Below, piece after piece: positions 1 to 64,000 of a stretch of DNA of 64,000 bases. A program made the translations under genes and the position numbers. The stretch comes from Clostridiaceae bacterium. Its GTDB lineage: Bacteria > Bacillota > Clostridia > DSM-8532. The notes below the pieces were generated by a model. That model searched no databases, had not been told where the DNA came from, and saw only the letters and a list, made by a program, of their open reading frames with translations. The stretch spans positions 1-64,000 of the forward strand of contig JAAYNA010000149.1 of the NCBI GenBank assembly GCA_012521105.1, given 5' to 3'. The stretch's first letter is position 1. Each line of letters starts with the position of its first letter.

Positions 1-102
1 GCGTTGTTTCATATATAATGAGGCTAGTAATCCATTTCCTCATAGCACATTTTACTACTTTTTAAAAAAGCCTTTTTTTATATTTGAGCAACTTACCAAG
101 CG

Positions 103-158
103 CTGACGTACCGTTAATTCGGGACGAGTACCTGTGATACGATGGGTTTACCCGTCAG
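103..158 (+). promoter_or_regulatory. candidate structured leader of rpsG (possible r-protein regulatory element)
   Basis: CTGACG (103-108) pairs with CGTCAG (153-158) just upstream of the rpsG Shine-Dalgarno. Confidence 0.35.
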
Positions 159-182
159 TTATCATGAAAAGGAGGGAAGAAA

Positions 183-653
183 GTGCCAAGAAAAGGACAT
201 GTGCCCAAGCGGGATGTATTACCCGATCCAATATATAATGATAAAGTAGTTACTAAACTTATTAATAACGTTATGTTGGATGGCAAAAAAGGAGTTGCAC
301 AAAAAATAGTATATGGTGCGTTTGATATTGTACGGGAAAAGACAGGCAAAGATCCTCTTGAAGTGTTTGAACAGGCCCTCAACAACATAATGCCTGTACT
401 TGAGGTAAAGGCAAGAAGAGTTGGTGGAGCAACCTATCAAGTGCCAATGGAGGTTCGCCCTGAAAGAAGGCAGGCTTTAGGCCTTCGCTGGTTAACAAAC
501 TACGCCCGTCTAAGAGGTGAGCGTACCATGAGTGAAAGGCTTGCTGCGGAAATTTTGGACGCAGTAAACAATACCGGCAATGCAGTTAAGAAAAAAGATG
601 ACACTCACAAAATGGCCGAAGCTAATAAAGCATTTGCACATTACAGGTGGTAA
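183..653 (+). CDS. rpsG: 30S ribosomal protein S7
   Basis: GTG start after AGGAGGG; protein [28 protein letters not shown]... typical of S7; followed by fusA. Confidence 0.98.
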
Positions 654-686
654 TCTGCATTTTCACATATCGAAAGGAGGACATAA

Positions 687-2768
687 ATGCCCCGGGAATA
701 TAGTCTGGAAAACACAAGAAATATCGGTATAATGGCACATATCGATGCGGGGAAAACAACCACCACAGAAAGAATACTGTTCTATACCGGAAAGGTCCAC
801 AAGCTTGGGGAAACCCATGAGGGTGCTGCAACGATGGACTGGATGGAGCAGGAACAGGAAAGAGGTATTACCATTACATCGGCGGCAACTACCGCTTATT
901 GGAAAGGAAACAGGATAAATATTATAGATACGCCGGGACACGTTGACTTTACAGTTGAGGTAGAACGTTCGCTACGTGTTCTTGACGGATCTGTTACATT
1001 ATTCTGTGCAAAAGGCGGTGTTGAACCTCAGTCTGAGACCGTATGGCGCCAGGCAGATAAATATAGAGTTCCAAGAATAGCCTATGTTAATAAAATGGAC
1101 ATCATGGGAGCTGACTTTTTCAATTGCATTCAGATGATGAAGGACCGTTTAAATGCTAATGCAGTTCCAATTCAGTTACCAATAGGAAAGGAAGATCATT
1201 TCGAAGGGATTATTGACCTTATAGAAATGAAAGCCTATTACTATCATGATGACTTGGGCAAAAATATTGAAGAAGAAGATATTCCGGATAATATGAAGGA
1301 TTTGGTAGAGGAATATCATGTAAAATTACTGGAAGCTGTTGCAGATCATGATGATGAGCTTATGATGAAGTACCTTGAAGGGGAAGAGATTCCGAAGGAG
1401 CAACTGAAAAAAGCCATTCGCAAGGCTACAATTAATGTCGACATCATTCCGGTAACCTGTGGCTCATCATATAAAAACAAGGGAGTACAGAAGCTGTTGG
1501 ACTGCATTGTTGATTATATGCCTTCACCTCTTGATGTTCCGCCGGTTAAAGGCCTGCATCCTGATAATTGGGATGAGCATGAAGAATTGGAGAGGCATTC
1601 GGATGATAATGAACCATTGTCAGCACTGGCGTTTAAAATAATGACCGACCCATATGTTGGTAAGCTGGCGTTTTTCAGGGTTTATTCGGGTACTTTGAAT
1701 TCGGGTTCTTATGTACTGAATTCAACGAAGGGGAAACGCGAGCGAATTGGAAGAATCCTGCTGATGCATGCCAATCACCGAGAAGAAGTTGTAACAGCTT
1801 ATGCCGGGGATATTGCTGCAGCTGTTGGGTTGAAGTTTACAACTACAGGGGATACACTTTGCGATGAAAATCACCCAATAATTCTGGAGTCCATGGAATT
1901 CCCAGAGCCTGTCATTAATGTTGCTATAGAACCAAAAACAAAAGCAGGACAGGAGAAAATGTCGGTTGCGCTCCAGAAGCTTGCAGAAGAAGATCCGACC
2001 TTTAGAGTTTCTACAAATCAGGAAACCGGCCAGACCATTATTGCCGGTATGGGTGAATTGCATCTTGAGATTATAGTTGACCGTCTCCTGCGTGAGTTCA
2101 AGGTAGAGGCAAATGTAGGAAAACCTCAGGTTGCGTATAAAGAAACCATACGTAAGGCAGTTAAGGCTGAAGGAAAATTTGTCAGGCAGTCGGGTGGCCG
2201 TGGTCAGTATGGCCATTGCTGGATTGAGATTGAACCCCTTGAAACAGGCGGTTATGAATTTGAAAACGCCATTGTTGGGGGGGTAATTCCTAAGGAATAT
2301 ATTCCAGCCGTAGATGCAGGTATAAGAGATGCAATGAATACCGGTGTTGTAGCAGGGTACCAGGTGCTTAATGTCAAGGTGAAGCTGTTTGACGGTTCAT
2401 ACCATGAAGTGGATTCGTCTGAAATGGCATTTAAAATTGCGGGCTCAATGGCATTTAAGGAAGCCATGAAAAAGGCTGATCCTGTTCTGTTGGAGCCTGT
2501 TATGAAGGTGGAAGTTACAACCCCGGAAGAATACATGGGTGATATCATTGGCGATTTGAATTCACGCCGTGGGCGTATTGAAGGGATGGAAGCCCGTTCT
2601 GGAGCACAGGTTATTACAGCTTTTGTGCCTTTAAGTGAAATGTTTGGTTATGCAACAGAACTACGGTCCAGGTCCCAGGGAAGGGCAGTTTATTCAATGC
2701 AGTTTGATCATTATTCTGAAGTTCCAAGGAATATTCAGGAGCAGATTGCAGGTGTGAAAAAGCCCTGA
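687..2768 (+). CDS. fusA: elongation factor G
   Basis: GTPase motif [15 protein letters not shown], full-length 693 aa, downstream of rpsG. Confidence 0.99.
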
Positions 2769-2790
2769 TAGTATGGAAATACCCAAAATA

Positions 2791-2820
2791 TTGACAGATA
2801 AAACTAAAATGGTATAGTAT
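2791..2820 (+). promoter_or_regulatory. candidate sigma-A promoter for tuf
   Basis: TTGACA at 2791-2796 and TATAGT/TAGTAT at 2813-2820. Confidence 0.6.
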
Positions 2821-2910
2821 ATTTTATAAGTTAAAACATTAGTTGAATTTTTAACTAACTAATAATATAATTATCAACAGTTACCGAACTGTGTAAGGAG
2901 GAGAATTTCG

Positions 2911-4116
2911 ATGGCAAAAGCTAAATTCGAAAGAACAAAACCCCATGTTAACATTGGAACTATCGGTCACGTTGACCATGGAAAAACCACTTTAACTGCA
3001 GCAATAACCAAAACTCTGTCATTAGGCGGTACTAACGTAGAAATTAAGTCATACGAACAGATTGACTCTGCTCCCGAAGAGAAGGAAAGAGGAATTACCA
3101 TTAACACCTCTCACGTTGAGTATGAAACCGAAAACCGTCACTATGCTCACGTTGACTGCCCGGGTCACGCCGACTATGTTAAGAACATGATCACCGGTGC
3201 TGCTCAGATGGACGGTGCTATACTGGTTGTATCAGCAGCTGACGGTCCAATGCCTCAGACACGTGAACATATTCTTCTTGCTCATCAGGTTGGTGTTAAC
3301 TATATTGTTGTTTTCCTCAATAAATGCGATCAGGTTGACGATGAAGAACTTATTGAGCTTGTTGAGATGGAATTAAGAGATCTGCTTAGCGAATACGACT
3401 TCCCAGGTGACGAGATTCCTATTATTCGTGGCTCTGCTCTGGAAGCTCTGGAATGTGAATCAAACGATCCAAGTGATCCAAAATATAAACCAATCTTTGA
3501 CCTTATGGCAGCTGTAGATGAATATATCCCAACTCCCGAACGTCAGACAGATCTTCCATTCCTGATGTCAGTTGAAGACGTATTCACAATTACCGGTCGT
3601 GGAACAGTTGCTACCGGTAGAGTTGAAAGAGGAACTCTGAAGGTTGGAGAAGAAGTTGAAATCGTTGGTTTAACCAGCGAGAAGAGAAAAACAACAGTTA
3701 CCGGTGTTGAAATGTTCAGAAAAACTCTTGATCAGGCTCAGGCCGGTGACAATATCGGTGCTCTGTTAAGAGGCGTTCAGAGAGACGAAATTGAAAGAGG
3801 ACAGGTTCTGGCTAAACCCGGTTCCATTACTCCATATACCGATTTTACTGCAGAAGTATACGTTTTAACCAAGGAAGAAGGAGGAAGACATACTCCGTTC
3901 TTTAATGGTTACAGACCTCAGTTCTTCTTCAGAACAACTGACGTTACAGGTACTATAGCTCTTCCCGATGGTGTAGAAATGGTTATGCCTGGTGACAACA
4001 TCACTATGACAATTAACCTTATTTCACCCATCGCTATGGAAAGAGGACAGACTTTCTCCATCCGTGAAGGTGGAAGAACAGTTGCCTCGGGACGTGTTGC
4101 AGACGTTATTAAATAA
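2911..4116 (+). CDS. tuf: elongation factor Tu
   Basis: [32 protein letters not shown]..., 401 aa. Confidence 0.99.
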
Positions 4117-4143
4117 TAGCTTTTAGATTCTGAATATAAAATA

Positions 4144-4190
4144 AAGGCTGTCTCAAAATCAGTTATCCTTGATTGAGACAGCCTTTTTTA
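4144..4190 (+). terminator. Rho-independent terminator after tuf
   Basis: AAGGCTGTCTCAA ... TTGAGACAGCCTT followed by TTTTT. Confidence 0.85.
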
Positions 4191-4511
4191 TGGTATATTA
4201 TCTTCAGGCGGTATTAATTTAAAATGCACATAAGAGTATTATTGTCCTATAACCTGTTAGCCTGCCCAGAATAAAACATTGAAATTGGTCTGGTAAGACG
4301 CTATAATATAGTAGCCTTGTATTATGATTTTAAGAATACTGACGTTCAAATCCATATTAAATCTGAAATTAAAGTACATAATAACTATGCTTTAATTAGT
4401 CCAATGGTATACAAATGCATACTTAAAAGCTATTATGAGCTAGTTATTTATTAACCAAATTCAAATTTGGGACAACCTCATATTTACGATATGGAGCACT
4501 ATTGAAAGGAT

Positions 4512-6956
4512 TTGATACTGATGACACAGGATAAAAAAAGGCAAAATATAATGACAATTCCACTTCTGCCACTTAGGGGAATTGTTGTTTTTCCGCATAT
4601 GATTCTTCATTTCGATGTTGGCCGTACAAGATCAATAAAGGCACTCGAAGAGGCAATGGTTAAGGATCAGAGAATATTTCTTGCAGCCCAGAAAGATCCT
4701 GCGCTGGATGAACCGGGAGAAAAGGATATATATGCGGTAGGGACTATTTCTAAAATCAAGCAGTTGTTAAGACTCCCCGGAGACACTATTCGTGTGCTTG
4801 TAGAAGGATTGGAACGGGCAAAGATCATCGAATATGTTTCGGAAGATCCCTTTTATGAAGTGAATGTACGGGAACATCCAAACCCAAAAACCCAAATAAA
4901 AGATTCGGAAACCGAAGCCTTGGTGAGACAGGTTGTAAGCTATTTTGAAAAATATGCAAAACTGACCAACCGCATTTCTCCTGATACAACATTTACATTA
5001 TCAACTATGGAAGACTATGCAAGGCTTTCGGATGTAATTGCTGCAAATATGGTTATTAAACTGGAAGATAAGCAGCGTATTTTAAATGAGAGATCACCTA
5101 AGAAGCGAATGGAAAAGCTTCTTAGAATCCTGGTTAACGAAATAGAAATACTTGAAGTTGAAAAGAATATTAACAGGAAGGTTCGCCAGCAAATTGACAA
5201 AAGCCAAAGAGAATATTATCTCAGGGAACAGCTTAAAGCAATACAGAACGAGCTTGGGGAAGGAGCCCAGCAAAGCGATGAAATAGAAGAATACCGCGAA
5301 AAAATAATGAAGCTGGGATTACCGCAGGAAGCTGAAAACAAGGCTTTAAAAGAATTGGACAGGCTTTCAAAAATGCATTCTTCATCAGCCGAAAGCGGTG
5401 TTATCAGAACATACCTTGATTGGATTGTTGAACTGCCCTGGAATGAAAAAACCGAGGAGAACTTAAATCTCAGCGATGCTGAAAAAATCCTGGACCAGGA
5501 TCACTACGGGCTTACCAAAGTAAAGGAACGAATGGTGGAATACCTTGCAATAAGAAAATTAAAAAACAGTCTGAAGGGTCCGATAATATGTCTTGCAGGC
5601 CCGCCCGGTGTTGGAAAGACATCCATAGTGCGGTCTATTGCAAAGGCATTGAACAGGAATTATGTGCGCATGTCTCTTGGTGGTGTAAGAGATGAAGCTG
5701 AAATCAGGGGGCACAGACGAACCTATGTTGGTGCTATGCCCGGAAGAATAATAAAGGCAATAAGGCAGGCAGGTTCAAAAAACCCTCTTATACTGCTTGA
5801 TGAAATAGACAAAATGTCGAATGATTTTCGGGGCGATCCTGCATCAGCATTGCTTGAAGTTTTAGATGCTGAGCAGAACAGGGAGTTCCATGATCACTAT
5901 CTGGACATGCCCTTTGATCTTTCGGACGTTATGTTTATTACTACTGCGAATTATAAAGACGCAATACCCCGCCCATTATTAGACAGAATGGAAGTAATAG
6001 ATATATCCGGCTATGTTGAAGAAGAGAAAGTTCAGATAGCTAAAAGGCATTTAATATCCAAACAGGTTAAAAATCATGGCCTTAAACCTTCTGAAATACG
6101 TTTTGATGAAAATGCTGTCAGGGATATCATTAACTACTATACTCGTGAGGCAGGGGTAAGAAACCTTGAAAGACAGATATCAACAGTATGCCGTAAAGTT
6201 GCCAGGTTAATAGTATCGGGTGAGAAAAAATCAGTACGTATAACAGCAAAGAACTTGGATAAATACCTTGGGCGTAAAATATTCCTGTACGATAAGGCCA
6301 ATGAAAAGGACGAAGTTGGAATTGCACGTGGTCTTGCCTGGACACCCGTTGGTGGGGACACCCTGTGCATTGAAGTTAATCTTATGCCCGGGGATGGCGC
6401 ATTAGAGCTAACAGGTCAACTGGGAGATGTTATGAAGGAATCGGCCAGGATTGCCAGAAGTTATGTTCGTTCCATTGCTGAAATGATAGGCATTGAAAAG
6501 GACTTCCATAAGAAGTATGATATGCATATTCATGTTCCGGAGGGAGCTATACCTAAAGATGGGCCATCTGCAGGGATTACTCTGGCTACTGCAATGATTT
6601 CTGCTTTAACTAACATTCCGGTAAAAAGGAATGTTGCAATGACAGGTGAAATCACTTTAAGAGGAAAGGTATTGCCGATAGGGGGTATGAAAGAAAAAGT
6701 TCTTGCAGCCCATAGAGCAGGAATAGATACTATTTTATATCCTGAAGAGAATGAAAAAGATATTGAGGAAATACCTAAGAATGTTATTGATAAATTAAAT
6801 TTAATATCTGTTTCATCTATGGATCAGGTGTTAAAAAATGCATTAATCCGTTTCCCTCTTTCAGAGAATAGTAATAAAACAGAAGAAGGGAAAAAGGATG
6901 TGCATTTGGAAGTACAAAAGGCCAAAGATGAGGCAGCAGTTGGAGTAGAACATTAA
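4512..6956 (+). CDS. lon: ATP-dependent protease Lon (start may be ATG 4521)
   Basis: Walker [16 protein letters not shown]; proteolytic-site context [14 protein letters not shown]; 814 aa. Confidence 0.97.
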
Positions 6957-7481
6957 GTAACCAGGGGGACGGTTCTTCAGGTTTTGTAATTTTCTTTTTC
7001 TCAAAAGGGGAAGCAGGGGCGGTTTAGTAACCAAACTATTGTGCGATGCCCGAAATAAACGCTTTGTTTGCAAAAGCTGTATGGTTTAGCACGGCAAGCC
7101 GACGCTTGCAAAAATGCATAAGGAAATATGATGCTTGAGGCATTTTTGCAGTCAGCTTGCTTTTCTTTGTTTGTTGTTACATATCTCTCTTTCACTATGT
7201 CGGTCTTGTTTGTTATGCCTTTTTTATAGCCAAATAGAAAAACCTTGAAGATTCTTTTTACTATTTCTGACTTTAATTAGCCGGTCCAAGATTTGTTCGG
7301 CTGAAAATTTCCCTGCATTGCACAATATTCGCATAGTCTTTTTTCTGCAATACATTGGCCTGTCATTATGTTCAAATATATTTGTTAAGCGTCATAGGCT
7401 GTGTTATAATGGGATTGATTTTTTGAAGAAGGATTTACCTTTTGAAACGTATCAACATGGTATTCATAAATGGAGGACTAT

Positions 7482-8669
7482 ATGCTTATTATTAATGGAA
7501 GAATTTATACAATGGCTGAAGATAGATATGCGCAAAATGGAACACTTAAGTATGAAAACGGATATATCTTAGTAAGAGACGGAAAAATAGCAGCCATAGG
7601 GCCAATGGATGAATGCCCTGAAGACAGCAAAATAATCGATGCGAAAGGAAGATTCATCTTGCCGGGTCTTGTAGACTCACATACCCACGTGGGTATGATG
7701 GAAGATTCGGTTGGATTTGAGGGCGATGATGTTAATGAGATGACCGATCCGGTTACGCCTCATTTACGCGGCATAGATGGTATATACCATGCGGATCGTT
7801 CTTTTGAAGAAGCCAGACAATGGGGAATAACAACTGTTTTAAGTGGCCCTGGAAGTGGTAATGTAATATGTGGGCAGTTTGCTGCATTAAAAACCTATGG
7901 CCGTTCGGTTGATGAGATGGTTCTTAAAGAGCTCTGCGCTCTTAAAATTGCGTTCGGTGAGAACCCAAAAACAGTATATCATGAGAAAAACCATACTCCC
8001 AGCACAAGAATGGCGACAGCAGCTATTATAAGGGAACAGTTTTATAAAGCAAAAGAATATATGGAGGAATGGGAAGAATACAGGAAAGACAGAGAAAATA
8101 ATGATAAACCAGAGTTTGATATGCGTCTTGAATCTCTTGTTCCTGCCTTAAAAGGTGATTTGATTGTAAAAATCCATGCCCACAGAGCTGATGATATTCT
8201 CACGGCTATTCGTATTGCAAGGGAATTTAATTTAAAAATAACAATCGATCACTGTACCGAAGGGCATTTGATTGCTGATATACTGAAAGAAAATGATATT
8301 AAAATAATATTGGGTCCGATGCTAACCGATCGGTCAAAAATCGAGCTTAGAAATCAGACTCTGGCTGCCCCCGGAATTCTTGCAAAATCAGGAATACCCG
8401 TTGCTATAATGACGGATCATCCATGTGTTCCCGTGCAGCACCTGCTTTTATGCGCGGCAATTGCAGTCAGGGAAGGAATGCCTGAAGAAGATGCGCTTAA
8501 AGCTGTAACTATTAACGCAGCAAGGGCGGCAGGAATTGATGACCGGGTTGGTAGTCTTGAAGCTGGAAAGGATGCCGATATTGTAATTTTCAATGGATAC
8601 CCCTTTGACTATAAAACAAAAGTGGATTTAACAATAATAAACGGAAAAGTTGTTTATACCCGAGAGTAA
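7482..8669 (+). CDS. amidohydrolase (imidazolonepropionase-like)
   Basis: LPGLVDSHTHVGM metal-binding motif, ITIDHCTEGH, AGKDADIVIFNG C-terminal motif. Confidence 0.85.
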   Translation: MLIINGRIYTMAEDRYAQNGTLKYENGYILVRDGKIAAIGPMDECPEDSKIIDAKGRFILPGLVDSHTHVGMMEDSVGFEGDDVNEMTDPVTPHLRGIDGIYHADRSFEEARQWGITTVLSGPGSGNVICGQFAALKTYGRSVDEMVLKELCALKIAFGENPKTVYHEKNHTPSTRMATAAIIREQFYKAKEYMEEWEEYRKDRENNDKPEFDMRLESLVPALKGDLIVKIHAHRADDILTAIRIAREFNLKITIDHCTEGHLIADILKENDIKIILGPMLTDRSKIELRNQTLAAPGILAKSGIPVAIMTDHPCVPVQHLLLCAAIAVREGMPEEDALKAVTINAARAAGIDDRVGSLEAGKDADIVIFNGYPFDYKTKVDLTIINGKVVYTRE

Positions 8670-8743
8670 AACAGCCGCGCCCTGAAATAACACTGGCTTA
8701 ATAGTTTTAAAAATTTAATTAAACAGTGTGAGAATAGGAAATA

Positions 8744-9403
8744 GTGGTAAAGGATATGCTAATGAGGCTTTTAGATGCAATCACCAGGCTTTATAAGAAA
8801 ACAGTTGATAATGCCTTTATTGAATTAAACAAAAGTGCAAAGCCGGGCGGTATTGTATTTGTCGGGGACTCTATTACCGATTTTTTCAGGTTGAACGAGT
8901 TCTTTCACGGTGTTTACATTATAAACCGCGGTATCGGAGGGGACACAACCGATGGCGTACTTAAGCGGCTTTCTGAAAGTGTTTTTGATTTATCGCCGTC
9001 GAAAGTGTTTATACTGATAGGTACCAATGACATTGGTGAGAATAAGAGTTATGACCATATTATTGGCAATATAGCACTGATAATAGATAAAATTCAGAAT
9101 AAATGCCCCGAAGCAAAAATTTATCTTCAGTCAATTTATCCCGTGTCAAAAGCAAAGGATAAGAAAATTAAAAAATTCATTGTCGGGAAAAGAAGTAACG
9201 AAAAAATACGCCGTGTAAACGAAGGTTTAAAAAGGATTGCAAAGGAAAAAGATGTTGAATATATTGATGTTTATAGCCATTTAACAGACGAAGATGGTAA
9301 TCTGAAACTTGAATATACAATTGAAGGGCTTCATCTGACAGTTGAAGGCTACAGGGCCTGTGCCAATGTTTTAAGGCCTTATGTTTCTGAAAATCTGCCT
9401 TAA
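8744..9403 (+). CDS. SGNH/GDSL-type esterase/lipase
   Basis: block I VFVGDSITDFF, IGTND block, EGLHLTVEGY block V. Confidence 0.85.
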   Translation: MVKDMLMRLLDAITRLYKKTVDNAFIELNKSAKPGGIVFVGDSITDFFRLNEFFHGVYIINRGIGGDTTDGVLKRLSESVFDLSPSKVFILIGTNDIGENKSYDHIIGNIALIIDKIQNKCPEAKIYLQSIYPVSKAKDKKIKKFIVGKRSNEKIRRVNEGLKRIAKEKDVEYIDVYSHLTDEDGNLKLEYTIEGLHLTVEGYRACANVLRPYVSENLP

Positions 9404-9485
9404 ATATTTTTGAGCTTCGTTATATAATTATTTACAAAAGAATAACCAAATAAATTTCTAATTATTGATTAAGGAGGTTTTTGTT

Positions 9486-10082
9486 ATGAAATCATTGAAA
9501 GGAACAAGAACAGCAGAAAATTTACTTAAAGCTTTTGCAGGAGAAAGTCAGGCCAGAAACAGGTACACATTCTATGCTTCTGTGGCTGACAAAGAAGGTT
9601 ATAAGCAGATAAGAAATATTTTCCTTGAAACAGCAGATCATGAAAAAGAGCATGGAAAAAGGTTTTATAAGCATTTGCTTGCTGGTCTTGGAGATGAACT
9701 TCCGGCTACAGTTACGATTAAAGAAGCAGATTATCCGGTTGCCCAGGGTAATACTTTGGATAACTTAAAAGCTGCAGCTGCAGGCGAACATGAAGAATGG
9801 CACGATATGTATCCGCTTTTTGCCGACATAGCTGAAGAAGAAGGTTTCCCCGAAATTGCTCATACATTCAGAATGGTTTGTGTATCCGAGCAAATGCACG
9901 AAGCAAGATATAAGAAGCTTGCTGAAAATATTGAAAACGGAAAAGTATTCAAAAGAGACGAAAAAGTTACATGGAAATGCGGCAACTGCGGTTATATTCA
10001 TGAAGGAGTTGAAGCTCCCGAAAAATGCCCGGCATGTGCTCATGCAAAAGCACATTTTGAACTGTTTGTAGAGGCATATTAA
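9486..10082 (+). CDS. rubrerythrin
   Basis: MKSLKGTRTAENLLKAFAGESQARNRYT; C-terminal rubredoxin-like CGNCGYIHEG...CPACAH. Confidence 0.95.
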   Translation: MKSLKGTRTAENLLKAFAGESQARNRYTFYASVADKEGYKQIRNIFLETADHEKEHGKRFYKHLLAGLGDELPATVTIKEADYPVAQGNTLDNLKAAAAGEHEEWHDMYPLFADIAEEEGFPEIAHTFRMVCVSEQMHEARYKKLAENIENGKVFKRDEKVTWKCGNCGYIHEGVEAPEKCPACAHAKAHFELFVEAY

Positions 10083-10129
10083 GCTTTAAAGTTTCTGCTT
10101 TTAATTGCAAATTAACTTTAAACATGCTG

Positions 10130-10158
10130 AAAAGGGGTATATTATGTACCCCTTTTTT
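10130..10158 (+). terminator. Rho-independent terminator after rubrerythrin gene
   Basis: AAAAGGGGTA tattatg TACCCCTTTTTT. Confidence 0.8.
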
Positions 10159-10190
10159 AAAACTCTGATTTAAACAATACAGATAAATTC

Positions 10191-10218
10191 TTGATATTCC
10201 TATCAATTGAGGTATAAT
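10191..10218 (+). promoter_or_regulatory. candidate sigma-A promoter
   Basis: TTGATA - 16 nt - TATAAT upstream of the solute-binding lipoprotein gene. Confidence 0.6.
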
Positions 10219-10265
10219 AAAATTATTAAGATAAATAATGGTAATTTAGGTATTAGGAGCAATCC

Positions 10266-11564
10266 ATGAAAAAAGATAAATGGTTACTGTTAGCTGCTTC
10301 AACTATTTTATCTTTGTCTCTGGTTTCCTGCACAATTACGGAAGAGAATACCGCCTTAGTATCATCAGAGGAGCAGGATAAAGTTACATTGCGTTTTATC
10401 AGCAGCTGGGGTGGAGTAGATTCTAAAGCAGAAACATTACAGGAATTGCTTGCCCGTTTTACTAATGAGAACACCGACATAGAAATTGTAAACGAATCAC
10501 TTTTTGGTGAAGATTTTCTTCCCAAAATAAAAACTGATTTTGCTTCGGGAAATAATCCTGATGTTTTTGGAATGTGGCCCGGATCTGATATAAGGGCTCT
10601 TATTCAAGCTGGAAAGGTAGCAGATTTAACCGAACTAATGGAGGAAAATCCTGAATGGAAGAGTTCATTTAAAAGCAGCATGTTGAAATACACCACTATT
10701 GATGGAAGGTTATATGGTTTACCCTTTGAAATTATTTTTGAAGCCCTATTTATTAATAGGGATCTTTTCGATAAATATAACGTACCAATACCCACAACTT
10801 ACGAAGAACTAAAAAATGCTGTGGAAGTGTTTAACAATAATGGCATTATTCCAATCGCATATAATTCGCTTGCCGAAGGTACATATCTATTTCAAAATAT
10901 GGTTGCACTTCTTGCCGGAAAGGAAATTGCCGAGAACCCGTCACATCCCGAGTTTGGCTACTACTATAAGAAAGCTATGAAGTATATGCAGGAACTTTAC
11001 CAGATTGGTGCATTTCCCGATGAAGCTTTTACAATGACAAATCATGAAAGGAATACCATGTTTCTGGAGAAAAAAGCAGCTATGATTGTACAAGGTTCAT
11101 GGTTTATTGGAAATATTCCCAACGATGATGATACTGTTGACATAATACATTTCCCGGCTTTCAGTGACGGGAAAGCGCCTCACAATACAATGGTACATGG
11201 CCTTGGAAATGGCTGCTTTTATATAAGTTCTGAAACCTATAACGACACTAATAAGAAAGAAGCATCAATTCGTTTAATGAAGTTCCTTACATCAAAAGAA
11301 ACTGCCGCAGAGTTTGCAAAACAAACAGGTATGATGAGCTGTGTTGATATCAGGGATTATCAAATAGATTACAACCGGCTTACGAGAAAAGGTCATCTTT
11401 TAATTAATAATAGCAGACAATTTGTAGGTCCTCCCGATAGTTTTATTGACAGAACGGTCTGGGAGGAAGTTATAGTTACCGGAATGCCGTATGTTCTTGA
11501 AGGAAAGCTTGAAATTGAAGAATTATACAATAAAGCTGTGCGGGAAGGGTTACTGTCCCATTAG
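10266..11564 (+). CDS. ABC transporter extracellular sugar-binding lipoprotein (family 1)
   Basis: lipoprotein signal peptide ...LSLVSC; VTLRFISSWGG...NPDVFGMWPG solute-binding protein features. Confidence 0.85.
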   Translation: MKKDKWLLLAASTILSLSLVSCTITEENTALVSSEEQDKVTLRFISSWGGVDSKAETLQELLARFTNENTDIEIVNESLFGEDFLPKIKTDFASGNNPDVFGMWPGSDIRALIQAGKVADLTELMEENPEWKSSFKSSMLKYTTIDGRLYGLPFEIIFEALFINRDLFDKYNVPIPTTYEELKNAVEVFNNNGIIPIAYNSLAEGTYLFQNMVALLAGKEIAENPSHPEFGYYYKKAMKYMQELYQIGAFPDEAFTMTNHERNTMFLEKKAAMIVQGSWFIGNIPNDDDTVDIIHFPAFSDGKAPHNTMVHGLGNGCFYISSETYNDTNKKEASIRLMKFLTSKETAAEFAKQTGMMSCVDIRDYQIDYNRLTRKGHLLINNSRQFVGPPDSFIDRTVWEEVIVTGMPYVLEGKLEIEELYNKAVREGLLSH

Positions 11565-11611
11565 TAAGATATTGGGAAGTAAAAAAATTATTTAGTGAAG
11601 AGGTTAACGGT

Positions 11612-11977
11612 ATGATAAAAAGTTTTGGAGGCATAAATATCTCATCAAAAAATCCCGAGTTACTTGCAAAATTCTATAATGAAAAGTTAGGTGTACCCAT
11701 TCTAACTAAAAATCCAAGCCAATGTGCCTATGACGGAGTGGAATTAGGTTTCAACATTAAAGAACCTGTTATATGGATTTGGGACGAAAACAAATGGGGT
11801 AAATCAAATTTTGGTGCAGTTACCTTGGTTTTTTCTTGCGATGACATTGATAAAACATACCATGAACTGAAAGAGAAAGGTGTCATTCTTGACCCACCTA
11901 TTACTGCTGTTTGGGGCGGGAAAGAGCTTAATGTTAAAGACCTTGACGGCAATAATATTCTTATTTTGGAGGAGTAA
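11612..11977 (+). CDS. VOC family (glyoxalase/bleomycin resistance-like) protein
   Basis: INISSKNPELLAKFYNEKLGVP and VKDLDGNNILILEE VOC motifs. Confidence 0.85.
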   Translation: MIKSFGGINISSKNPELLAKFYNEKLGVPILTKNPSQCAYDGVELGFNIKEPVIWIWDENKWGKSNFGAVTLVFSCDDIDKTYHELKEKGVILDPPITAVWGGKELNVKDLDGNNILILEE

Positions 11978-11991
11978 GTCAATGAAACAAG

Positions 11992-12334
11992 ACTAACTCA
12001 TGCTAGAGCAAAAGTTAAAGATTTACAAAGATTAGTTTAATGATAAAAAAATGTGATTGGGTTTTAGGCAGATGATTCGAATCGGGTAGAAAACCCCATA
12101 TATGTAAACTTTGAATTTCAAGAGGGTGTATGTCTCCCGATAAGGACTGATGAAAAGCCATCACTTGGCAATTACAATTTTAAAGTTGAGAATGTAACAC
12201 TTTCCGGGGGTAATTAAAAGATAAGGTCGAAGTTATAGAACGGCTTTTGATCCTCCTTATGGAGCGAAAATTTACAATAAAAGATTCAGATGGAAACGAA
12301 ACAGGATTCTGTTTACAAAAGCATAACCTGCAGG
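11992..12334 (+). pseudogene. degenerate VOC-family gene
   Basis: fragments in shifted frames: LTHARAKVKDLQR, NFEFQEGVCLP, NYNFKVENVTLS, FDPPYGAKIY / KDSDGNETGFCLQKHN, interrupted by stops and frameshifts. Confidence 0.7.
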
Positions 12335-12411
12335 TGAGTCATTTCGCATTCCTTATAATGTTTTAACGAGTGAATTTTATATTAAAACAGTATAAAGAAC
12401 AGGTGAAATAA

Positions 12412-14229
12412 TTGAAAAAGAGGATAGTAAGGTTCTATAAGGATCTTTCCATTAAGAAGAAGCTTTTGCTGGCTTTTTATATTCAAATAATAATACCAAT
12501 GATTTTTATGGGCTTTTTGAGCTACCAGAATTCTGCACAAACAATTAAAAACATATCGACGAATTACGCAAAAGATATATTACAGATGCTCGAGCTTCGT
12601 TTTAATGATTATCTGACAAACTTAAGCGTTATTTCCCAGGACCTGCTATATGACAAAACTATTTACAGTGCATTGATTAAAGGAAATATAGGCGACCCTC
12701 TCACAGATTATGAAATTGAAAATGAAATCAGTAATTCAATGAAAAAAATAATACTTTCAAGACCTGAAGTACAATCGATAGCAGTTATAGGGAATGACGG
12801 AAAGTACTATTATTCTGATGATAATTCCTCCAGCAACAGTATAAAAAACATATTACCCTATGATGAAGTGTTAAATAAAGCCAGGCAATACCAGGGCAAG
12901 GTTGCCTGGTATACAGAAAGCAGCAATGGTGTTGTAGACCATATATATCTTGTCAGAACTATATACCACCAGGATACATTTGAGGAAATTGGACTTCAGG
13001 TAATACTGGTAAATAAAAATTTTATAAGAACAATTTACAATGGGCTTACAAGAAGCATGCAGAATATTATTATTTTATCCGACAATTATGATTTAATCGC
13101 TGCAAGAAACAGTGATTACAGTTATTTTTTCAATGGTTCTTCCTTTGGTAAACTACATAATGAAAAGGATTCAAAAATAGATAAAGAAATTAATGCGCTG
13201 GTGTCTTATACCACAATAAGTGAAACAGGATGGAAAATAATAACCTATGTTCCGCTTAATATACTTTACCGCGATGCTTACGCACTGGGCAGGAATTTAG
13301 TTCTATTGTGTATTGTTACCATTGTATTTTTATCGGCTTTCAATTTATCTATTGCAATGGGCTTTATCAATCCTATTAACCGTCTGGTAAAGGGGATGAG
13401 AATGGTTCAAAAAGATAACAGAATTGTTTTTATTGATGATGAAAGGGAAGATGAAATAGGCTTTTTAAATAAAACATTTAATGAAATGTCTCGAGAAATA
13501 AATCACTTGGTAACATGGGTGTACAGAGAGCAGATTACAAGAAAAGAGGCTGAATTAAGGGCGCTGCAATCACAAATAAATCCCCATTTTTTATTTAATA
13601 CTTTGGAATCTATAAACTGGATGGCAAGGCTTAATAATGTGCCGGAGATCAGTGAAACTGTTACAGATTTGTCAGATTTGATGGAGGCCAGCATTGGAAG
13701 GGACGACAGGCTTATAACAGTTGAAGAAGAGTTTATGTATTCTGACAAATACATATCCATTATAAAAAGAAGATTCGAAGATAAGATACAGTTTAAAAAA
13801 GAAATATTGAACGGGGCTGGAAAGGTTAGAATACCAAGGCTTTTAATTCAACCCCTTGTTGAGAACTCTGTTTATCATGGTATAGATAGATTGCGCGGCA
13901 AAGGCGAGATTATTTTGAAGGCGTATATAGAGGGTGAACGCCTTGTAATTGTTGTTATGGATACCGGTCCCGGTATTGATAGTGTAGAGTTGGATTCTTT
14001 AAACAGAAGGCTTTCTTTGGATAATGATACGTATTTCAAAAATCTTGGTACAGAATCCAGGAAATGTATAGGAATAGAAAATGTCAACCGCAGAATAAAA
14101 TTGTTTTATGGTGATAACTATGGTCTTAAAATAGAGAGCCAGAAGGGGAAATTCACCAGGATAATAGTCAGCATACCAGCCCATAGAGAGCCAACGGAGG
14201 GATATTATGTTCAAAGTAATGATTATTGA
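12412..14229 (+). CDS. sensor histidine kinase, YesM type (HAMP + His_kinase)
   Basis: two TM segments, LQSQINPHFLFNTLESINW H-box, HATPase LIQPLVENSVYHGI. Confidence 0.92.
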   Translation: MKKRIVRFYKDLSIKKKLLLAFYIQIIIPMIFMGFLSYQNSAQTIKNISTNYAKDILQMLELRFNDYLTNLSVISQDLLYDKTIYSALIKGNIGDPLTDYEIENEISNSMKKIILSRPEVQSIAVIGNDGKYYYSDDNSSSNSIKNILPYDEVLNKARQYQGKVAWYTESSNGVVDHIYLVRTIYHQDTFEEIGLQVILVNKNFIRTIYNGLTRSMQNIIILSDNYDLIAARNSDYSYFFNGSSFGKLHNEKDSKIDKEINALVSYTTISETGWKIITYVPLNILYRDAYALGRNLVLLCIVTIVFLSAFNLSIAMGFINPINRLVKGMRMVQKDNRIVFIDDEREDEIGFLNKTFNEMSREINHLVTWVYREQITRKEAELRALQSQINPHFLFNTLESINWMARLNNVPEISETVTDLSDLMEASIGRDDRLITVEEEFMYSDKYISIIKRRFEDKIQFKKEILNGAGKVRIPRLLIQPLVENSVYHGIDRLRGKGEIILKAYIEGERLVIVVMDTGPGIDSVELDSLNRRLSLDNDTYFKNLGTESRKCIGIENVNRRIKLFYGDNYGLKIESQKGKFTRIIVSIPAHREPTEGYYVQSNDY

Positions 14230-15829
14230 TGATGAGCCTATAATCAGGAAGGGTATTAAGAATATACTAAACTGGAAACAGTTTGGTTGTGAAATATGTG
14301 CCGAAGCCTCTGATGGCGAGGAGGGCAGAACTTTAATAAAAAAATACAGACCCGACATATTAATTACAGATATACGTATGCCTGAAATTGACGGTTTGAA
14401 AATGATAAAGGATGTAAAGGATTTAATACCCGATTGCAAAATAATAGTTCTAACCGGATACAGGGATTTCGACTATGTACAGGAAGCATTGAAACTTGGA
14501 GTATTTGATTTTGTCCTTAAACCTTCAAAAATAGAGGAATTAACAGCAATAGTTCAAAGAGCGGTAGAAGAGCTGAAAAGATTAAAAAACAGGGCAGAGG
14601 AGTTCAAAAAGTTAAAAAAGCTTTTTGAACAGAATATTCCTGTACTGAGAGAAAAGTTTTTATATGATCTCATGTACGAGATGTACCCGAACAGGCAAGA
14701 CATCCTGCCACGGGCCGAACTGCTTGGTGTAAACATAACAGAGTTTTTCCTCCTTGTAATAGAAATTGATACTGATGAAAATGAAAACTTAAGTCAGTAT
14801 GACATGAATTTATATCAGTTTGGTATAATTAATACATTCATGGATGTGTTTTCAGATTGCTTTGATGTAATTAATATTCCTTTGAAAGATAGAAGAGTTG
14901 CATTTATACTGCAGGGTATGGATGACATTAAGGACTCATTAGGTAAAATAAACGACAAATGCAGCTACTTCCAGGAACTTCTTGTTAATTGCTTTGGGTT
15001 CACAGTAACCATAGCAGTAAGTTCGGAAGGCAGGGGAATTATGCAGCTTCCCGAAAAACACAGGGAATGCATGGAAGCCCTTGAACGCAAGTTTTACATT
15101 GGAAATAACACGGTTATTTTTTATAATGATCTGAATGTTTTTTTCAAGTTCGATGATTATTCAGTACTTGAAAAATACCAAAGACTGTTGCTGGAGGGTA
15201 TAAAAACCGGTAACGAGTCTATAGTAACGAAAAGAGTTGAAGATATATTTGAATATATAAACAGCCTTGAGCATTCTAATATGAATTATTTAAAAAATTT
15301 TTACTGTGGTATTATTAATCAAATAAATAATATCAGACTTTCGGTGGCACAGGCCTCTAATGACAGAAAGGTGGAAAGTATTAATATCGTTAGCCTTCAC
15401 AGTATGATTAATGAATCGGATAGTATACACGAGCTCAATGAGCTGTTAAAGGATGTTTCACTGAGCATTACGTCAAAAATAAATAATTACAATACCAAAA
15501 GCATCAAACTTGTTTTACGCAATGCCATTGACTATATTCATGAAAACTACGGCAAGCCAATCACTCTTAATGATGTTGCAGAGCATGTTTATGTGAGCAC
15601 TTCCTATTTAAGCAGAATGTTCAAAAAAGAGCTTGGGAAAAATTTTGTGGATTATCTGAATGGTCTGCGTATTGAAAAAGCCAAAGAATTGCTTATGGAC
15701 CCCAAATATAAAACTTATGAAGTGGCAGAAATTGTTGGAATTCCCGATGCCCACTATTTCTCACGTTTGTTTAAAAAATATGAAGGTTTGTCCCCAACCG
15801 AATACAGGGATGCTTCTGCTGCAGAATAA
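14207..15829 (+). CDS. response regulator, YesN type (REC + AraC HTH)
   Basis: MFKVMIIDDEPIIRKGIKNIL..., C-terminal AraC HTH HVYVSTSYLSRMFKKELGKNF. Confidence 0.93.
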   Translation: MFKVMIIDDEPIIRKGIKNILNWKQFGCEICAEASDGEEGRTLIKKYRPDILITDIRMPEIDGLKMIKDVKDLIPDCKIIVLTGYRDFDYVQEALKLGVFDFVLKPSKIEELTAIVQRAVEELKRLKNRAEEFKKLKKLFEQNIPVLREKFLYDLMYEMYPNRQDILPRAELLGVNITEFFLLVIEIDTDENENLSQYDMNLYQFGIINTFMDVFSDCFDVINIPLKDRRVAFILQGMDDIKDSLGKINDKCSYFQELLVNCFGFTVTIAVSSEGRGIMQLPEKHRECMEALERKFYIGNNTVIFYNDLNVFFKFDDYSVLEKYQRLLLEGIKTGNESIVTKRVEDIFEYINSLEHSNMNYLKNFYCGIINQINNIRLSVAQASNDRKVESINIVSLHSMINESDSIHELNELLKDVSLSITSKINNYNTKSIKLVLRNAIDYIHENYGKPITLNDVAEHVYVSTSYLSRMFKKELGKNFVDYLNGLRIEKAKELLMDPKYKTYEVAEIVGIPDAHYFSRLFKKYEGLSPTEYRDASAAE

Positions 15830-16037
15830 AATCTTCGTGGATTATTTTGTTGTACAATTTTGAAATTAATTTGGTCAATATTTTGCAAGATAGTTCAATA
15901 TGTTCTATTTGTCTGTTAACCCACCTCTGATATGATATCAATGTAATATTCCATTAATACTTCTTTATTTTGTTATGTAAACTTAATTTTTACAAACATT
16001 TTTACACGCAATTCAGACGTAAAAAGGGGTTAAAAAA

Positions 16038-17012
16038 ATGCAATCAAAACAGGGAAATACTACAATAATAAAACCATCTGTAAATAAGGGGTTTTTTTAC
16101 GAGTTGAAGAAAAACTGGCCTCTTTTTGTTATGCTGATTCCTGGGGTGGCTATTCTGATTATAAACAATTACATACCAATGTTTGGTATAGTAATAGCTT
16201 TTAAGAGATATCGCTTTCACGGAAATTTTATAAACAGCATAATTCAAAGTGAGTGGGTTGGGTTTAGAAATTTTGAGTTTTTCTTTAAAACCCCATATGC
16301 ATACCAAATTACAAGAAACACCATACTATACAACATGGCTTTTATTTTCCTTGGTTTAGTAGTTCCTGTTGCCTTTGCAATTATGCTTAATGAAATTACC
16401 AACAAAAGAACAGCAAAGGTTTATCAAAGTGTTATGTTCCTGCCTTATTTCCTTTCATGGATAGTAGTCAGTTATCTTGCTTATTCATTCTTCAGCATTG
16501 AAAGTGGTTTTCTGAATAGATCTTTTTTGGCGTCTTTAGGCATTGAGCCGGTAAAGTGGTACTTCGAACCGAAGTATTGGCCATTTATTATTACATTCTT
16601 TCAATTGTGGAAATATACAGGCTACAATACGGTTGTATATTTAGCAGCAATCTCAGGTATTGATACTGAGTACTACGAGGCTGCTGAAATTGATGGAGCT
16701 ACAAAGTGGCAACAGATAAGGCATATTACAATACCGCTTTTACGTTCTTTAATGATTATTATGACATTGCTTGCGGTTGGCAGGATATTTAATGCGGATT
16801 TTGGTCTTTTTTATCATGTTCCAAGAAACAGCGGTCAGCTTTATCCTGTCACAGACGTTATAGATACATACGTATACAGGGCCTTAAGAAACACGAATAA
16901 TATCTCAATGGCAGCGGCAGCGGGTACCTATCAAGCCATAGTAGGTTGTATTACAGTGTTTACTGCTAATTTTATAGTTAGAAAGATAGACAAGGATAAA
17001 GCACTGTTTTAG
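16038..17012 (+). CDS. ABC transporter permease, LplB type
   Basis: multi-TM protein; EAAEIDGATKWQQIRHITIPLL EAA motif. Confidence 0.92.
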   Translation: MQSKQGNTTIIKPSVNKGFFYELKKNWPLFVMLIPGVAILIINNYIPMFGIVIAFKRYRFHGNFINSIIQSEWVGFRNFEFFFKTPYAYQITRNTILYNMAFIFLGLVVPVAFAIMLNEITNKRTAKVYQSVMFLPYFLSWIVVSYLAYSFFSIESGFLNRSFLASLGIEPVKWYFEPKYWPFIITFFQLWKYTGYNTVVYLAAISGIDTEYYEAAEIDGATKWQQIRHITIPLLRSLMIIMTLLAVGRIFNADFGLFYHVPRNSGQLYPVTDVIDTYVYRALRNTNNISMAAAAGTYQAIVGCITVFTANFIVRKIDKDKALF

Positions 17013-17024
17013 GAGGCATTAAAA

Positions 17025-17975
17025 ATGAATGGAACTGTTGAAATTGAAAAAACCGGGATCTTAAAAATGCTTAAAAGCAGGAGACTTGGAAATAAGGTGT
17101 CCCCGACAGGCAATATATTGATAAATCTTCTGTTCATTATCTGTAGTATTATATGCATTGCTCCAATTATTTTAATAACCGTGATCTCTTTCACCGATGA
17201 AAAAGAGCTTCTGGTTAACGGCTATAGTTTCTTTCCCGAGAAATATTCGGTTAAAGCATACGACTATGTTATCACAGCCGGAGATACAATTTGGAGGGCT
17301 TATGGTGTTTCAATTCTGGTAACAATCTTAGGTACAATTTTAAGTCTTATGGTTATTTGTCTCTACGCCTATCCATTATCTCGCCAAAGCTTTAAATACA
17401 AGAACTTTTTCTCATTTTTTGCCTATTTCACAATGATATTTGGCGGCGGACTTGTACCCTGGTATATGGTATATACACAATTAATACCTATTAAAAATAC
17501 CCTTTGGATTATGATAGTTCCGTACCTGATGAATGCATGGTATATGATGATAATGAGAACTTTCTTTAAGACTACTGTTCATGAGTCAATTATCGAGTCA
17601 GCAAAGATTGATGGAGCAGGTGAGTTCAGGATTTTCTTTGTGATAGTATTGCCTCTGTGTAAGGCAGGGCTTGCAACGATCGGGCTTTTCTGCACATTAG
17701 GATATTGGAATGACTGGTGGCTTCCTCTTGTGTTTATAACCGAACATAAGCTTTATAACATCCAATATTTAATGTACCAGACATTAAACAGTATTCAATA
17801 CCTTGCCAGTGGCAGTGCACAGTTTTCAGAGTCTTCAAAAGTACTCGCTGATTTACCGAGCGAAAGTGCAAGGATGGCAATAGCTGTTATATCCATAGGA
17901 CCGATTATATTTGCTTACCCATTTTTCCAGAAATATTTTGTTAAAGGTCTTACCATTGGTGCTGTGAAAGGTTGA
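17025..17975 (+). CDS. carbohydrate ABC transporter permease, YtcP/LplC type
   Basis: multi-TM protein; ESAKIDGAGEFRIFFVIVLPLCKAGLATI EAA motif. Confidence 0.92.
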   Translation: MNGTVEIEKTGILKMLKSRRLGNKVSPTGNILINLLFIICSIICIAPIILITVISFTDEKELLVNGYSFFPEKYSVKAYDYVITAGDTIWRAYGVSILVTILGTILSLMVICLYAYPLSRQSFKYKNFFSFFAYFTMIFGGGLVPWYMVYTQLIPIKNTLWIMIVPYLMNAWYMMIMRTFFKTTVHESIIESAKIDGAGEFRIFFVIVLPLCKAGLATIGLFCTLGYWNDWWLPLVFITEHKLYNIQYLMYQTLNSIQYLASGSAQFSESSKVLADLPSESARMAIAVISIGPIIFAYPFFQKYFVKGLTIGAVKG

Positions 17976-18023
17976 AACCGGTTTTACGGTTTAAATATTA
18001 AATTAATTTAAGGAGGGAATTTT

Positions 18024-19547
18024 ATGTCCAAAGCGAAGAGAATTTGCAGCTTGCTACTGATTTCACTTCTAGCATTTACTCTCATTTTGACAGGTTGTAC
18101 CGGGCCGATAACACCTGGAACAAGTTCCGACACACCTACAGAAACCGAAGACAGTCCAAAAACTCAACCTGAAGAACCGACTGTTAAACTTACCTGGTAT
18201 CTGGTCGGGAACAGACAGGAACCCGATACCCCAAAAGTACTTGAAGAAGCAAACAAGTACCTGAAGGATAAGCTGAATGTTAGTCTTGATTTATACGTAT
18301 TCGGATGGGGTGACGACTATGACCAGAAGGTAAATACAGCATTGGCTGCAGGCGAACCAATAGATATAGTATTTACTGCAAACTGGGCAGCAAATTACAA
18401 CGTAAATGCGGCATCCGGCTATTTTACAGAGCTTAACGGTTATTTGGCCAAATACCCAAAAATAAAAGAAATTCTTGGCGAGGACTTCCTTAACGGTTCT
18501 GCAATTAACGGTAAGAATTACGCAGTTCCAACCAATAAGGAAAAAGTACATAACTGGGGATGGCTGCTCAAGAAGGATCTTGTAGACAAATACAACATGG
18601 ATGTAAGCAATATTAAAACAATAGAAGCAATTGAGCCCTTATTAAAGATAATAAAAGAAAATGAGCCCGAAATAACACCAGTATGTATTGCAACAATGGA
18701 TGCTCCTTTCCAGCTTCTCGACTGGGACCGTATCAGTGACGACGATGTTCCCGGTGCCCTGTATCCTGATAACAGAGATTACACAATTGTAAATCATTTC
18801 CTTGCGCCGGAAAGTATTGAGCATTACAAACTTATGAGAGACTGGGCAAATAAAGGGTACATTCATCCCGATGCTGCAACCATGCAGAATCAGGTTGAAT
18901 TGATGAAGTCCGGAAGATATTTTGCAGCCTCACAATCCCTGAAGCCCGGGAAAGACGCTGAAATGGCTGCCACCACAGGAATTGAGTGGGTACAGGTTGA
19001 TGTTACAAGACCTGTTATGTCCAATCGTGAGACAACAGGTGCCCTCCTTGCAATTCCCGCAGGTTCGAAAAACCCTGAAAAAGCATTCCAGTTCATAGAA
19101 CTGCTGTACACCGACAAGTACATGAAGAACCTGTTGAACTATGGTATTGAAAATGTACATTATAAGAAGGTATCAGATAATGTAATTGAACTTATTGATC
19201 CTGATAATTCGGGTTATAACCCAGGTCATGGATGGAAATTTGGAGACCAGTTTAAAGACTACCTGATGAGTAATGAAGATCCTCAAAAATGGGATAAGTT
19301 CCTTGAATTCAACGAGGCAGGGTTAGCGTTGAACAGCCTTGGTTTTGTATTTGACAAAACCAATGTTGAAACTCAGATTTCATCCTGTAAGAACGTTGTC
19401 CAGGCGTACTACAAGCAGCTGTTCACAGGTTCTGTAGAAGTTGAACCAACAATAGAACAGTTTGAAAAAGAACTTAAGGCAGCAGGTGTTGACGAACTGA
19501 TCGCTGAAATGCAAAGACAGTACGATAAATGGCGCGAATCAAAATAA
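18024..19547 (+). CDS. extracellular solute-binding lipoprotein (LplA-like)
   Basis: lipobox LILTGC, solute-binding architecture, directly follows the two permeases. Confidence 0.9.
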   Translation: MSKAKRICSLLLISLLAFTLILTGCTGPITPGTSSDTPTETEDSPKTQPEEPTVKLTWYLVGNRQEPDTPKVLEEANKYLKDKLNVSLDLYVFGWGDDYDQKVNTALAAGEPIDIVFTANWAANYNVNAASGYFTELNGYLAKYPKIKEILGEDFLNGSAINGKNYAVPTNKEKVHNWGWLLKKDLVDKYNMDVSNIKTIEAIEPLLKIIKENEPEITPVCIATMDAPFQLLDWDRISDDDVPGALYPDNRDYTIVNHFLAPESIEHYKLMRDWANKGYIHPDAATMQNQVELMKSGRYFAASQSLKPGKDAEMAATTGIEWVQVDVTRPVMSNRETTGALLAIPAGSKNPEKAFQFIELLYTDKYMKNLLNYGIENVHYKKVSDNVIELIDPDNSGYNPGHGWKFGDQFKDYLMSNEDPQKWDKFLEFNEAGLALNSLGFVFDKTNVETQISSCKNVVQAYYKQLFTGSVEVEPTIEQFEKELKAAGVDELIAEMQRQYDKWRESK

Positions 19548-19569
19548 ACTGTTATAATGCTTTGATCTT

Positions 19570-19597
19570 GGACCGGGGCCTCCCGGTCTTTTTTTTA
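19570..19597 (+). terminator. Rho-independent terminator after LplA-like gene
   Basis: GACCGGGgccTCCCGGTC followed by T-run. Confidence 0.85.
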
Positions 19598-19831
19598 TCG
19601 TTTTTTCTAAGTACACGAAAAGTTTCCCCTCTTCGCTGCAAATCTGTTTATACCACTATTTAGTTTTCCACTGCCCGGAGAAACCTGTATATTGACAGCT
19701 CCTCCCCCTCAGACTTTGTGTGTTCTCCTTATAAAACCGGTTTTCCATACCTTTGCAGAAAGATAATTATGTCACCTTTTTGGCACATGCATATAATAAA
19801 TTAACCTTAACAAACGAGTGGAGGGGAATTT

Positions 19832-20290
19832 ATGTATAAACTGATGCAGGCTTTTGAGACAAAAACGTTTATAGGTGCTTTGGTTGTTGTTATCGCATAT
19901 ATTTCGAAGTCAATGCATGAAGTTTTTGTCATTCTGGCAGCGTTTATTATATTGGATTATATAACCGGAATTCTATGCGGATTGATAAAAAACCGAGGGT
20001 TTAATTATAAAAAGGGTATTACGGGAGCTTTAAAAAAACTGTCGTACCTGGTACTTATACTGATTACAATTTTAATTGAGTTTTTAATCAATTATTTAAC
20101 AAATGATTCGAGAGTTTATATTCGCATTGGAAATTCCATTACTCTGGCAGTGTATATATACCTTATTGGAACAGAAGGTCTAAGTATTATACAGAACCTT
20201 ATTGTTTTAGGAATTCCTGTTCCGCCGTTTATGATAAAACTGTTTGGTTTGATTAAAGACCAGTCAGGAAATATTATCAGAAAACAATAA
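19832..20290 (+). CDS. phage holin family protein (TcdE-like)
   Basis: 150 aa, several TM helices; IILDYITGILCGLIKNRGFNYKKGITGALKKLSYLVLI is typical of the toxin-secretion/phage-lysis holin family. Confidence 0.85.
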   Translation: MYKLMQAFETKTFIGALVVVIAYISKSMHEVFVILAAFIILDYITGILCGLIKNRGFNYKKGITGALKKLSYLVLILITILIEFLINYLTNDSRVYIRIGNSITLAVYIYLIGTEGLSIIQNLIVLGIPVPPFMIKLFGLIKDQSGNIIRKQ

Positions 20291-20410
20291 AGCCCAAATG
20301 AAAAGATGGGCGCATAAATGACAATTGTAAAAAAAATTTATATAAAATATACTTAGAGATATAATAGGATTAAATGCTTACTATATTTGCAACGAAAGGG
20401 GCAATAAACT

Positions 20411-21388
20411 ATGATTGTAGCAGCTGACGGTAGTGGCGATTACACATCTTTGGGACAGGCATTATGCGCATTGGAAAATTCAAAAGACACCGATAACCGG
20501 GTTGTCATTTACATTAAAAAAGGAGTGTACAAAGAGAAGCTGCATATAAAAAGACCTAATATTACATTGATTGGTGAAGATGCAGAATCAACAGTTATTA
20601 CCTATGATGATTACGCAAGAAAACTCTTTGATAACGGGGAGGAGTACGGCACTTTCAATTCATACACCGTTCTTATTACAGGCGACGGGTTTGAGGCGCG
20701 TAATATAACCTTTGAGAACTCTGCAGGATCAGGCAAAATAAAAGGACAAGCCCTCGCTGCATATGTGGACGCTGATCGGGTAATATTCAGGAATTGCTAT
20801 TTTAAGGGCCACCAGGATACTCTTTTTACAGCACCGCTTCCACCCAAACCCATTCTTAAAGACGGATTTAAAGGCCCAGGGGAAAACAAGGAAAGAAAAA
20901 TGGGCAGTCACTATTATGAGAACTGCTTGATTGAAGGCGATGTGGACTTTATATTTGGCTCAGCAACAGCGGTTTTTAAAGATTGTACAATTGTATCATT
21001 GGACAGGGGTGAACCCGAAAATGGAGTAAACGGGTATATTACTGCCGCATCAACTCCCGAAGGTGAAAAGTATGGATACGTTTTTATTAACTGCAGGCTC
21101 CTGGGAAGGTGCAAGCCTTCTACAGTTTATCTTGGGAGGCCGTGGAGAAATTTTGCAAAAACAGTTTTTATAAATTGTTATATGGATGATCATATTAAAA
21201 GTGAAGGGTGGCATAACTGGGAAAAGACTGAAAGTGAAAAAACTGTTTTTTACGCCGAATATAAAAGCTACGGTCCGGGTGCAAAAATTGATAAAAGGGT
21301 ATCCTGGGCAAAAATCCTGACCGATGAAGAAGCAGAAGATTATACCGTTGATAAAATTATTCCCTGGGTAAAACATGCTGTGTTATAA
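20411..21388 (+). CDS. pectinesterase (carbohydrate esterase family 8), no signal peptide
   Basis: GQALAAYVDADRVIFRNCYFKGHQDTLF, EGDVDFIFGSATAVF, YLGRPWRNFAKTVF motifs; N-terminus MIVAADGSGDYTSLGQAL lacks a signal. Confidence 0.93.
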   Translation: MIVAADGSGDYTSLGQALCALENSKDTDNRVVIYIKKGVYKEKLHIKRPNITLIGEDAESTVITYDDYARKLFDNGEEYGTFNSYTVLITGDGFEARNITFENSAGSGKIKGQALAAYVDADRVIFRNCYFKGHQDTLFTAPLPPKPILKDGFKGPGENKERKMGSHYYENCLIEGDVDFIFGSATAVFKDCTIVSLDRGEPENGVNGYITAASTPEGEKYGYVFINCRLLGRCKPSTVYLGRPWRNFAKTVFINCYMDDHIKSEGWHNWEKTESEKTVFYAEYKSYGPGAKIDKRVSWAKILTDEEAEDYTVDKIIPWVKHAVL

Positions 21389-21467
21389 TGTGAGTGCCAC
21401 GGATATTTTATTAAAAACCCAGTTATATATTAACAGAAACAATGACATTAAAAGTGTGGAGATAATA

Positions 21468-21902
21468 ATGTACGTAGTAATTTCGGAAAGTGAACAGGAT
21501 ACGGTTAAACTTGGTGAAAAAGTAGCAAAGCAGCTTAAAAAGGGTGATGTTGTTGCTTTGTCGGGAGATTTGGGAACAGGAAAGACCGCATTTGTAAAGG
21601 GTCTGGCCCAGGGATTTGGAATTGATGAATATATTACAAGCCCAACCTTTACACTGGTGCAAAGCTATAAAGGGCCGGGGTTTAACCTGCACCATTTTGA
21701 TGTCTACCGCATTTCAGACGAGGAAGAGTTGTTTGAAATAGGGTTTGAAGAGTATCTGTATGAAGGGGATATTTGTGTAATTGAATGGGCCGATCTGATA
21801 CAGAATTTAATACCGCCCCGGTCGGTGTGGATAAATTTTGAAAGGCTGGAAGACGGTGAAAACAAACGAAGGATTACTGTAAAGGGGCTTGGAACAAAAT
21901 GA
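21468..21902 (+). CDS. tsaE: tRNA threonylcarbamoyladenosine biosynthesis ATPase TsaE
   Basis: SGDLGTGKTAFVKGLAQGFG Walker A, SPTFTLV motif; operon with tsaB-rimI; start reassigned to ATG 21468. Confidence 0.95.
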   Translation: MYVVISESEQDTVKLGEKVAKQLKKGDVVALSGDLGTGKTAFVKGLAQGFGIDEYITSPTFTLVQSYKGPGFNLHHFDVYRISDEEELFEIGFEEYLYEGDICVIEWADLIQNLIPPRSVWINFERLEDGENKRRITVKGLGTK

Positions 21903-22615
21903 TTATACTTGCTTTGGATACTTCGGCAGCAACAGCATCGGCTGCAGTTGTTAAAGATGGTTTTTTAACAGGGGAAATATCTATCCGCAATGGAAAGACC
22001 CATTCACAAAAAATTATTCCAATGATTAGCTCGCTGCTTAATATGCTTGATTATAAACCCGAAGACCTGGATTTGCTGTCGGTAGCTATTGGGCCAGGTT
22101 CTTTTACAGGTTTAAGAATAGGTGTGGTCACAATTAAGGCAATGGCCTATGCTTTAAATATACCTGTTGTAGAGGTGTCAACTCTTATGGCCCTTGCATA
22201 CACCGTGAATGAACAGGAAGGATTAGTATGCCCCATAATGGATGCAAGAAACCGCCAGGTTTATACCGGTCTTTACAAAACAAGTAATGGATCGGTATCT
22301 GTGCTGCAGGAAGATTCAGGACTGGCAGTGGATGAATTGATTAACATCCTGAGAAAATATGATATGCCAATACATTTTGTTGGTGATGCCGTACCACTGT
22401 ACGAGAACTATATAAAAGAGCAGGGAATTAATGCGCGTTTTGCACCAGATGACATTTTTACGCATCGAGCTGCAACGGTAGCGCATCTTGCCTGGTTAAT
22501 GCAGAAAGATGGAAAGGTAAAAGATGCTTTTCATGTGGTTCCGAAATATCACAGGAAATCCCAGGCTGAAAGAATGAAGGACTTAATGTCAGGGAGTAAA
22601 ACCGATGGAAAGTGA
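21899..22615 (+). CDS. tsaB: tRNA threonylcarbamoyladenosine biosynthesis protein TsaB
   Basis: MIILALDTSAATASAAVV, AIGPGSFTGLRIG. Confidence 0.96.
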   Translation: MIILALDTSAATASAAVVKDGFLTGEISIRNGKTHSQKIIPMISSLLNMLDYKPEDLDLLSVAIGPGSFTGLRIGVVTIKAMAYALNIPVVEVSTLMALAYTVNEQEGLVCPIMDARNRQVYTGLYKTSNGSVSVLQEDSGLAVDELINILRKYDMPIHFVGDAVPLYENYIKEQGINARFAPDDIFTHRAATVAHLAWLMQKDGKVKDAFHVVPKYHRKSQAERMKDLMSGSKTDGK

Positions 22616-23057
22616 AATTGTAATAAGACAGATGAGATGCGAAGACTTAGACAGCGTACTGGAAGTAGAAAAAAAATCATTTACAAATCCATGGTCTAGG
22701 CTGATGTTTTTTGATGAACTGCAGAATCCCCGTGCTCATTATCTGGTCGCTGAAGTTTCGGGCATTATAGTGGCTTATGCAGGTTTGTGGACTATAATGG
22801 ACGAGGGACATATTACAAATATTGCAGTTGATCCTTCGTACCGAAGGATGGGAATTGGCTCAAGGCTCATGGAGAGCGTTATTGAAATAGCTCAAAGAAG
22901 CAAATTAAGGGGCCTGACTCTTGAGGTTAGGGTGAGTAATACTGAGGCCATTTCAATGTACAAGAGATTTGGTTTTAAAATTGAAGGTCTAAGAAAAAAT
23001 TATTACAGTGATACGCATGAAGATGCGTTTATAATGTGGTATTATTTGGATATATAA
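22605..23057 (+). CDS. rimI: ribosomal protein S18-alanine N-acetyltransferase
   Basis: GNAT fold, IAVDPSYRRMGIGSRLM, overlaps tsaB. Confidence 0.94.
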   Translation: MESEIVIRQMRCEDLDSVLEVEKKSFTNPWSRLMFFDELQNPRAHYLVAEVSGIIVAYAGLWTIMDEGHITNIAVDPSYRRMGIGSRLMESVIEIAQRSKLRGLTLEVRVSNTEAISMYKRFGFKIEGLRKNYYSDTHEDAFIMWYYLDI

Positions 23058-23106
23058 CAACAGAAAACTGACATTAATTTACATATAAAAAAATTTATAA
23101 AAATAC

Positions 23107-23135
23107 TTGTCATGGTAAAAAAACTATAGTATAAT
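23107..23135 (+). promoter_or_regulatory. sigma-A promoter of the S10 operon
   Basis: TTGTCA - 17 nt - TATAAT. Confidence 0.8.
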
Positions 23136-23141
23136 GTTGCC

Positions 23142-23356
23142 TGTTGTGACATGGCATACGATGAAGTTGGAGATTGCCGGTAAATCCCGGGGAACTTCAA
23201 TGGAGAATGTCCGATTCAAAGAAACCGGGCGACAAGTCACTGTACATCTTGCATTAACGCATATATTACTTTATATATACGCGTTGAGTAACGTCTGTTG
23301 ATACAGAGCCCAGGTTTAACAAGTTAGAATTAACTTGTTTTATTTTCCTGGGTTTT
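23142..23356 (+). promoter_or_regulatory. structured S10-operon leader with terminator-like hairpin
   Basis: paired segments GTGAC/GTCAC, GAAGTT/AACTTC, AACAAGTT/AACTTGTT and CCCAGG/CCTGGG followed by TTTT, 5' of rpsJ. Confidence 0.65.
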
Positions 23357-23498
23357 AAATATTAACACTCACGACACACCCGGCAGAGTGTACAGGGAAA
23401 AAACTTGTTGCGTCATTACAAACGTGCTGCTTGCACAAACAATAAAGTGCTTTTAACTAAAATTACCTTTGTTGAAAGCATGGTTAGGAGGCATATGT

Positions 23499-23810
23499 AT
23501 GGCGAACAAACAAAAAATTCGTATTCGGTTAAAAGCTTTTGATCATCAAGTTTTGGATCAATCAGCAGAAAAAATAGTTGAAACAGCTAAAAGGACTGGT
23601 GCAAAAGTTTCGGGTCCCGTGCCGCTGCCAACTAAAAAGGAGATCATTACAATTTTACGTGCTCCGCACAAATATAAGGACTCACGTGAACAGTTTGAAA
23701 TGAGAACCCACAAAAGACTTATTGACATCCTTGTTCCAACGCCGAAAACCGTGGATGCTTTGATGAGGCTGGATCTTCCTGCAGGCGTGGATATTGAAAT
23801 TAAGTTATAA
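23499..23810 (+). CDS. rpsJ: 30S ribosomal protein S10
   Basis: [38 protein letters not shown] 23499 after GGAGG. Confidence 0.98.
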
Positions 23811-23867
23811 AATACTACATTTGTTATGTTCGATTAATCGAACCAATGACAGGAGGGAAATATTTAA

Positions 23868-24500
23868 ATGCAAAAATGTATGCTTGGTAAAAAAATAGGT
23901 ATGACTCAAATCTTTACCGATGATGGAACCATGATTCCCGTTACAGTTATAAAGGCAGGGCCTATATCGGTAATTCAGAAGAAAACTGTCGATACCGACG
24001 GATATAATTCTATTAAAGTAGGGTTTGAGGATATCAATGAAAGGAAAGTTAATAAACCTACAAAGGGTCAGTATGATAAGGCCGGTGTTTCTCCTAAAAG
24101 ATATATGAAGGAGTTTCGCATTGAAAATATTGATGCTTTTGAGGTTGGTCAGGAAATAAAAGTTCAGGATATGTTTAATGAGGGCGACAAGGTAGATGTG
24201 TCCGGTGTTTCGAAGGGTAAAGGTTTCCAGGGTACAGTAAAGCGTTTTAGAACCAGGCGAGGCCCTTCATCACACGGTTCCGGGTACCACAGAGGTGTTG
24301 GTTCGATGGGTGCTGTTTCTAATCCAAGCCGTGTATTTAAAGGCAAAAAGCTTCCGGGGCACATGGGAAATGAAAAAGTGACAGTACTAAACCTGGCTGT
24401 TGTCCGTGTTGATGCTGACAGAGGCCTATTGCTTGTTAAGGGCGCTGTTCCTGGTCCAAAAGGCGGGCTCTTAATAATCAAGGATTCGGTCAAGGCGTAA
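23868..24500 (+). CDS. rplC: 50S ribosomal protein L3
   Basis: [17 protein letters not shown]10 operon order. Confidence 0.98.
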
Positions 24501-24530
24501 AGCATTTACTTTATGGAAGGAGGACCTGAT

Positions 24531-25154
24531 ATGCCAAAAGTGGATGTTTATAATATGAAAGGCGAAGTCGTAGGGGAAATAAACCTTAGCGATGATATAT
24601 TTGGTGTAAAGGTAAACGAAGTTGCCATGCATACAGCAGTGGTTAACCAGTTGGCCAATAAACGCCAGGGAACTCAGTCAACCAAGACTATCAGTGAAGT
24701 CAGAGGTGGAGGCAGAAAGCCCTGGAGACAAAAGGGTACCGGTCGTGCCCGTCATGGAAGTATCCGTTCGGTTCAGTGGAAAGGTGGAGCTGTTGCTTTT
24801 GCTCCAAAGCCAAGGAACTATCGATATTCAATTCCTAAGAAGGTAAAGAGGCTGGCTTTGAAAAGTGCTTTAACTACCAAAGTATTGAATGGCAATATTA
24901 TTGTTTTGGATGAATTAGTACTGAATGAAATCAAGACCAAAGAATTTGTAAAAGTTTTGAATAATTTGAATGTTAATGAGTCAGCATTAGTGGTACTTCC
25001 TGAAGTTGATGAAAAGGTTGTAAAATCTGCCAGGAATGTACCGGATATTAAAACAGCCCTGGTGAATACAATTAATACTTACGATATTTTAAAGCACCAG
25101 AAGTTTATTATTACGAAAGATGCTGTTGCTAAAGTTGAGGAGGTGTATGCATAA
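24531..25154 (+). CDS. rplD: 50S ribosomal protein L4
   Basis: [39 protein letters not shown]. Confidence 0.98.
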
Positions 25155-25507
25155 TGAAACTTGCTGAAGACATTATTATCCGTCCATATATAACAGAAAA
25201 AAGCTATGACAATATGGCTGATGGTAAATACACCTTTATTGTAGATTACAGAGCTAAGAAAACTGAAATAAAGAATGCTGTGGAGAAACTTTTTAACGTT
25301 AAAGTTCTATCTGTAAATACAATTAATTACAAAGGTAAAGAAAAAAGATTGGGCGTACACCTTGGAAAAACAGCAAAATGGAAGAAAGCTATTGTAAAAA
25401 TTGATACCAACCCTCAACCTGAAACTTATCTGGGTAAGGACGGAAAACCCGTAACCACCGGTAAGAAATATAAAACTGAAATTGAGGAATTTGGTGGAGT
25501 GCAATAA
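25154..25507 (+). CDS. rplW: 50S ribosomal protein L23
   Basis: IIIRPYITEKSYDNM; operon order. Confidence 0.98.
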   Translation: MKLAEDIIIRPYITEKSYDNMADGKYTFIVDYRAKKTEIKNAVEKLFNVKVLSVNTINYKGKEKRLGVHLGKTAKWKKAIVKIDTNPQPETYLGKDGKPVTTGKKYKTEIEEFGGVQ

Positions 25508-25633
25508 TATTTACAGTGTTTAGAAAGGAAATTGCAATCAAAGTAAGAAAGATTGCAGCAGCTGTTCGGTTGAATAGGCTATACAGTCGGCCTGCTAACG
25601 GATAGTTGTAAATAACGAAAAGGAGTGAACGTC

Positions 25634-26467
25634 ATGTCGATAAAAAAATACAGACCTACTTCTCCTGGAAGAAGAAATATGACTGTGTCTACCTTTGAGG
25701 AAATAACCAGAAAAGAGCCTGAGAAGTCTCTATTAGCTCCTGTTAGAAGAACAGGTGGACGAAATTCCTACGGAAAGATAACGGTAAGACACCGCGGTGG
25801 TGGCGCAAAAAGGCAGTATAGAATAATAGATTTCAAAAGGGATAAGGATAATATACCTGCAAAGGTTGCTTCCATTGAGTACGATCCCAATCGTTCTGCA
25901 CATATTGCTTTACTTCATTATGTAGATGGTGAAAAACGATACATTCTTGCCCCATACGGTCTAAAAGTCGGAGATACAGTTATGTCGGGGGAAAAGGCTG
26001 ATATACGTGTAGGAAATGCGCTTCCGCTGGCAAATATCCCGTTGGGTTCTGTTATTCATAACATAGAAATGAAACCCGGAAAGGGCGGACAGCTTGTGCG
26101 TTCAGCGGGAAATATGGCCCAGTTGATGGCAAGGGAAGGAAATTATGCTCAGATAAGGCTTCCTTCGGGCGAAGTGCGCATGGTCAGTGTAAATTGTAAA
26201 GCCACTATCGGACAGGTTGGAAATGTTGAACATGAAAATATCAGAATTGGTAAAGCAGGAAGAATCCGCTGGATGGGTAGAAGGCCTCATGTCCGTGGTC
26301 TTGCTATGAACCCGAGCGATCATCCTCATGGTGGTGGAGAAGGAAGATCTCCTATAGGTATGCCAAGCCCTGTTACTCCTTGGGGTAAGCCAACATTGGG
26401 TTATAAGACAAGGAAGAAGAGAAAACAGAGCAATAAGTTTATTGTTAAGAGACGTAATGCTAATTAG
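25634..26467 (+). CDS. rplB: 50S ribosomal protein L2
   Basis: [37 protein letters not shown]. Confidence 0.98.
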
Positions 26468-26490
26468 GGTATTGGGAGGAGGTTTGTTCT

Positions 26491-26772
26491 GTGGGTAGAT
26501 CATTAAAAAAGGGACCTTTTGTAAATGAGAAGCTACTGAAAAAAATTGAGGAAATGAATGAAAAGGGCGAGAAGAAAGTTATCAAAACCTGGTCGAGAGC
26601 GTCTACCATATTCCCTCAGATGGTTGGACATACAATAGCGGTTCATGATGGAAGAAAGCATGTTCCAATATATATATCTGAAGATATGGTTGGTCACAAA
26701 CTGGGTGAGTTTGCACCTACCCGTACCTACAGAGGTCACGGTAAGGATGAAAGAAGCAGCAGGCTAAGATAA
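26491..26772 (+). CDS. rpsS: 30S ribosomal protein S19
   Basis: [21 protein letters not shown] start. Confidence 0.98.
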
Positions 26773-26876
26773 TAAATTACTGATTTGATTGAAAATAAAA
26801 CATAAGAATCCTGATTTTGGATTATGTTGTTAAACCACGTAAAATATCGGGTACTAAGCCAAAAGGAGGAATGGAC

Positions 26877-27353
26877 GTGGGCAGAAAGGTTATGTCCAGG
26901 GACGAGCTTCTGGAGAGAAAAGATGAAATTGTAGCTCAATACCAGCAAGTGCGCAGAAAATCCGCAAAGTTTCCCATTCTGACAAAGAAGGAAAGAAAAG
27001 CTTTGGGGATTGGAAAAGATGAAGGTAGAGCTGTATTAAGGAATGCCAGAGTATCATCCAGGAAAGCCAAGCTGGTTATAGATTTAATACGTAATAAGGA
27101 ACTTGATGAGGCTTATGCTATTTTAAAATATACACCAAGGAAGGCAGCAGAAATTTTGGAGAAGCTGTTAAAATCAGCAGAGGCCAACGCTGTTAATAAT
27201 AACGGCTTGAATCGAGATAATTTATATGTGGCTGAAGTATATGCAACACAAGGGCCAACACTGAAGAGAATCCGACCAAGATCGCATGGACGTGCATACA
27301 GGATTAATAAACGAACCAGCCATCTGACTTTGGTATTAAGGGAAAAGGCGTAA
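26877..27353 (+). CDS. rplV: 50S ribosomal protein L22 with N-terminal extension
   Basis: GTG 26877 placed 8 nt after AAAAGGAGG; L22 core ARVSSRKAKLVIDLIRNK preceded by about 50 extra residues. Confidence 0.93.
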   Translation: MGRKVMSRDELLERKDEIVAQYQQVRRKSAKFPILTKKERKALGIGKDEGRAVLRNARVSSRKAKLVIDLIRNKELDEAYAILKYTPRKAAEILEKLLKSAEANAVNNNGLNRDNLYVAEVYATQGPTLKRIRPRSHGRAYRINKRTSHLTLVLREKA

Positions 27354-27369
27354 ATAAGGAGGTTTTTTA

Positions 27370-28032
27370 ATGGGCCAGAAAGTGAATCCGCATGGACTTA
27401 GAATCGGAATCATTAAGGACTGGGACACCAAATGGTACGCGGGAAAAAAAGACTTTGCAGATTTTTTGGTTGAAGACTACAATATAAGAAAATTTATAAA
27501 GAAGAAATTATATATTGCAGGTATTGCCAGAATTGAAATTGAGCGTGCCGCCAATAAAATTAAACTGAATATTCATACCGCAAAACCAGGACTTGTTATA
27601 GGAAAAGGTGGTACCGGCATAGAGCAGCTTCGTAAAGATGTTGAGAAATTAACGGGGAAAAGTGTATTAATAAATATCACTGAAATTAAGTCCCCTGAAA
27701 CAACTGCTCAGTTAGTTGCAGAAAATATTGCTGGCCAACTTGAACGAAGAATTTCATTCCGCCGTGCTATGAAGCAGGCAATGTCGAGAGCTATGAAAGC
27801 TGGTGCGAAAGGTATAAAAACATCTGTGTCAGGCCGTGTGGGCGGTGCGGAAATAGCCAGAACAGAACATTATCATGAGGGAACGATACCTCTTCAGACA
27901 CTGAGGGCCGACATTGACTATGGATTTGCAGAAGCTGATACAACTTACGGTAAACTTGGTGTTAAGGTTTGGATATATAAGGGTGAAGTACTTCCCGTTA
28001 AAAAGGACAATAAGGAAGGGGGAGGCAAATAA
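27370..28032 (+). CDS. rpsC: 30S ribosomal protein S3
   Basis: [26 protein letters not shown] motif GLVIGKGG. Confidence 0.98.
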
Positions 28033-28463
28033 TGTTAATGCCCAAAAGAGTTAAATACAGACGCGTTCAAAGAGGCAGAATGAAGGGCAGAGCAACGCGA
28101 GGCAACGTGGTAGCATACGGTGAATATGGCCTTCAGGCTTTAGAACCCGGATGGATTACCAGCAACCAGATTGAAGCAGCGCGTGTAGCAATGACACGTT
28201 ATGTCAGAAGAGGCGGAAAGGTTTGGATTAAAATTTTCCCTGATAAGCCCATATCCAAAAAACCTGCTGAAACCCGTATGGGTAGCGGTAAAGGGGCTCC
28301 GGAGTATTGGGTTGCTGTTGTAAAACCGGGTCGCGTTATGTTTGAAATAGCAGGGATTAATGAAGAGACGGCTAGGGAAGCATTGCGTTTAGCTGCTCAC
28401 AAATTGCCGGTCAAGTGCAAAATAGTAGCACGGGAAGAGGTAGGTGGAGCAAATGAAAGCTAG
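28032..28463 (+). CDS. rplP: 50S ribosomal protein L16
   Basis: [17 protein letters not shown]; operon order (ATG 28038 also possible). Confidence 0.98.
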
Positions 28464-28653
28464 TGAATTAAGAGAAAAAACTATTGATGAATTAACGCAG
28501 GAATTGCAGGAATTAAAAAATGAACTTTTTAAATTACGCTTTCAGCATGCGACAAATCAGTTGGATAATCCAATGAAGCTGAAGAGTGTTAAAAAAGATA
28601 TAGCCCGTGTGAAAACAGTAATACGGGAGATGGAACTTGGTATAAAGCGTTAA
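28453..28653 (+). CDS. rpmC: 50S ribosomal protein L29
   Basis: [34 protein letters not shown]. Confidence 0.97.
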
Positions 28654-28678
28654 ATGACCGGAAGGAGGTTTGTTCCAC

Positions 28679-28936
28679 GTGGCTGAAAGGAATTTAAGAA
28701 AAACCCGAGTTGGCAAAGTAGTCAGCGATAAAATGGATAAAACCATAGTTGTTGCTGTAGTGGATAATGTTAAACATCCTCTTTATAAAAAGATTATAAA
28801 GAGAACCTTCAAGCTGAAGGCTCATGATGAAGAAAATATCTGCCGGGTTGGAGACACGGTTCGCGTTATGGAAACCAGACCATTGTCTAAAGAGAAAAGA
28901 TGGCGCCTGGTGGAAATAATTGAGAAGGCTAAGTAA
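28679..28936 (+). CDS. rpsQ: 30S ribosomal protein S17
   Basis: [27 protein letters not shown] start 28679. Confidence 0.97.
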
Positions 28937-29042
28937 ATTGCTCATTTATATGTATATAAGTGGTTTTATGGCACGAATATAAAAAAGAAGTATCTAAGTA
29001 AAACAGACTGGAGCTTAAAATCGATTGAGGGAGGTGCCTGAA

Positions 29043-29411
29043 TTGATTCAAATGCAGACAATTCTTAGGGCAGCTGACAACACAGGAGCTAAGGAACTGA
29101 TGTGCATAAAGGTGCTCGGCGGCTCTAAAAGGAAATATGCGAATATAGGAGATGTAATTGTTTGTTCAGTTAAAAATGCAACACCCGGAGGTGTTGTAAA
29201 GAAGGGTGACGTAGTAAGAGCAGTTGTGGTCCGCTCTGTAAAAGGCTTAAGACGTAGTGATGGTTCATATATCAGGTTTGATGAAAACGCTGCGGTTATA
29301 CTCAGAGATGATGGCAGTCCAAGAGGGACCCGTATTTTTGGGCCTGTTGCAAGGGAATTAAGAGAGAAGGATTATATGAAAATTGTATCTCTCGCTCCCG
29401 AAGTAATTTAA
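29043..29411 (+). CDS. rplN: 50S ribosomal protein L14
   Basis: [29 protein letters not shown] 29043 after GGGAGG. Confidence 0.97.
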
Positions 29412-29509
29412 TATTAACAGGCGAGTAATGCCCGGTTTTTGTATCATCAAATTGAGGGAAAAAGGAACCCTGCAAAAATGCAAAAACCAGTTAGAGGGGA
29501 GGCACTTGA

Positions 29510-29854
29510 ATGAGAAATAAGGTTCATGTTAAAAAAGGCGATAATGTTTATGTTCTCAGCGGAAAGGACAGAGGCAAAAAAGGCAAGATAATAAAAGTAT
29601 TGCCGTCCAAACGCATGGTAATTGTAGAAGGAATAAATATGATAACTAAACACGTAAAACCCAGAAGTCAGTACCAGCAGGGTGGTATTGTACAAAAGGA
29701 AGCACCAATTTATGCCGATAAGGTTATGCTGGTATGCAATAAATGCGGTGCACCTACCAAGGTGGGTAAGAAGTTCCTGGATAATGGTTCGAAAGCCCGT
29801 GTTTGTAAAAAATGCGGTGAGGTTATCGACATCCTGACAAACTCCGGGGATTAA
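29510..29854 (+). CDS. rplX: 50S ribosomal protein L24
   Basis: [29 protein letters not shown] motif. Confidence 0.97.
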
Positions 29855-29877
29855 TTTTGAAGGGAGGTTAACCGACG

Positions 29878-30417
29878 ATGCCAAGATTGTTAGACAAATA
29901 TAAGGAAGATGTTGCTCCGGCACTGAAAGATAAATTTAATTATAGAAGTCCAATGCAAATACCAAGGCTTGAAAAAGTGGTTATAAATATGGGTGTTGGT
30001 GATGTGAAGGAAAATCCCAAGGCTTTGGAAGCAGCAGTTAACGAGCTTACATTAATATCAGGCCAAAAACCTGTGGTAACCAAGGCTAAGAAGTCTGTTT
30101 CGAACTTTAAAGTCCGCCAGGGTATGAGTATCGGCTGTAAGGTTACTCTACGGGGAGACAGAATGTACGAATTCGTGGATAAATTGTTTAATATAGCCCT
30201 TCCAAGAGTTCGTGACTTTCGTGGAATAAACTCCAACTCATTTGACGGACGAGGAAATTTCTCAATGGGTGTAAAAGAACAGCTGATTTTCCCTGAAGTA
30301 GATATCGACAAAGTAGAAAAAGTACGCGGCATGGATATTACTTTTGTCACTACCGCCAAAACTGACGAAGAAGCGAAAGAATTATTGGCACTCTTAGGAA
30401 TGCCATTCAGCCGCTAA
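29878..30417 (+). CDS. rplE: 50S ribosomal protein L5
   Basis: [38 protein letters not shown]. Confidence 0.98.
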
Positions 30418-30431
30418 GGGAGGTATATAGT

Positions 30432-30617
30432 TTGGCAAAAAAATCAATGATTCACAAACAGAAATTAAAACCCAAATTTTCAACCCGTTATTATAACAGG
30501 TGTAAAATTTGCGGAAGGCCTCATGCATATATGAGGAAATTCGGTATATGCCGTTTATGTTTCAGGGAACTGGCTTATAAAGGTCAGATACCCGGTGTGA
30601 GAAAAGCCAGTTGGTAA
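30432..30617 (+). CDS. rpsN: 30S ribosomal protein S14 type Z (zinc-binding)
   Basis: [41 protein letters not shown] start. Confidence 0.97.
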
Positions 30618-30641
30618 CAGTACCGAAAGGAGGTCGTAACC

Positions 30642-31040
30642 ATGAATGCAACCGACGTAATTGCGGATATGCTTACAAGAATAAGAAATGCAGCGAGTGC
30701 GAAGCATGAAACTGTTGATATTCCTGCGTCAAATTTGAAAAAAAGAATAGCAGAAATTCTGGCTGAAGAAGGATACATTAAAGGTTTCACCGAAATAGAC
30801 GATAAGAAACAGGGTATTATTCGCATTACGCTGAAATACACTGAAAATAAGCGAAATGTTATTTCCGGAATAAAGAGAATTTCAAAGCCTGGTCTTAGAG
30901 TTTATGCTGGAAAAGATGAACTTCCAAAAGTACTTGGAGGCTTAGGCATAGCTATTATCTCAACATCGAAAGGTGTTATGACAGACAGAGCAGCCAGAAA
31001 AGAAGGAGTAGGCGGAGAAGTGCTTGCTTTCGTATGGTAA
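30642..31040 (+). CDS. rpsH: 30S ribosomal protein S8
   Basis: [24 protein letters not shown]-terminus. Confidence 0.98.
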
Positions 31041-31144
31041 GCCGATACCGCCCGGAAATTTTTGTTAAATTTATTAGAAGGTTCTGAAAAGGATGGGATA
31101 ATATACAATTCCATCTTCAATGTAAGGACGGAGGTGCAAATAGA

Positions 31145-31687
31145 ATGTCCCGTGTAGGAAAAATGCCGGTGGTCATACCAGCCGGTGTAGAAGTTAAAAT
31201 AGATGGACAGGAAGTTAATGTTAAAGGTCCAAAAGGAACACTCACTCAGGTTTTTCACCCTGATATGATCATTGAAAAAGAAGATAATCAGATTATTATT
31301 AAAAGACCTTCAGAATTAAAGAAGCATAAAGCTTTACATGGTCTGACCCGTTCACTTATTAACAATATGATAATAGGTGTAACAGAAGGCTATGAGAAGA
31401 AGCTTGAAATTAATGGTGTTGGGTACAGAGCACAGAAACAGGGTAAAAAACTTAATCTGACTTTGGGCTTATCACATCCGGTTGAAATAGAAGAGCCCGA
31501 AGGTATTACAATTGAGGTACCGGCTCCGACCCAGATCATTGTTAAGGGTATAGATAAGCAATTAGTCGGAGAAATTGCGGCAAAAATCCGCGAAAAGAGA
31601 CCGCCTGAGCCATATAAGGGTAAAGGAATTAAATACTCCGATGAAGTAATTATCAGAAAAGAAGGTAAAGCAGGAGTTAAGAAGTAG
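31145..31687 (+). CDS. rplF: 50S ribosomal protein L6
   Basis: [31 protein letters not shown]. Confidence 0.98.
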
Positions 31688-31707
31688 TAGGAAGGAGTGA
31701 GTGGCTT

Positions 31708-32076
31708 ATGATTAAATTTCAGGATAAAAACGAAGTCCGGAAAAGGAAGCATGCCAGGGTACGCAGAAAAATCAGCGGCACTGCTGAAAGGCCCAGACTT
31801 TGTGTTTTTAGAAGCGCAAAGCATATTTATGCTCAAATAATTGATGATGAATCCGGACAAACACTTGTTGCCGCATCCACATTAGACGAAGCCTTAAAAG
31901 GAAAACTGGGTTATACCGGCAACAAGAGTGCAGCTCGTGAAGTTGGAAAATTGATTGGCGCAAAAGCTATTGAAAAGGGAATAAAAAATGTTGTGTTTGA
32001 CAGAGGTGGATACCTCTATCACGGAAGAGTACAGGAACTGGCAGATGGTGCAAGAGAAGCCGGTTTGGAATTCTAA
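31708..32076 (+). CDS. rplR: 50S ribosomal protein L18
   Basis: [26 protein letters not shown]. Confidence 0.98.
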
Positions 32077-32102
32077 CGCTTGGAACAAAGGAGGGGAGTC
32101 AC

Positions 32103-32603
32103 TTGCTGAAAATTGATGCCAGCACATTAGACCTGAAAGAAAAAGTTGTAAATATAGGACGTGTAACCAAGGTTGTTAAAGGTGGCCGTAATTTCCGTTT
32201 CAGTGCTTTGGTTGTTATCGGTGATGAAAACGGACATGTAGGCGTTGGAACAGGAAAAGCAGCCGAAATACCCGATGCAATCCGTAAAGGAATAGAAGAT
32301 GCAAAAAAGAACCTTATGAGAGTTCCTTTGGTAGGAACAACAATTCCTCATGAAGCTCTGGGCGTATATGGGGCAGGTAAGGTATTACTGAAGCCAGCTG
32401 AAGAAGGAACCGGTGTTATCGCTGGAGGACCTATACGTGCGGTTCTTGAACTTGCAGGCATTCGTGATATCCGTACGAAATCCCTGGGTTCAAACAATCC
32501 CACTAACATGGTCCGTGCTACCATAGAAGGACTTTCTCAGTTGCATACCGCAGAGGAGTATGCCAGGTTAAGAGGGAAAACCGTCGAAGAAATCTTGGGA
32601 TAG
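32103..32603 (+). CDS. rpsE: 30S ribosomal protein S5
   Basis: [32 protein letters not shown] start. Confidence 0.97.
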
Positions 32604-32614
32604 GAGGCTTTTCC

Positions 32615-32794
32615 ATGGCTAATTTGAAAATAACACTTGTAAGGAGTACTATAAGATCGAAAAAAGATCAGAAGGCCACAGTTGAAGCTCTTGGCCTTCG
32701 TAAAGTTGGAAGCTCCGTAATACAAAAGGATAGTCCACCGATACGCGGAATGATTAAAAAAGTGGAACACCTGGTAGAAGTGGAAGAAATATAG
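32615..32794 (+). CDS. rpmD: 50S ribosomal protein L30
   Basis: not in supplied ORF list (59 aa); [59 protein letters not shown]. Confidence 0.95.
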
Positions 32795-32808
32795 GGAGGT
32801 GAAAACCT

Positions 32809-33246
32809 ATGACTTTATCTGATTTAAAACCCGGTGCACCTAAAAAACTTCCAAAAAGGAAGGGTAGGGGACCAGGATCAGGAAACGGTAAAACTGCTGG
32901 AAGAGGTCACAAAGGTCAGAATGCACGTTCAGGCGGAGGCGTAAGACCCGGCTTTGAAGGTGGCCAGATGCCTCTTTACAGACGAGTACCCAAAAGGGGC
33001 TTCAATAATATATTTGGGAAAACATACACCGAAGTTAAGCTGTCAGACCTGGAAAGGTTTGAAGACGGAACAGTAGTTAATGCAGAGCTATTATTAAATA
33101 ACGGAATAATAAAGAAAGTAAATGACGGTATTGTAGTGTTAGGGTCTGGAGAAATCAGCAGAAAACTAACTGTACAAGCCGCCAGAGTTACAAAATCAGC
33201 CCAGCAGAAGATTGAAGCTGCAGGAGGAAAGGTAGAGGTGGTATAA
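32809..33246 (+). CDS. rplO: 50S ribosomal protein L15
   Basis: [38 protein letters not shown]. Confidence 0.98.
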
Positions 33247-33247
33247 T

Positions 33248-34543
33248 ATGGCGAATAACATGGTAGCGTCCATCAGGAATGCATGGAAAATTCCTGATCT
33301 TCGGAAGAAGATGCTAATGACATTATTGATGCTGTTAATTTTCAGATTTGGCACGCATATTCCGGTTCCCGGATTAAGTGCAGCAGCATTATCGGAATTG
33401 GCTCAGGGTGGAAGTTCACTGTTTGGTTTTTTCAATATTATTTCCGGTGGAGCTTTCAGTAATGCGAGTATTTTTGCCATGTCTATTCAACCATATATTA
33501 CAGCCTCTATTATAATTCAGCTACTGACCATTGCTATACCAAAACTGGAGCAGCTCTCCAAGGAAGGTGAGCATGGAAGAAAGATATTGGCTCAGTGGAC
33601 ACGCTACGGTACCGTAATTTTGGGGTTTATACAGGCTTCGGCCATGTACACAGGTATCAGGGCTGCAGTTATTAACAGAAGTGTATGGTCATATATTACA
33701 ATTACTTTAACATTCACCGCAGGCACTGCTTTTCTGATGTGGCTGGGCGAGCAGATTACCGAATATGGTATTGGAAACGGAATTTCATTGTTGATTTTCA
33801 CAGGAATTTTAAGCAGGGGTCCTGCACTTGCCTCCATATTATATCAGTACCTTAGGGCAAACATTCTTGGGGAAGGGATAGTTGGATACATTGTATTACT
33901 TCTTATAATCCTGGTTGGAGTAGCAATGATAGCTTTGGTCGTTTATGTTCAGGAAGCAGAAAGAAGAATTCCTGTTCAGTACGCCAAGAGAGTTGTTGGA
34001 CGTAAGATGTACGGAGGGCAAAGTACGCATATTCCCATTAAAGTTAATGTTGCAGGTGTAATGCCTATAATCTTTGCAATGTCGATAATGACATTTCCTC
34101 CAACAATCATTAACCTTATATGGGGTTCCAGGGAAACAGGACCGTTCCTGACTTACCTGAAGAATATTAATGAAAAGCCGTGGTTCACTGTTGTGTATGC
34201 TCTTCTTGTTATGTTCTTTACATTTTTCTACACCATGATAGCGTTTAATCCGGTAGAACTTGCAAATAACATCAAGAAGAACGGTGGCTTCGTACCTGGT
34301 ATAAGACCGGGTAAACCCACAGCAGACTATATTTCTAAAGTACTTAACCGTGTAACATGGTTCGGTGCATTTTTTCTTGCACTGATTACAGTACTGCCAA
34401 GCCTGCTTCAGACCTTTACAAAGATTTCGAACGTATGGTTTGGCGGAACTTCGCTACTGATTATGGTAAACGTAGCAATTGAAACGGTTAAAACAATAGA
34501 ATCACAGCTTATGATGAGACATTACAAAGGGTTTTTAGATTAA
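33248..34543 (+). CDS. secY: protein translocase subunit SecY
   Basis: 10-TM protein, GTHIPVPG, GIGNGISLLIF. Confidence 0.98.
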   Translation: MANNMVASIRNAWKIPDLRKKMLMTLLMLLIFRFGTHIPVPGLSAAALSELAQGGSSLFGFFNIISGGAFSNASIFAMSIQPYITASIIIQLLTIAIPKLEQLSKEGEHGRKILAQWTRYGTVILGFIQASAMYTGIRAAVINRSVWSYITITLTFTAGTAFLMWLGEQITEYGIGNGISLLIFTGILSRGPALASILYQYLRANILGEGIVGYIVLLLIILVGVAMIALVVYVQEAERRIPVQYAKRVVGRKMYGGQSTHIPIKVNVAGVMPIIFAMSIMTFPPTIINLIWGSRETGPFLTYLKNINEKPWFTVVYALLVMFFTFFYTMIAFNPVELANNIKKNGGFVPGIRPGKPTADYISKVLNRVTWFGAFFLALITVLPSLLQTFTKISNVWFGGTSLLIMVNVAIETVKTIESQLMMRHYKGFLD

Positions 34544-34552
34544 AATAAAGAC

Positions 34553-34585
34553 GTGGAAAGTGGGAAATAGTTTCTCACTTTCCAC
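34553..34585 (+). repeat. perfect intercistronic hairpin between secY and adk
   Basis: GTGGAAAGTGGGAAA tag TTTCTCACTTTCCAC, 15-bp stem with one G-U pair. Confidence 0.85.
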
Positions 34586-34616
34586 CAAAAAATTGATATA
34601 GAAGGTGTAGCAGACA

Positions 34617-35264
34617 ATGAGACTCATCCTGTTAGGTGCTCCTGGTGCCGGTAAAGGTACACAGGCTGTTAATATATCGCAAAAACTTAATATACCTCAT
34701 ATATCAACGGGGGATATTTTCAGGGCTAATATAAAAGAAGGAACAGAACTGGGAAGAAAAGCGAAAGAGTTTATTGACCAGGGTTTATTGGTACCTGATG
34801 ATTTAACAATCAGTATAGTAAAGGACAGGTTAAATAAAGCTGATTGCGAAAAAGGTTTTCTGCTCGATGGTTTTCCACGTACCATACCGCAAGCCCAACA
34901 ATTTGACGTAGCTTTAAAAGGTATGGGCGTAGAATTGAATGCGGTAGTTAATCTTGATGTACCCGACGATGTTATCGTCAAAAGAATGGCAGGCCGGAGG
35001 GTGTGCAAAGGTTGTGGCATGACTTACCACATATCTTCAAATCCCCCGAAATCCGAAGGTACATGTGATTCTTGCGGAGAACAATTAATTATCCGTGATG
35101 ACGATAAGGAGCAAACGGTACTGGAAAGACTTAAAACATACCATGAGAAGACAGAGCCCCTGATAGATTATTATGAAGAAAAAGGTTTGTTGCTCCATTT
35201 TGATGGCACAAAGGATATAATGGAAACCACCAGTGAAATAATAGAAAGGTTATTAAAAGAGTAG
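34617..35264 (+). CDS. adk: adenylate kinase (zinc-lid type)
   Basis: [18 protein letters not shown]; lid cysteines CKGCG...CDSCG. Confidence 0.98.
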
Positions 35265-35273
35265 GCGGTTTTA

Positions 35274-36035
35274 ATGATTACAATAAAATCACAGCGGGAA
35301 CTTGACCTGATGCGCAAGGCCGGCTATATAGTAGCGAGGGCTCACCAGAGAATTCAGGAATTAATAGCGCCCGGAATAACAACAAAAGAACTCAACAAAG
35401 CAGCAGAGGAGGTAATCTTGAATTTGGGTGGTATTCCTTCTTTTAAAGGTGTACCAAACCCATATGGAGGGGTTGATTTTCCGGCCAGTATATGTGCATC
35501 TGTTAATCATGAAGTAATTCACGGTATACCTAATGATATACCTTTGAAAGAAGGAGACATTGTAAGTATAGATATCGGTGCAATATATAACGGTTATCAT
35601 GGGGATGCTGCAAGAACCTATGAAGTGGGTGCTGTGTCGCCTGAAGCCAAAAGACTTATTACAGTTACCAGGGAAAGCTTTTTTAAAGGCATTGAAATGG
35701 CCAGAGAAGGCAAGAGGATACGAGACATCTCGAGGGCTATTCAGCAGTATGTTGAGGAAAATGGATATTCAGTAGTCAGAGATTTTGTTGGTCATGGAAT
35801 TGGTACAGAAATGCATGAAGAACCTCAAATACCGAATTTTGTTACACGGGAGAGAGGGCCCAGACTTCAAAAGGGTATGACTTTAGCAATAGAGCCCATG
35901 GTGAATGAAGGTCATTGGGCAGTTGATGTATTAAGTAATAAATGGACAGTGGTTACCAAAGATGGTAAACTGTCTGCACATTACGAAAATACAGTTGCTG
36001 TTACCGAGAACGAACCAGAAATACTTACTGAGTAG
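35274..36035 (+). CDS. map: methionine aminopeptidase type I
   Basis: DIVSIDIGAIYNGYHGDAART, VGHGIGTEMHEEPQIPN. Confidence 0.97.
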   Translation: MITIKSQRELDLMRKAGYIVARAHQRIQELIAPGITTKELNKAAEEVILNLGGIPSFKGVPNPYGGVDFPASICASVNHEVIHGIPNDIPLKEGDIVSIDIGAIYNGYHGDAARTYEVGAVSPEAKRLITVTRESFFKGIEMAREGKRIRDISRAIQQYVEENGYSVVRDFVGHGIGTEMHEEPQIPNFVTRERGPRLQKGMTLAIEPMVNEGHWAVDVLSNKWTVVTKDGKLSAHYENTVAVTENEPEILTE

Positions 36036-36104
36036 AAAATTTCTTTAAGAGCTTGAAAAATAGCTTAACTTACTTTAAAATAAAATAGTTAAGCCCTTAA
36101 AAGG

Positions 36105-36392
36105 ATGATTGAAATGGAATGGCCAAATCCTGTTATTGGCAGGGTTGCATACTCGAAGTCAGGTAGGGATAAAGGAAGACTTTTCATTATTATTGATATA
36201 CTGGATGAAGATTTTGTACTAATTTCCGACGGGGATTTACGCCCTGTTGAAAAGCCTAAAAAGAAAAGAATTAAACATTTAAAATATACGGATTTAATGG
36301 CTGAAGACATTGTGGAAATTATTAAAAATGGCAAGACATTATTGAACGCTGACATTAAAAAGGCCATAAGTAAAATACGAAATCTATTGTAG
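36105..36392 (+). CDS. KOW-domain RNA-binding protein (L14e/L6e/L27e-like)
   Basis: IGRVAYSKSGRDKGRLFIIIDILDEDFVLISDGDLRPVEKPKKK; usual map-infA neighbour in Clostridia. Confidence 0.85.
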   Translation: MIEMEWPNPVIGRVAYSKSGRDKGRLFIIIDILDEDFVLISDGDLRPVEKPKKKRIKHLKYTDLMAEDIVEIIKNGKTLLNADIKKAISKIRNLL

Positions 36393-36419
36393 GTTATAAA
36401 AATTAAGGAGGGTTTCGGT

Positions 36420-36638
36420 TTGGCAAAAGAAGATGTAATAGAAGTTGAAGGAAAAGTTGTTGAAGCAATGCCTAATGCAATGTTCAGAGTTGAACTTGAA
36501 AATGGCCATAAAATCCTTGCTCATATTTCCGGAAAACTAAGAATGCATTATATCAGGATTTTACCCGGTGATAAGGTCACAGTGGAGATGTCGCCATACG
36601 ACCTTACCCGAGGACGTATAACCTGGAGAGGAAAATAA
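36420..36638 (+). CDS. infA: translation initiation factor IF-1
   Basis: [32 protein letters not shown] start. Confidence 0.98.
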
Positions 36639-36679
36639 AAATAAGCAATTTAAGCACAGCTATGACGGGAGGGTCGGAT

Positions 36680-36793
36680 ATGAAAGTAAAACCTTCAGTA
36701 AAGAAGATATGTGAAAAATGCAGAATCATACGCAGAAAAGGCAGAATAAGGGTAATCTGTAACAACCCTAAGCATAAACAGCGCCAGGGTTAA
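36680..36793 (+). CDS. rpmJ: 50S ribosomal protein L36 (zinc-ribbon C+ form)
   Basis: not in supplied ORF list (37 aa); [37 protein letters not shown]. Confidence 0.97.
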
Positions 36794-36832
36794 TATTGTG
36801 TCGTGTTGTTTTGCTATGTAGCTAAAGATATA

Positions 36833-36926
36833 AACCATATATGGTTCCGGAATTTCCGGAACCCGAAAGAAAATAAGGGTTCTTATAGCGCGGCTGAAAC
36901 AAATGTATATTTGTTGCTATAGGACC
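36833..36926 (+). promoter_or_regulatory. candidate structured leader upstream of rpsM
   Basis: AACCATATATGGTT, GGTTCCGGAA-t-TTCCGGAACC and GGTTCTTATAGC...GCTATAGGACC pairings in a long rpmJ-rpsM gap. Confidence 0.5.
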
Positions 36927-37073
36927 TTTAACATAGATAATATATTAAGAATATTAAACGTTAAAATTATATAATCACTGACATTTGTGCAAAATTATGT
37001 CACGCATAAGAAACAGTAACCTAAGATGACAAAAAGTCATATAAAAAGTGATTACTTTCGGAGGTGTAAGACA

Positions 37074-37442
37074 TTGGCTCGTATTGCAGGAGTTGATCTG
37101 CCCAGAGAAAAAAGAGTTGAAATAGGGCTGACCTATATATTTGGCATAGGCAGGTCCCGTTCAAAGCAGATATTGGATAAGACAGGTATTAATCCCAATA
37201 CCCGGGTAAGAGATTTAACTGACGATGAAATCAGCAAATTAAGAGAGACCATTGAAAAGGAATATGTTGTTGAGGGAGATCTCAGAAGAGACATAGCTTT
37301 AAACATTAAAAGGCTGATGGAAATTGGATGTTACCGTGGAAGAAGACATAGAATGGGATTACCTGTGCGTGGTCAAAGAACAAAAACCAACGCAAGAACC
37401 AGAAAAGGCCCTAAGAAAACAGTGGCCAACAAGAAGAAATAG
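37074..37442 (+). CDS. rpsM: 30S ribosomal protein S13
   Basis: [32 protein letters not shown] 37074 after CGGAGGTG. Confidence 0.97.
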
Positions 37443-37460
37443 TAGGAGGTTGGTAATTAA

Positions 37461-37856
37461 ATGGCAGCTAAGGTTGTTCGTAGAACAAGAAAAAGAAGAG
37501 AGAAGAAGAATATCGAGCGTGGATGTGCACATATTCATTCCTCCTTTAATAATACCATTGTAACAATTACTGATGTTCAGGGGAATGCAGTTTCATGGGC
37601 GAGCGCAGGCGGACTGGGCTTTAGAGGTTCAAAGAAAAGCACACCTTTTGCAGCGCAGCAGGCAGCAGAAACAGCAGCTAAAGCAGCTATGGAACATGGA
37701 ATGAAAACCGTTTCTGTATATGTGAAAGGTCCTGGTTCAGGGCGTGAAGCTGCAATACGTGCACTACAGGCTGCAGGCCTTGAGGTTAACATGATTAAGG
37801 ATGTTACTCCTATCCCTCATAATGGTTGCAGGCCTCCCAAGAGAAGAAGGGTTTAA
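37461..37856 (+). CDS. rpsK: 30S ribosomal protein S11
   Basis: [35 protein letters not shown]. Confidence 0.98.
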
Positions 37857-38030
37857 TCTATTGCTGATTATATTTTCTTAAGTAAATGGAATAGAAATAA
37901 CATATATTGGCGATAATCTTATAAACGCATGGCCCTTATATATTATTATGCAAATTAATTATAAATATTTAATATATGGTGAAATATTGGGCCGAATTAA
38001 TTGTGAATATAATCGGAGGTGTAAATACAA

Positions 38031-38657
38031 ATGGCAAGATATACGGGTGCATCTTGTAAGCTGTGCCGAAGGGAAGGCCAAAAGCTTTTCCTTAAGGGAG
38101 AAAGATGCTATTCCAATAAATGCTCTGTAGACAGAAGGCCTTATGCGCCGGGTATGCACGGGCAGCAAAGAAAGAAATTATCCGAATATGGCATTCAGCT
38201 TCGTGAAAAGCAGAAAGCAAAACGTTTTTACGGAGTTTTGGAAAGCCAGTTCAGAAAATATTATGAAATGGCGATTCGTAAGAAGGGGATCACCGGTGAG
38301 GTTTTGCTTCAGATTCTTGAAAGCCGTCTGGATAATGTAGTATACAGAATGGGTTTTGGAACATCAAGAGATGAATCCCGCCAACTGGTTACTCATGGAC
38401 ATTTTCTGGTTAATGGCAGGCGGGTAAATATACCTTCTTATCTTATAAAAGAAGGTGATGTTATAGAGGTGGCCGAAAAGAGCAAGAAAATAGAGCGCTT
38501 TAAGGAAATACTGGATGTCACCGGAGGCAAGGTTGTACCTAAATGGCTTGAGGTTGACCAGGAGAATATGAAAGGCAGGGTTATTTCCTTACCTGAAAGA
38601 GAAGACATTGATCTGCCAATTCAGGAACATCTTATTGTCGAATTGTACTCGAAGTAA
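38031..38657 (+). CDS. rpsD: 30S ribosomal protein S4
   Basis: [48 protein letters not shown]. Confidence 0.98.
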
Positions 38658-38768
38658 CCGATACAGCCTCATACTGTATGCAACTGAATTCACGGTTGCC
38701 CTCGTATCGCGGATATGCATTTAAAGTGTATACCGCCTGATAATCAAAGTAACAGGGAGGGTCTTTGA

Positions 38769-39719
38769 ATGATAGAAATTGAAAAGCCAAGAATTGAATG
38801 TGTTGAAATGGCGGAAGACTTCACCTATGGGAAGTTTGTTATTGAACCTCTCGAAAGAGGATATGGGCTTACTTTGGGAAATTCCCTGAGGCGTGTTTTA
38901 CTTTCTTCACTTCCGGGAGCTTCGGTCAATTCCATCAAAATAGACGGCGTGTTACACGAGTTTTCAACCATTCCCGGTGTTGTTGAAGATGTAACCGAGA
39001 TCATACTGAATATTAAGGAACTTTCGCTGAAAGTTCATTCAGAGGGAACAAAGATTATTTATATTGACTATGAAGGCGATGGTGAAATTAAAGCTGGGGA
39101 TATCAAAACAGACGCAGATGTTGAAATATTGAATCCCGATCTTCATATAGCAACAATTAGCGGGAATAATCGTTTATACATGGAATTAATGGTAGACACC
39201 GGCCGTGGGTATGTACCTGCTGAAAAGAATAAGAAACCGAATCAACCTATAGGTATAATTCCTATCGATTCTATTTATACACCTGTTAAGAAGGTAAACT
39301 ACACGGTGGAAGATACTCGTGTAGGCCAGGTAACCGACTATGATAAATTAACCATAGAGGTATGGACAAACGGAAGTATCCAGCCCGACGAAGCAATCAG
39401 TCTTGGCGCAAAAATATTAAGTGAGCATTTAAACCTGTTCATTAATTTAACCGAGCACGCTAAAGATGCCGAGATTATGGTGGAAAAGGAAGAGACAAAG
39501 AAAGAGAAAGTGCTTGAGATGACAATCGAGGAATTGGATCTTTCGGTACGTTCATACAATTGTCTGAAAAGAGCAGGAATTAATACTGTTGAAGAACTAA
39601 TCAGTAAGACGGCAGAAGACATGATGAAAGTGAGAAACCTGGGGCGTAAATCCCTTGAAGAAGTTACCACAAAGCTTGCTGCCCTGGGGTTGTCTTTGGC
39701 CCCGTCTGAAGACGCTTAA
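38769..39719 (+). CDS. rpoA: DNA-directed RNA polymerase subunit alpha
   Basis: [26 protein letters not shown]; alpha-[20 protein letters not shown]. Confidence 0.98.
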
Positions 39720-39746
39720 CAATAATCCACAAGGAGGGAAACCAAA

Positions 39747-40283
39747 ATGGCTTGGCAAAGAAAACTGGGAAGGCCGACCGATCAGAGAAAAGCTATGCTG
39801 AGAAGTCTGGTAACTTCACTGATACAATATGGTAGAATTGAAACAACCGAAGCAAGGGCCAAAGAGGTTGCGCCTATTGCAGACAGGTTGATTGCGCTGG
39901 CTGTGAAGGAGTGCGATAATTTTACAACAAAACAGGTAAAAATAAGTACGCCGGTACTTGACAGCAAGGGCAAGAAAATGACGGTTTCAAAGAAATCAAA
40001 AAATGACAGAAGTTATGAAGTTGTTGAGAGAGAAGTAAAGACAGAAATGAAACCGGTAGACAGTCCTTCAAGACTTCATGCAAGACGAATTATTATTTCC
40101 TGGCTTTACAGAGTTAAAGATGAGGACGGTAAAAATATAAATCTTGCAAATAAGCTGATGGACGAGATTGCCCCTCGTTATAAAGAAAAGAACAGAACAA
40201 GCGGATTTACAAGAATGTACAAAATTGGACCTCGAAGAGGGGACGGGGCCAACATGGTAATACTGGAATTAATAAATGAATAA
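39747..40283 (+). CDS. rplQ: 50S ribosomal protein L17 (with internal insertion)
   Basis: RKLGRPTDQRKAMLRSLVTSLIQYGRIETTEARAKE; 178 aa, longer than a typical bacterial L17. Confidence 0.96.
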   Translation: MAWQRKLGRPTDQRKAMLRSLVTSLIQYGRIETTEARAKEVAPIADRLIALAVKECDNFTTKQVKISTPVLDSKGKKMTVSKKSKNDRSYEVVEREVKTEMKPVDSPSRLHARRIIISWLYRVKDEDGKNINLANKLMDEIAPRYKEKNRTSGFTRMYKIGPRRGDGANMVILELINE

Positions 40284-40298
40284 TTAAGAGGGGAGAGC

Positions 40299-40322
40299 GG
40301 AGAAGTTCGTTCTCCTTTGTTT
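40299..40322 (+). terminator. terminator-like hairpin after rplQ
   Basis: GGAGAA gttcg TTCTCC followed by TTTGTTTT. Confidence 0.65.
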
Positions 40323-40341
40323 TAGGAAGAGTTTTATAACA

Positions 40342-40365
40342 TCCGCTTCGTTGAAGCGGAGTTTT
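40342..40365 (+). terminator. second terminator-like hairpin after rplQ
   Basis: TCCGCTTC gtt GAAGCGGA followed by GTTTTG. Confidence 0.55.
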
Positions 40366-40423
40366 GAAACTGCGCATAAATTTCTCCTGTTGTTATAGCA
40401 AAACCTTTTATGGAGTATGGCTA

Positions 40424-42166
40424 ATGAAAGCAATTGTCGTAAAAGACTTGGAATATGTATATTTTTCCCGTGGCGAAAGTGAACCCGCCAGGGCATTAAA
40501 TAATATATCTTTCTCTATAAATGAGGGTGAATTTGTTGCTGTTGTCGGAAGGAATGGTTCGGGGAAATCAACTCTTGCGAAGCATCTGAATGGACTTCTA
40601 ATTCCGGAGGCAGGAACTGTTCGCATATTCGGAAAATTCACCCATGCAGAAGATTTAATATGGGAAATACGAAGCCAGCTTGGAATGGTCTTTCAAAATC
40701 CCGATAATCAGCTTGTGGCTACTACTGTAGAAGAGGATGTAGCTTTCGGGCCTGAGAATCTTGGGGTGGCCCCTGAGGAAATCCGCAAACGGGTTGAAGC
40801 ATCGCTGGAAAAGGTTGATATGCAAAAATATATCAGGCACTCACCTTCCATGCTCTCAGGGGGTCAGAAGCAGAGGGTTGCAATAGCGGGTGTTCTTGCA
40901 ATGAACCCAAAATGCCTTGTGCTTGATGAGGCAACGTCAATGCTTGATCCAACAGGCCGTCGGGATGTAATGAATATACTTCAAAAACTGAATAAGAAAG
41001 AAAACATTACCGTCGTATTAATAACCCATCATATGGATGAAGCTGCACAGACTGACAGGGTTATGGTAATAGATGGTGGAAAGCTTGTGCTTGAAGGCAC
41101 TCCAAGAAATGTTTTTGCAAAAACCGAGATATTAAGAAAGGCAGGTATGGACATACCCCAGGTTTCTTCCTTCTATATTGAAGCGGTTAAAGAAGGAATT
41201 ATACATGGCGGGCAAATACCTATATTGCTTGATGAGGCAAAAGAGATCTTTTCTAACCTCAGTTTTGCTTCTAAAAATCATGAACTTCCACCCGAATGTC
41301 AGGACAAAGTAATGAAAGAAGAGAAAGTTATTGAAATCAGGAACCTGTCATACATATATATGCCCAACACACCGTATGAAAAGCAGGCGCTTAAGAATGT
41401 TTCTCTTGATGTATACAGGGGGGAAATACTTGGGATTATAGGACACACCGGCTCGGGTAAATCAACGCTTATTCAGCATTTAAATGGTCTTTTAACACCT
41501 ACCGACGGAACCATAAATATTTCGGGTATTATCCCAAAGGGAAAGGCATTAAAAGAATTAAGAAGGAAAGTGGGCTTAATTTTCCAGAATCCGGAGGATC
41601 AACTGTTTGAAGAGACTGTCAGTAAAGATATTGCCTTTGGACTTAAAAAAATGGGTGTTCCTGATACCGAAATAGAAAAACGTGTACTGGAGGCTGCCGA
41701 AATTACAGGTTTACCTGCAAATGTTCTTGAAAGATCACCCTTCGAGTTGTCGGGTGGTCAGAAAAGAAGGGTTGCTATTGCCGGCGTTATTGCAATGAAT
41801 CCTGAAATTCTTGTGCTTGACGAACCTACTGCCGGTCTTGATCCTGCAGGCAGCAAAGAAATATATAAATTTTTATTGAAACTGCGAAAGGAAAAGAACA
41901 CTACAATTATTATTGTTTCACATACAATGGAGGATATTGCAAATTATTGCGACAGAGTGGCAGTGATGAACAATGGTGAACTGGTTTTAACAGGGAAAAC
42001 AAGAGAGGTATTTTCCAACAAGGAATACCTTGCAGGTATAGGATTGGATGTGCCGCAAATAACAGAGCTGTTTTACTGCCTGAATAAGAAAAATCCCTTT
42101 ATCAGAAAGGATATTTTAACGGTAGAAGAGGGAATTGCTGAGCTGAAAAGAGTATTGAAAAAATAA
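40424..42166 (+). CDS. energy-coupling factor transporter ATPase, EcfA1-EcfA2 fusion
   Basis: two complete ABC ATPase domains in one frame (GRNGSGKSTLAKHLNGLL ... LSGGQKQRVAIAGVLA; GHTGSGKSTLIQHLNGLL ... LSGGQKRRVAIAGVIA); followed by ecfT. Confidence 0.92.
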   Translation: MKAIVVKDLEYVYFSRGESEPARALNNISFSINEGEFVAVVGRNGSGKSTLAKHLNGLLIPEAGTVRIFGKFTHAEDLIWEIRSQLGMVFQNPDNQLVATTVEEDVAFGPENLGVAPEEIRKRVEASLEKVDMQKYIRHSPSMLSGGQKQRVAIAGVLAMNPKCLVLDEATSMLDPTGRRDVMNILQKLNKKENITVVLITHHMDEAAQTDRVMVIDGGKLVLEGTPRNVFAKTEILRKAGMDIPQVSSFYIEAVKEGIIHGGQIPILLDEAKEIFSNLSFASKNHELPPECQDKVMKEEKVIEIRNLSYIYMPNTPYEKQALKNVSLDVYRGEILGIIGHTGSGKSTLIQHLNGLLTPTDGTINISGIIPKGKALKELRRKVGLIFQNPEDQLFEETVSKDIAFGLKKMGVPDTEIEKRVLEAAEITGLPANVLERSPFELSGGQKRRVAIAGVIAMNPEILVLDEPTAGLDPAGSKEIYKFLLKLRKEKNTTIIIVSHTMEDIANYCDRVAVMNNGELVLTGKTREVFSNKEYLAGIGLDVPQITELFYCLNKKNPFIRKDILTVEEGIAELKRVLKK

Positions 42167-42330
42167 GACAGCGTAAGGTTGGTATAGAATAAATTTACAG
42201 ATAAAAACAGGGCTTCCTTGTATTGCATAATATCCGCTTACTATAATAAATTAAAGCTATCAAAATAAATTATTGACTGATTAAAGCCTTTTGTGTGTTA
42301 AAGTATATTAAAAATATCAGAGAGGTAGAT

Positions 42331-43134
42331 ATGCTTAAAAACATTACTATGGGTCAGTATATCCCGGGAAACTCAGTACTGCACCGGGCAGATCCGAGAA
42401 CCAAAATAATCTGGACCATGTTTTTAATAATTGCACTTTTTATTGCAAATAACATATACGGTTACGTTATGATGCTTGCATTGGTGGGGATTATTCTTGT
42501 AATCTGCGGGGTTCCGGTAAGCTATACACTTAGGGGTATAAGGCCTCTGTTAATAATCCTTATAATAACTTCTGCAATAAATATTTTTGCGTACCCGGGA
42601 AGTAATGTGCTGGTTTCTTTTGGTTCTTTCAGAATTACCCTTGAAGGTATATTACAGGCTATTATAATCGCAGTAAGACTTTCATTAATGGTTATTATAG
42701 GTTCGATACTTACTCTTACCACAACTCCTATTGCACTGACCGATGGTTTGGAAAAACTTCTGTCACCCCTTAAAAAAATAAAGGTTCCTGTTCATGAAAT
42801 GGCTATGATGATGTCAATTGCTTTGCGTTTTATTCCGACATTATTAGAAGAGACGGACAGGATTATTAAGGCCCAGTCATCTCGGGGTGCGGATTTTGAT
42901 ACAGGAAACTTCATTGAAAAGGCTAAAAGCTTTATACCCGTTCTGATACCGCTTTTTGTCAATGCATTTAAAAGGGCCGAAGAACTGGCGACTGCAATGG
43001 AATCAAGGTGCTACCGCGGTGACATTGGGCGTACAAGAATGAAGGAACTGGTTTATACCAAAGTTGATAGAAACATTAACATATTTCTGATTATGTTTTA
43101 TATTCTTTTTATATTATCAACATTTTTTATTTAG
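42331..43134 (+). CDS. ecfT: energy-coupling factor transporter transmembrane protein EcfT
   Basis: GQYIPGNSVLHRADPRTKI; KAQSSRGADF; AMESRCYRGD motifs. Confidence 0.95.
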   Translation: MLKNITMGQYIPGNSVLHRADPRTKIIWTMFLIIALFIANNIYGYVMMLALVGIILVICGVPVSYTLRGIRPLLIILIITSAINIFAYPGSNVLVSFGSFRITLEGILQAIIIAVRLSLMVIIGSILTLTTTPIALTDGLEKLLSPLKKIKVPVHEMAMMMSIALRFIPTLLEETDRIIKAQSSRGADFDTGNFIEKAKSFIPVLIPLFVNAFKRAEELATAMESRCYRGDIGRTRMKELVYTKVDRNINIFLIMFYILFILSTFFI

Positions 43135-43408
43135 ATTATTTATACCAAACTATATTTGCTGTTAACCAATACAACCAGTTTTATGATGTAATTTACCGGG
43201 AAATAATTAAGCTGCAAGAAGGACTTTGGCAATTTCAACATACCGTTTCGACCAAACAGGAAATTTAGACTCTCAGCCTGTTGTGGGAAACAGGTATCCG
43301 TCACCTGTAATGTAAGAGGTGGAGGATACTTTTGAGCCCTGTTATAATATATAGTAATATAATAAAAGGCGGTAGGATTTAAAACGCTAAAAGGCGAGAA
43401 TAGTGGGT

Positions 43409-44299
43409 ATGAATAAGATTATATTATATGCAAAGTTTTGCATTATGTGGTCTGTTAATTTTATAAGAGACGGTAAATCCCTGAAGTATTCTCTTAACCT
43501 GGCTTTGTTATATGAACAGATGGGCAGGGTTTTTCGTGCAGCCAGAATATATTATAAAAATATAAAAATATACCCCGATGACCCAAGAGCATATTATGGC
43601 ATTGCAATACTATATGACAACAAAAAGCGGTACCAGGATGCAATTAAATGGTTCAAAAAGGCTATAAATGTTAATCCCGATTTTGTACCAGCATGGTTTT
43701 TTATGGCCAACTCATTATATGAGCTTGACGATAAAAACGCAGCGCTTGATTGCTATAAGAAGGTTATTGCTTTGAACCCTACAAACTTCTGGGCACATAA
43801 TAACGCAGGTTCGATATGTGAAGAACTGGGTATGAATGTTGAAGCATTGCATTATTTTCGAAAGGCATTGGAGATTATCCCCAGGCACCACAAGGTATTA
43901 TTCAATATGGGCGTGGTATTTGCCAAAATGGGATACGAACAGAAGGCACAGGAATGTTACTGGGAATCCATCAGAGGGTACAGCAGGTATCCATACAGTT
44001 TTTTAAACCTTTCTCTTTTATACAAAGAAGAAAAAGAGCTGGACAGGGCTATAATAGTTATTAGTGAAGGTATCCGGTGCAACCCGGGAGCGCCCTTTTT
44101 GTACTATAACCGGGCCTGTTTTTTAGCTATGGCGGGAAATGTTGATGAAGCATTTCTTGATGTAGTTCGAGCAGCCAAACTGAATCCAGAATTTCTAAGC
44201 TATGCCGAGAAGGATGAAGATCTTGAAAATGTAAGAAAACACCCGGGGTATCAGGCTCTGAAAAAATACTTACAGGACAGGGAGAAAAGCGATGAATGA
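43409..44299 (+). CDS. TPR-repeat protein
   Basis: repeated TPR units e.g. AIKWFKKAINVNPDFVPAWFFMANSLYELDDKNAALDCYKKVIALNP. Confidence 0.88.
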   Translation: MNKIILYAKFCIMWSVNFIRDGKSLKYSLNLALLYEQMGRVFRAARIYYKNIKIYPDDPRAYYGIAILYDNKKRYQDAIKWFKKAINVNPDFVPAWFFMANSLYELDDKNAALDCYKKVIALNPTNFWAHNNAGSICEELGMNVEALHYFRKALEIIPRHHKVLFNMGVVFAKMGYEQKAQECYWESIRGYSRYPYSFLNLSLLYKEEKELDRAIIVISEGIRCNPGAPFLYYNRACFLAMAGNVDEAFLDVVRAAKLNPEFLSYAEKDEDLENVRKHPGYQALKKYLQDREKSDE

Positions 44300-44891
44300 A
44301 CATTATTACAGTGAAAAACCCACTTCTGAAATTAAAGAAAAGGTATTCAGAGAAACATACAAAAATAAAACCCTGGAATTTGTTTCGGTAAGCGGTGTAT
44401 TTGCTTTTGAAAACCGTATCGATAAAGCGTCCCGTCTTTTAATTGAAACCTTTAAACCCCATGGTCATACAGTGCTGGATATGGGTTGTGGTTACGGGGC
44501 AATAGGTTTGTTCTTAAAAGCTTTGTATCCCCAACTGATTGTGACATTAACCGATATAAATGAACGGGCTGTCTTGTATGCACAGAAAAACGCAGAAAGA
44601 AATAATCTATGGGTAAAAACAGTTAAAGGTAATCTTTATGAAGGTGTTGGTAACAGCCGTTTTGACGATATAGTAACAAACCCACCCATTACAGCCGGTA
44701 AAAAGGTAGTTAACCAACTAATACATGAGGCTGCGGAACATTTGGAGCAAAACGGGGCATTATGGCTTGTTGCCTTCCACAACAAGGGCGGTTCAACCTA
44801 TAAAAAAGTAATGGAAGATACTTTTGGTAATGTAGAGGATGTAAAGAAACAGGGTGGAATCAGAGTGTACCGTTCAATTCTTAGGAAATAA
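44292..44891 (+). CDS. class I SAM methyltransferase (RsmC-like)
   Basis: HTVLDMGCGYGAIGLFLKALYP, DIVTNPPI. Confidence 0.9.
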   Translation: MNEHYYSEKPTSEIKEKVFRETYKNKTLEFVSVSGVFAFENRIDKASRLLIETFKPHGHTVLDMGCGYGAIGLFLKALYPQLIVTLTDINERAVLYAQKNAERNNLWVKTVKGNLYEGVGNSRFDDIVTNPPITAGKKVVNQLIHEAAEHLEQNGALWLVAFHNKGGSTYKKVMEDTFGNVEDVKKQGGIRVYRSILRK

Positions 44892-45101
44892 TTTATGCTC
44901 TCTAAAACAGGTCTGTGAAAAAATTACCATTGAAATGGTTGGTTGTAAACTTCATTTGACGCTCATTGGTGTACCATTCCATACAAACCAATTGATTATC
45001 AAATGCAAAATCGGGTAAATATAGCTAGATTGACATATTATGTAGATTAGTGTTACTTTATACATACAATAGTCTTTACCAGGTATATAGGAGACAGAGT
45101 T

Positions 45102-45662
45102 ATGTTTATTTTTGGTATTGTAATCGATGATGATTTTACCAGGCATAAAATTGAAGAAATGTACAGGATGTACCGAAAACTTTTATTTTATACAGCCTAC
45201 TGCATTTTAAAAGATTATCATGAAGCAGAGGATGTGGTTCACACCGCAATAATAAAAATATGTGATCATATAGATAAAATTGAAGATATAAAGTGTAACA
45301 AAACAAAAGCCTTTCTTGTTATTATAGTTAGAAACATTGCCATCAATGTTTATAATAAAAAAAGGAGATTGTCAGAAATTCATATGGAAAAGCTAATGAA
45401 TCTGAATGATGATTACATACACCCGGAAGAATACATGCTGAAGATTGAAAATGCCGAATGGGTTGCCAGAAAACTGGCATTAATAAATCCCGAATACGCA
45501 GATGTCTTGGTTTTAAGATATACATATCAGCTTTCTATTGAAGAGATAGCCTATTTACTGAATACATCCGAAGGGAATGTAAGGGTGAAATTACATCGTG
45601 CAAGAAAAGCTTTACACGAGATAATGAAAGGTGAGTATTATGAACAACAGACACCAGAATAA
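45102..45662 (+). CDS. ECF-type RNA polymerase sigma factor
   Basis: LKDYHEAEDVVHTAIIKI sigma region 2; YQLSIEEIAYLLNTSEGNVRVKLHRARKAL sigma region 4. Confidence 0.92.
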   Translation: MFIFGIVIDDDFTRHKIEEMYRMYRKLLFYTAYCILKDYHEAEDVVHTAIIKICDHIDKIEDIKCNKTKAFLVIIVRNIAINVYNKKRRLSEIHMEKLMNLNDDYIHPEEYMLKIENAEWVARKLALINPEYADVLVLRYTYQLSIEEIAYLLNTSEGNVRVKLHRARKALHEIMKGEYYEQQTPE

Positions 45663-46374
45663 AAATCATATAAAACAGAAAAAACTGTTGTCTGCCTTTT
45701 ACGATTATGTTGGCGAATACCATTTAGATAACATATGTGCGGACATAGACAGCAGAAAAATTGAAATAGACAATATTGATATCCCACAAAGCCTGGATGA
45801 CTGGTTTGATCGGTATATTAATAATGTTAAAAAGAAAGAAAAACAAAGAAAGTTTATAAAAAAAGCAAAGAGTATCTCTTCCAAGACTGCTGCTATTCTT
45901 CTTGTACTGTTTGTTTCTATAACTACACTTACGCTTAGCGTGGAAGCATTCAGAACACAGGTGTATAATTTACTTTCCACCGAGCACAATGAATATTCAA
46001 GAGTGAGGATTAGACACGAGTCAACTGAAAACGTAACCATTGAATGGGAAAATTACTATTTCCCGACTTATATGCCTGAAGGTTTTTATGTAGCGAGTAT
46101 AAGAGAAGTAGAGGAAATCAAAGAAATTAATTTTATAAATGAGAACAATGAGTACATTGTTTTTTCTCAAGCCCCAAATGAAACTGATTTCAATCTAGAT
46201 ACCGAAGATGGGATAAAGACGGAATTGGTAATTAACAACAGAAAAGCCGTTCTTACCGAAAAAGAAGAAAGGAACATATTGTTCTGGAATAATGAAGAGT
46301 TTAGTTTTTATTTAGTATCAAGACTGGAAGCAGAAAAATTGCAAATTATTGCAGAAAGTTTAGAAAAAAAATAA
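45640..46374 (+). CDS. putative membrane-anchored anti-sigma factor (DUF4367-like)
   Basis: overlaps sigma gene; single central TM (SKTAAILLVLFVSITTLTLSVEAF); C-terminal domain YFPTYMPEGFYVASI...NEYIVFSQ. Confidence 0.75.
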   Translation: MNNRHQNKNHIKQKKLLSAFYDYVGEYHLDNICADIDSRKIEIDNIDIPQSLDDWFDRYINNVKKKEKQRKFIKKAKSISSKTAAILLVLFVSITTLTLSVEAFRTQVYNLLSTEHNEYSRVRIRHESTENVTIEWENYYFPTYMPEGFYVASIREVEEIKEINFINENNEYIVFSQAPNETDFNLDTEDGIKTELVINNRKAVLTEKEERNILFWNNEEFSFYLVSRLEAEKLQIIAESLEKK

Positions 46375-46439
46375 AAAATTTTAAAAACAGTGTAACAAAA
46401 TATCACCTTCATTTGTTTTATTGGTAAGGAGGTGGTAAT

Positions 46440-46880
46440 ATGAAAAAATTATTTAAAATTGGTTTAATTCTTTGCCTTATCCTGTCGATGATTTCAGTAC
46501 CTGCTTATGCCGTACAGAAAGATTCGGTGGACGACGAAATGGTCATCAGACCTATGTATACTTACATTGCTGTAATGGCACATCATTTTGACATTAACAG
46601 GTATGGTAAGGCTACAGCAGAAGCTTTAATGAACGCCTTTGATGCTGATAAGTTAAAGGTGGAAGTTAAACTTCAACAGTATAACCCTAAGAGCTACTCA
46701 TGGAAAACACTAAAAACCTGGTCAAGTACTGAGGAGGATACCATCAGTGTTGGTGCAGGTGGAACCTGGTATGTAAATAAGGGATATTTATACCGCTCTG
46801 TTGCAACTGGATATGTATATGTTGACGGTGAAGTGGTTGAAGAAACGGAAATGGTAAGTTCAGCAAAATTTTATGAGTAG
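46440..46880 (+). CDS. small secreted protein of unknown function
   Basis: signal peptide MKKLFKIGLILCLILSMISVPAYA; strong RBS AAGGAGGTGG; downstream of sigma/anti-sigma pair. Confidence 0.8.
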   Translation: MKKLFKIGLILCLILSMISVPAYAVQKDSVDDEMVIRPMYTYIAVMAHHFDINRYGKATAEALMNAFDADKLKVEVKLQQYNPKSYSWKTLKTWSSTEEDTISVGAGGTWYVNKGYLYRSVATGYVYVDGEVVEETEMVSSAKFYE

Positions 46881-46970
46881 TATATTTAAAAATAAAAAGC
46901 TAAAACTCCTCATTTAGTTCCTTAAGTGTTAGTCTACCCCCCCCCTAACAGATAAATATAAATCTGTTAA

Positions 46971-47021
46971 GACGCTCACAGGTAATAAAATTTATACCGT
47001 GGGCGTCTTTTCTTTTATTTT
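46971..47021 (+). terminator. Rho-independent terminator
   Basis: GACGCTCAC ... GTGGGCGTC followed by TTTTCTTTT. Confidence 0.75.
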
Positions 47022-47132
47022 AAATCAACAAAATTAATGCACTCCATTATAAAAAAACGGGAGTTCATACAAAATCTTAAAATTAAGCGAATAAAATATT
47101 AGCTTTATGGGTAAAATATTATATAATATAAA

Positions 47133-47153
47133 TGCAAATGCTTTGCATTTGCA
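47133..47153 (+). promoter_or_regulatory. Zur/Fur-family operator upstream of znuA
   Basis: perfect inverted repeat TGCAAATGC TTT GCATTTGCA just downstream of TATAAT (47122-47127). Confidence 0.75.
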
Positions 47154-47175
47154 ATAAGCTTGGAGGAAAGGTACC

Positions 47176-48228
47176 ATGCACATTAAAGAATGTGAGCGAA
47201 AAAACTTCATTTACGGCGAAATTTATAACGGCCGAATAAATATTTTAAAAACTAAAAAATACAGTCATGATAAGAGGCAGATTGTTTCTGCAGTTTTTAT
47301 ACTAATGCTTGCGATTCTCACAATACTTAGTTCCTGCAGTTCAAACAATGTGAAGGGCGAAAACGGTAAAATTACCGTTTATACAAGTTTCTATACAATG
47401 TATGATTTTGCTTTGAAAATAGGTGGAGACAAAGTAAATGTTGTGAATATGATTCCATCGGGAATGGAGCCCCACGATTGGGAGCCAAGCCCCAGGGATA
47501 TTGCAGGTTTATCAGGGGCAGATCTGTTTATTTATAACGGCGCGGGTATGGAAGGCTGGGTTGATAAAGTAATTGAATCAATAAAAAATGATAAACTTAT
47601 AACAGTGGAAACATCGAAGGGGATAAGCTTTGAAAAGCCGGTCCATGCTCATGTGCACCAGGAGGAGGCTTTAACACATGAAACTGAGCATTCCCATCAT
47701 AGCCATGAGTATGATCCGCATGTCTGGCTTAACCCGAGAAATGCCAAAATACAGATGAAGGTCATTAAAGACGCTCTGGTTCAGGTTGATCGTGAAAACA
47801 GCCGGTATTATGAAGAAAACTATAATTTCTATGCAGAAAAACTTGATGAGCTGGATAAAAAGTACAAAGAAGCTGCGGCCTCTTTTTCACGAAAAGAAAT
47901 AGTGGTTTCCCACGCAGCTTACGGGTATTTATGCAGTGCATACGGCCTGGAGCAGTTCTCATTAGAAGGTATTGCAAGTGATTCAGAGCCCACCCCTGCG
48001 AGGATGGCCGAGATTATTGATTTTATTAGGAAACATGATGTAAGTGTTATTTTTTTCGACGGTCTTTCCAGCTCCAAGGTTGTGGATGCAGTTGCCAGAG
48101 AAACAGGTGCACGTACTGCAGTTTTAAGTCCTCTTGAGGGAATAAGTGCCGAAGACTTAGAAGCAGGAAAAGATTATTTTTCAATAATGGAGGAAAACCT
48201 GAAGGCTTTGTCAGATGCCTTACGGTAG
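47176..48228 (+). CDS. znuA: metal ABC transporter substrate-binding lipoprotein (zinc, ZnuA-like)
   Basis: His-rich loop HAHVHQEEALTHETEHSHHSHEYDPHVWLNPRNAK; lipobox TILSSC. Confidence 0.93.
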   Translation: MHIKECERKNFIYGEIYNGRINILKTKKYSHDKRQIVSAVFILMLAILTILSSCSSNNVKGENGKITVYTSFYTMYDFALKIGGDKVNVVNMIPSGMEPHDWEPSPRDIAGLSGADLFIYNGAGMEGWVDKVIESIKNDKLITVETSKGISFEKPVHAHVHQEEALTHETEHSHHSHEYDPHVWLNPRNAKIQMKVIKDALVQVDRENSRYYEENYNFYAEKLDELDKKYKEAAASFSRKEIVVSHAAYGYLCSAYGLEQFSLEGIASDSEPTPARMAEIIDFIRKHDVSVIFFDGLSSSKVVDAVARETGARTAVLSPLEGISAEDLEAGKDYFSIMEENLKALSDALR

Positions 48229-48239
48229 GAGGAATATTT

Positions 48240-49025
48240 GTGCGTATACTGGAAGTTGAAAATCTGTCGTTTGCTTATCAGGGAAACTACATACTGAAGA
48301 ATGTGAATTTTACAGTTGATAAGGGTGATTTTGTTGGTATTATTGGCCCTAATGGTTCAGGTAAAAGCACTTTGGTCAAGCTCATGTTAAAAATTCTTAT
48401 CCCCGAAAAAGGGCAAATAAAAATTATTGGAAAAGATATTAAAAAATTTGACGGGTGGACAAAAATAGGGTATGTTTCGCAAAAAGCCGGTGAGTTTAAT
48501 GGCGATTTCCCGGCCACAGTAAACGAAATTGTTGGTGCCAGTTTGCTGGCTAATACCGGGATTTTCAGAAAAAAACCCGCAGATTATGATCAGAGGGTTT
48601 ATAGCGCTTTAAAAAAGGTTGGTATGCAGGACTATGGGAATAAATTAATTGGCAGGCTTTCAGGCGGGCAGCAGCAAAGAGTTTTTATTGCCCGGGTATT
48701 GATCACAGAGCCTGAAATAATGTTTCTGGACGAGCCCACTGTAGGAATTGATGCAAAATCAGAAGAAGCTTTGTATTGTCTTCTGGCAAGACTTAACGAG
48801 GAGCTGGGAATCACAATAATAATGGTAACTCATGATATAGGGGCAATTACAGTGCATGCAAATAAACTGATATGTCTGGGGGAAGCGGGTGTTACTGTGC
48901 ATGATATAAATGAGCCTGTGACCGATGAGTTTTTTTCCGAAGTTTACGGTTATCGGGTGCAAATTCACAGTCACCAATGCCAAAACTGCGGCCATATGAG
49001 GCAAGTGGGGTGTGAAGAATGCTAG
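48240..49025 (+). CDS. znuC: metal ABC transporter ATP-binding protein (ZnuC-like)
   Basis: GPNGSGKSTLVKLML, LSGGQQQRVFIARVL; C-terminal His/Cys tail HSHQCQNCGHMRQVGCEEC. Confidence 0.92.
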   Translation: MRILEVENLSFAYQGNYILKNVNFTVDKGDFVGIIGPNGSGKSTLVKLMLKILIPEKGQIKIIGKDIKKFDGWTKIGYVSQKAGEFNGDFPATVNEIVGASLLANTGIFRKKPADYDQRVYSALKKVGMQDYGNKLIGRLSGGQQQRVFIARVLITEPEIMFLDEPTVGIDAKSEEALYCLLARLNEELGITIIMVTHDIGAITVHANKLICLGEAGVTVHDINEPVTDEFFSEVYGYRVQIHSHQCQNCGHMRQVGCEEC

Positions 49026-49834
49026 AAATATTTCAATATGATTTTATGATCAACGCCTTTATTGCTGGCATTTTAATTGGAATTATAATTCCATGCATAG
49101 GTGTTGTTGTTGTACTGAGACGGCTGTCAATAATGGGGGATGCATTATCACATGTATCGCTTGCCGGGGTGGCTGCGGGGCTGGTTTTTGGCATTAACCC
49201 CATCCTAAGTGCGGTAGTCTTTGCTGTAGCCGCCTCTCTATGTATTGAGAGAATACGTAAATCAATACCTAAATACGGTGAAATCTCAACAGCGGTTATA
49301 ATGTCTGTTGGTATTGGCCTTGCAGCAATACTTTCGGGGTTTGTAACAAGCGCAAATTTTAACAGTTTTCTTTTTGGCAGCCTTGTGGCAATAAGCCCAT
49401 TTGAGAAATACCTGATAATAGTTCTTTCGATTGTTGTATTAGCGATATTTCTGTTACTTTACAGGGCTTTGTTTTACATCACTTTTGATGAGGAATCTGC
49501 ACGGCTTGCGGGCATACCCGTGCAGCCTGTAACCATTGTTTTCACTGTTTTAACTGCTGTAACAATTTCAATATCCTCACGAGTGGTAGGAGCGCTTGTG
49601 GTTTCTTCAATGATGGTACTTCCCGTTGCAGTTTCAATGCAGATAGCAAAAAGCTATAGGCAAACAGTTATTTTTTCAGTTTTATTTTCAATTTTTTATG
49701 TTGTGCTGGGCCTGTTCCTTTCGTTTTATTTTAACCTAAAACCAGGAGGAACAATTGTTATGACAGGTGTTATCTCGCTAATAATAACACTGTTAACTAA
49801 AAACTTTAAGGGAATAGTAAAAAAAGGAGCTTAG
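49019..49834 (+). CDS. znuB: metal ABC transporter permease (ZnuB-like)
   Basis: ABC-3 family TM protein, VVVLRRLSIMGDALSHVSLAGVA. Confidence 0.92.
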   Translation: MLEIFQYDFMINAFIAGILIGIIIPCIGVVVVLRRLSIMGDALSHVSLAGVAAGLVFGINPILSAVVFAVAASLCIERIRKSIPKYGEISTAVIMSVGIGLAAILSGFVTSANFNSFLFGSLVAISPFEKYLIIVLSIVVLAIFLLLYRALFYITFDEESARLAGIPVQPVTIVFTVLTAVTISISSRVVGALVVSSMMVLPVAVSMQIAKSYRQTVIFSVLFSIFYVVLGLFLSFYFNLKPGGTIVMTGVISLIITLLTKNFKGIVKKGA

Positions 49835-49847
49835 CTTATATAAGGGG

Positions 49848-50282
49848 ATGATTGAATTGTCGGAAAAGGATGTTTACCGCAACATACTGGCACAGAAAGG
49901 GCTAAGAGTTACCGATGTCAGAATTAAAGTTCTTAAGATACTGGATGATGCGGAAATCCCGATGACTGTTGAGGAGGTATTTACCGGTTTACGAAGTATG
50001 CTGTCATCTGTAAATCTTTCAACGGTATACAGGACCATGGAAGCTTTTATAAAAAATGGGCTGATTATAAAAACCACATTGCTGGATGATAATAAATCCC
50101 GGTACGAATATAAAAGAACGGAGCATAAACACCATCTTGTATGCGCCGGCTGCAACCGGATGGTATCCATAGAAGATTGCCCAATAGACGATAAATATGC
50201 AAAAGCAATGTGCAGTAAGCAGGGTTTTGAATTAACAGGACATAGACTTGAAATATACGGCTTATGCCCTGATTGTAAATGA
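49848..50282 (+). CDS. Fur-family transcriptional regulator (probable Zur)
   Basis: winged helix VNLSTVYRTMEAFIKNGLI; KHHLVCAGCNRMVSIEDCP; C-terminal CPDCK; linked to znu genes. Confidence 0.9.
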   Translation: MIELSEKDVYRNILAQKGLRVTDVRIKVLKILDDAEIPMTVEEVFTGLRSMLSSVNLSTVYRTMEAFIKNGLIIKTTLLDDNKSRYEYKRTEHKHHLVCAGCNRMVSIEDCPIDDKYAKAMCSKQGFELTGHRLEIYGLCPDCK

Positions 50283-50483
50283 TTGCGTAAAGTTACCGCA
50301 GGTTAAAAGAAATTAAAGACCGGAGTTTTTTTCCGGCATTGCACTTTATCTACATAATTTAGACAATAAATTGATAATATATTGTAAATAAATGGTATAT
50401 ACAAACCAGTAATTAATTGATACAATTGACGGTAAATATTTATTTCTTATTTAAACAGATTAAACATAAAGGACATAGAATTC

Positions 50484-50945
50484 ATGCATAGATTAATATC
50501 ATGGCTGGCTGTTGTAATATGGATGGCGGTTATTTTTAACTTATCCGGGCAGATTGCAGAGCAATCAAATCAGTTGAGTACAGGTGTAACTGAAGTTGTT
50601 ATTAAAGCGGTGGAACAGGTAGCCCCAAAAGCTGAAATAGATACACGCAGTCTGAATCATATAATAAGAAAAAACGCCCATTTCTTTTCTTACCTGGTAT
50701 TAGGCCTTCTGGCAATGAACGCATTCAGAAGATGTGGTAATACTGTGAAATTAAGCCTGGTATTATCTTCTTTTCTTTGCGTAATTTATGCAGTCTCTGA
50801 TGAAATACACCAAAGTTATGTCCCCGGGCGCAGTGCACAAATAACCGATGTTCTTATCGACAGTTTTGGGGCGGGTATTGGGCTTTTAGTATACTGGCTT
50901 GTAAGCTCTGTCTATACAAGGCACCGAAAGAGGCACGGTTCATAA
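50484..50945 (+). CDS. VanZ-like family protein
   Basis: IFNLSGQ, RKNAHFFSYLVLGLL, AVSDEIHQSYVPGRSAQITDVLIDSFGAGIG. Confidence 0.9.
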   Translation: MHRLISWLAVVIWMAVIFNLSGQIAEQSNQLSTGVTEVVIKAVEQVAPKAEIDTRSLNHIIRKNAHFFSYLVLGLLAMNAFRRCGNTVKLSLVLSSFLCVIYAVSDEIHQSYVPGRSAQITDVLIDSFGAGIGLLVYWLVSSVYTRHRKRHGS

Positions 50946-50956
50946 AGCTTTTGTTA

Positions 50957-52735
50957 TTATCTGAACAGATTCAGCTTTATCTTTCTGTTTCTTACAAAAT
51001 ACCTCCATTGCCTCATCAGGTATGGCATTAAATAATAGTCCACACCAAAGGATTTTCCCGCATCCTGGAACATGGCTATTTGGGCAGGGATTAACCAATA
51101 GGTTTCAGGGTACATTCCTGTGGATAAAAGAAAATTAACATTCAGGCCAAGCCCCACAACAGCAGCGGGAATGGTGAAGGTCCCGGTAATAAATGCGAGC
51201 CCTAAACCTATTTCGGCTATTACAATCAGGTACTGGAAAAGCATTGGGTATGGAAGGATAAAGGTTTCAGTAACCCATTCGTACCATAAGGGAGTATTTT
51301 CCGTAACTATACGGAATACTTTCTGGCCTTCCTCTGTCAGGGAGGCGGTTGCCTGGGCATCGGGTGCTCTTCCGGCAAGCATCTCAATTACAAACCATCC
51401 GTCCCATGCCTTCTTCAGCCCTTCCATAAGCCAGTAATAGCCGATAAAGATTCTTAACGGAACAAGCCACACCAGCATGGTCTTTTTAGTAATAAAGGCT
51501 TCAAGTAATGGCTTGTCCTGACGTTTGTACAGGAATTCGTATTTCAGATAACTGAAAACTAGCTCAAAACCGCCAATTCCAAAATAATAATGCATATTAA
51601 CAAGGTGTTTCATAATAATTGCAAAAAGCCTGTTAAGGGAAACCCCCATAATTTCAGCAACGGCAAAGAAACTGCCCACCGACACCATTATACCGTGGTA
51701 TTTTGGTTCAAGCTTCTTCTTCTCTTTCCCACGGACAGAATTAAGAATATTATTTGCCGCAGTCTTTCCGGTTTGTAAAGCTGTTTCAACCATTGCAGGC
51801 AGTGCATGGCCTTCGTGATTAAACAGTGCTATGTCACCTATAGCATATACGTTATCAAAACCTTTAACCGAAGTGTATTCATCCACTTCAATGCGGCAAG
51901 CCTCCCCTTTTGGAAGGTCCATTGTACTAGTCACATTACAGGCTTTAACACCTGCAGTCCATATAACTGTGGAAGCATTAATACTGTCACCGTTTTCAAA
52001 CTGCAATTTATCGCCATCAAGGCTGGTTATAGTAGTATTTGTCCTGACATCTACTTTAAGCTTGTTTTGAAGATATCTTGTTGCCTTCCTGCGGTTTTTT
52101 TCTTTCATTATATGCAGTATATCCGGTAGTGCTTCAATAAGGTGAAGGCTTACTTCGGACCTGTCTATTTCATACTCACGGCATAAGGATTTAACCCATA
52201 CAGCAATTTCGCCTATGGCTTCAACCCCTGTAAAACCGCCGCCACCCACCACAATTGTTAAAAGTTTCTTCTTAAGTTCCGGATCTTCTTCCTGGGAAGC
52301 TTTTAAAAAGCAATCTCTTATATGGTCACGGATTCGTATGGCATCATCAAGGGACCAAAGGGGAAAGGAATTCTCCTTCATGCCTGGTATACCATAGTAG
52401 TTTGGGCTGCTTCCCGCAGCAATAATTAAATAATCGTAGCAATACTCGCATCTGTCTGAGGAAACCTTTTTATGTTCAAAGTCAAAGTTTTTTATTTCAT
52501 CCTGTATTACACGAACATCGGTATAGCGAAAAATTTTATAGAGGGGAACGGTAACAGTTTCATCATCAACCCGGTTTCCTGCTACCTCGTGAAGTTCGGT
52601 TAAGAATGTATGATACGGATTCTTATCAATAAGTGTTATTTCGATATCGTCGCCTTTTTTCTTTTTTTTGTGTAAAGTCAAAGCAGCCTCAACACCTGCA
52701 TACCCTGCTCCAATGACAACAACCTTGTAAGACAT
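50957..52735 (-). CDS. type II NADH dehydrogenase with C-terminal DoxX-like membrane domain (Ndh2/EET-type)
   Basis: VVIGAGYAGVEAAL FAD motif, VVGGGGFTGVEAIGE, VYAIGDIALF; about 190-residue hydrophobic C-terminal extension beyond NDH-2 core. Confidence 0.9.
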   Translation of the reverse strand: MSYKVVVIGAGYAGVEAALTLHKKKKKGDDIEITLIDKNPYHTFLTELHEVAGNRVDDETVTVPLYKIFRYTDVRVIQDEIKNFDFEHKKVSSDRCEYCYDYLIIAAGSSPNYYGIPGMKENSFPLWSLDDAIRIRDHIRDCFLKASQEEDPELKKKLLTIVVGGGGFTGVEAIGEIAVWVKSLCREYEIDRSEVSLHLIEALPDILHIMKEKNRRKATRYLQNKLKVDVRTNTTITSLDGDKLQFENGDSINASTVIWTAGVKACNVTSTMDLPKGEACRIEVDEYTSVKGFDNVYAIGDIALFNHEGHALPAMVETALQTGKTAANNILNSVRGKEKKKLEPKYHGIMVSVGSFFAVAEIMGVSLNRLFAIIMKHLVNMHYYFGIGGFELVFSYLKYEFLYKRQDKPLLEAFITKKTMLVWLVPLRIFIGYYWLMEGLKKAWDGWFVIEMLAGRAPDAQATASLTEEGQKVFRIVTENTPLWYEWVTETFILPYPMLFQYLIVIAEIGLGLAFITGTFTIPAAVVGLGLNVNFLLSTGMYPETYWLIPAQIAMFQDAGKSFGVDYYLMPYLMRQWRYFVRNRKIKLNLFR

Positions 52736-52831
52736 CCGGACACCTCCAATATGTCACCACTTCAATAGGTGGTCAGTAAAGTCACTTATATGTTTACCAC
52801 CTATTTATGAAATATATCAAAAACTATCGAA

Positions 52832-52899
52832 GTCAATAATTGACTTATCAATGGCGACATGTATTATAATGCTATTATATTCAATAATATATTATTGAA
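52832..52899 (+). promoter_or_regulatory. candidate promoter and palindromic operator for FMN-binding lipoprotein gene
   Basis: TTGACT-16-TATTAT followed by 20-nt perfect palindrome TTCAATAATATATTATTGAA (52880-52899). Confidence 0.55.
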
Positions 52900-52964
52900 C
52901 AATATACTTTATTATTTTCTGGTTTTGTTCTATCCTTTTTGGGTATAACATAAAATTATAATAT

Positions 52965-53393
52965 TTGTTAATAGGAGTGATGGCGTTGAAAAAACTTACT
53001 ATTTCTATAGTCCTGGTTTTATTGGTTGTTGCATTAACTGCATGTGGAGCAAAACTGGAAGACGGAAACTATGAAGGTCAAAGCACACCCGACAGCCGTG
53101 GTGCATACGGAGTTGTTAGCATCGAAGTAAAGGACGGAAAAATTGCATCTGCTGAATTTTTACAGTATAATGCAGATGGAACTTTAAAGGATGAATCATA
53201 TGGTAAAGAGTCCGGGGAGGAAAACTATAAAAAGGCTCAGGATGCGCTGGAGTATTCCAAACAATATGCAGAAAAACTTGTGGAAACCCAAAAAGTAGAC
53301 AAGGTTGATGCAATAACCGGTGCAACAAGCTCATGGAAACAATTTCAGGAAGCTGCAAAAGATGCATTGGCAAAGGCTAAAGGGAAAAGATAA
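52965..53393 (+). CDS. FMN-binding domain lipoprotein (PplA-like, single domain)
   Basis: lipobox VVALTAC; flavinylation-type motif DAITGATSS; GxYG/VSIEVKDGKI FMN_bind pattern. Confidence 0.88.
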   Translation: MLIGVMALKKLTISIVLVLLVVALTACGAKLEDGNYEGQSTPDSRGAYGVVSIEVKDGKIASAEFLQYNADGTLKDESYGKESGEENYKKAQDALEYSKQYAEKLVETQKVDKVDAITGATSSWKQFQEAAKDALAKAKGKR

Positions 53394-53468
53394 TTTAATA
53401 TTGTGCAATGTAAGGAGGAGGCTGTTTCGGCCATTGCACAATGTTAGCATCAACAAGGTTAGCAAGTT

Positions 53469-53494
53469 AAAGCCCTTTCAGGGCTTTTCTTTTT
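53469..53494 (+). terminator. Rho-independent terminator
   Basis: AAAGCCCT ttc AGGGCTTTT CTTTTT. Confidence 0.85.
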
Positions 53495-53544
53495 AAAAAC
53501 CTTAAGGATAAAAAAATAAATAACCTGTGATAAGGAGAACGCCG

Positions 53545-54501
53545 ATGCTATGGGATAATTACCCTGAGATAAAGAGAAAACTGAGAAAAGTTGAAACTAT
53601 AATTGAGCAAAACCTTAAATGCAGAAATAAACCCCTTGAAGAACTTTTGCAAACTCTTTTGAAGGGCGGTAAAAGACTGAGACCTGCTTTCAGCATACTT
53701 TCAGCGGGTTTTGGGAAGCAGCAGAATGATAAAATATATGATGCTGCAGCAGGTATTGAAATTCTTCACATGGCAACCCTGGTGCATGACGATATCATTG
53801 ATGAAGCCGGTATGAGGCGCGGAAAACCTACAATCAACAGCGTGTACGGTGACAAAATGTCTGTTTATGTGGGCGATTACCTTTTGTCACGGTCGGTACT
53901 TTTGCTGTCAAGAACACTGCCCGAGGACAGGCTTGAAAAGATTGCAAGGGCTTTAAAATCTATATGTGAAGCCGAAATTGAGCAGTTTTTCAGTCGGTTT
54001 AATCTGGACGTATCCCCTGTTACCTATTTAAAAAGGATTGGCAGAAAAACTTCGGCACTATTTGCCTTTTCATGTGGGGAAGGCGCTTTTCTTTCGGGGT
54101 GCGATGAAAATTCTCAGAAAAACCTTATAAAGTTCGGATTTTATTTTGGTATGGCCTTTCAAATGTATGATGATATATTGGATCTGGTAGGGGATACTAA
54201 AGAAACAGGCAAGCCAAAAGGAAACGATATTAAAGAAGGGATAATCACCATACCCTTTATCCTGGCTTTAAGAAAAAATGCCACTTTTGCTAAAAATGCC
54301 CGTAAGATAATGTCGGCTGAAACAATAAAAACTGCCGATATTAAAAAAATAATAGATGAGATCATCAGTTTGGGAGGCATAGACGATACCCGTGCCTGGA
54401 TTGACCGTTATCTTCAAAAAGCTCATACAATGCTTGAACCTTTACCCGATATCCGAGAAAAGGAAATATTTCATGATATTATGTTAACCTTGGAGAAGTA
54501 A
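53545..54501 (+). CDS. polyprenyl (probably heptaprenyl-type) diphosphate synthase
   Basis: LLKGGKRLRP, LVHDDIIDEAGMRRGKPT and YDDILDLVGDTKETGKPKGNDIKEG aspartate-rich motifs. Confidence 0.93.
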   Translation: MLWDNYPEIKRKLRKVETIIEQNLKCRNKPLEELLQTLLKGGKRLRPAFSILSAGFGKQQNDKIYDAAAGIEILHMATLVHDDIIDEAGMRRGKPTINSVYGDKMSVYVGDYLLSRSVLLLSRTLPEDRLEKIARALKSICEAEIEQFFSRFNLDVSPVTYLKRIGRKTSALFAFSCGEGAFLSGCDENSQKNLIKFGFYFGMAFQMYDDILDLVGDTKETGKPKGNDIKEGIITIPFILALRKNATFAKNARKIMSAETIKTADIKKIIDEIISLGGIDDTRAWIDRYLQKAHTMLEPLPDIREKEIFHDIMLTLEK

Positions 54502-54502
54502 A

Positions 54503-54766
54503 TTAAATTTTGTAAAGAAACCATTTGCATGTACTGATTTCATATTTCATTTCATACAGGCACTCGATACCATTAATTACGCTTTGTACTGTAAAGACCA
54601 GCATGCGATTCCCGGCAAGCTTTTCCTCTTTACGGGATATAATTCTGTCTATTCGAATCACCCTATTTTCCTTCTGGTCATCGCTGATACGGAATTTAAT
54701 CGGTGAGATAGCCCCATCTTTTGTTGTGTAGCAAATCATATCCACCGGTCTCATAAGAATTTTCAT
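54503..54766 (-). CDS. conserved hypothetical small protein
   Basis: 87 aa basic soluble ORF in intergenic space, RBS-like AAGGATGG upstream of ATG. Confidence 0.6.
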   Translation of the reverse strand: MKILMRPVDMICYTTKDGAISPIKFRISDDQKENRVIRIDRIISRKEEKLAGNRMLVFTVQSVINGIECLYEMKYEISTCKWFLYKI

Positions 54767-54945
54767 TTAAAACCATCCTTCAGTGTTCCTGTAGAAATAG
54801 GTTTAACGTGGGATACTGCCTGCTAAACCCATAAGCACGGTTTAAATTCATAACCACATTATAACCGAACAAATGTTCCCTTGTAAAGAGTAAAAATTTA
54901 CCCGGACAAAAAGGTATTTTTAAAGCCAGTTATATAAGATTGGTA

Positions 54946-56082
54946 TTAACAGTCTTTTGAGTGGACAGGTTGAACTAAAGCCATGGTTATATCATCTTTT
55001 TGCCTGGTACCTATCCGATAAAGACGGGTATATACATATCTGCAAATCTTGTTCAGCGCTGTCTTCAAATCAATACGCTCATCACGCAATATCTCCAATA
55101 TATGATCGTCAGATGTGATTTTTCCGGGTTCCTCAAGCCATTGATCGGTTACACCGTCGGTATACAGAAAAAGCTTGTCTCCCTCGTTAAGTTGTATTGT
55201 TGAGTCGTAATATTTGGGGTTATCAACCCAGTTGCTTATTGGTATACCTGGCATGTACAGCTTTTTAACGCTGTTTTGGCCTATAATAATAGGAGCGCAG
55301 TTATGTCCCGCATTGGAATAGGTAAAAGTGCGGGTACGAATATTGTATATTCCATAGAACACAGTAATATAAGAATCCTTGTCAAAATCACCGGAATTGT
55401 ATTGTTTAAACAGGCGGTAAAGAGCCCGTGATGGTGAATGGTTCTTTTTATTCAATGTAGATATTATAAAAATTGTAAGCATTGAAGCAGACACACCATG
55501 ACCCGATACGTCTGCGATATAAATTCCAATACGCTCTTTGTCAACCTGGAAAATATTCACCATATCGCCACTTAAATCATCACATGGCTGGTATGAATAG
55601 GCAAAATCCAGGCATGGCAGTTTCACATCCCGGGGTAAAAGCTGCATCTGCAATTTTTTGGCCATCTCAAGATCATGCTGAAGCTTAAGGTTCTGCTTAA
55701 TAATTTCTCTTTCCATTTCCTTTTCCTTTGTAATATCACGCAAAACCTCAACGGCATAATTAATACTACCGTCATCAGCTATAATAGGGGAACTCATTAC
55801 CGAAAAGATTCTATCATTAAATACTTCTTCCTTTTTAAAGGATTTTCCTTCGAAAACGGCTTTATTAGCTATACAATTCTCGCAGGGTTCACCACATCCC
55901 ATAATTTCAAAGCATTTTTTCCCCGCAAGATCATATACGCCCAAATCTTTTTCCATGGAGCGGTTAATGAAAATAACCGTATTGTTTCTATCTACCACGC
56001 GGACCCAGTCGTCCATGCCGTCCAGTATATCCAGAATGAACTTAAAACTTGAATTCTTAGAGCGAAAATAGGGTGAAAACAT
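54946..56082 (-). CDS. PAS domain plus PP2C/SpoIIE-type serine phosphatase (RsbU-like)
   Basis: PAS-like N-terminus; LLPRDVKLPCLDFAYSYQPCDDLSGDMVNIFQVD, IADVSGHGVSASMLT, LFLYTDGVTDQW. Confidence 0.92.
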   Translation of the reverse strand: MFSPYFRSKNSSFKFILDILDGMDDWVRVVDRNNTVIFINRSMEKDLGVYDLAGKKCFEIMGCGEPCENCIANKAVFEGKSFKKEEVFNDRIFSVMSSPIIADDGSINYAVEVLRDITKEKEMEREIIKQNLKLQHDLEMAKKLQMQLLPRDVKLPCLDFAYSYQPCDDLSGDMVNIFQVDKERIGIYIADVSGHGVSASMLTIFIISTLNKKNHSPSRALYRLFKQYNSGDFDKDSYITVFYGIYNIRTRTFTYSNAGHNCAPIIIGQNSVKKLYMPGIPISNWVDNPKYYDSTIQLNEGDKLFLYTDGVTDQWLEEPGKITSDDHILEILRDERIDLKTALNKICRYVYTRLYRIGTRQKDDITMALVQPVHSKDC

Positions 56083-56293
56083 ACGTAACCTGCCTGCCCT
56101 TTATTCTATAAACATATATTAACATAAAGTACTAACAGCCGCAACGAAAATTACCATTTCGACATTGTTAATAAAATGTTACGGGTTTATATCGGGCTAT
56201 TTATTTCCAGAATATTGCAGCTAAAATGCATAAGAATACCACACAGGGGAATAATCATTAAATAGCTAAATTAAAATTATCCGCCTTATTGGG

Positions 56294-56908
56294 ATGATTG
56301 GTTGTTTAAGCAATTCAAGCAAAGGGGAAACCGTTTTGAAGGATTTTATTGATGTTTTCAGAAGTACTGCTGTTTTGGAAGTATCCAGGGCCGTACTAAA
56401 GTATCTGAACAAAGTTAGTATTAATAAAAGAATTGTTATTTTGTGCATTGGTACCGACAGATCTACAGGGGATTCTCTTGGCCCTTTGGTGGGATACAGA
56501 CTAAGCCGGTATCACACATTAAGCGCAACGGTTGTTGGAACACTTGACCAGCCTGTTCATGCAGTGAATCTTTGTGAGACCCTGGAAAGAATAAATTCAG
56601 AAATCCCCGATAATTTCATAATAGCAGTGGATGCCTGCCTGGGAACACATGGAAACATAGGATATATCACAATAGGTAAAGGGCCTTTGAAACCAGGTTC
56701 AGGGCTTAAAAAGGATTTGCCTGAAACGGGTGACATTCATATTACAGGTATTGTTAATCATGGTGGTTTCATGGATTTTGTGGTTCTGCAAAATACCAGA
56801 TTAAGTCTTGTTATGAAAATGAGTGAGACCATAGCTGACGGTTTGCAGTACGCTTTATGGAAATATCATCGCCATAACGAGAAAATTCTAAATCCGTATA
56901 TACAATAG
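56294..56908 (+). CDS. yyaC: spore protease YyaC family protein
   Basis: VILCIGTDRSTGDSLGPLVG, AVDACLG, GNIGYITIGKGPLKPGSGLKKDLP. Confidence 0.92.
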   Translation: MIGCLSNSSKGETVLKDFIDVFRSTAVLEVSRAVLKYLNKVSINKRIVILCIGTDRSTGDSLGPLVGYRLSRYHTLSATVVGTLDQPVHAVNLCETLERINSEIPDNFIIAVDACLGTHGNIGYITIGKGPLKPGSGLKKDLPETGDIHITGIVNHGGFMDFVVLQNTRLSLVMKMSETIADGLQYALWKYHRHNEKILNPYIQ

Positions 56909-57001
56909 TGTTCTGTTACACAGTAATAATTTCAAAAAATATAGTTGTTATACAGGAAAAATACGTGGTATATTTAAATGTAGTGAAAGGAGTGTTTGTT
57001 T

Positions 57002-57160
57002 ATGGAAAAGTGGGTTTGTACTGTTTGTGGTTATGTCTACGATCCGGAAGTAGGGGATCCGGATAACGGTGTGGAACCCGGAACAGCTTTTGAGGATATA
57101 CCTGATGATTGGGTTTGCCCGGATTGCGGTGTTGGCAAGGATATGTTTGAACAGGAATAA
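57002..57160 (+). CDS. rubredoxin
   Basis: not in supplied ORF list (52 aa); [52 protein letters not shown]. Confidence 0.97.
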
Positions 57161-57165
57161 TGACG

Positions 57166-57190
57166 GGGGGTTTGTGAAATACAAACCCCA
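57166..57190 (+). terminator. terminator-like hairpin after rubredoxin
   Basis: GGGGTTTGT gaaat ACAAACCCC. Confidence 0.55.
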
Positions 57191-57226
57191 TTAATATTAT
57201 TAATGAGCTTATTAAATAAATTCCCT

Positions 57227-57399
57227 GTCCGCGGGTCCTGCTTCGGGAGCTTTGGCTCCCTGAACAACAAAACCGCTACGGACATCCGCTCCTTGTATGT
57301 GAAAATAATCCGCAGGAATGCAGCAAGGCTTTGGGGTGTGCTGCTCTGCGCCGCTAAAGGCATCCGAATCACCTGCTTCCTGAGAGGCAGCTGCATTCC
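57227..57399 (+). ncRNA. candidate structured GC-rich noncoding element
   Basis: nested pairings GTCCG/CGGAC, GGGAGC-tttg-GCTCCC, GGAATGCAGC/GCTGCATTCC in an intergenic GC-rich island. Confidence 0.4.
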
Positions 57400-57559
57400 C
57401 CTATAAATTTTCTGCATTGCACAATATCTACACAGCCTTTTCATTTCCCTGCTATTAACTGAACTGTGTCGCATAACTTAAAATCTTGATTTCCAACCAA
57501 TGGTATGCTATTATATAAACAGCAGATATAATTTTACAACAATAATAAATATTGTTTTC

Positions 57560-57692
57560 CTTATCAAGAGAGGTGGAGGGATCGGGCCCTATGAAACCCG
57601 GCAACCGGCATTTGCACGGTGCCAATTCCTGCAGGATTAATCCTGAGAGATGAGGAGTCAGGCAAATCTCTTCATTGAAGAGATTTTTCTTT
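57560..57692 (+). promoter_or_regulatory. SAM-I (S-box) riboswitch with terminator upstream of metK
   Basis: CTTATCAAGAGAGGTGGAGGGATCGGGCCCTATGAAACCCGGCAACC...GGTGCCAATTCCTGC...GAGAGATGAGGAG; terminator AATCTCTTCATTGAAGAGATTTTTCTTTT. Confidence 0.96.
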
Positions 57693-57779
57693 TATTAGCT
57701 TCCTTTCATGCTAAAGGGTTAATTTCCTGGACAGAATAATTTCGTATTACCAGAAAATATATACAAGGGAGTTGGTTTT

Positions 57780-58970
57780 ATGTCGAAAGTACTTTTTACA
57801 TCAGAATCGGTAACAGAAGGTCATCCCGATAAAATTTGCGATAACATATCCGATGCAATACTTGATGCTATTATTTCCGAAGACCCTATGGCGAGGGTTG
57901 CATGCGAAACTGCCGTAACAACAGGGCTGGTGTTTGTTATGGGTGAAATTACAACATCGTGTTATGTAGACATTCCCAAAATAGTAAGGGATACTGTCCG
58001 CGACATTGGCTACGACAGAGCTAAATATGGCTTTGATTGTGATACTTGCTCTGTAATAACCTCTATAGATGAACAGTCCCCGGATATCGCATTGGGTGTT
58101 AACAAAGCGTTGGAATACAGAGACCACACAGACCATTATAATAACGCAGGAACTACAGGCGCCGGAGATCAGGGAATGGTGTTTGGTTATGCCTGCGATG
58201 AAACCCCGGAGCTTATGCCAATGCCTATTTCTTTAGCCCACAAACTGGCAAGGAAACTTACAGATGTACGAAGACAGGGTATTTTAACCTATTTAAGGCC
58301 CGATGGCAAATCCCAGGTAACGGTTGAATATAAAGACAGCAAACCCGTTCGGGTGGATGCAGTGGTTGTTTCAGCTCAGCATGGCCTGGACGTGGATTAT
58401 CAAACCATAAAAAAAGATATCTTGGAACACGTAATAAAACCTGTGATTCCTGGTAATTTGCTCGATGAAAAAACCAAATATTTCATTAATCCCACCGGAA
58501 GGTTTGTTGTAGGGGGCCCACAGGGCGATTCTGGCCTCACAGGCAGAAAGATCATAGTAGATACCTATGGTGGAATGGGCCGTCACGGCGGAGGGGCGTT
58601 TTCAGGAAAGGATCCTACAAAGGTAGACAGATCAGGTGCTTATGCTGCGAGGTATGTGGCTAAAAATGTAGTCGCGGCAGGGCTGGCTTCCCGTTGTGAA
58701 GTCCAGATTGCTTACGCTATAGGTGTTGCCCGTCCTGTATCAATTATGGTGGATACCTTTGGTACAGGAAAGGTTGATGATGAAAAAATACTGAAAATAA
58801 TAAATGAACATTTTGATCTTAGTCCGGATGCAATAATCAGGGATCTAAGGTTAAGACGTCCGATATATCGAAAAACAGCTGCATACGGGCATTTTGGCCG
58901 TGAAGATGAAGATTTTACCTGGGAAAAGACCGATAAAGCCGAGGCTATGAGGCGTGCAGCAGGAATCTAA
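57780..58970 (+). CDS. metK: S-adenosylmethionine synthetase
   Basis: [59 protein letters not shown]. Confidence 0.98.
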
Positions 58971-60019
58971 CTTATTATATCAACGATAGAAATTCCAGGA
59001 TTTTTCGCTAAGTCTATCAGATAGGGTTCAAATACCGGAGGCCCTTTCTTACGAGCAATAACCATTACCTTTGGACGAATGGAGGGAGGGCCTTTCGATT
59101 CCACCACTCTGGCGATTTCACCGGTGTTGAGCATGACTATAATGTCCGCCGGATAAACGGCTATACTGTCTATAAATACTCTTATGATTTGGGAATCAAA
59201 CTGGGTTCCGGAATTCGCAATAATATACTCGGCTGCTTCGTGGGGCATGAATCTTTTTCTGTAAACCCGGTCTGCTGTCAGGGCATCATAGACATCGGCA
59301 ATTGCAACAATACGGGACAGTAAATCAATTTCATCACCTTTTAACCCATGAGGATATCCATCGCCGTCCCAATGCTCGTGATGGTGAAGGACAATATTTG
59401 CTATCTCATCATTAAGTCCCGGAGTTCTTTTTACAATTTCATAACCGTACTCAGAGTGCTTTTTTATTAGTTCATATTCGCTCTCGGTCAGCCTTGCAGG
59501 TTTATTCAGAATATTCAGAGGTATTTTACACTTTCCGATATCATGCAGTATAGCTCCCAAAGCAAGGTTATTCAGTTCTTCTGCTGAAAGGTTCATGGTT
59601 TTTCCCGCAATTAATGAATATATGCATACATCAACCGAATGTAAATAGGTATAATTGTCAATGTCACGAATGCCTGTAAGCTTCATAAAAACATTATCGT
59701 TATTAATTATACTTTGGACAATTTCCGAAACTGTTTCCTTTATAGAGCCAACATCAACATCATCGCCTTTGCGGACGGCCTTCATAACATTTTTGACAGT
59801 GTGATATGTTTCGGAATAAATTACTTCTTCACTAAAATATTCAATCTTTTCAATTTCATTTTCCACATATACATAAGGAATGTCATATAGACGGATTTTT
59901 TCCAGATAACGTTCTTTTAATGTAAAACCCTTAAGCAGAAGAAAACGGCCGTCATCAAGAATAATGTCTTTTGCCAGTTTCATTCCCGGCTCGAGCTTAT
60001 CAAGAGTGACCTTCTTCAT
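58967..60019 (-). CDS. HD-GYP domain protein (c-di-GMP phosphodiesterase-like)
   Basis: [61 protein letters not shown]. Confidence 0.94.
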
Positions 60020-60126
60020 AACTTACCCCACTTATGCTCAATATGCAAATATTAGATAAATTTAAAAAACCTCCCTTTATATTATGCCTCATCAATAGCA
60101 AAAAATCAAATACTGCATAGTATAAA

Positions 60127-60519
60127 ATGAATAAATATTATGGTAGTGAAACCATGGTTGTATATATAATAATATCGTTATTTGCAATTTACGGGTTTAT
60201 TAATTTAATAAACGATATCATAGGAAAAATAAAGGTGGGCTGCAGCTCATGTGGCGGGAGACTATGCCTTTATCCCTACCCCGGAGATGAAGGTCTTGAA
60301 GGGAAAATACGTTCCATCTTTCTAAATGAGGTTACTGAAAAAATAGGAACCGATGGGTTTCTGTATATAAAACTTGAAGAAGATGATCCTAACAGAAAAC
60401 TTGTAGAGAAGCTTTGCGCCCAGTACCCGCGCCTGGTATTGATGGATAATCTGAATTGGGGTAGAATTAAAGATGAAAAACAAAAAATAAGCGAAAGAGA
60501 AAGGGTTTCTAATGGTTAG
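60127..60519 (+). CDS. hypothetical membrane-anchored protein
   Basis: N-terminal TM segment VVYIIISLFAIYGFINLI then CSSCGGRLCLYPYPGDEGLEGKIR. Confidence 0.7.
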   Translation: MNKYYGSETMVVYIIISLFAIYGFINLINDIIGKIKVGCSSCGGRLCLYPYPGDEGLEGKIRSIFLNEVTEKIGTDGFLYIKLEEDDPNRKLVEKLCAQYPRLVLMDNLNWGRIKDEKQKISERERVSNG

Positions 60520-60543
60520 CAACCCTGTTACGGAGAGGATTTT

Positions 60544-62757
60544 TTGGAGCAAATTGAAGGAATTGTAGAAGATATTATATTTTGCAATAAAGACAATTGG
60601 TACACTGTTTGTGATGTGCGTTCGGGACGCCGGCTGATAACCATTGTGGGATATATGCCGGGTCTTGCTGTTGGTGAGACAATTATTGTAAATGGAAACT
60701 GGACGGTACACCAGGATTATGGAGAGCAATTGAAAGTTGAAACTTATGAAAGGAGTCTGCCAACAACAACCGATTCAATATTTAAATATCTTTCGTCAGG
60801 TATTATTAAAGGAATTGGTGAAATTACAGCTAAAAAAATCATTGATAAATTTGGGAATGATACCCTGAGGGTTTTACAGTTTGAACCGTTGCGCCTGTCT
60901 GAAATAAAGGGCATTAGTGCAGAAAAAGCTTTACGGATTGGACAGGCTTTCATGGAACGGGAGCAGATACGCCAGATTGTTATGTTCCTTCAGAAATTCG
61001 GAATATCAGCCACGTATTCGATAAAGGTATGGAAGAAGTTTGGCAGCGAATCGGTCAACGAAATAACGAAAAATCCATACCGGTTAACAGACGAAGATAT
61101 AAATATCGGGTTTAAAATTGCGGACCGGGTTGCTATTTCCCTGGGAATTGACAGCCAATCGGAATTCCGTGTTGCAAGCGGAATTCATTATGCATTGTCA
61201 AAGGCGGTGCAAAACGGTCATGTATACCTGCCTTCCGATGTTTTGGTCTCATACGCGTCAAAACTGTTAAACATTTCGCCTGAAGTTGTGGAGAACACAT
61301 TGTCAAAGCTGATTTTCGAAGAAAGTATTTATATTGAAAAAACCGCTGATGAAACCAGGGTTTATTTAGCTGCCTTTTATAAAGCAGAGCAATTCGTGTG
61401 CAGAAAACTAAAAATTCTAAGCGAGGTTATGCCCAAAAAAGACATATTGGATCTTGATGAACTTTTGCAAAGGGTTGAGGATGAACATAGTATTGAATAT
61501 ACCGATGAGCAGCTTAAAGCAATACGTCTTTCTGCAACAGAAAGTATATTGGTTGTTACAGGTGGCCCGGGAACAGGGAAGACTACGTTGATTAAAGGAA
61601 TTATTTCAATATTCGAAAAAAGTGGTATGGAAATTGCATTGGCAGCACCAACCGGAAGGGCTGCAAAAAGAATGACCGAGGCTACCGGAATGGAAGCCAA
61701 AACCATTCACCGCCTTCTTGAAATGGAGTTCTCGGAGAATGAAAACCTCAGAGAATTTAAAAAGAATGAAAGAGATCCGATTAAAGCCGATGTTATTATT
61801 ATTGACGAAGCTTCGATGATTGATATCTTACTTATGCATGCATTATTGAAAGCCGTTGAACCGGGTACAAGGCTAATCCTTGTTGGGGATGTGGATCAGC
61901 TTCCTTCTGTAGGCCCGGGAAGGGTCCTTAGCGATATAATTGAAAGCCAATGTCTTAAAACCATCCGCTTAAACACTATTTTCCGGCAAGCAAAGGAAAG
62001 TTTTATTGTTATAAATGCCCACAAAATAAATAAAGGCCAGTTCCCAGAGTTAAACTCCCCCAATGATGATTTTTTCTTTATTTCAAGAAACAGCTCCCAA
62101 AGTACAGCCCAGGCTATATTGGAACTTTGTACAGTACGGATCCCTGAAAAATTTGGTTTAGATCCGATGAAAGACATACAGGTTTTATCACCGGCCAAAA
62201 AAGGTGATTCAGGAGTTTACAGTTTAAATGCAGCACTGCAGCAGAGTTTGAATCCGCCAAAGGCCGGAATAAAGGAAAAACCTTACAGAGGTATGATTTT
62301 CAGAGAAAATGACCGGGTTATGCAGGTAAAGAATAACTATAACCTGTCGTGGAAAATGATACCCGAAAACGGGGATGTTGTTTCAGGAGAAGGCATATTC
62401 AATGGGGATATGGGTATAATCAGGGATATCGACCCTGAGAATAATTATTTAACGGTTTTGTTTGATGACGGGAAACTTGTTGAGTATGATTTCGATATGC
62501 TGGACGAACTGGAGCATTCTTATGCGATTACAGTTCATAAAAGCCAGGGAAGCGAATTTCCTGCTGTGGTTATAGCATTATCAGGTATTCCACCAATGCT
62601 GCGCTTAAGAAACCTTTTATATACCGCAATAACCAGAGCCCGGCAGCTTGTAATACTGGTGGGTCACATTGAAATACTGAAACAGATGGTGAATAATATC
62701 ACAGAAAAAGAAAGGTTTACAGGGTTAAAGGAAAGACTGAATCAGTATTTTTGCTAA
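60544..62757 (+). CDS. recD2: ATP-dependent DNA helicase RecD2
   Basis: GGPGTGKTTLIKGI Walker A, IIIDEASMIDILL, YAITVHKSQGSEFP, YTAITRARQL; long N-terminal region. Confidence 0.96.
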   Translation: MEQIEGIVEDIIFCNKDNWYTVCDVRSGRRLITIVGYMPGLAVGETIIVNGNWTVHQDYGEQLKVETYERSLPTTTDSIFKYLSSGIIKGIGEITAKKIIDKFGNDTLRVLQFEPLRLSEIKGISAEKALRIGQAFMEREQIRQIVMFLQKFGISATYSIKVWKKFGSESVNEITKNPYRLTDEDINIGFKIADRVAISLGIDSQSEFRVASGIHYALSKAVQNGHVYLPSDVLVSYASKLLNISPEVVENTLSKLIFEESIYIEKTADETRVYLAAFYKAEQFVCRKLKILSEVMPKKDILDLDELLQRVEDEHSIEYTDEQLKAIRLSATESILVVTGGPGTGKTTLIKGIISIFEKSGMEIALAAPTGRAAKRMTEATGMEAKTIHRLLEMEFSENENLREFKKNERDPIKADVIIIDEASMIDILLMHALLKAVEPGTRLILVGDVDQLPSVGPGRVLSDIIESQCLKTIRLNTIFRQAKESFIVINAHKINKGQFPELNSPNDDFFFISRNSSQSTAQAILELCTVRIPEKFGLDPMKDIQVLSPAKKGDSGVYSLNAALQQSLNPPKAGIKEKPYRGMIFRENDRVMQVKNNYNLSWKMIPENGDVVSGEGIFNGDMGIIRDIDPENNYLTVLFDDGKLVEYDFDMLDELEHSYAITVHKSQGSEFPAVVIALSGIPPMLRLRNLLYTAITRARQLVILVGHIEILKQMVNNITEKERFTGLKERLNQYFC

Positions 62758-62772
62758 AATCCGGAGTTATTT

Positions 62773-63477
62773 ATGGGGTATCGGGAGATTCGAAAAGCTG
62801 AATACTTCCTAAGACTCTTGTTTCCGGCACGGTGTATATGCTGTGATATGGTGTTGCCAATTAACGCATCTGAGGAAGTATGCAGTGAGTGCGGGAAAAG
62901 TTTAAAAACCCTGAACAAATTTGGATATGTAAACTTGCCCGGCAGCATTATCACAAAAGTGTATTCTGTTTTTGAATACGAAGGGGGCATAAGGAAAGCA
63001 ATACACAGGCTAAAGTTTGGTGAAAGCCCACGAAACGCTTTTGTTTTAGTTGATTTATCCTACCCGATACTTAAAAGTTTTCTTGATAGACAGTTTCCCT
63101 GTATGCCTTGCTCAAATTATGATATAATAATACCGGCACCGTTGCACCCGAAAAGGAAGCGACGGAGGGGGTATAATCAATCAGAGCTTATTGCTTCACG
63201 CCTTGCTTATCATATGAAAATACCCATGTTGAAAGGTGTTCTTGTTAAAAAAATAAATACACCTCCTCAAAGTCAGTTAAGAAGAGGAGAGCGTTTAAAG
63301 AATCTTATCGGGGTTTTTCACGTGAAAAAACCCAATTTAATTAAAGACAGACGGATACTTCTTGTTGATGATATAATGACAACAGGCAGTACACTTGAAC
63401 AATGTGCAAAGGCATTAATGGATGCGGGTGCTAAACAGGTTGATGCTTATGTAATTGCAATGCGAAGAAGGTTATGA
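62773..63477 (+). CDS. comF: ComF family phosphoribosyltransferase-like protein
   Basis: zinc finger C-x2-C...C-x2-C; PRTase motif RRILLVDDIMTTGSTLEQCAKAL. Confidence 0.92.
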   Translation: MGYREIRKAEYFLRLLFPARCICCDMVLPINASEEVCSECGKSLKTLNKFGYVNLPGSIITKVYSVFEYEGGIRKAIHRLKFGESPRNAFVLVDLSYPILKSFLDRQFPCMPCSNYDIIIPAPLHPKRKRRRGYNQSELIASRLAYHMKIPMLKGVLVKKINTPPQSQLRRGERLKNLIGVFHVKKPNLIKDRRILLVDDIMTTGSTLEQCAKALMDAGAKQVDAYVIAMRRRL

Positions 63478-63594
63478 TGACAGTAAAAAATCATCCGCCC
63501 CATAAAAACTGTGAGTTGAAATTTATAAGCAATTTTTTCTGTTGTTTTTTAGCAATTTTGTATAATTGCCGATATATTTATTGGGGGTGTTGAT

Positions 63595-64000
63595 ATGCCT
63601 GAAATAAGATATTGCAAGGAATGTCGCAGAATATTCCAATATGTAAGTGGTCCGGTTCTGTGTAACTTTTGTAAGAAGAAAGATGACGAAGAGTTTGAAA
63701 AGGTCAGGGTTTTCTTAAGGGACTACCCTGGTGCAACAATGCAGGAGGTATCGAATGTTACCGGTGTGAAGCCCGGTAAAATTCATCGCTGGTTAAAGGA
63801 AGAGCGTCTGGAAGTAAGCGAAGGTAGTCCTGTTGCATTGAACTGTGAAAAATGCGGTATCAGGATAAGAAGTGGAAGATTCTGTGTTGATTGTTCCAGA
63901 TCTCTTGCAAGAGAAATGATGCAGGCAAGAAGCGATCTGCAGCACCGCATGAGCAAAGGCAGTACATCCTTGGATAAAGACGAATTTGGGTTATATTATA
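63595..64000 (+). CDS. YvyF/TIGR03826-like flagellar operon-associated protein, truncated at window edge
   Basis: own reading: MPEIRYCKECRRIFQYVSGPVLCNFCKKKDDEEFEKVRVFLRDYPGATMQEVSNVTGVKPGKIHRWLKEERLEVSEG...; open to window end; downstream of comF. Confidence 0.85.
   Translation, partial: MPEIRYCKECRRIFQYVSGPVLCNFCKKKDDEEFEKVRVFLRDYPGATMQEVSNVTGVKPGKIHRWLKEERLEVSEGSPVALNCEKCGIRIRSGRFCVDCSRSLAREMMQARSDLQHRMSKGSTSLDKDEFGLYY

Follow-up and report, generated by a model that had tools for sequence, protein, structure and literature searches.

Flavin-based extracellular electron transfer (FLEET) in Listeria monocytogenes is encoded by a single 8.5-kb locus comprising the genes ndh2, pplA, eetA, eetB, dmkA, dmkB, fmnA, and fmnB, of which eetB was described to be required for flavin export and for the flavinylation of PplA (PMC9973259). 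FLEET genes are also known from Lactiplantibacillus plantarum, which lacks a complete DHNA pathway and performs extracellular electron transfer (EET) with DHNA supplied from outside (PMC8837199, PMC10746273); this DHNA-dependent EET needs ndh2 and pplA but neither dmkA nor dmkB (PMC9888254). Clusters with the same kinds of genes were found in the Clostridia Thermoanaerobacter wiegelii (L029), Ruminiclostridium (L007-L011), Acetivibrio straminisolvens (L003), and Caldicoprobacter (L013), the cluster of T. wiegelii being a single one with the gene order ndh2-eetA-eetB-dmkB-apbE-dmkA-pplA and a single-domain PplA. Flavinylation by ApbE and EetB also concerns RnfG of the Rnf complex, which transfers electrons between ferredoxin and NAD and operates without Ndh2, quinone, and PplA; within 572 Clostridia genomes, eetB was reported to colocalize with Rnf (PMC9973259).

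The locus analyzed here is located at positions 50957-54501 of a 64,000-nucleotide stretch of DNA from a Clostridiaceae bacterium (hereafter, the window). Compared to Listeria, homologues of ndh2, pplA, eetA, eetB, dmkA, dmkB, and fmnB were recognized in this genome by family or best structural match, but they are distributed over at least three loci, the PplA-like protein has a single FMN_bind domain compared with two in the PplA model, and MenB and MenD were not found. The organism resembles L. plantarum in that its FLEET genes are not accompanied by a complete DHNA pathway; however, the two belong to the same phylum without being close kin, L. plantarum carries one FLEET locus, and Rnf is additionally encoded here. 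In the clostridial clusters, eetA-eetB-dmkB (mostly together with apbE) adjoin ndh2, whereas this grouping is split up in the genus of the window.

The three-gene locus and its products

The following features were assigned to the locus:

50957-52735, minus strand: ndh2, encoding a FLEET-type Ndh2, i.e., a type II NADH dehydrogenase of 592 aa with a DoxX/DoxD-like membrane C-terminus
52736-52979, strand not applicable: divergent intergenic region, candidate operator/promoter
52980-53393, plus strand: pplA-like lipoprotein gene (one FMN_bind domain, lipobox Cys22, DAITGATSS)
53469-53487, plus strand: terminator-like hairpin AAAGCCCTTTCAGGGCTTT with a T-rich tail, separating pplA from dmkB
53545-54501, plus strand: dmkB-like trans-polyprenyl diphosphate synthase gene (DDIID, DDILD; PF00348)

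All three open reading frames are intact and belong to the expected families, and the observation made from the sequence was borne out. Two starts were corrected, since the ATG at 52980 (RBS AGGAG) is the better one for the lipoprotein of 137 aa and the ATG at 53545, with a plausible ribosome-binding site, for the synthase of 318 aa. The genes ndh2 and pplA are divergently oriented with a gap of 244 bases, harboring a 10-bp inverted repeat (AATAGGTGGT/ACCACCTATT, 52764-52805) and, upstream of ndh2, the block AGGTGGTAAACATAT (52788-52802, minus strand), which is identical in the three ndh2-bearing members of the genus. Block and repeat represent a candidate operator/promoter. The idea that the dispersed genes share an operator was rejected, as the block occurs upstream of ndh2 alone and is absent upstream of dmkA, eetA, and apbE. 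Because of the hairpin at 53469-53487, pplA and dmkB may not share one transcript, and an operon is not assured. No Rfam match was obtained at the locus, a weak 'sar' match at 53465-53516 being below the gathering score.

The locus is flanked by genes for VanZ, a Fur-family regulator, a zinc ABC transporter, and SpoIIE-like and YyaC-like proteins. The adjoining zinc/metal ABC transporter (substrate-binding protein, ATPase, and permease), followed by the Fur-family regulator (47176-50282, plus strand), represents a conserved neighborhood in the genus that probably has no connection to EET. An ordinary SAM riboswitch (57558-57656, plus strand; 90.6 bits) precedes metK.

As originally predicted, ndh2 encodes a type II NADH dehydrogenase with a hydrophobic C-terminal extension. 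The protein matched Pyr_redox_2 (E=2.4e-42), and residues ~1-395 correspond to NDH-2 by sequence as well as by predicted fold, with target-normalized TM-scores of 0.92-0.95 over ~400 residues to PDB structures of NDH-2 from Bacillus subtilis, Caldalkalibacillus, and Staphylococcus aureus. The last ~195 residues form mostly hydrophobic helices that match DoxX and DoxD weakly, in both cases just below the Pfam cut-offs (DoxX 22.9 bits vs 23.6), while DoxD exceeds its cut-off in the homologue of A. straminisolvens. Canonical NDH-2 enzymes comprise ~400 aa, carry the quinone motif AQxAxQ, and lack an extra membrane domain; the window protein differs in its length of 592 aa, its motif VETALQ, and its position on a separate branch. 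In the Ndh2 tree (50 rows chosen for their resemblance to the window protein, with three partial chains as the canonical ones, and Listeria Ndh2 not included), the window protein was nested (97/96) among Ndh2s encoded beside eetAB, with Acetivibrio/Ruminiclostridium proteins as sister, the Ndh2s of A. straminisolvens and Ruminiclostridium being the nearest outside the genus. The three canonical NDH-2s formed a separate group (100/100) and retain AQ, which is replaced by VE in all 47 non-canonical rows, including the window protein. The phylogeny, named beforehand as a test able to refute the prediction, thus placed the window Ndh2 on the FLEET side, in line with its fold and its DoxX/DoxD-like C-terminus.

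The lipoprotein possesses the lipobox LTAC with Cys22, one FMN_bind domain (PF04205, E=2.6e-9), and the flavinylation motif DAITGATSS, in which Thr116 is the expected FMN site; its predicted model matched the FMN_bind structures 3o6u and 2kzx. Among the NCBIfam models, PplA (NF041941, 302 positions) scored best, with 58 bits and therefore below the cut-off of 325. These features agree with the single-domain FMN-binding lipoprotein that had been proposed. The single domain is no sign of decay, because single-domain relatives reside in the fuller clusters of T. wiegelii and Caldicoprobacter.

In FLEET-type clusters of other family members and of Ruminiclostridium, the place next to apbE in which one would look for PplA is occupied by genes of one lipoprotein family, whose proteins contain either a single repeat or two (one-repeat form L122:2624-3124, L124:811-1311, L125:2619-3125, and L127:759-1292; two-repeat form L059:5538-6617, L061:1562-2638, and L062:4476-5564). 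Its members matched neither FMN_bind nor the motif D..[ST]GA[TS] and have no relative of solved structure; this family is a possible unrecognized PplA substitute.

The third gene was correctly assigned to the polyprenyl diphosphate synthases, as both DDxxD motifs (DDIID and DDILD) and PF00348 (E=1.8e-63) were found. It is a putative orthologue of the cluster DmkBs, relative to which a star-like tree with long branches did not place it. Two polyprenyl synthases were detected in the genome, of which this is the long-chain type; the second is IspA-like and located near the xse and dxs genes.

FLEET genes elsewhere in the genome

In the genome (3.38 Mb, 194 contigs, 98.6% complete), the searches covered named families and selected stretches. 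The original prediction regarded the locus as a minimal or reduced module, with apbE/fmnB, eetAB, and dmkA missing from the window, and offered as an alternative that the rest lies elsewhere in the genome. The missing genes were indeed located on other contigs; the alternative was therefore confirmed, and the reduced three-gene module was rejected. A single pair of adjacent genes for EetA (PF07009, 2.3e-27) and EetB (PF07456, 1.2e-40) is present on contig C19. One ApbE is encoded (305 bits), and its best PDB match, 7esa (289 bits), is named only FAD:protein FMN transferase; we take this entry, the structure treated in PMC8906456, to be Listeria FmnB. Two UbiA proteins were detected, of which the MenA-type prenyltransferase on C50, assigned to DmkA, passed two NCBIfam cut-offs (362 against 289 and 321.8 against 316). 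The second one, on C134, was rejected as DmkA, as it represents a decaprenyl-phosphate phosphoribosyltransferase by NCBIfam cut-offs. Two FMN_bind proteins occur in the genome, namely the window lipoprotein and RnfG of rnfCDGEAB.

The genome thereby encodes a FLEET-type Ndh2, a PplA-like lipoprotein, an FmnB-like ApbE, EetA and EetB, as well as DmkA and a DmkB-like synthase, from which demethylmenaquinone synthesis is predicted. Judged by these components, the gene set appears complete, chromosomally dispersed, and equipped with a single-flavin PplA, and electron export is predicted from it. It speaks against the FLEET reading that PplA, DmkB, EetAB, and ApbE are not encoded in one operon; a single cluster is no prerequisite for function. 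The closed same-genus genome G011 (2.97 Mb) features three loci, dmkA at 0.27 Mb, apbE|eetA-eetB at 0.82 Mb, and ndh2|pplA-dmkB at 2.79 Mb. In DTU070, a sugar ABC transporter and a two-component system lie between apbE and eetAB on one contig, and the same spacing is inferred for the window genome from the ends of C17 and C19.

Conservation and decay among relatives

Relative to two congeners, dN/dS values ranged between 0.05 and 0.17 for ndh2, pplA, dmkB, dmkA, eetB, and apbE, showing that these six genes are under purifying selection; ndh2, with 0.054-0.058, was close to metK (0.043). ApbE was encoded in 21 of the 21 genomes, and ndh2 and dmkA were both present in 18, both absent in two, and represented by remnants in one, although these counts are phylogenetically non-independent and absences from draft genomes may be gaps. 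The adjacency of ndh2, pplA, and dmkB is kept in three congeners at 82-86% Ndh2 identity, and similar neighborhoods exist in C. homopropionicum, Caldicoprobacter, and T. wiegelii. As similar clusters were found in many of the Clostridia examined, the expectation that such a locus would be notable in this class was too strong.

These data bear on the question of whether the genes belong together at all. The lipoprotein, ApbE, and EetAB could be part of the flavinylation economy of Rnf, with Ndh2 and the polyprenyl synthase an unrelated chance pair. Such an origin would agree with the Rnf operon including RnfG, with the colocalization of eetB and Rnf mentioned above, and with the congener G013, which kept apbE|eetAB in the absence of ndh2 and dmkA. 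It is nevertheless quite improbable, given the conserved adjacency in the three congeners, the similar neighborhoods in the three other taxa, and the fact that dmkA tracks ndh2 in presence and absence.

Even less probable, and indeed hardly credible, is a vestigial module on its way out since DHNA is no longer made: in the species of the window every gene has an open frame and evolves under purifying selection, with ndh2 near metK. Losses of the kind such a process would leave are visible in relatives, as G013 is devoid of ndh2 and dmkA, and in the cousin G017/L032 the flavin domain of ndh2 is lost, dmkB is split, and the C-terminus of dmkA is out of frame.

In this cousin (L032:9809-10330 and L088:1534-2055), ndh2 consists of the C-terminal membrane part alone (80% identical), dmkB is divided between two frames, and dmkA leaves its frame toward the C-terminus, which represents an apparent decay of the FLEET pathway unless an assembly error is involved. 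In the complete genome of T. wiegelii, the ndh2 sequence (L029:9977-11775) is divided between ORFs of 167 and 437 aa, which overlap and lie in different frames.

The Ndh2 tree, the gene content, and the comparison with relatives support FLEET membership, and the locus appears to be a member of this known kind, with export activity as a predicted function. That it represents the electron-transfer core of a FLEET-type pathway with chromosomally dispersed genes is, on the basis of sequence comparison, the interpretation we consider probable.

Quinone supply and proposed working of the pathway

The original prediction would have failed if ApbE or a DHNA/DMK pathway had been missing from the genome. 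ApbE and the genes for DMK prenylation are present; on the other hand, MenB, MenD, and MqnC yielded no match above the family cut-offs in the organism's own genome with positive controls, and MenD passed in none of the 21 genomes, including the closed one. Matches below the thresholds would fit cross-reaction with enzymes of related families. On the basis of these three markers, it is unlikely that DHNA is made de novo, and the synthesis appears to be absent, which differs from the Listeria form. The missing markers do not refute FLEET, because L. plantarum runs it on external DHNA. DHNA or another naphthoquinone would accordingly have to be obtained from outside, as in L. plantarum, or via an undescribed route, and quinone auxotrophy with a precursor provided by neighbors is predicted from the gene content.

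In the proposed pathway, Ndh2 would oxidize NADH and reduce a membrane naphthoquinone (demethylmenaquinone), its DoxX/DoxD-like C-terminus being a putative part of the membrane/quinone side. DmkB would provide the prenyl chain, which DmkA, encoded on another contig, would join to DHNA taken from other organisms rather than made by the cell. FAD would be exported by EetB with EetA and serve ApbE/FmnB as the donor of FMN, which would become covalently bound to the PplA-like lipoprotein at Thr116. From this lipoprotein, electrons could pass to an extracellular acceptor, e.g., Fe(III), humics, or a shuttle. Each biochemical step, the acceptor, and DHNA uptake are inferred. The flavinylation of RnfG presumably relies on the same single ApbE and probably on EetAB; apbE-eetAB would then also serve Rnf, which is probably why they persist in G013 without ndh2 and dmkA.

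Alternatively, the quinol formed by Ndh2 could be consumed by one dedicated reductase outside the cytosol or in the detoxification of O2/peroxide, PplA then donating electrons to a particular partner protein. In favor of this alternative, proteins flavinylated by ApbE take part in various extracytosolic redox systems (PMC8238504), and iron-reduction data for this genus were not found. Literature on electron transfer in Clostridium stercorarium and on quinones in cellulolytic thermophilic clostridia yielded nothing useful. However, the genes adjoining the locus include no extracytosolic reductase, and among lactic acid bacteria, iron was reduced, under the conditions tested, only by species with both ndh2 and pplA (PMC8837199). 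We consider this alternative unlikely and electron export by the dispersed FLEET-type pathway the better reading.

The scattering of FLEET genes, with the pathway kept, implies that cluster-based surveys will miss members. The location of apbE-eetAB apart from ndh2, dmkA, pplA, and dmkB suggests that one flavin-export module may be shared by Rnf and EET, and it is predicted that a fermentative clostridium with Rnf would gain an outlet for NADH only when a neighbor supplies DHNA. Tentatively, and with the balance slightly against it, this family of Clostridia may maintain a complete, selected, quinone-prenylating FLEET system without either of the known naphthoquinone routes. If true, these Clostridia would depend obligately on quinones passed on by other members of anaerobic communities, or they would make a DHNA-like head group by a route not yet described.
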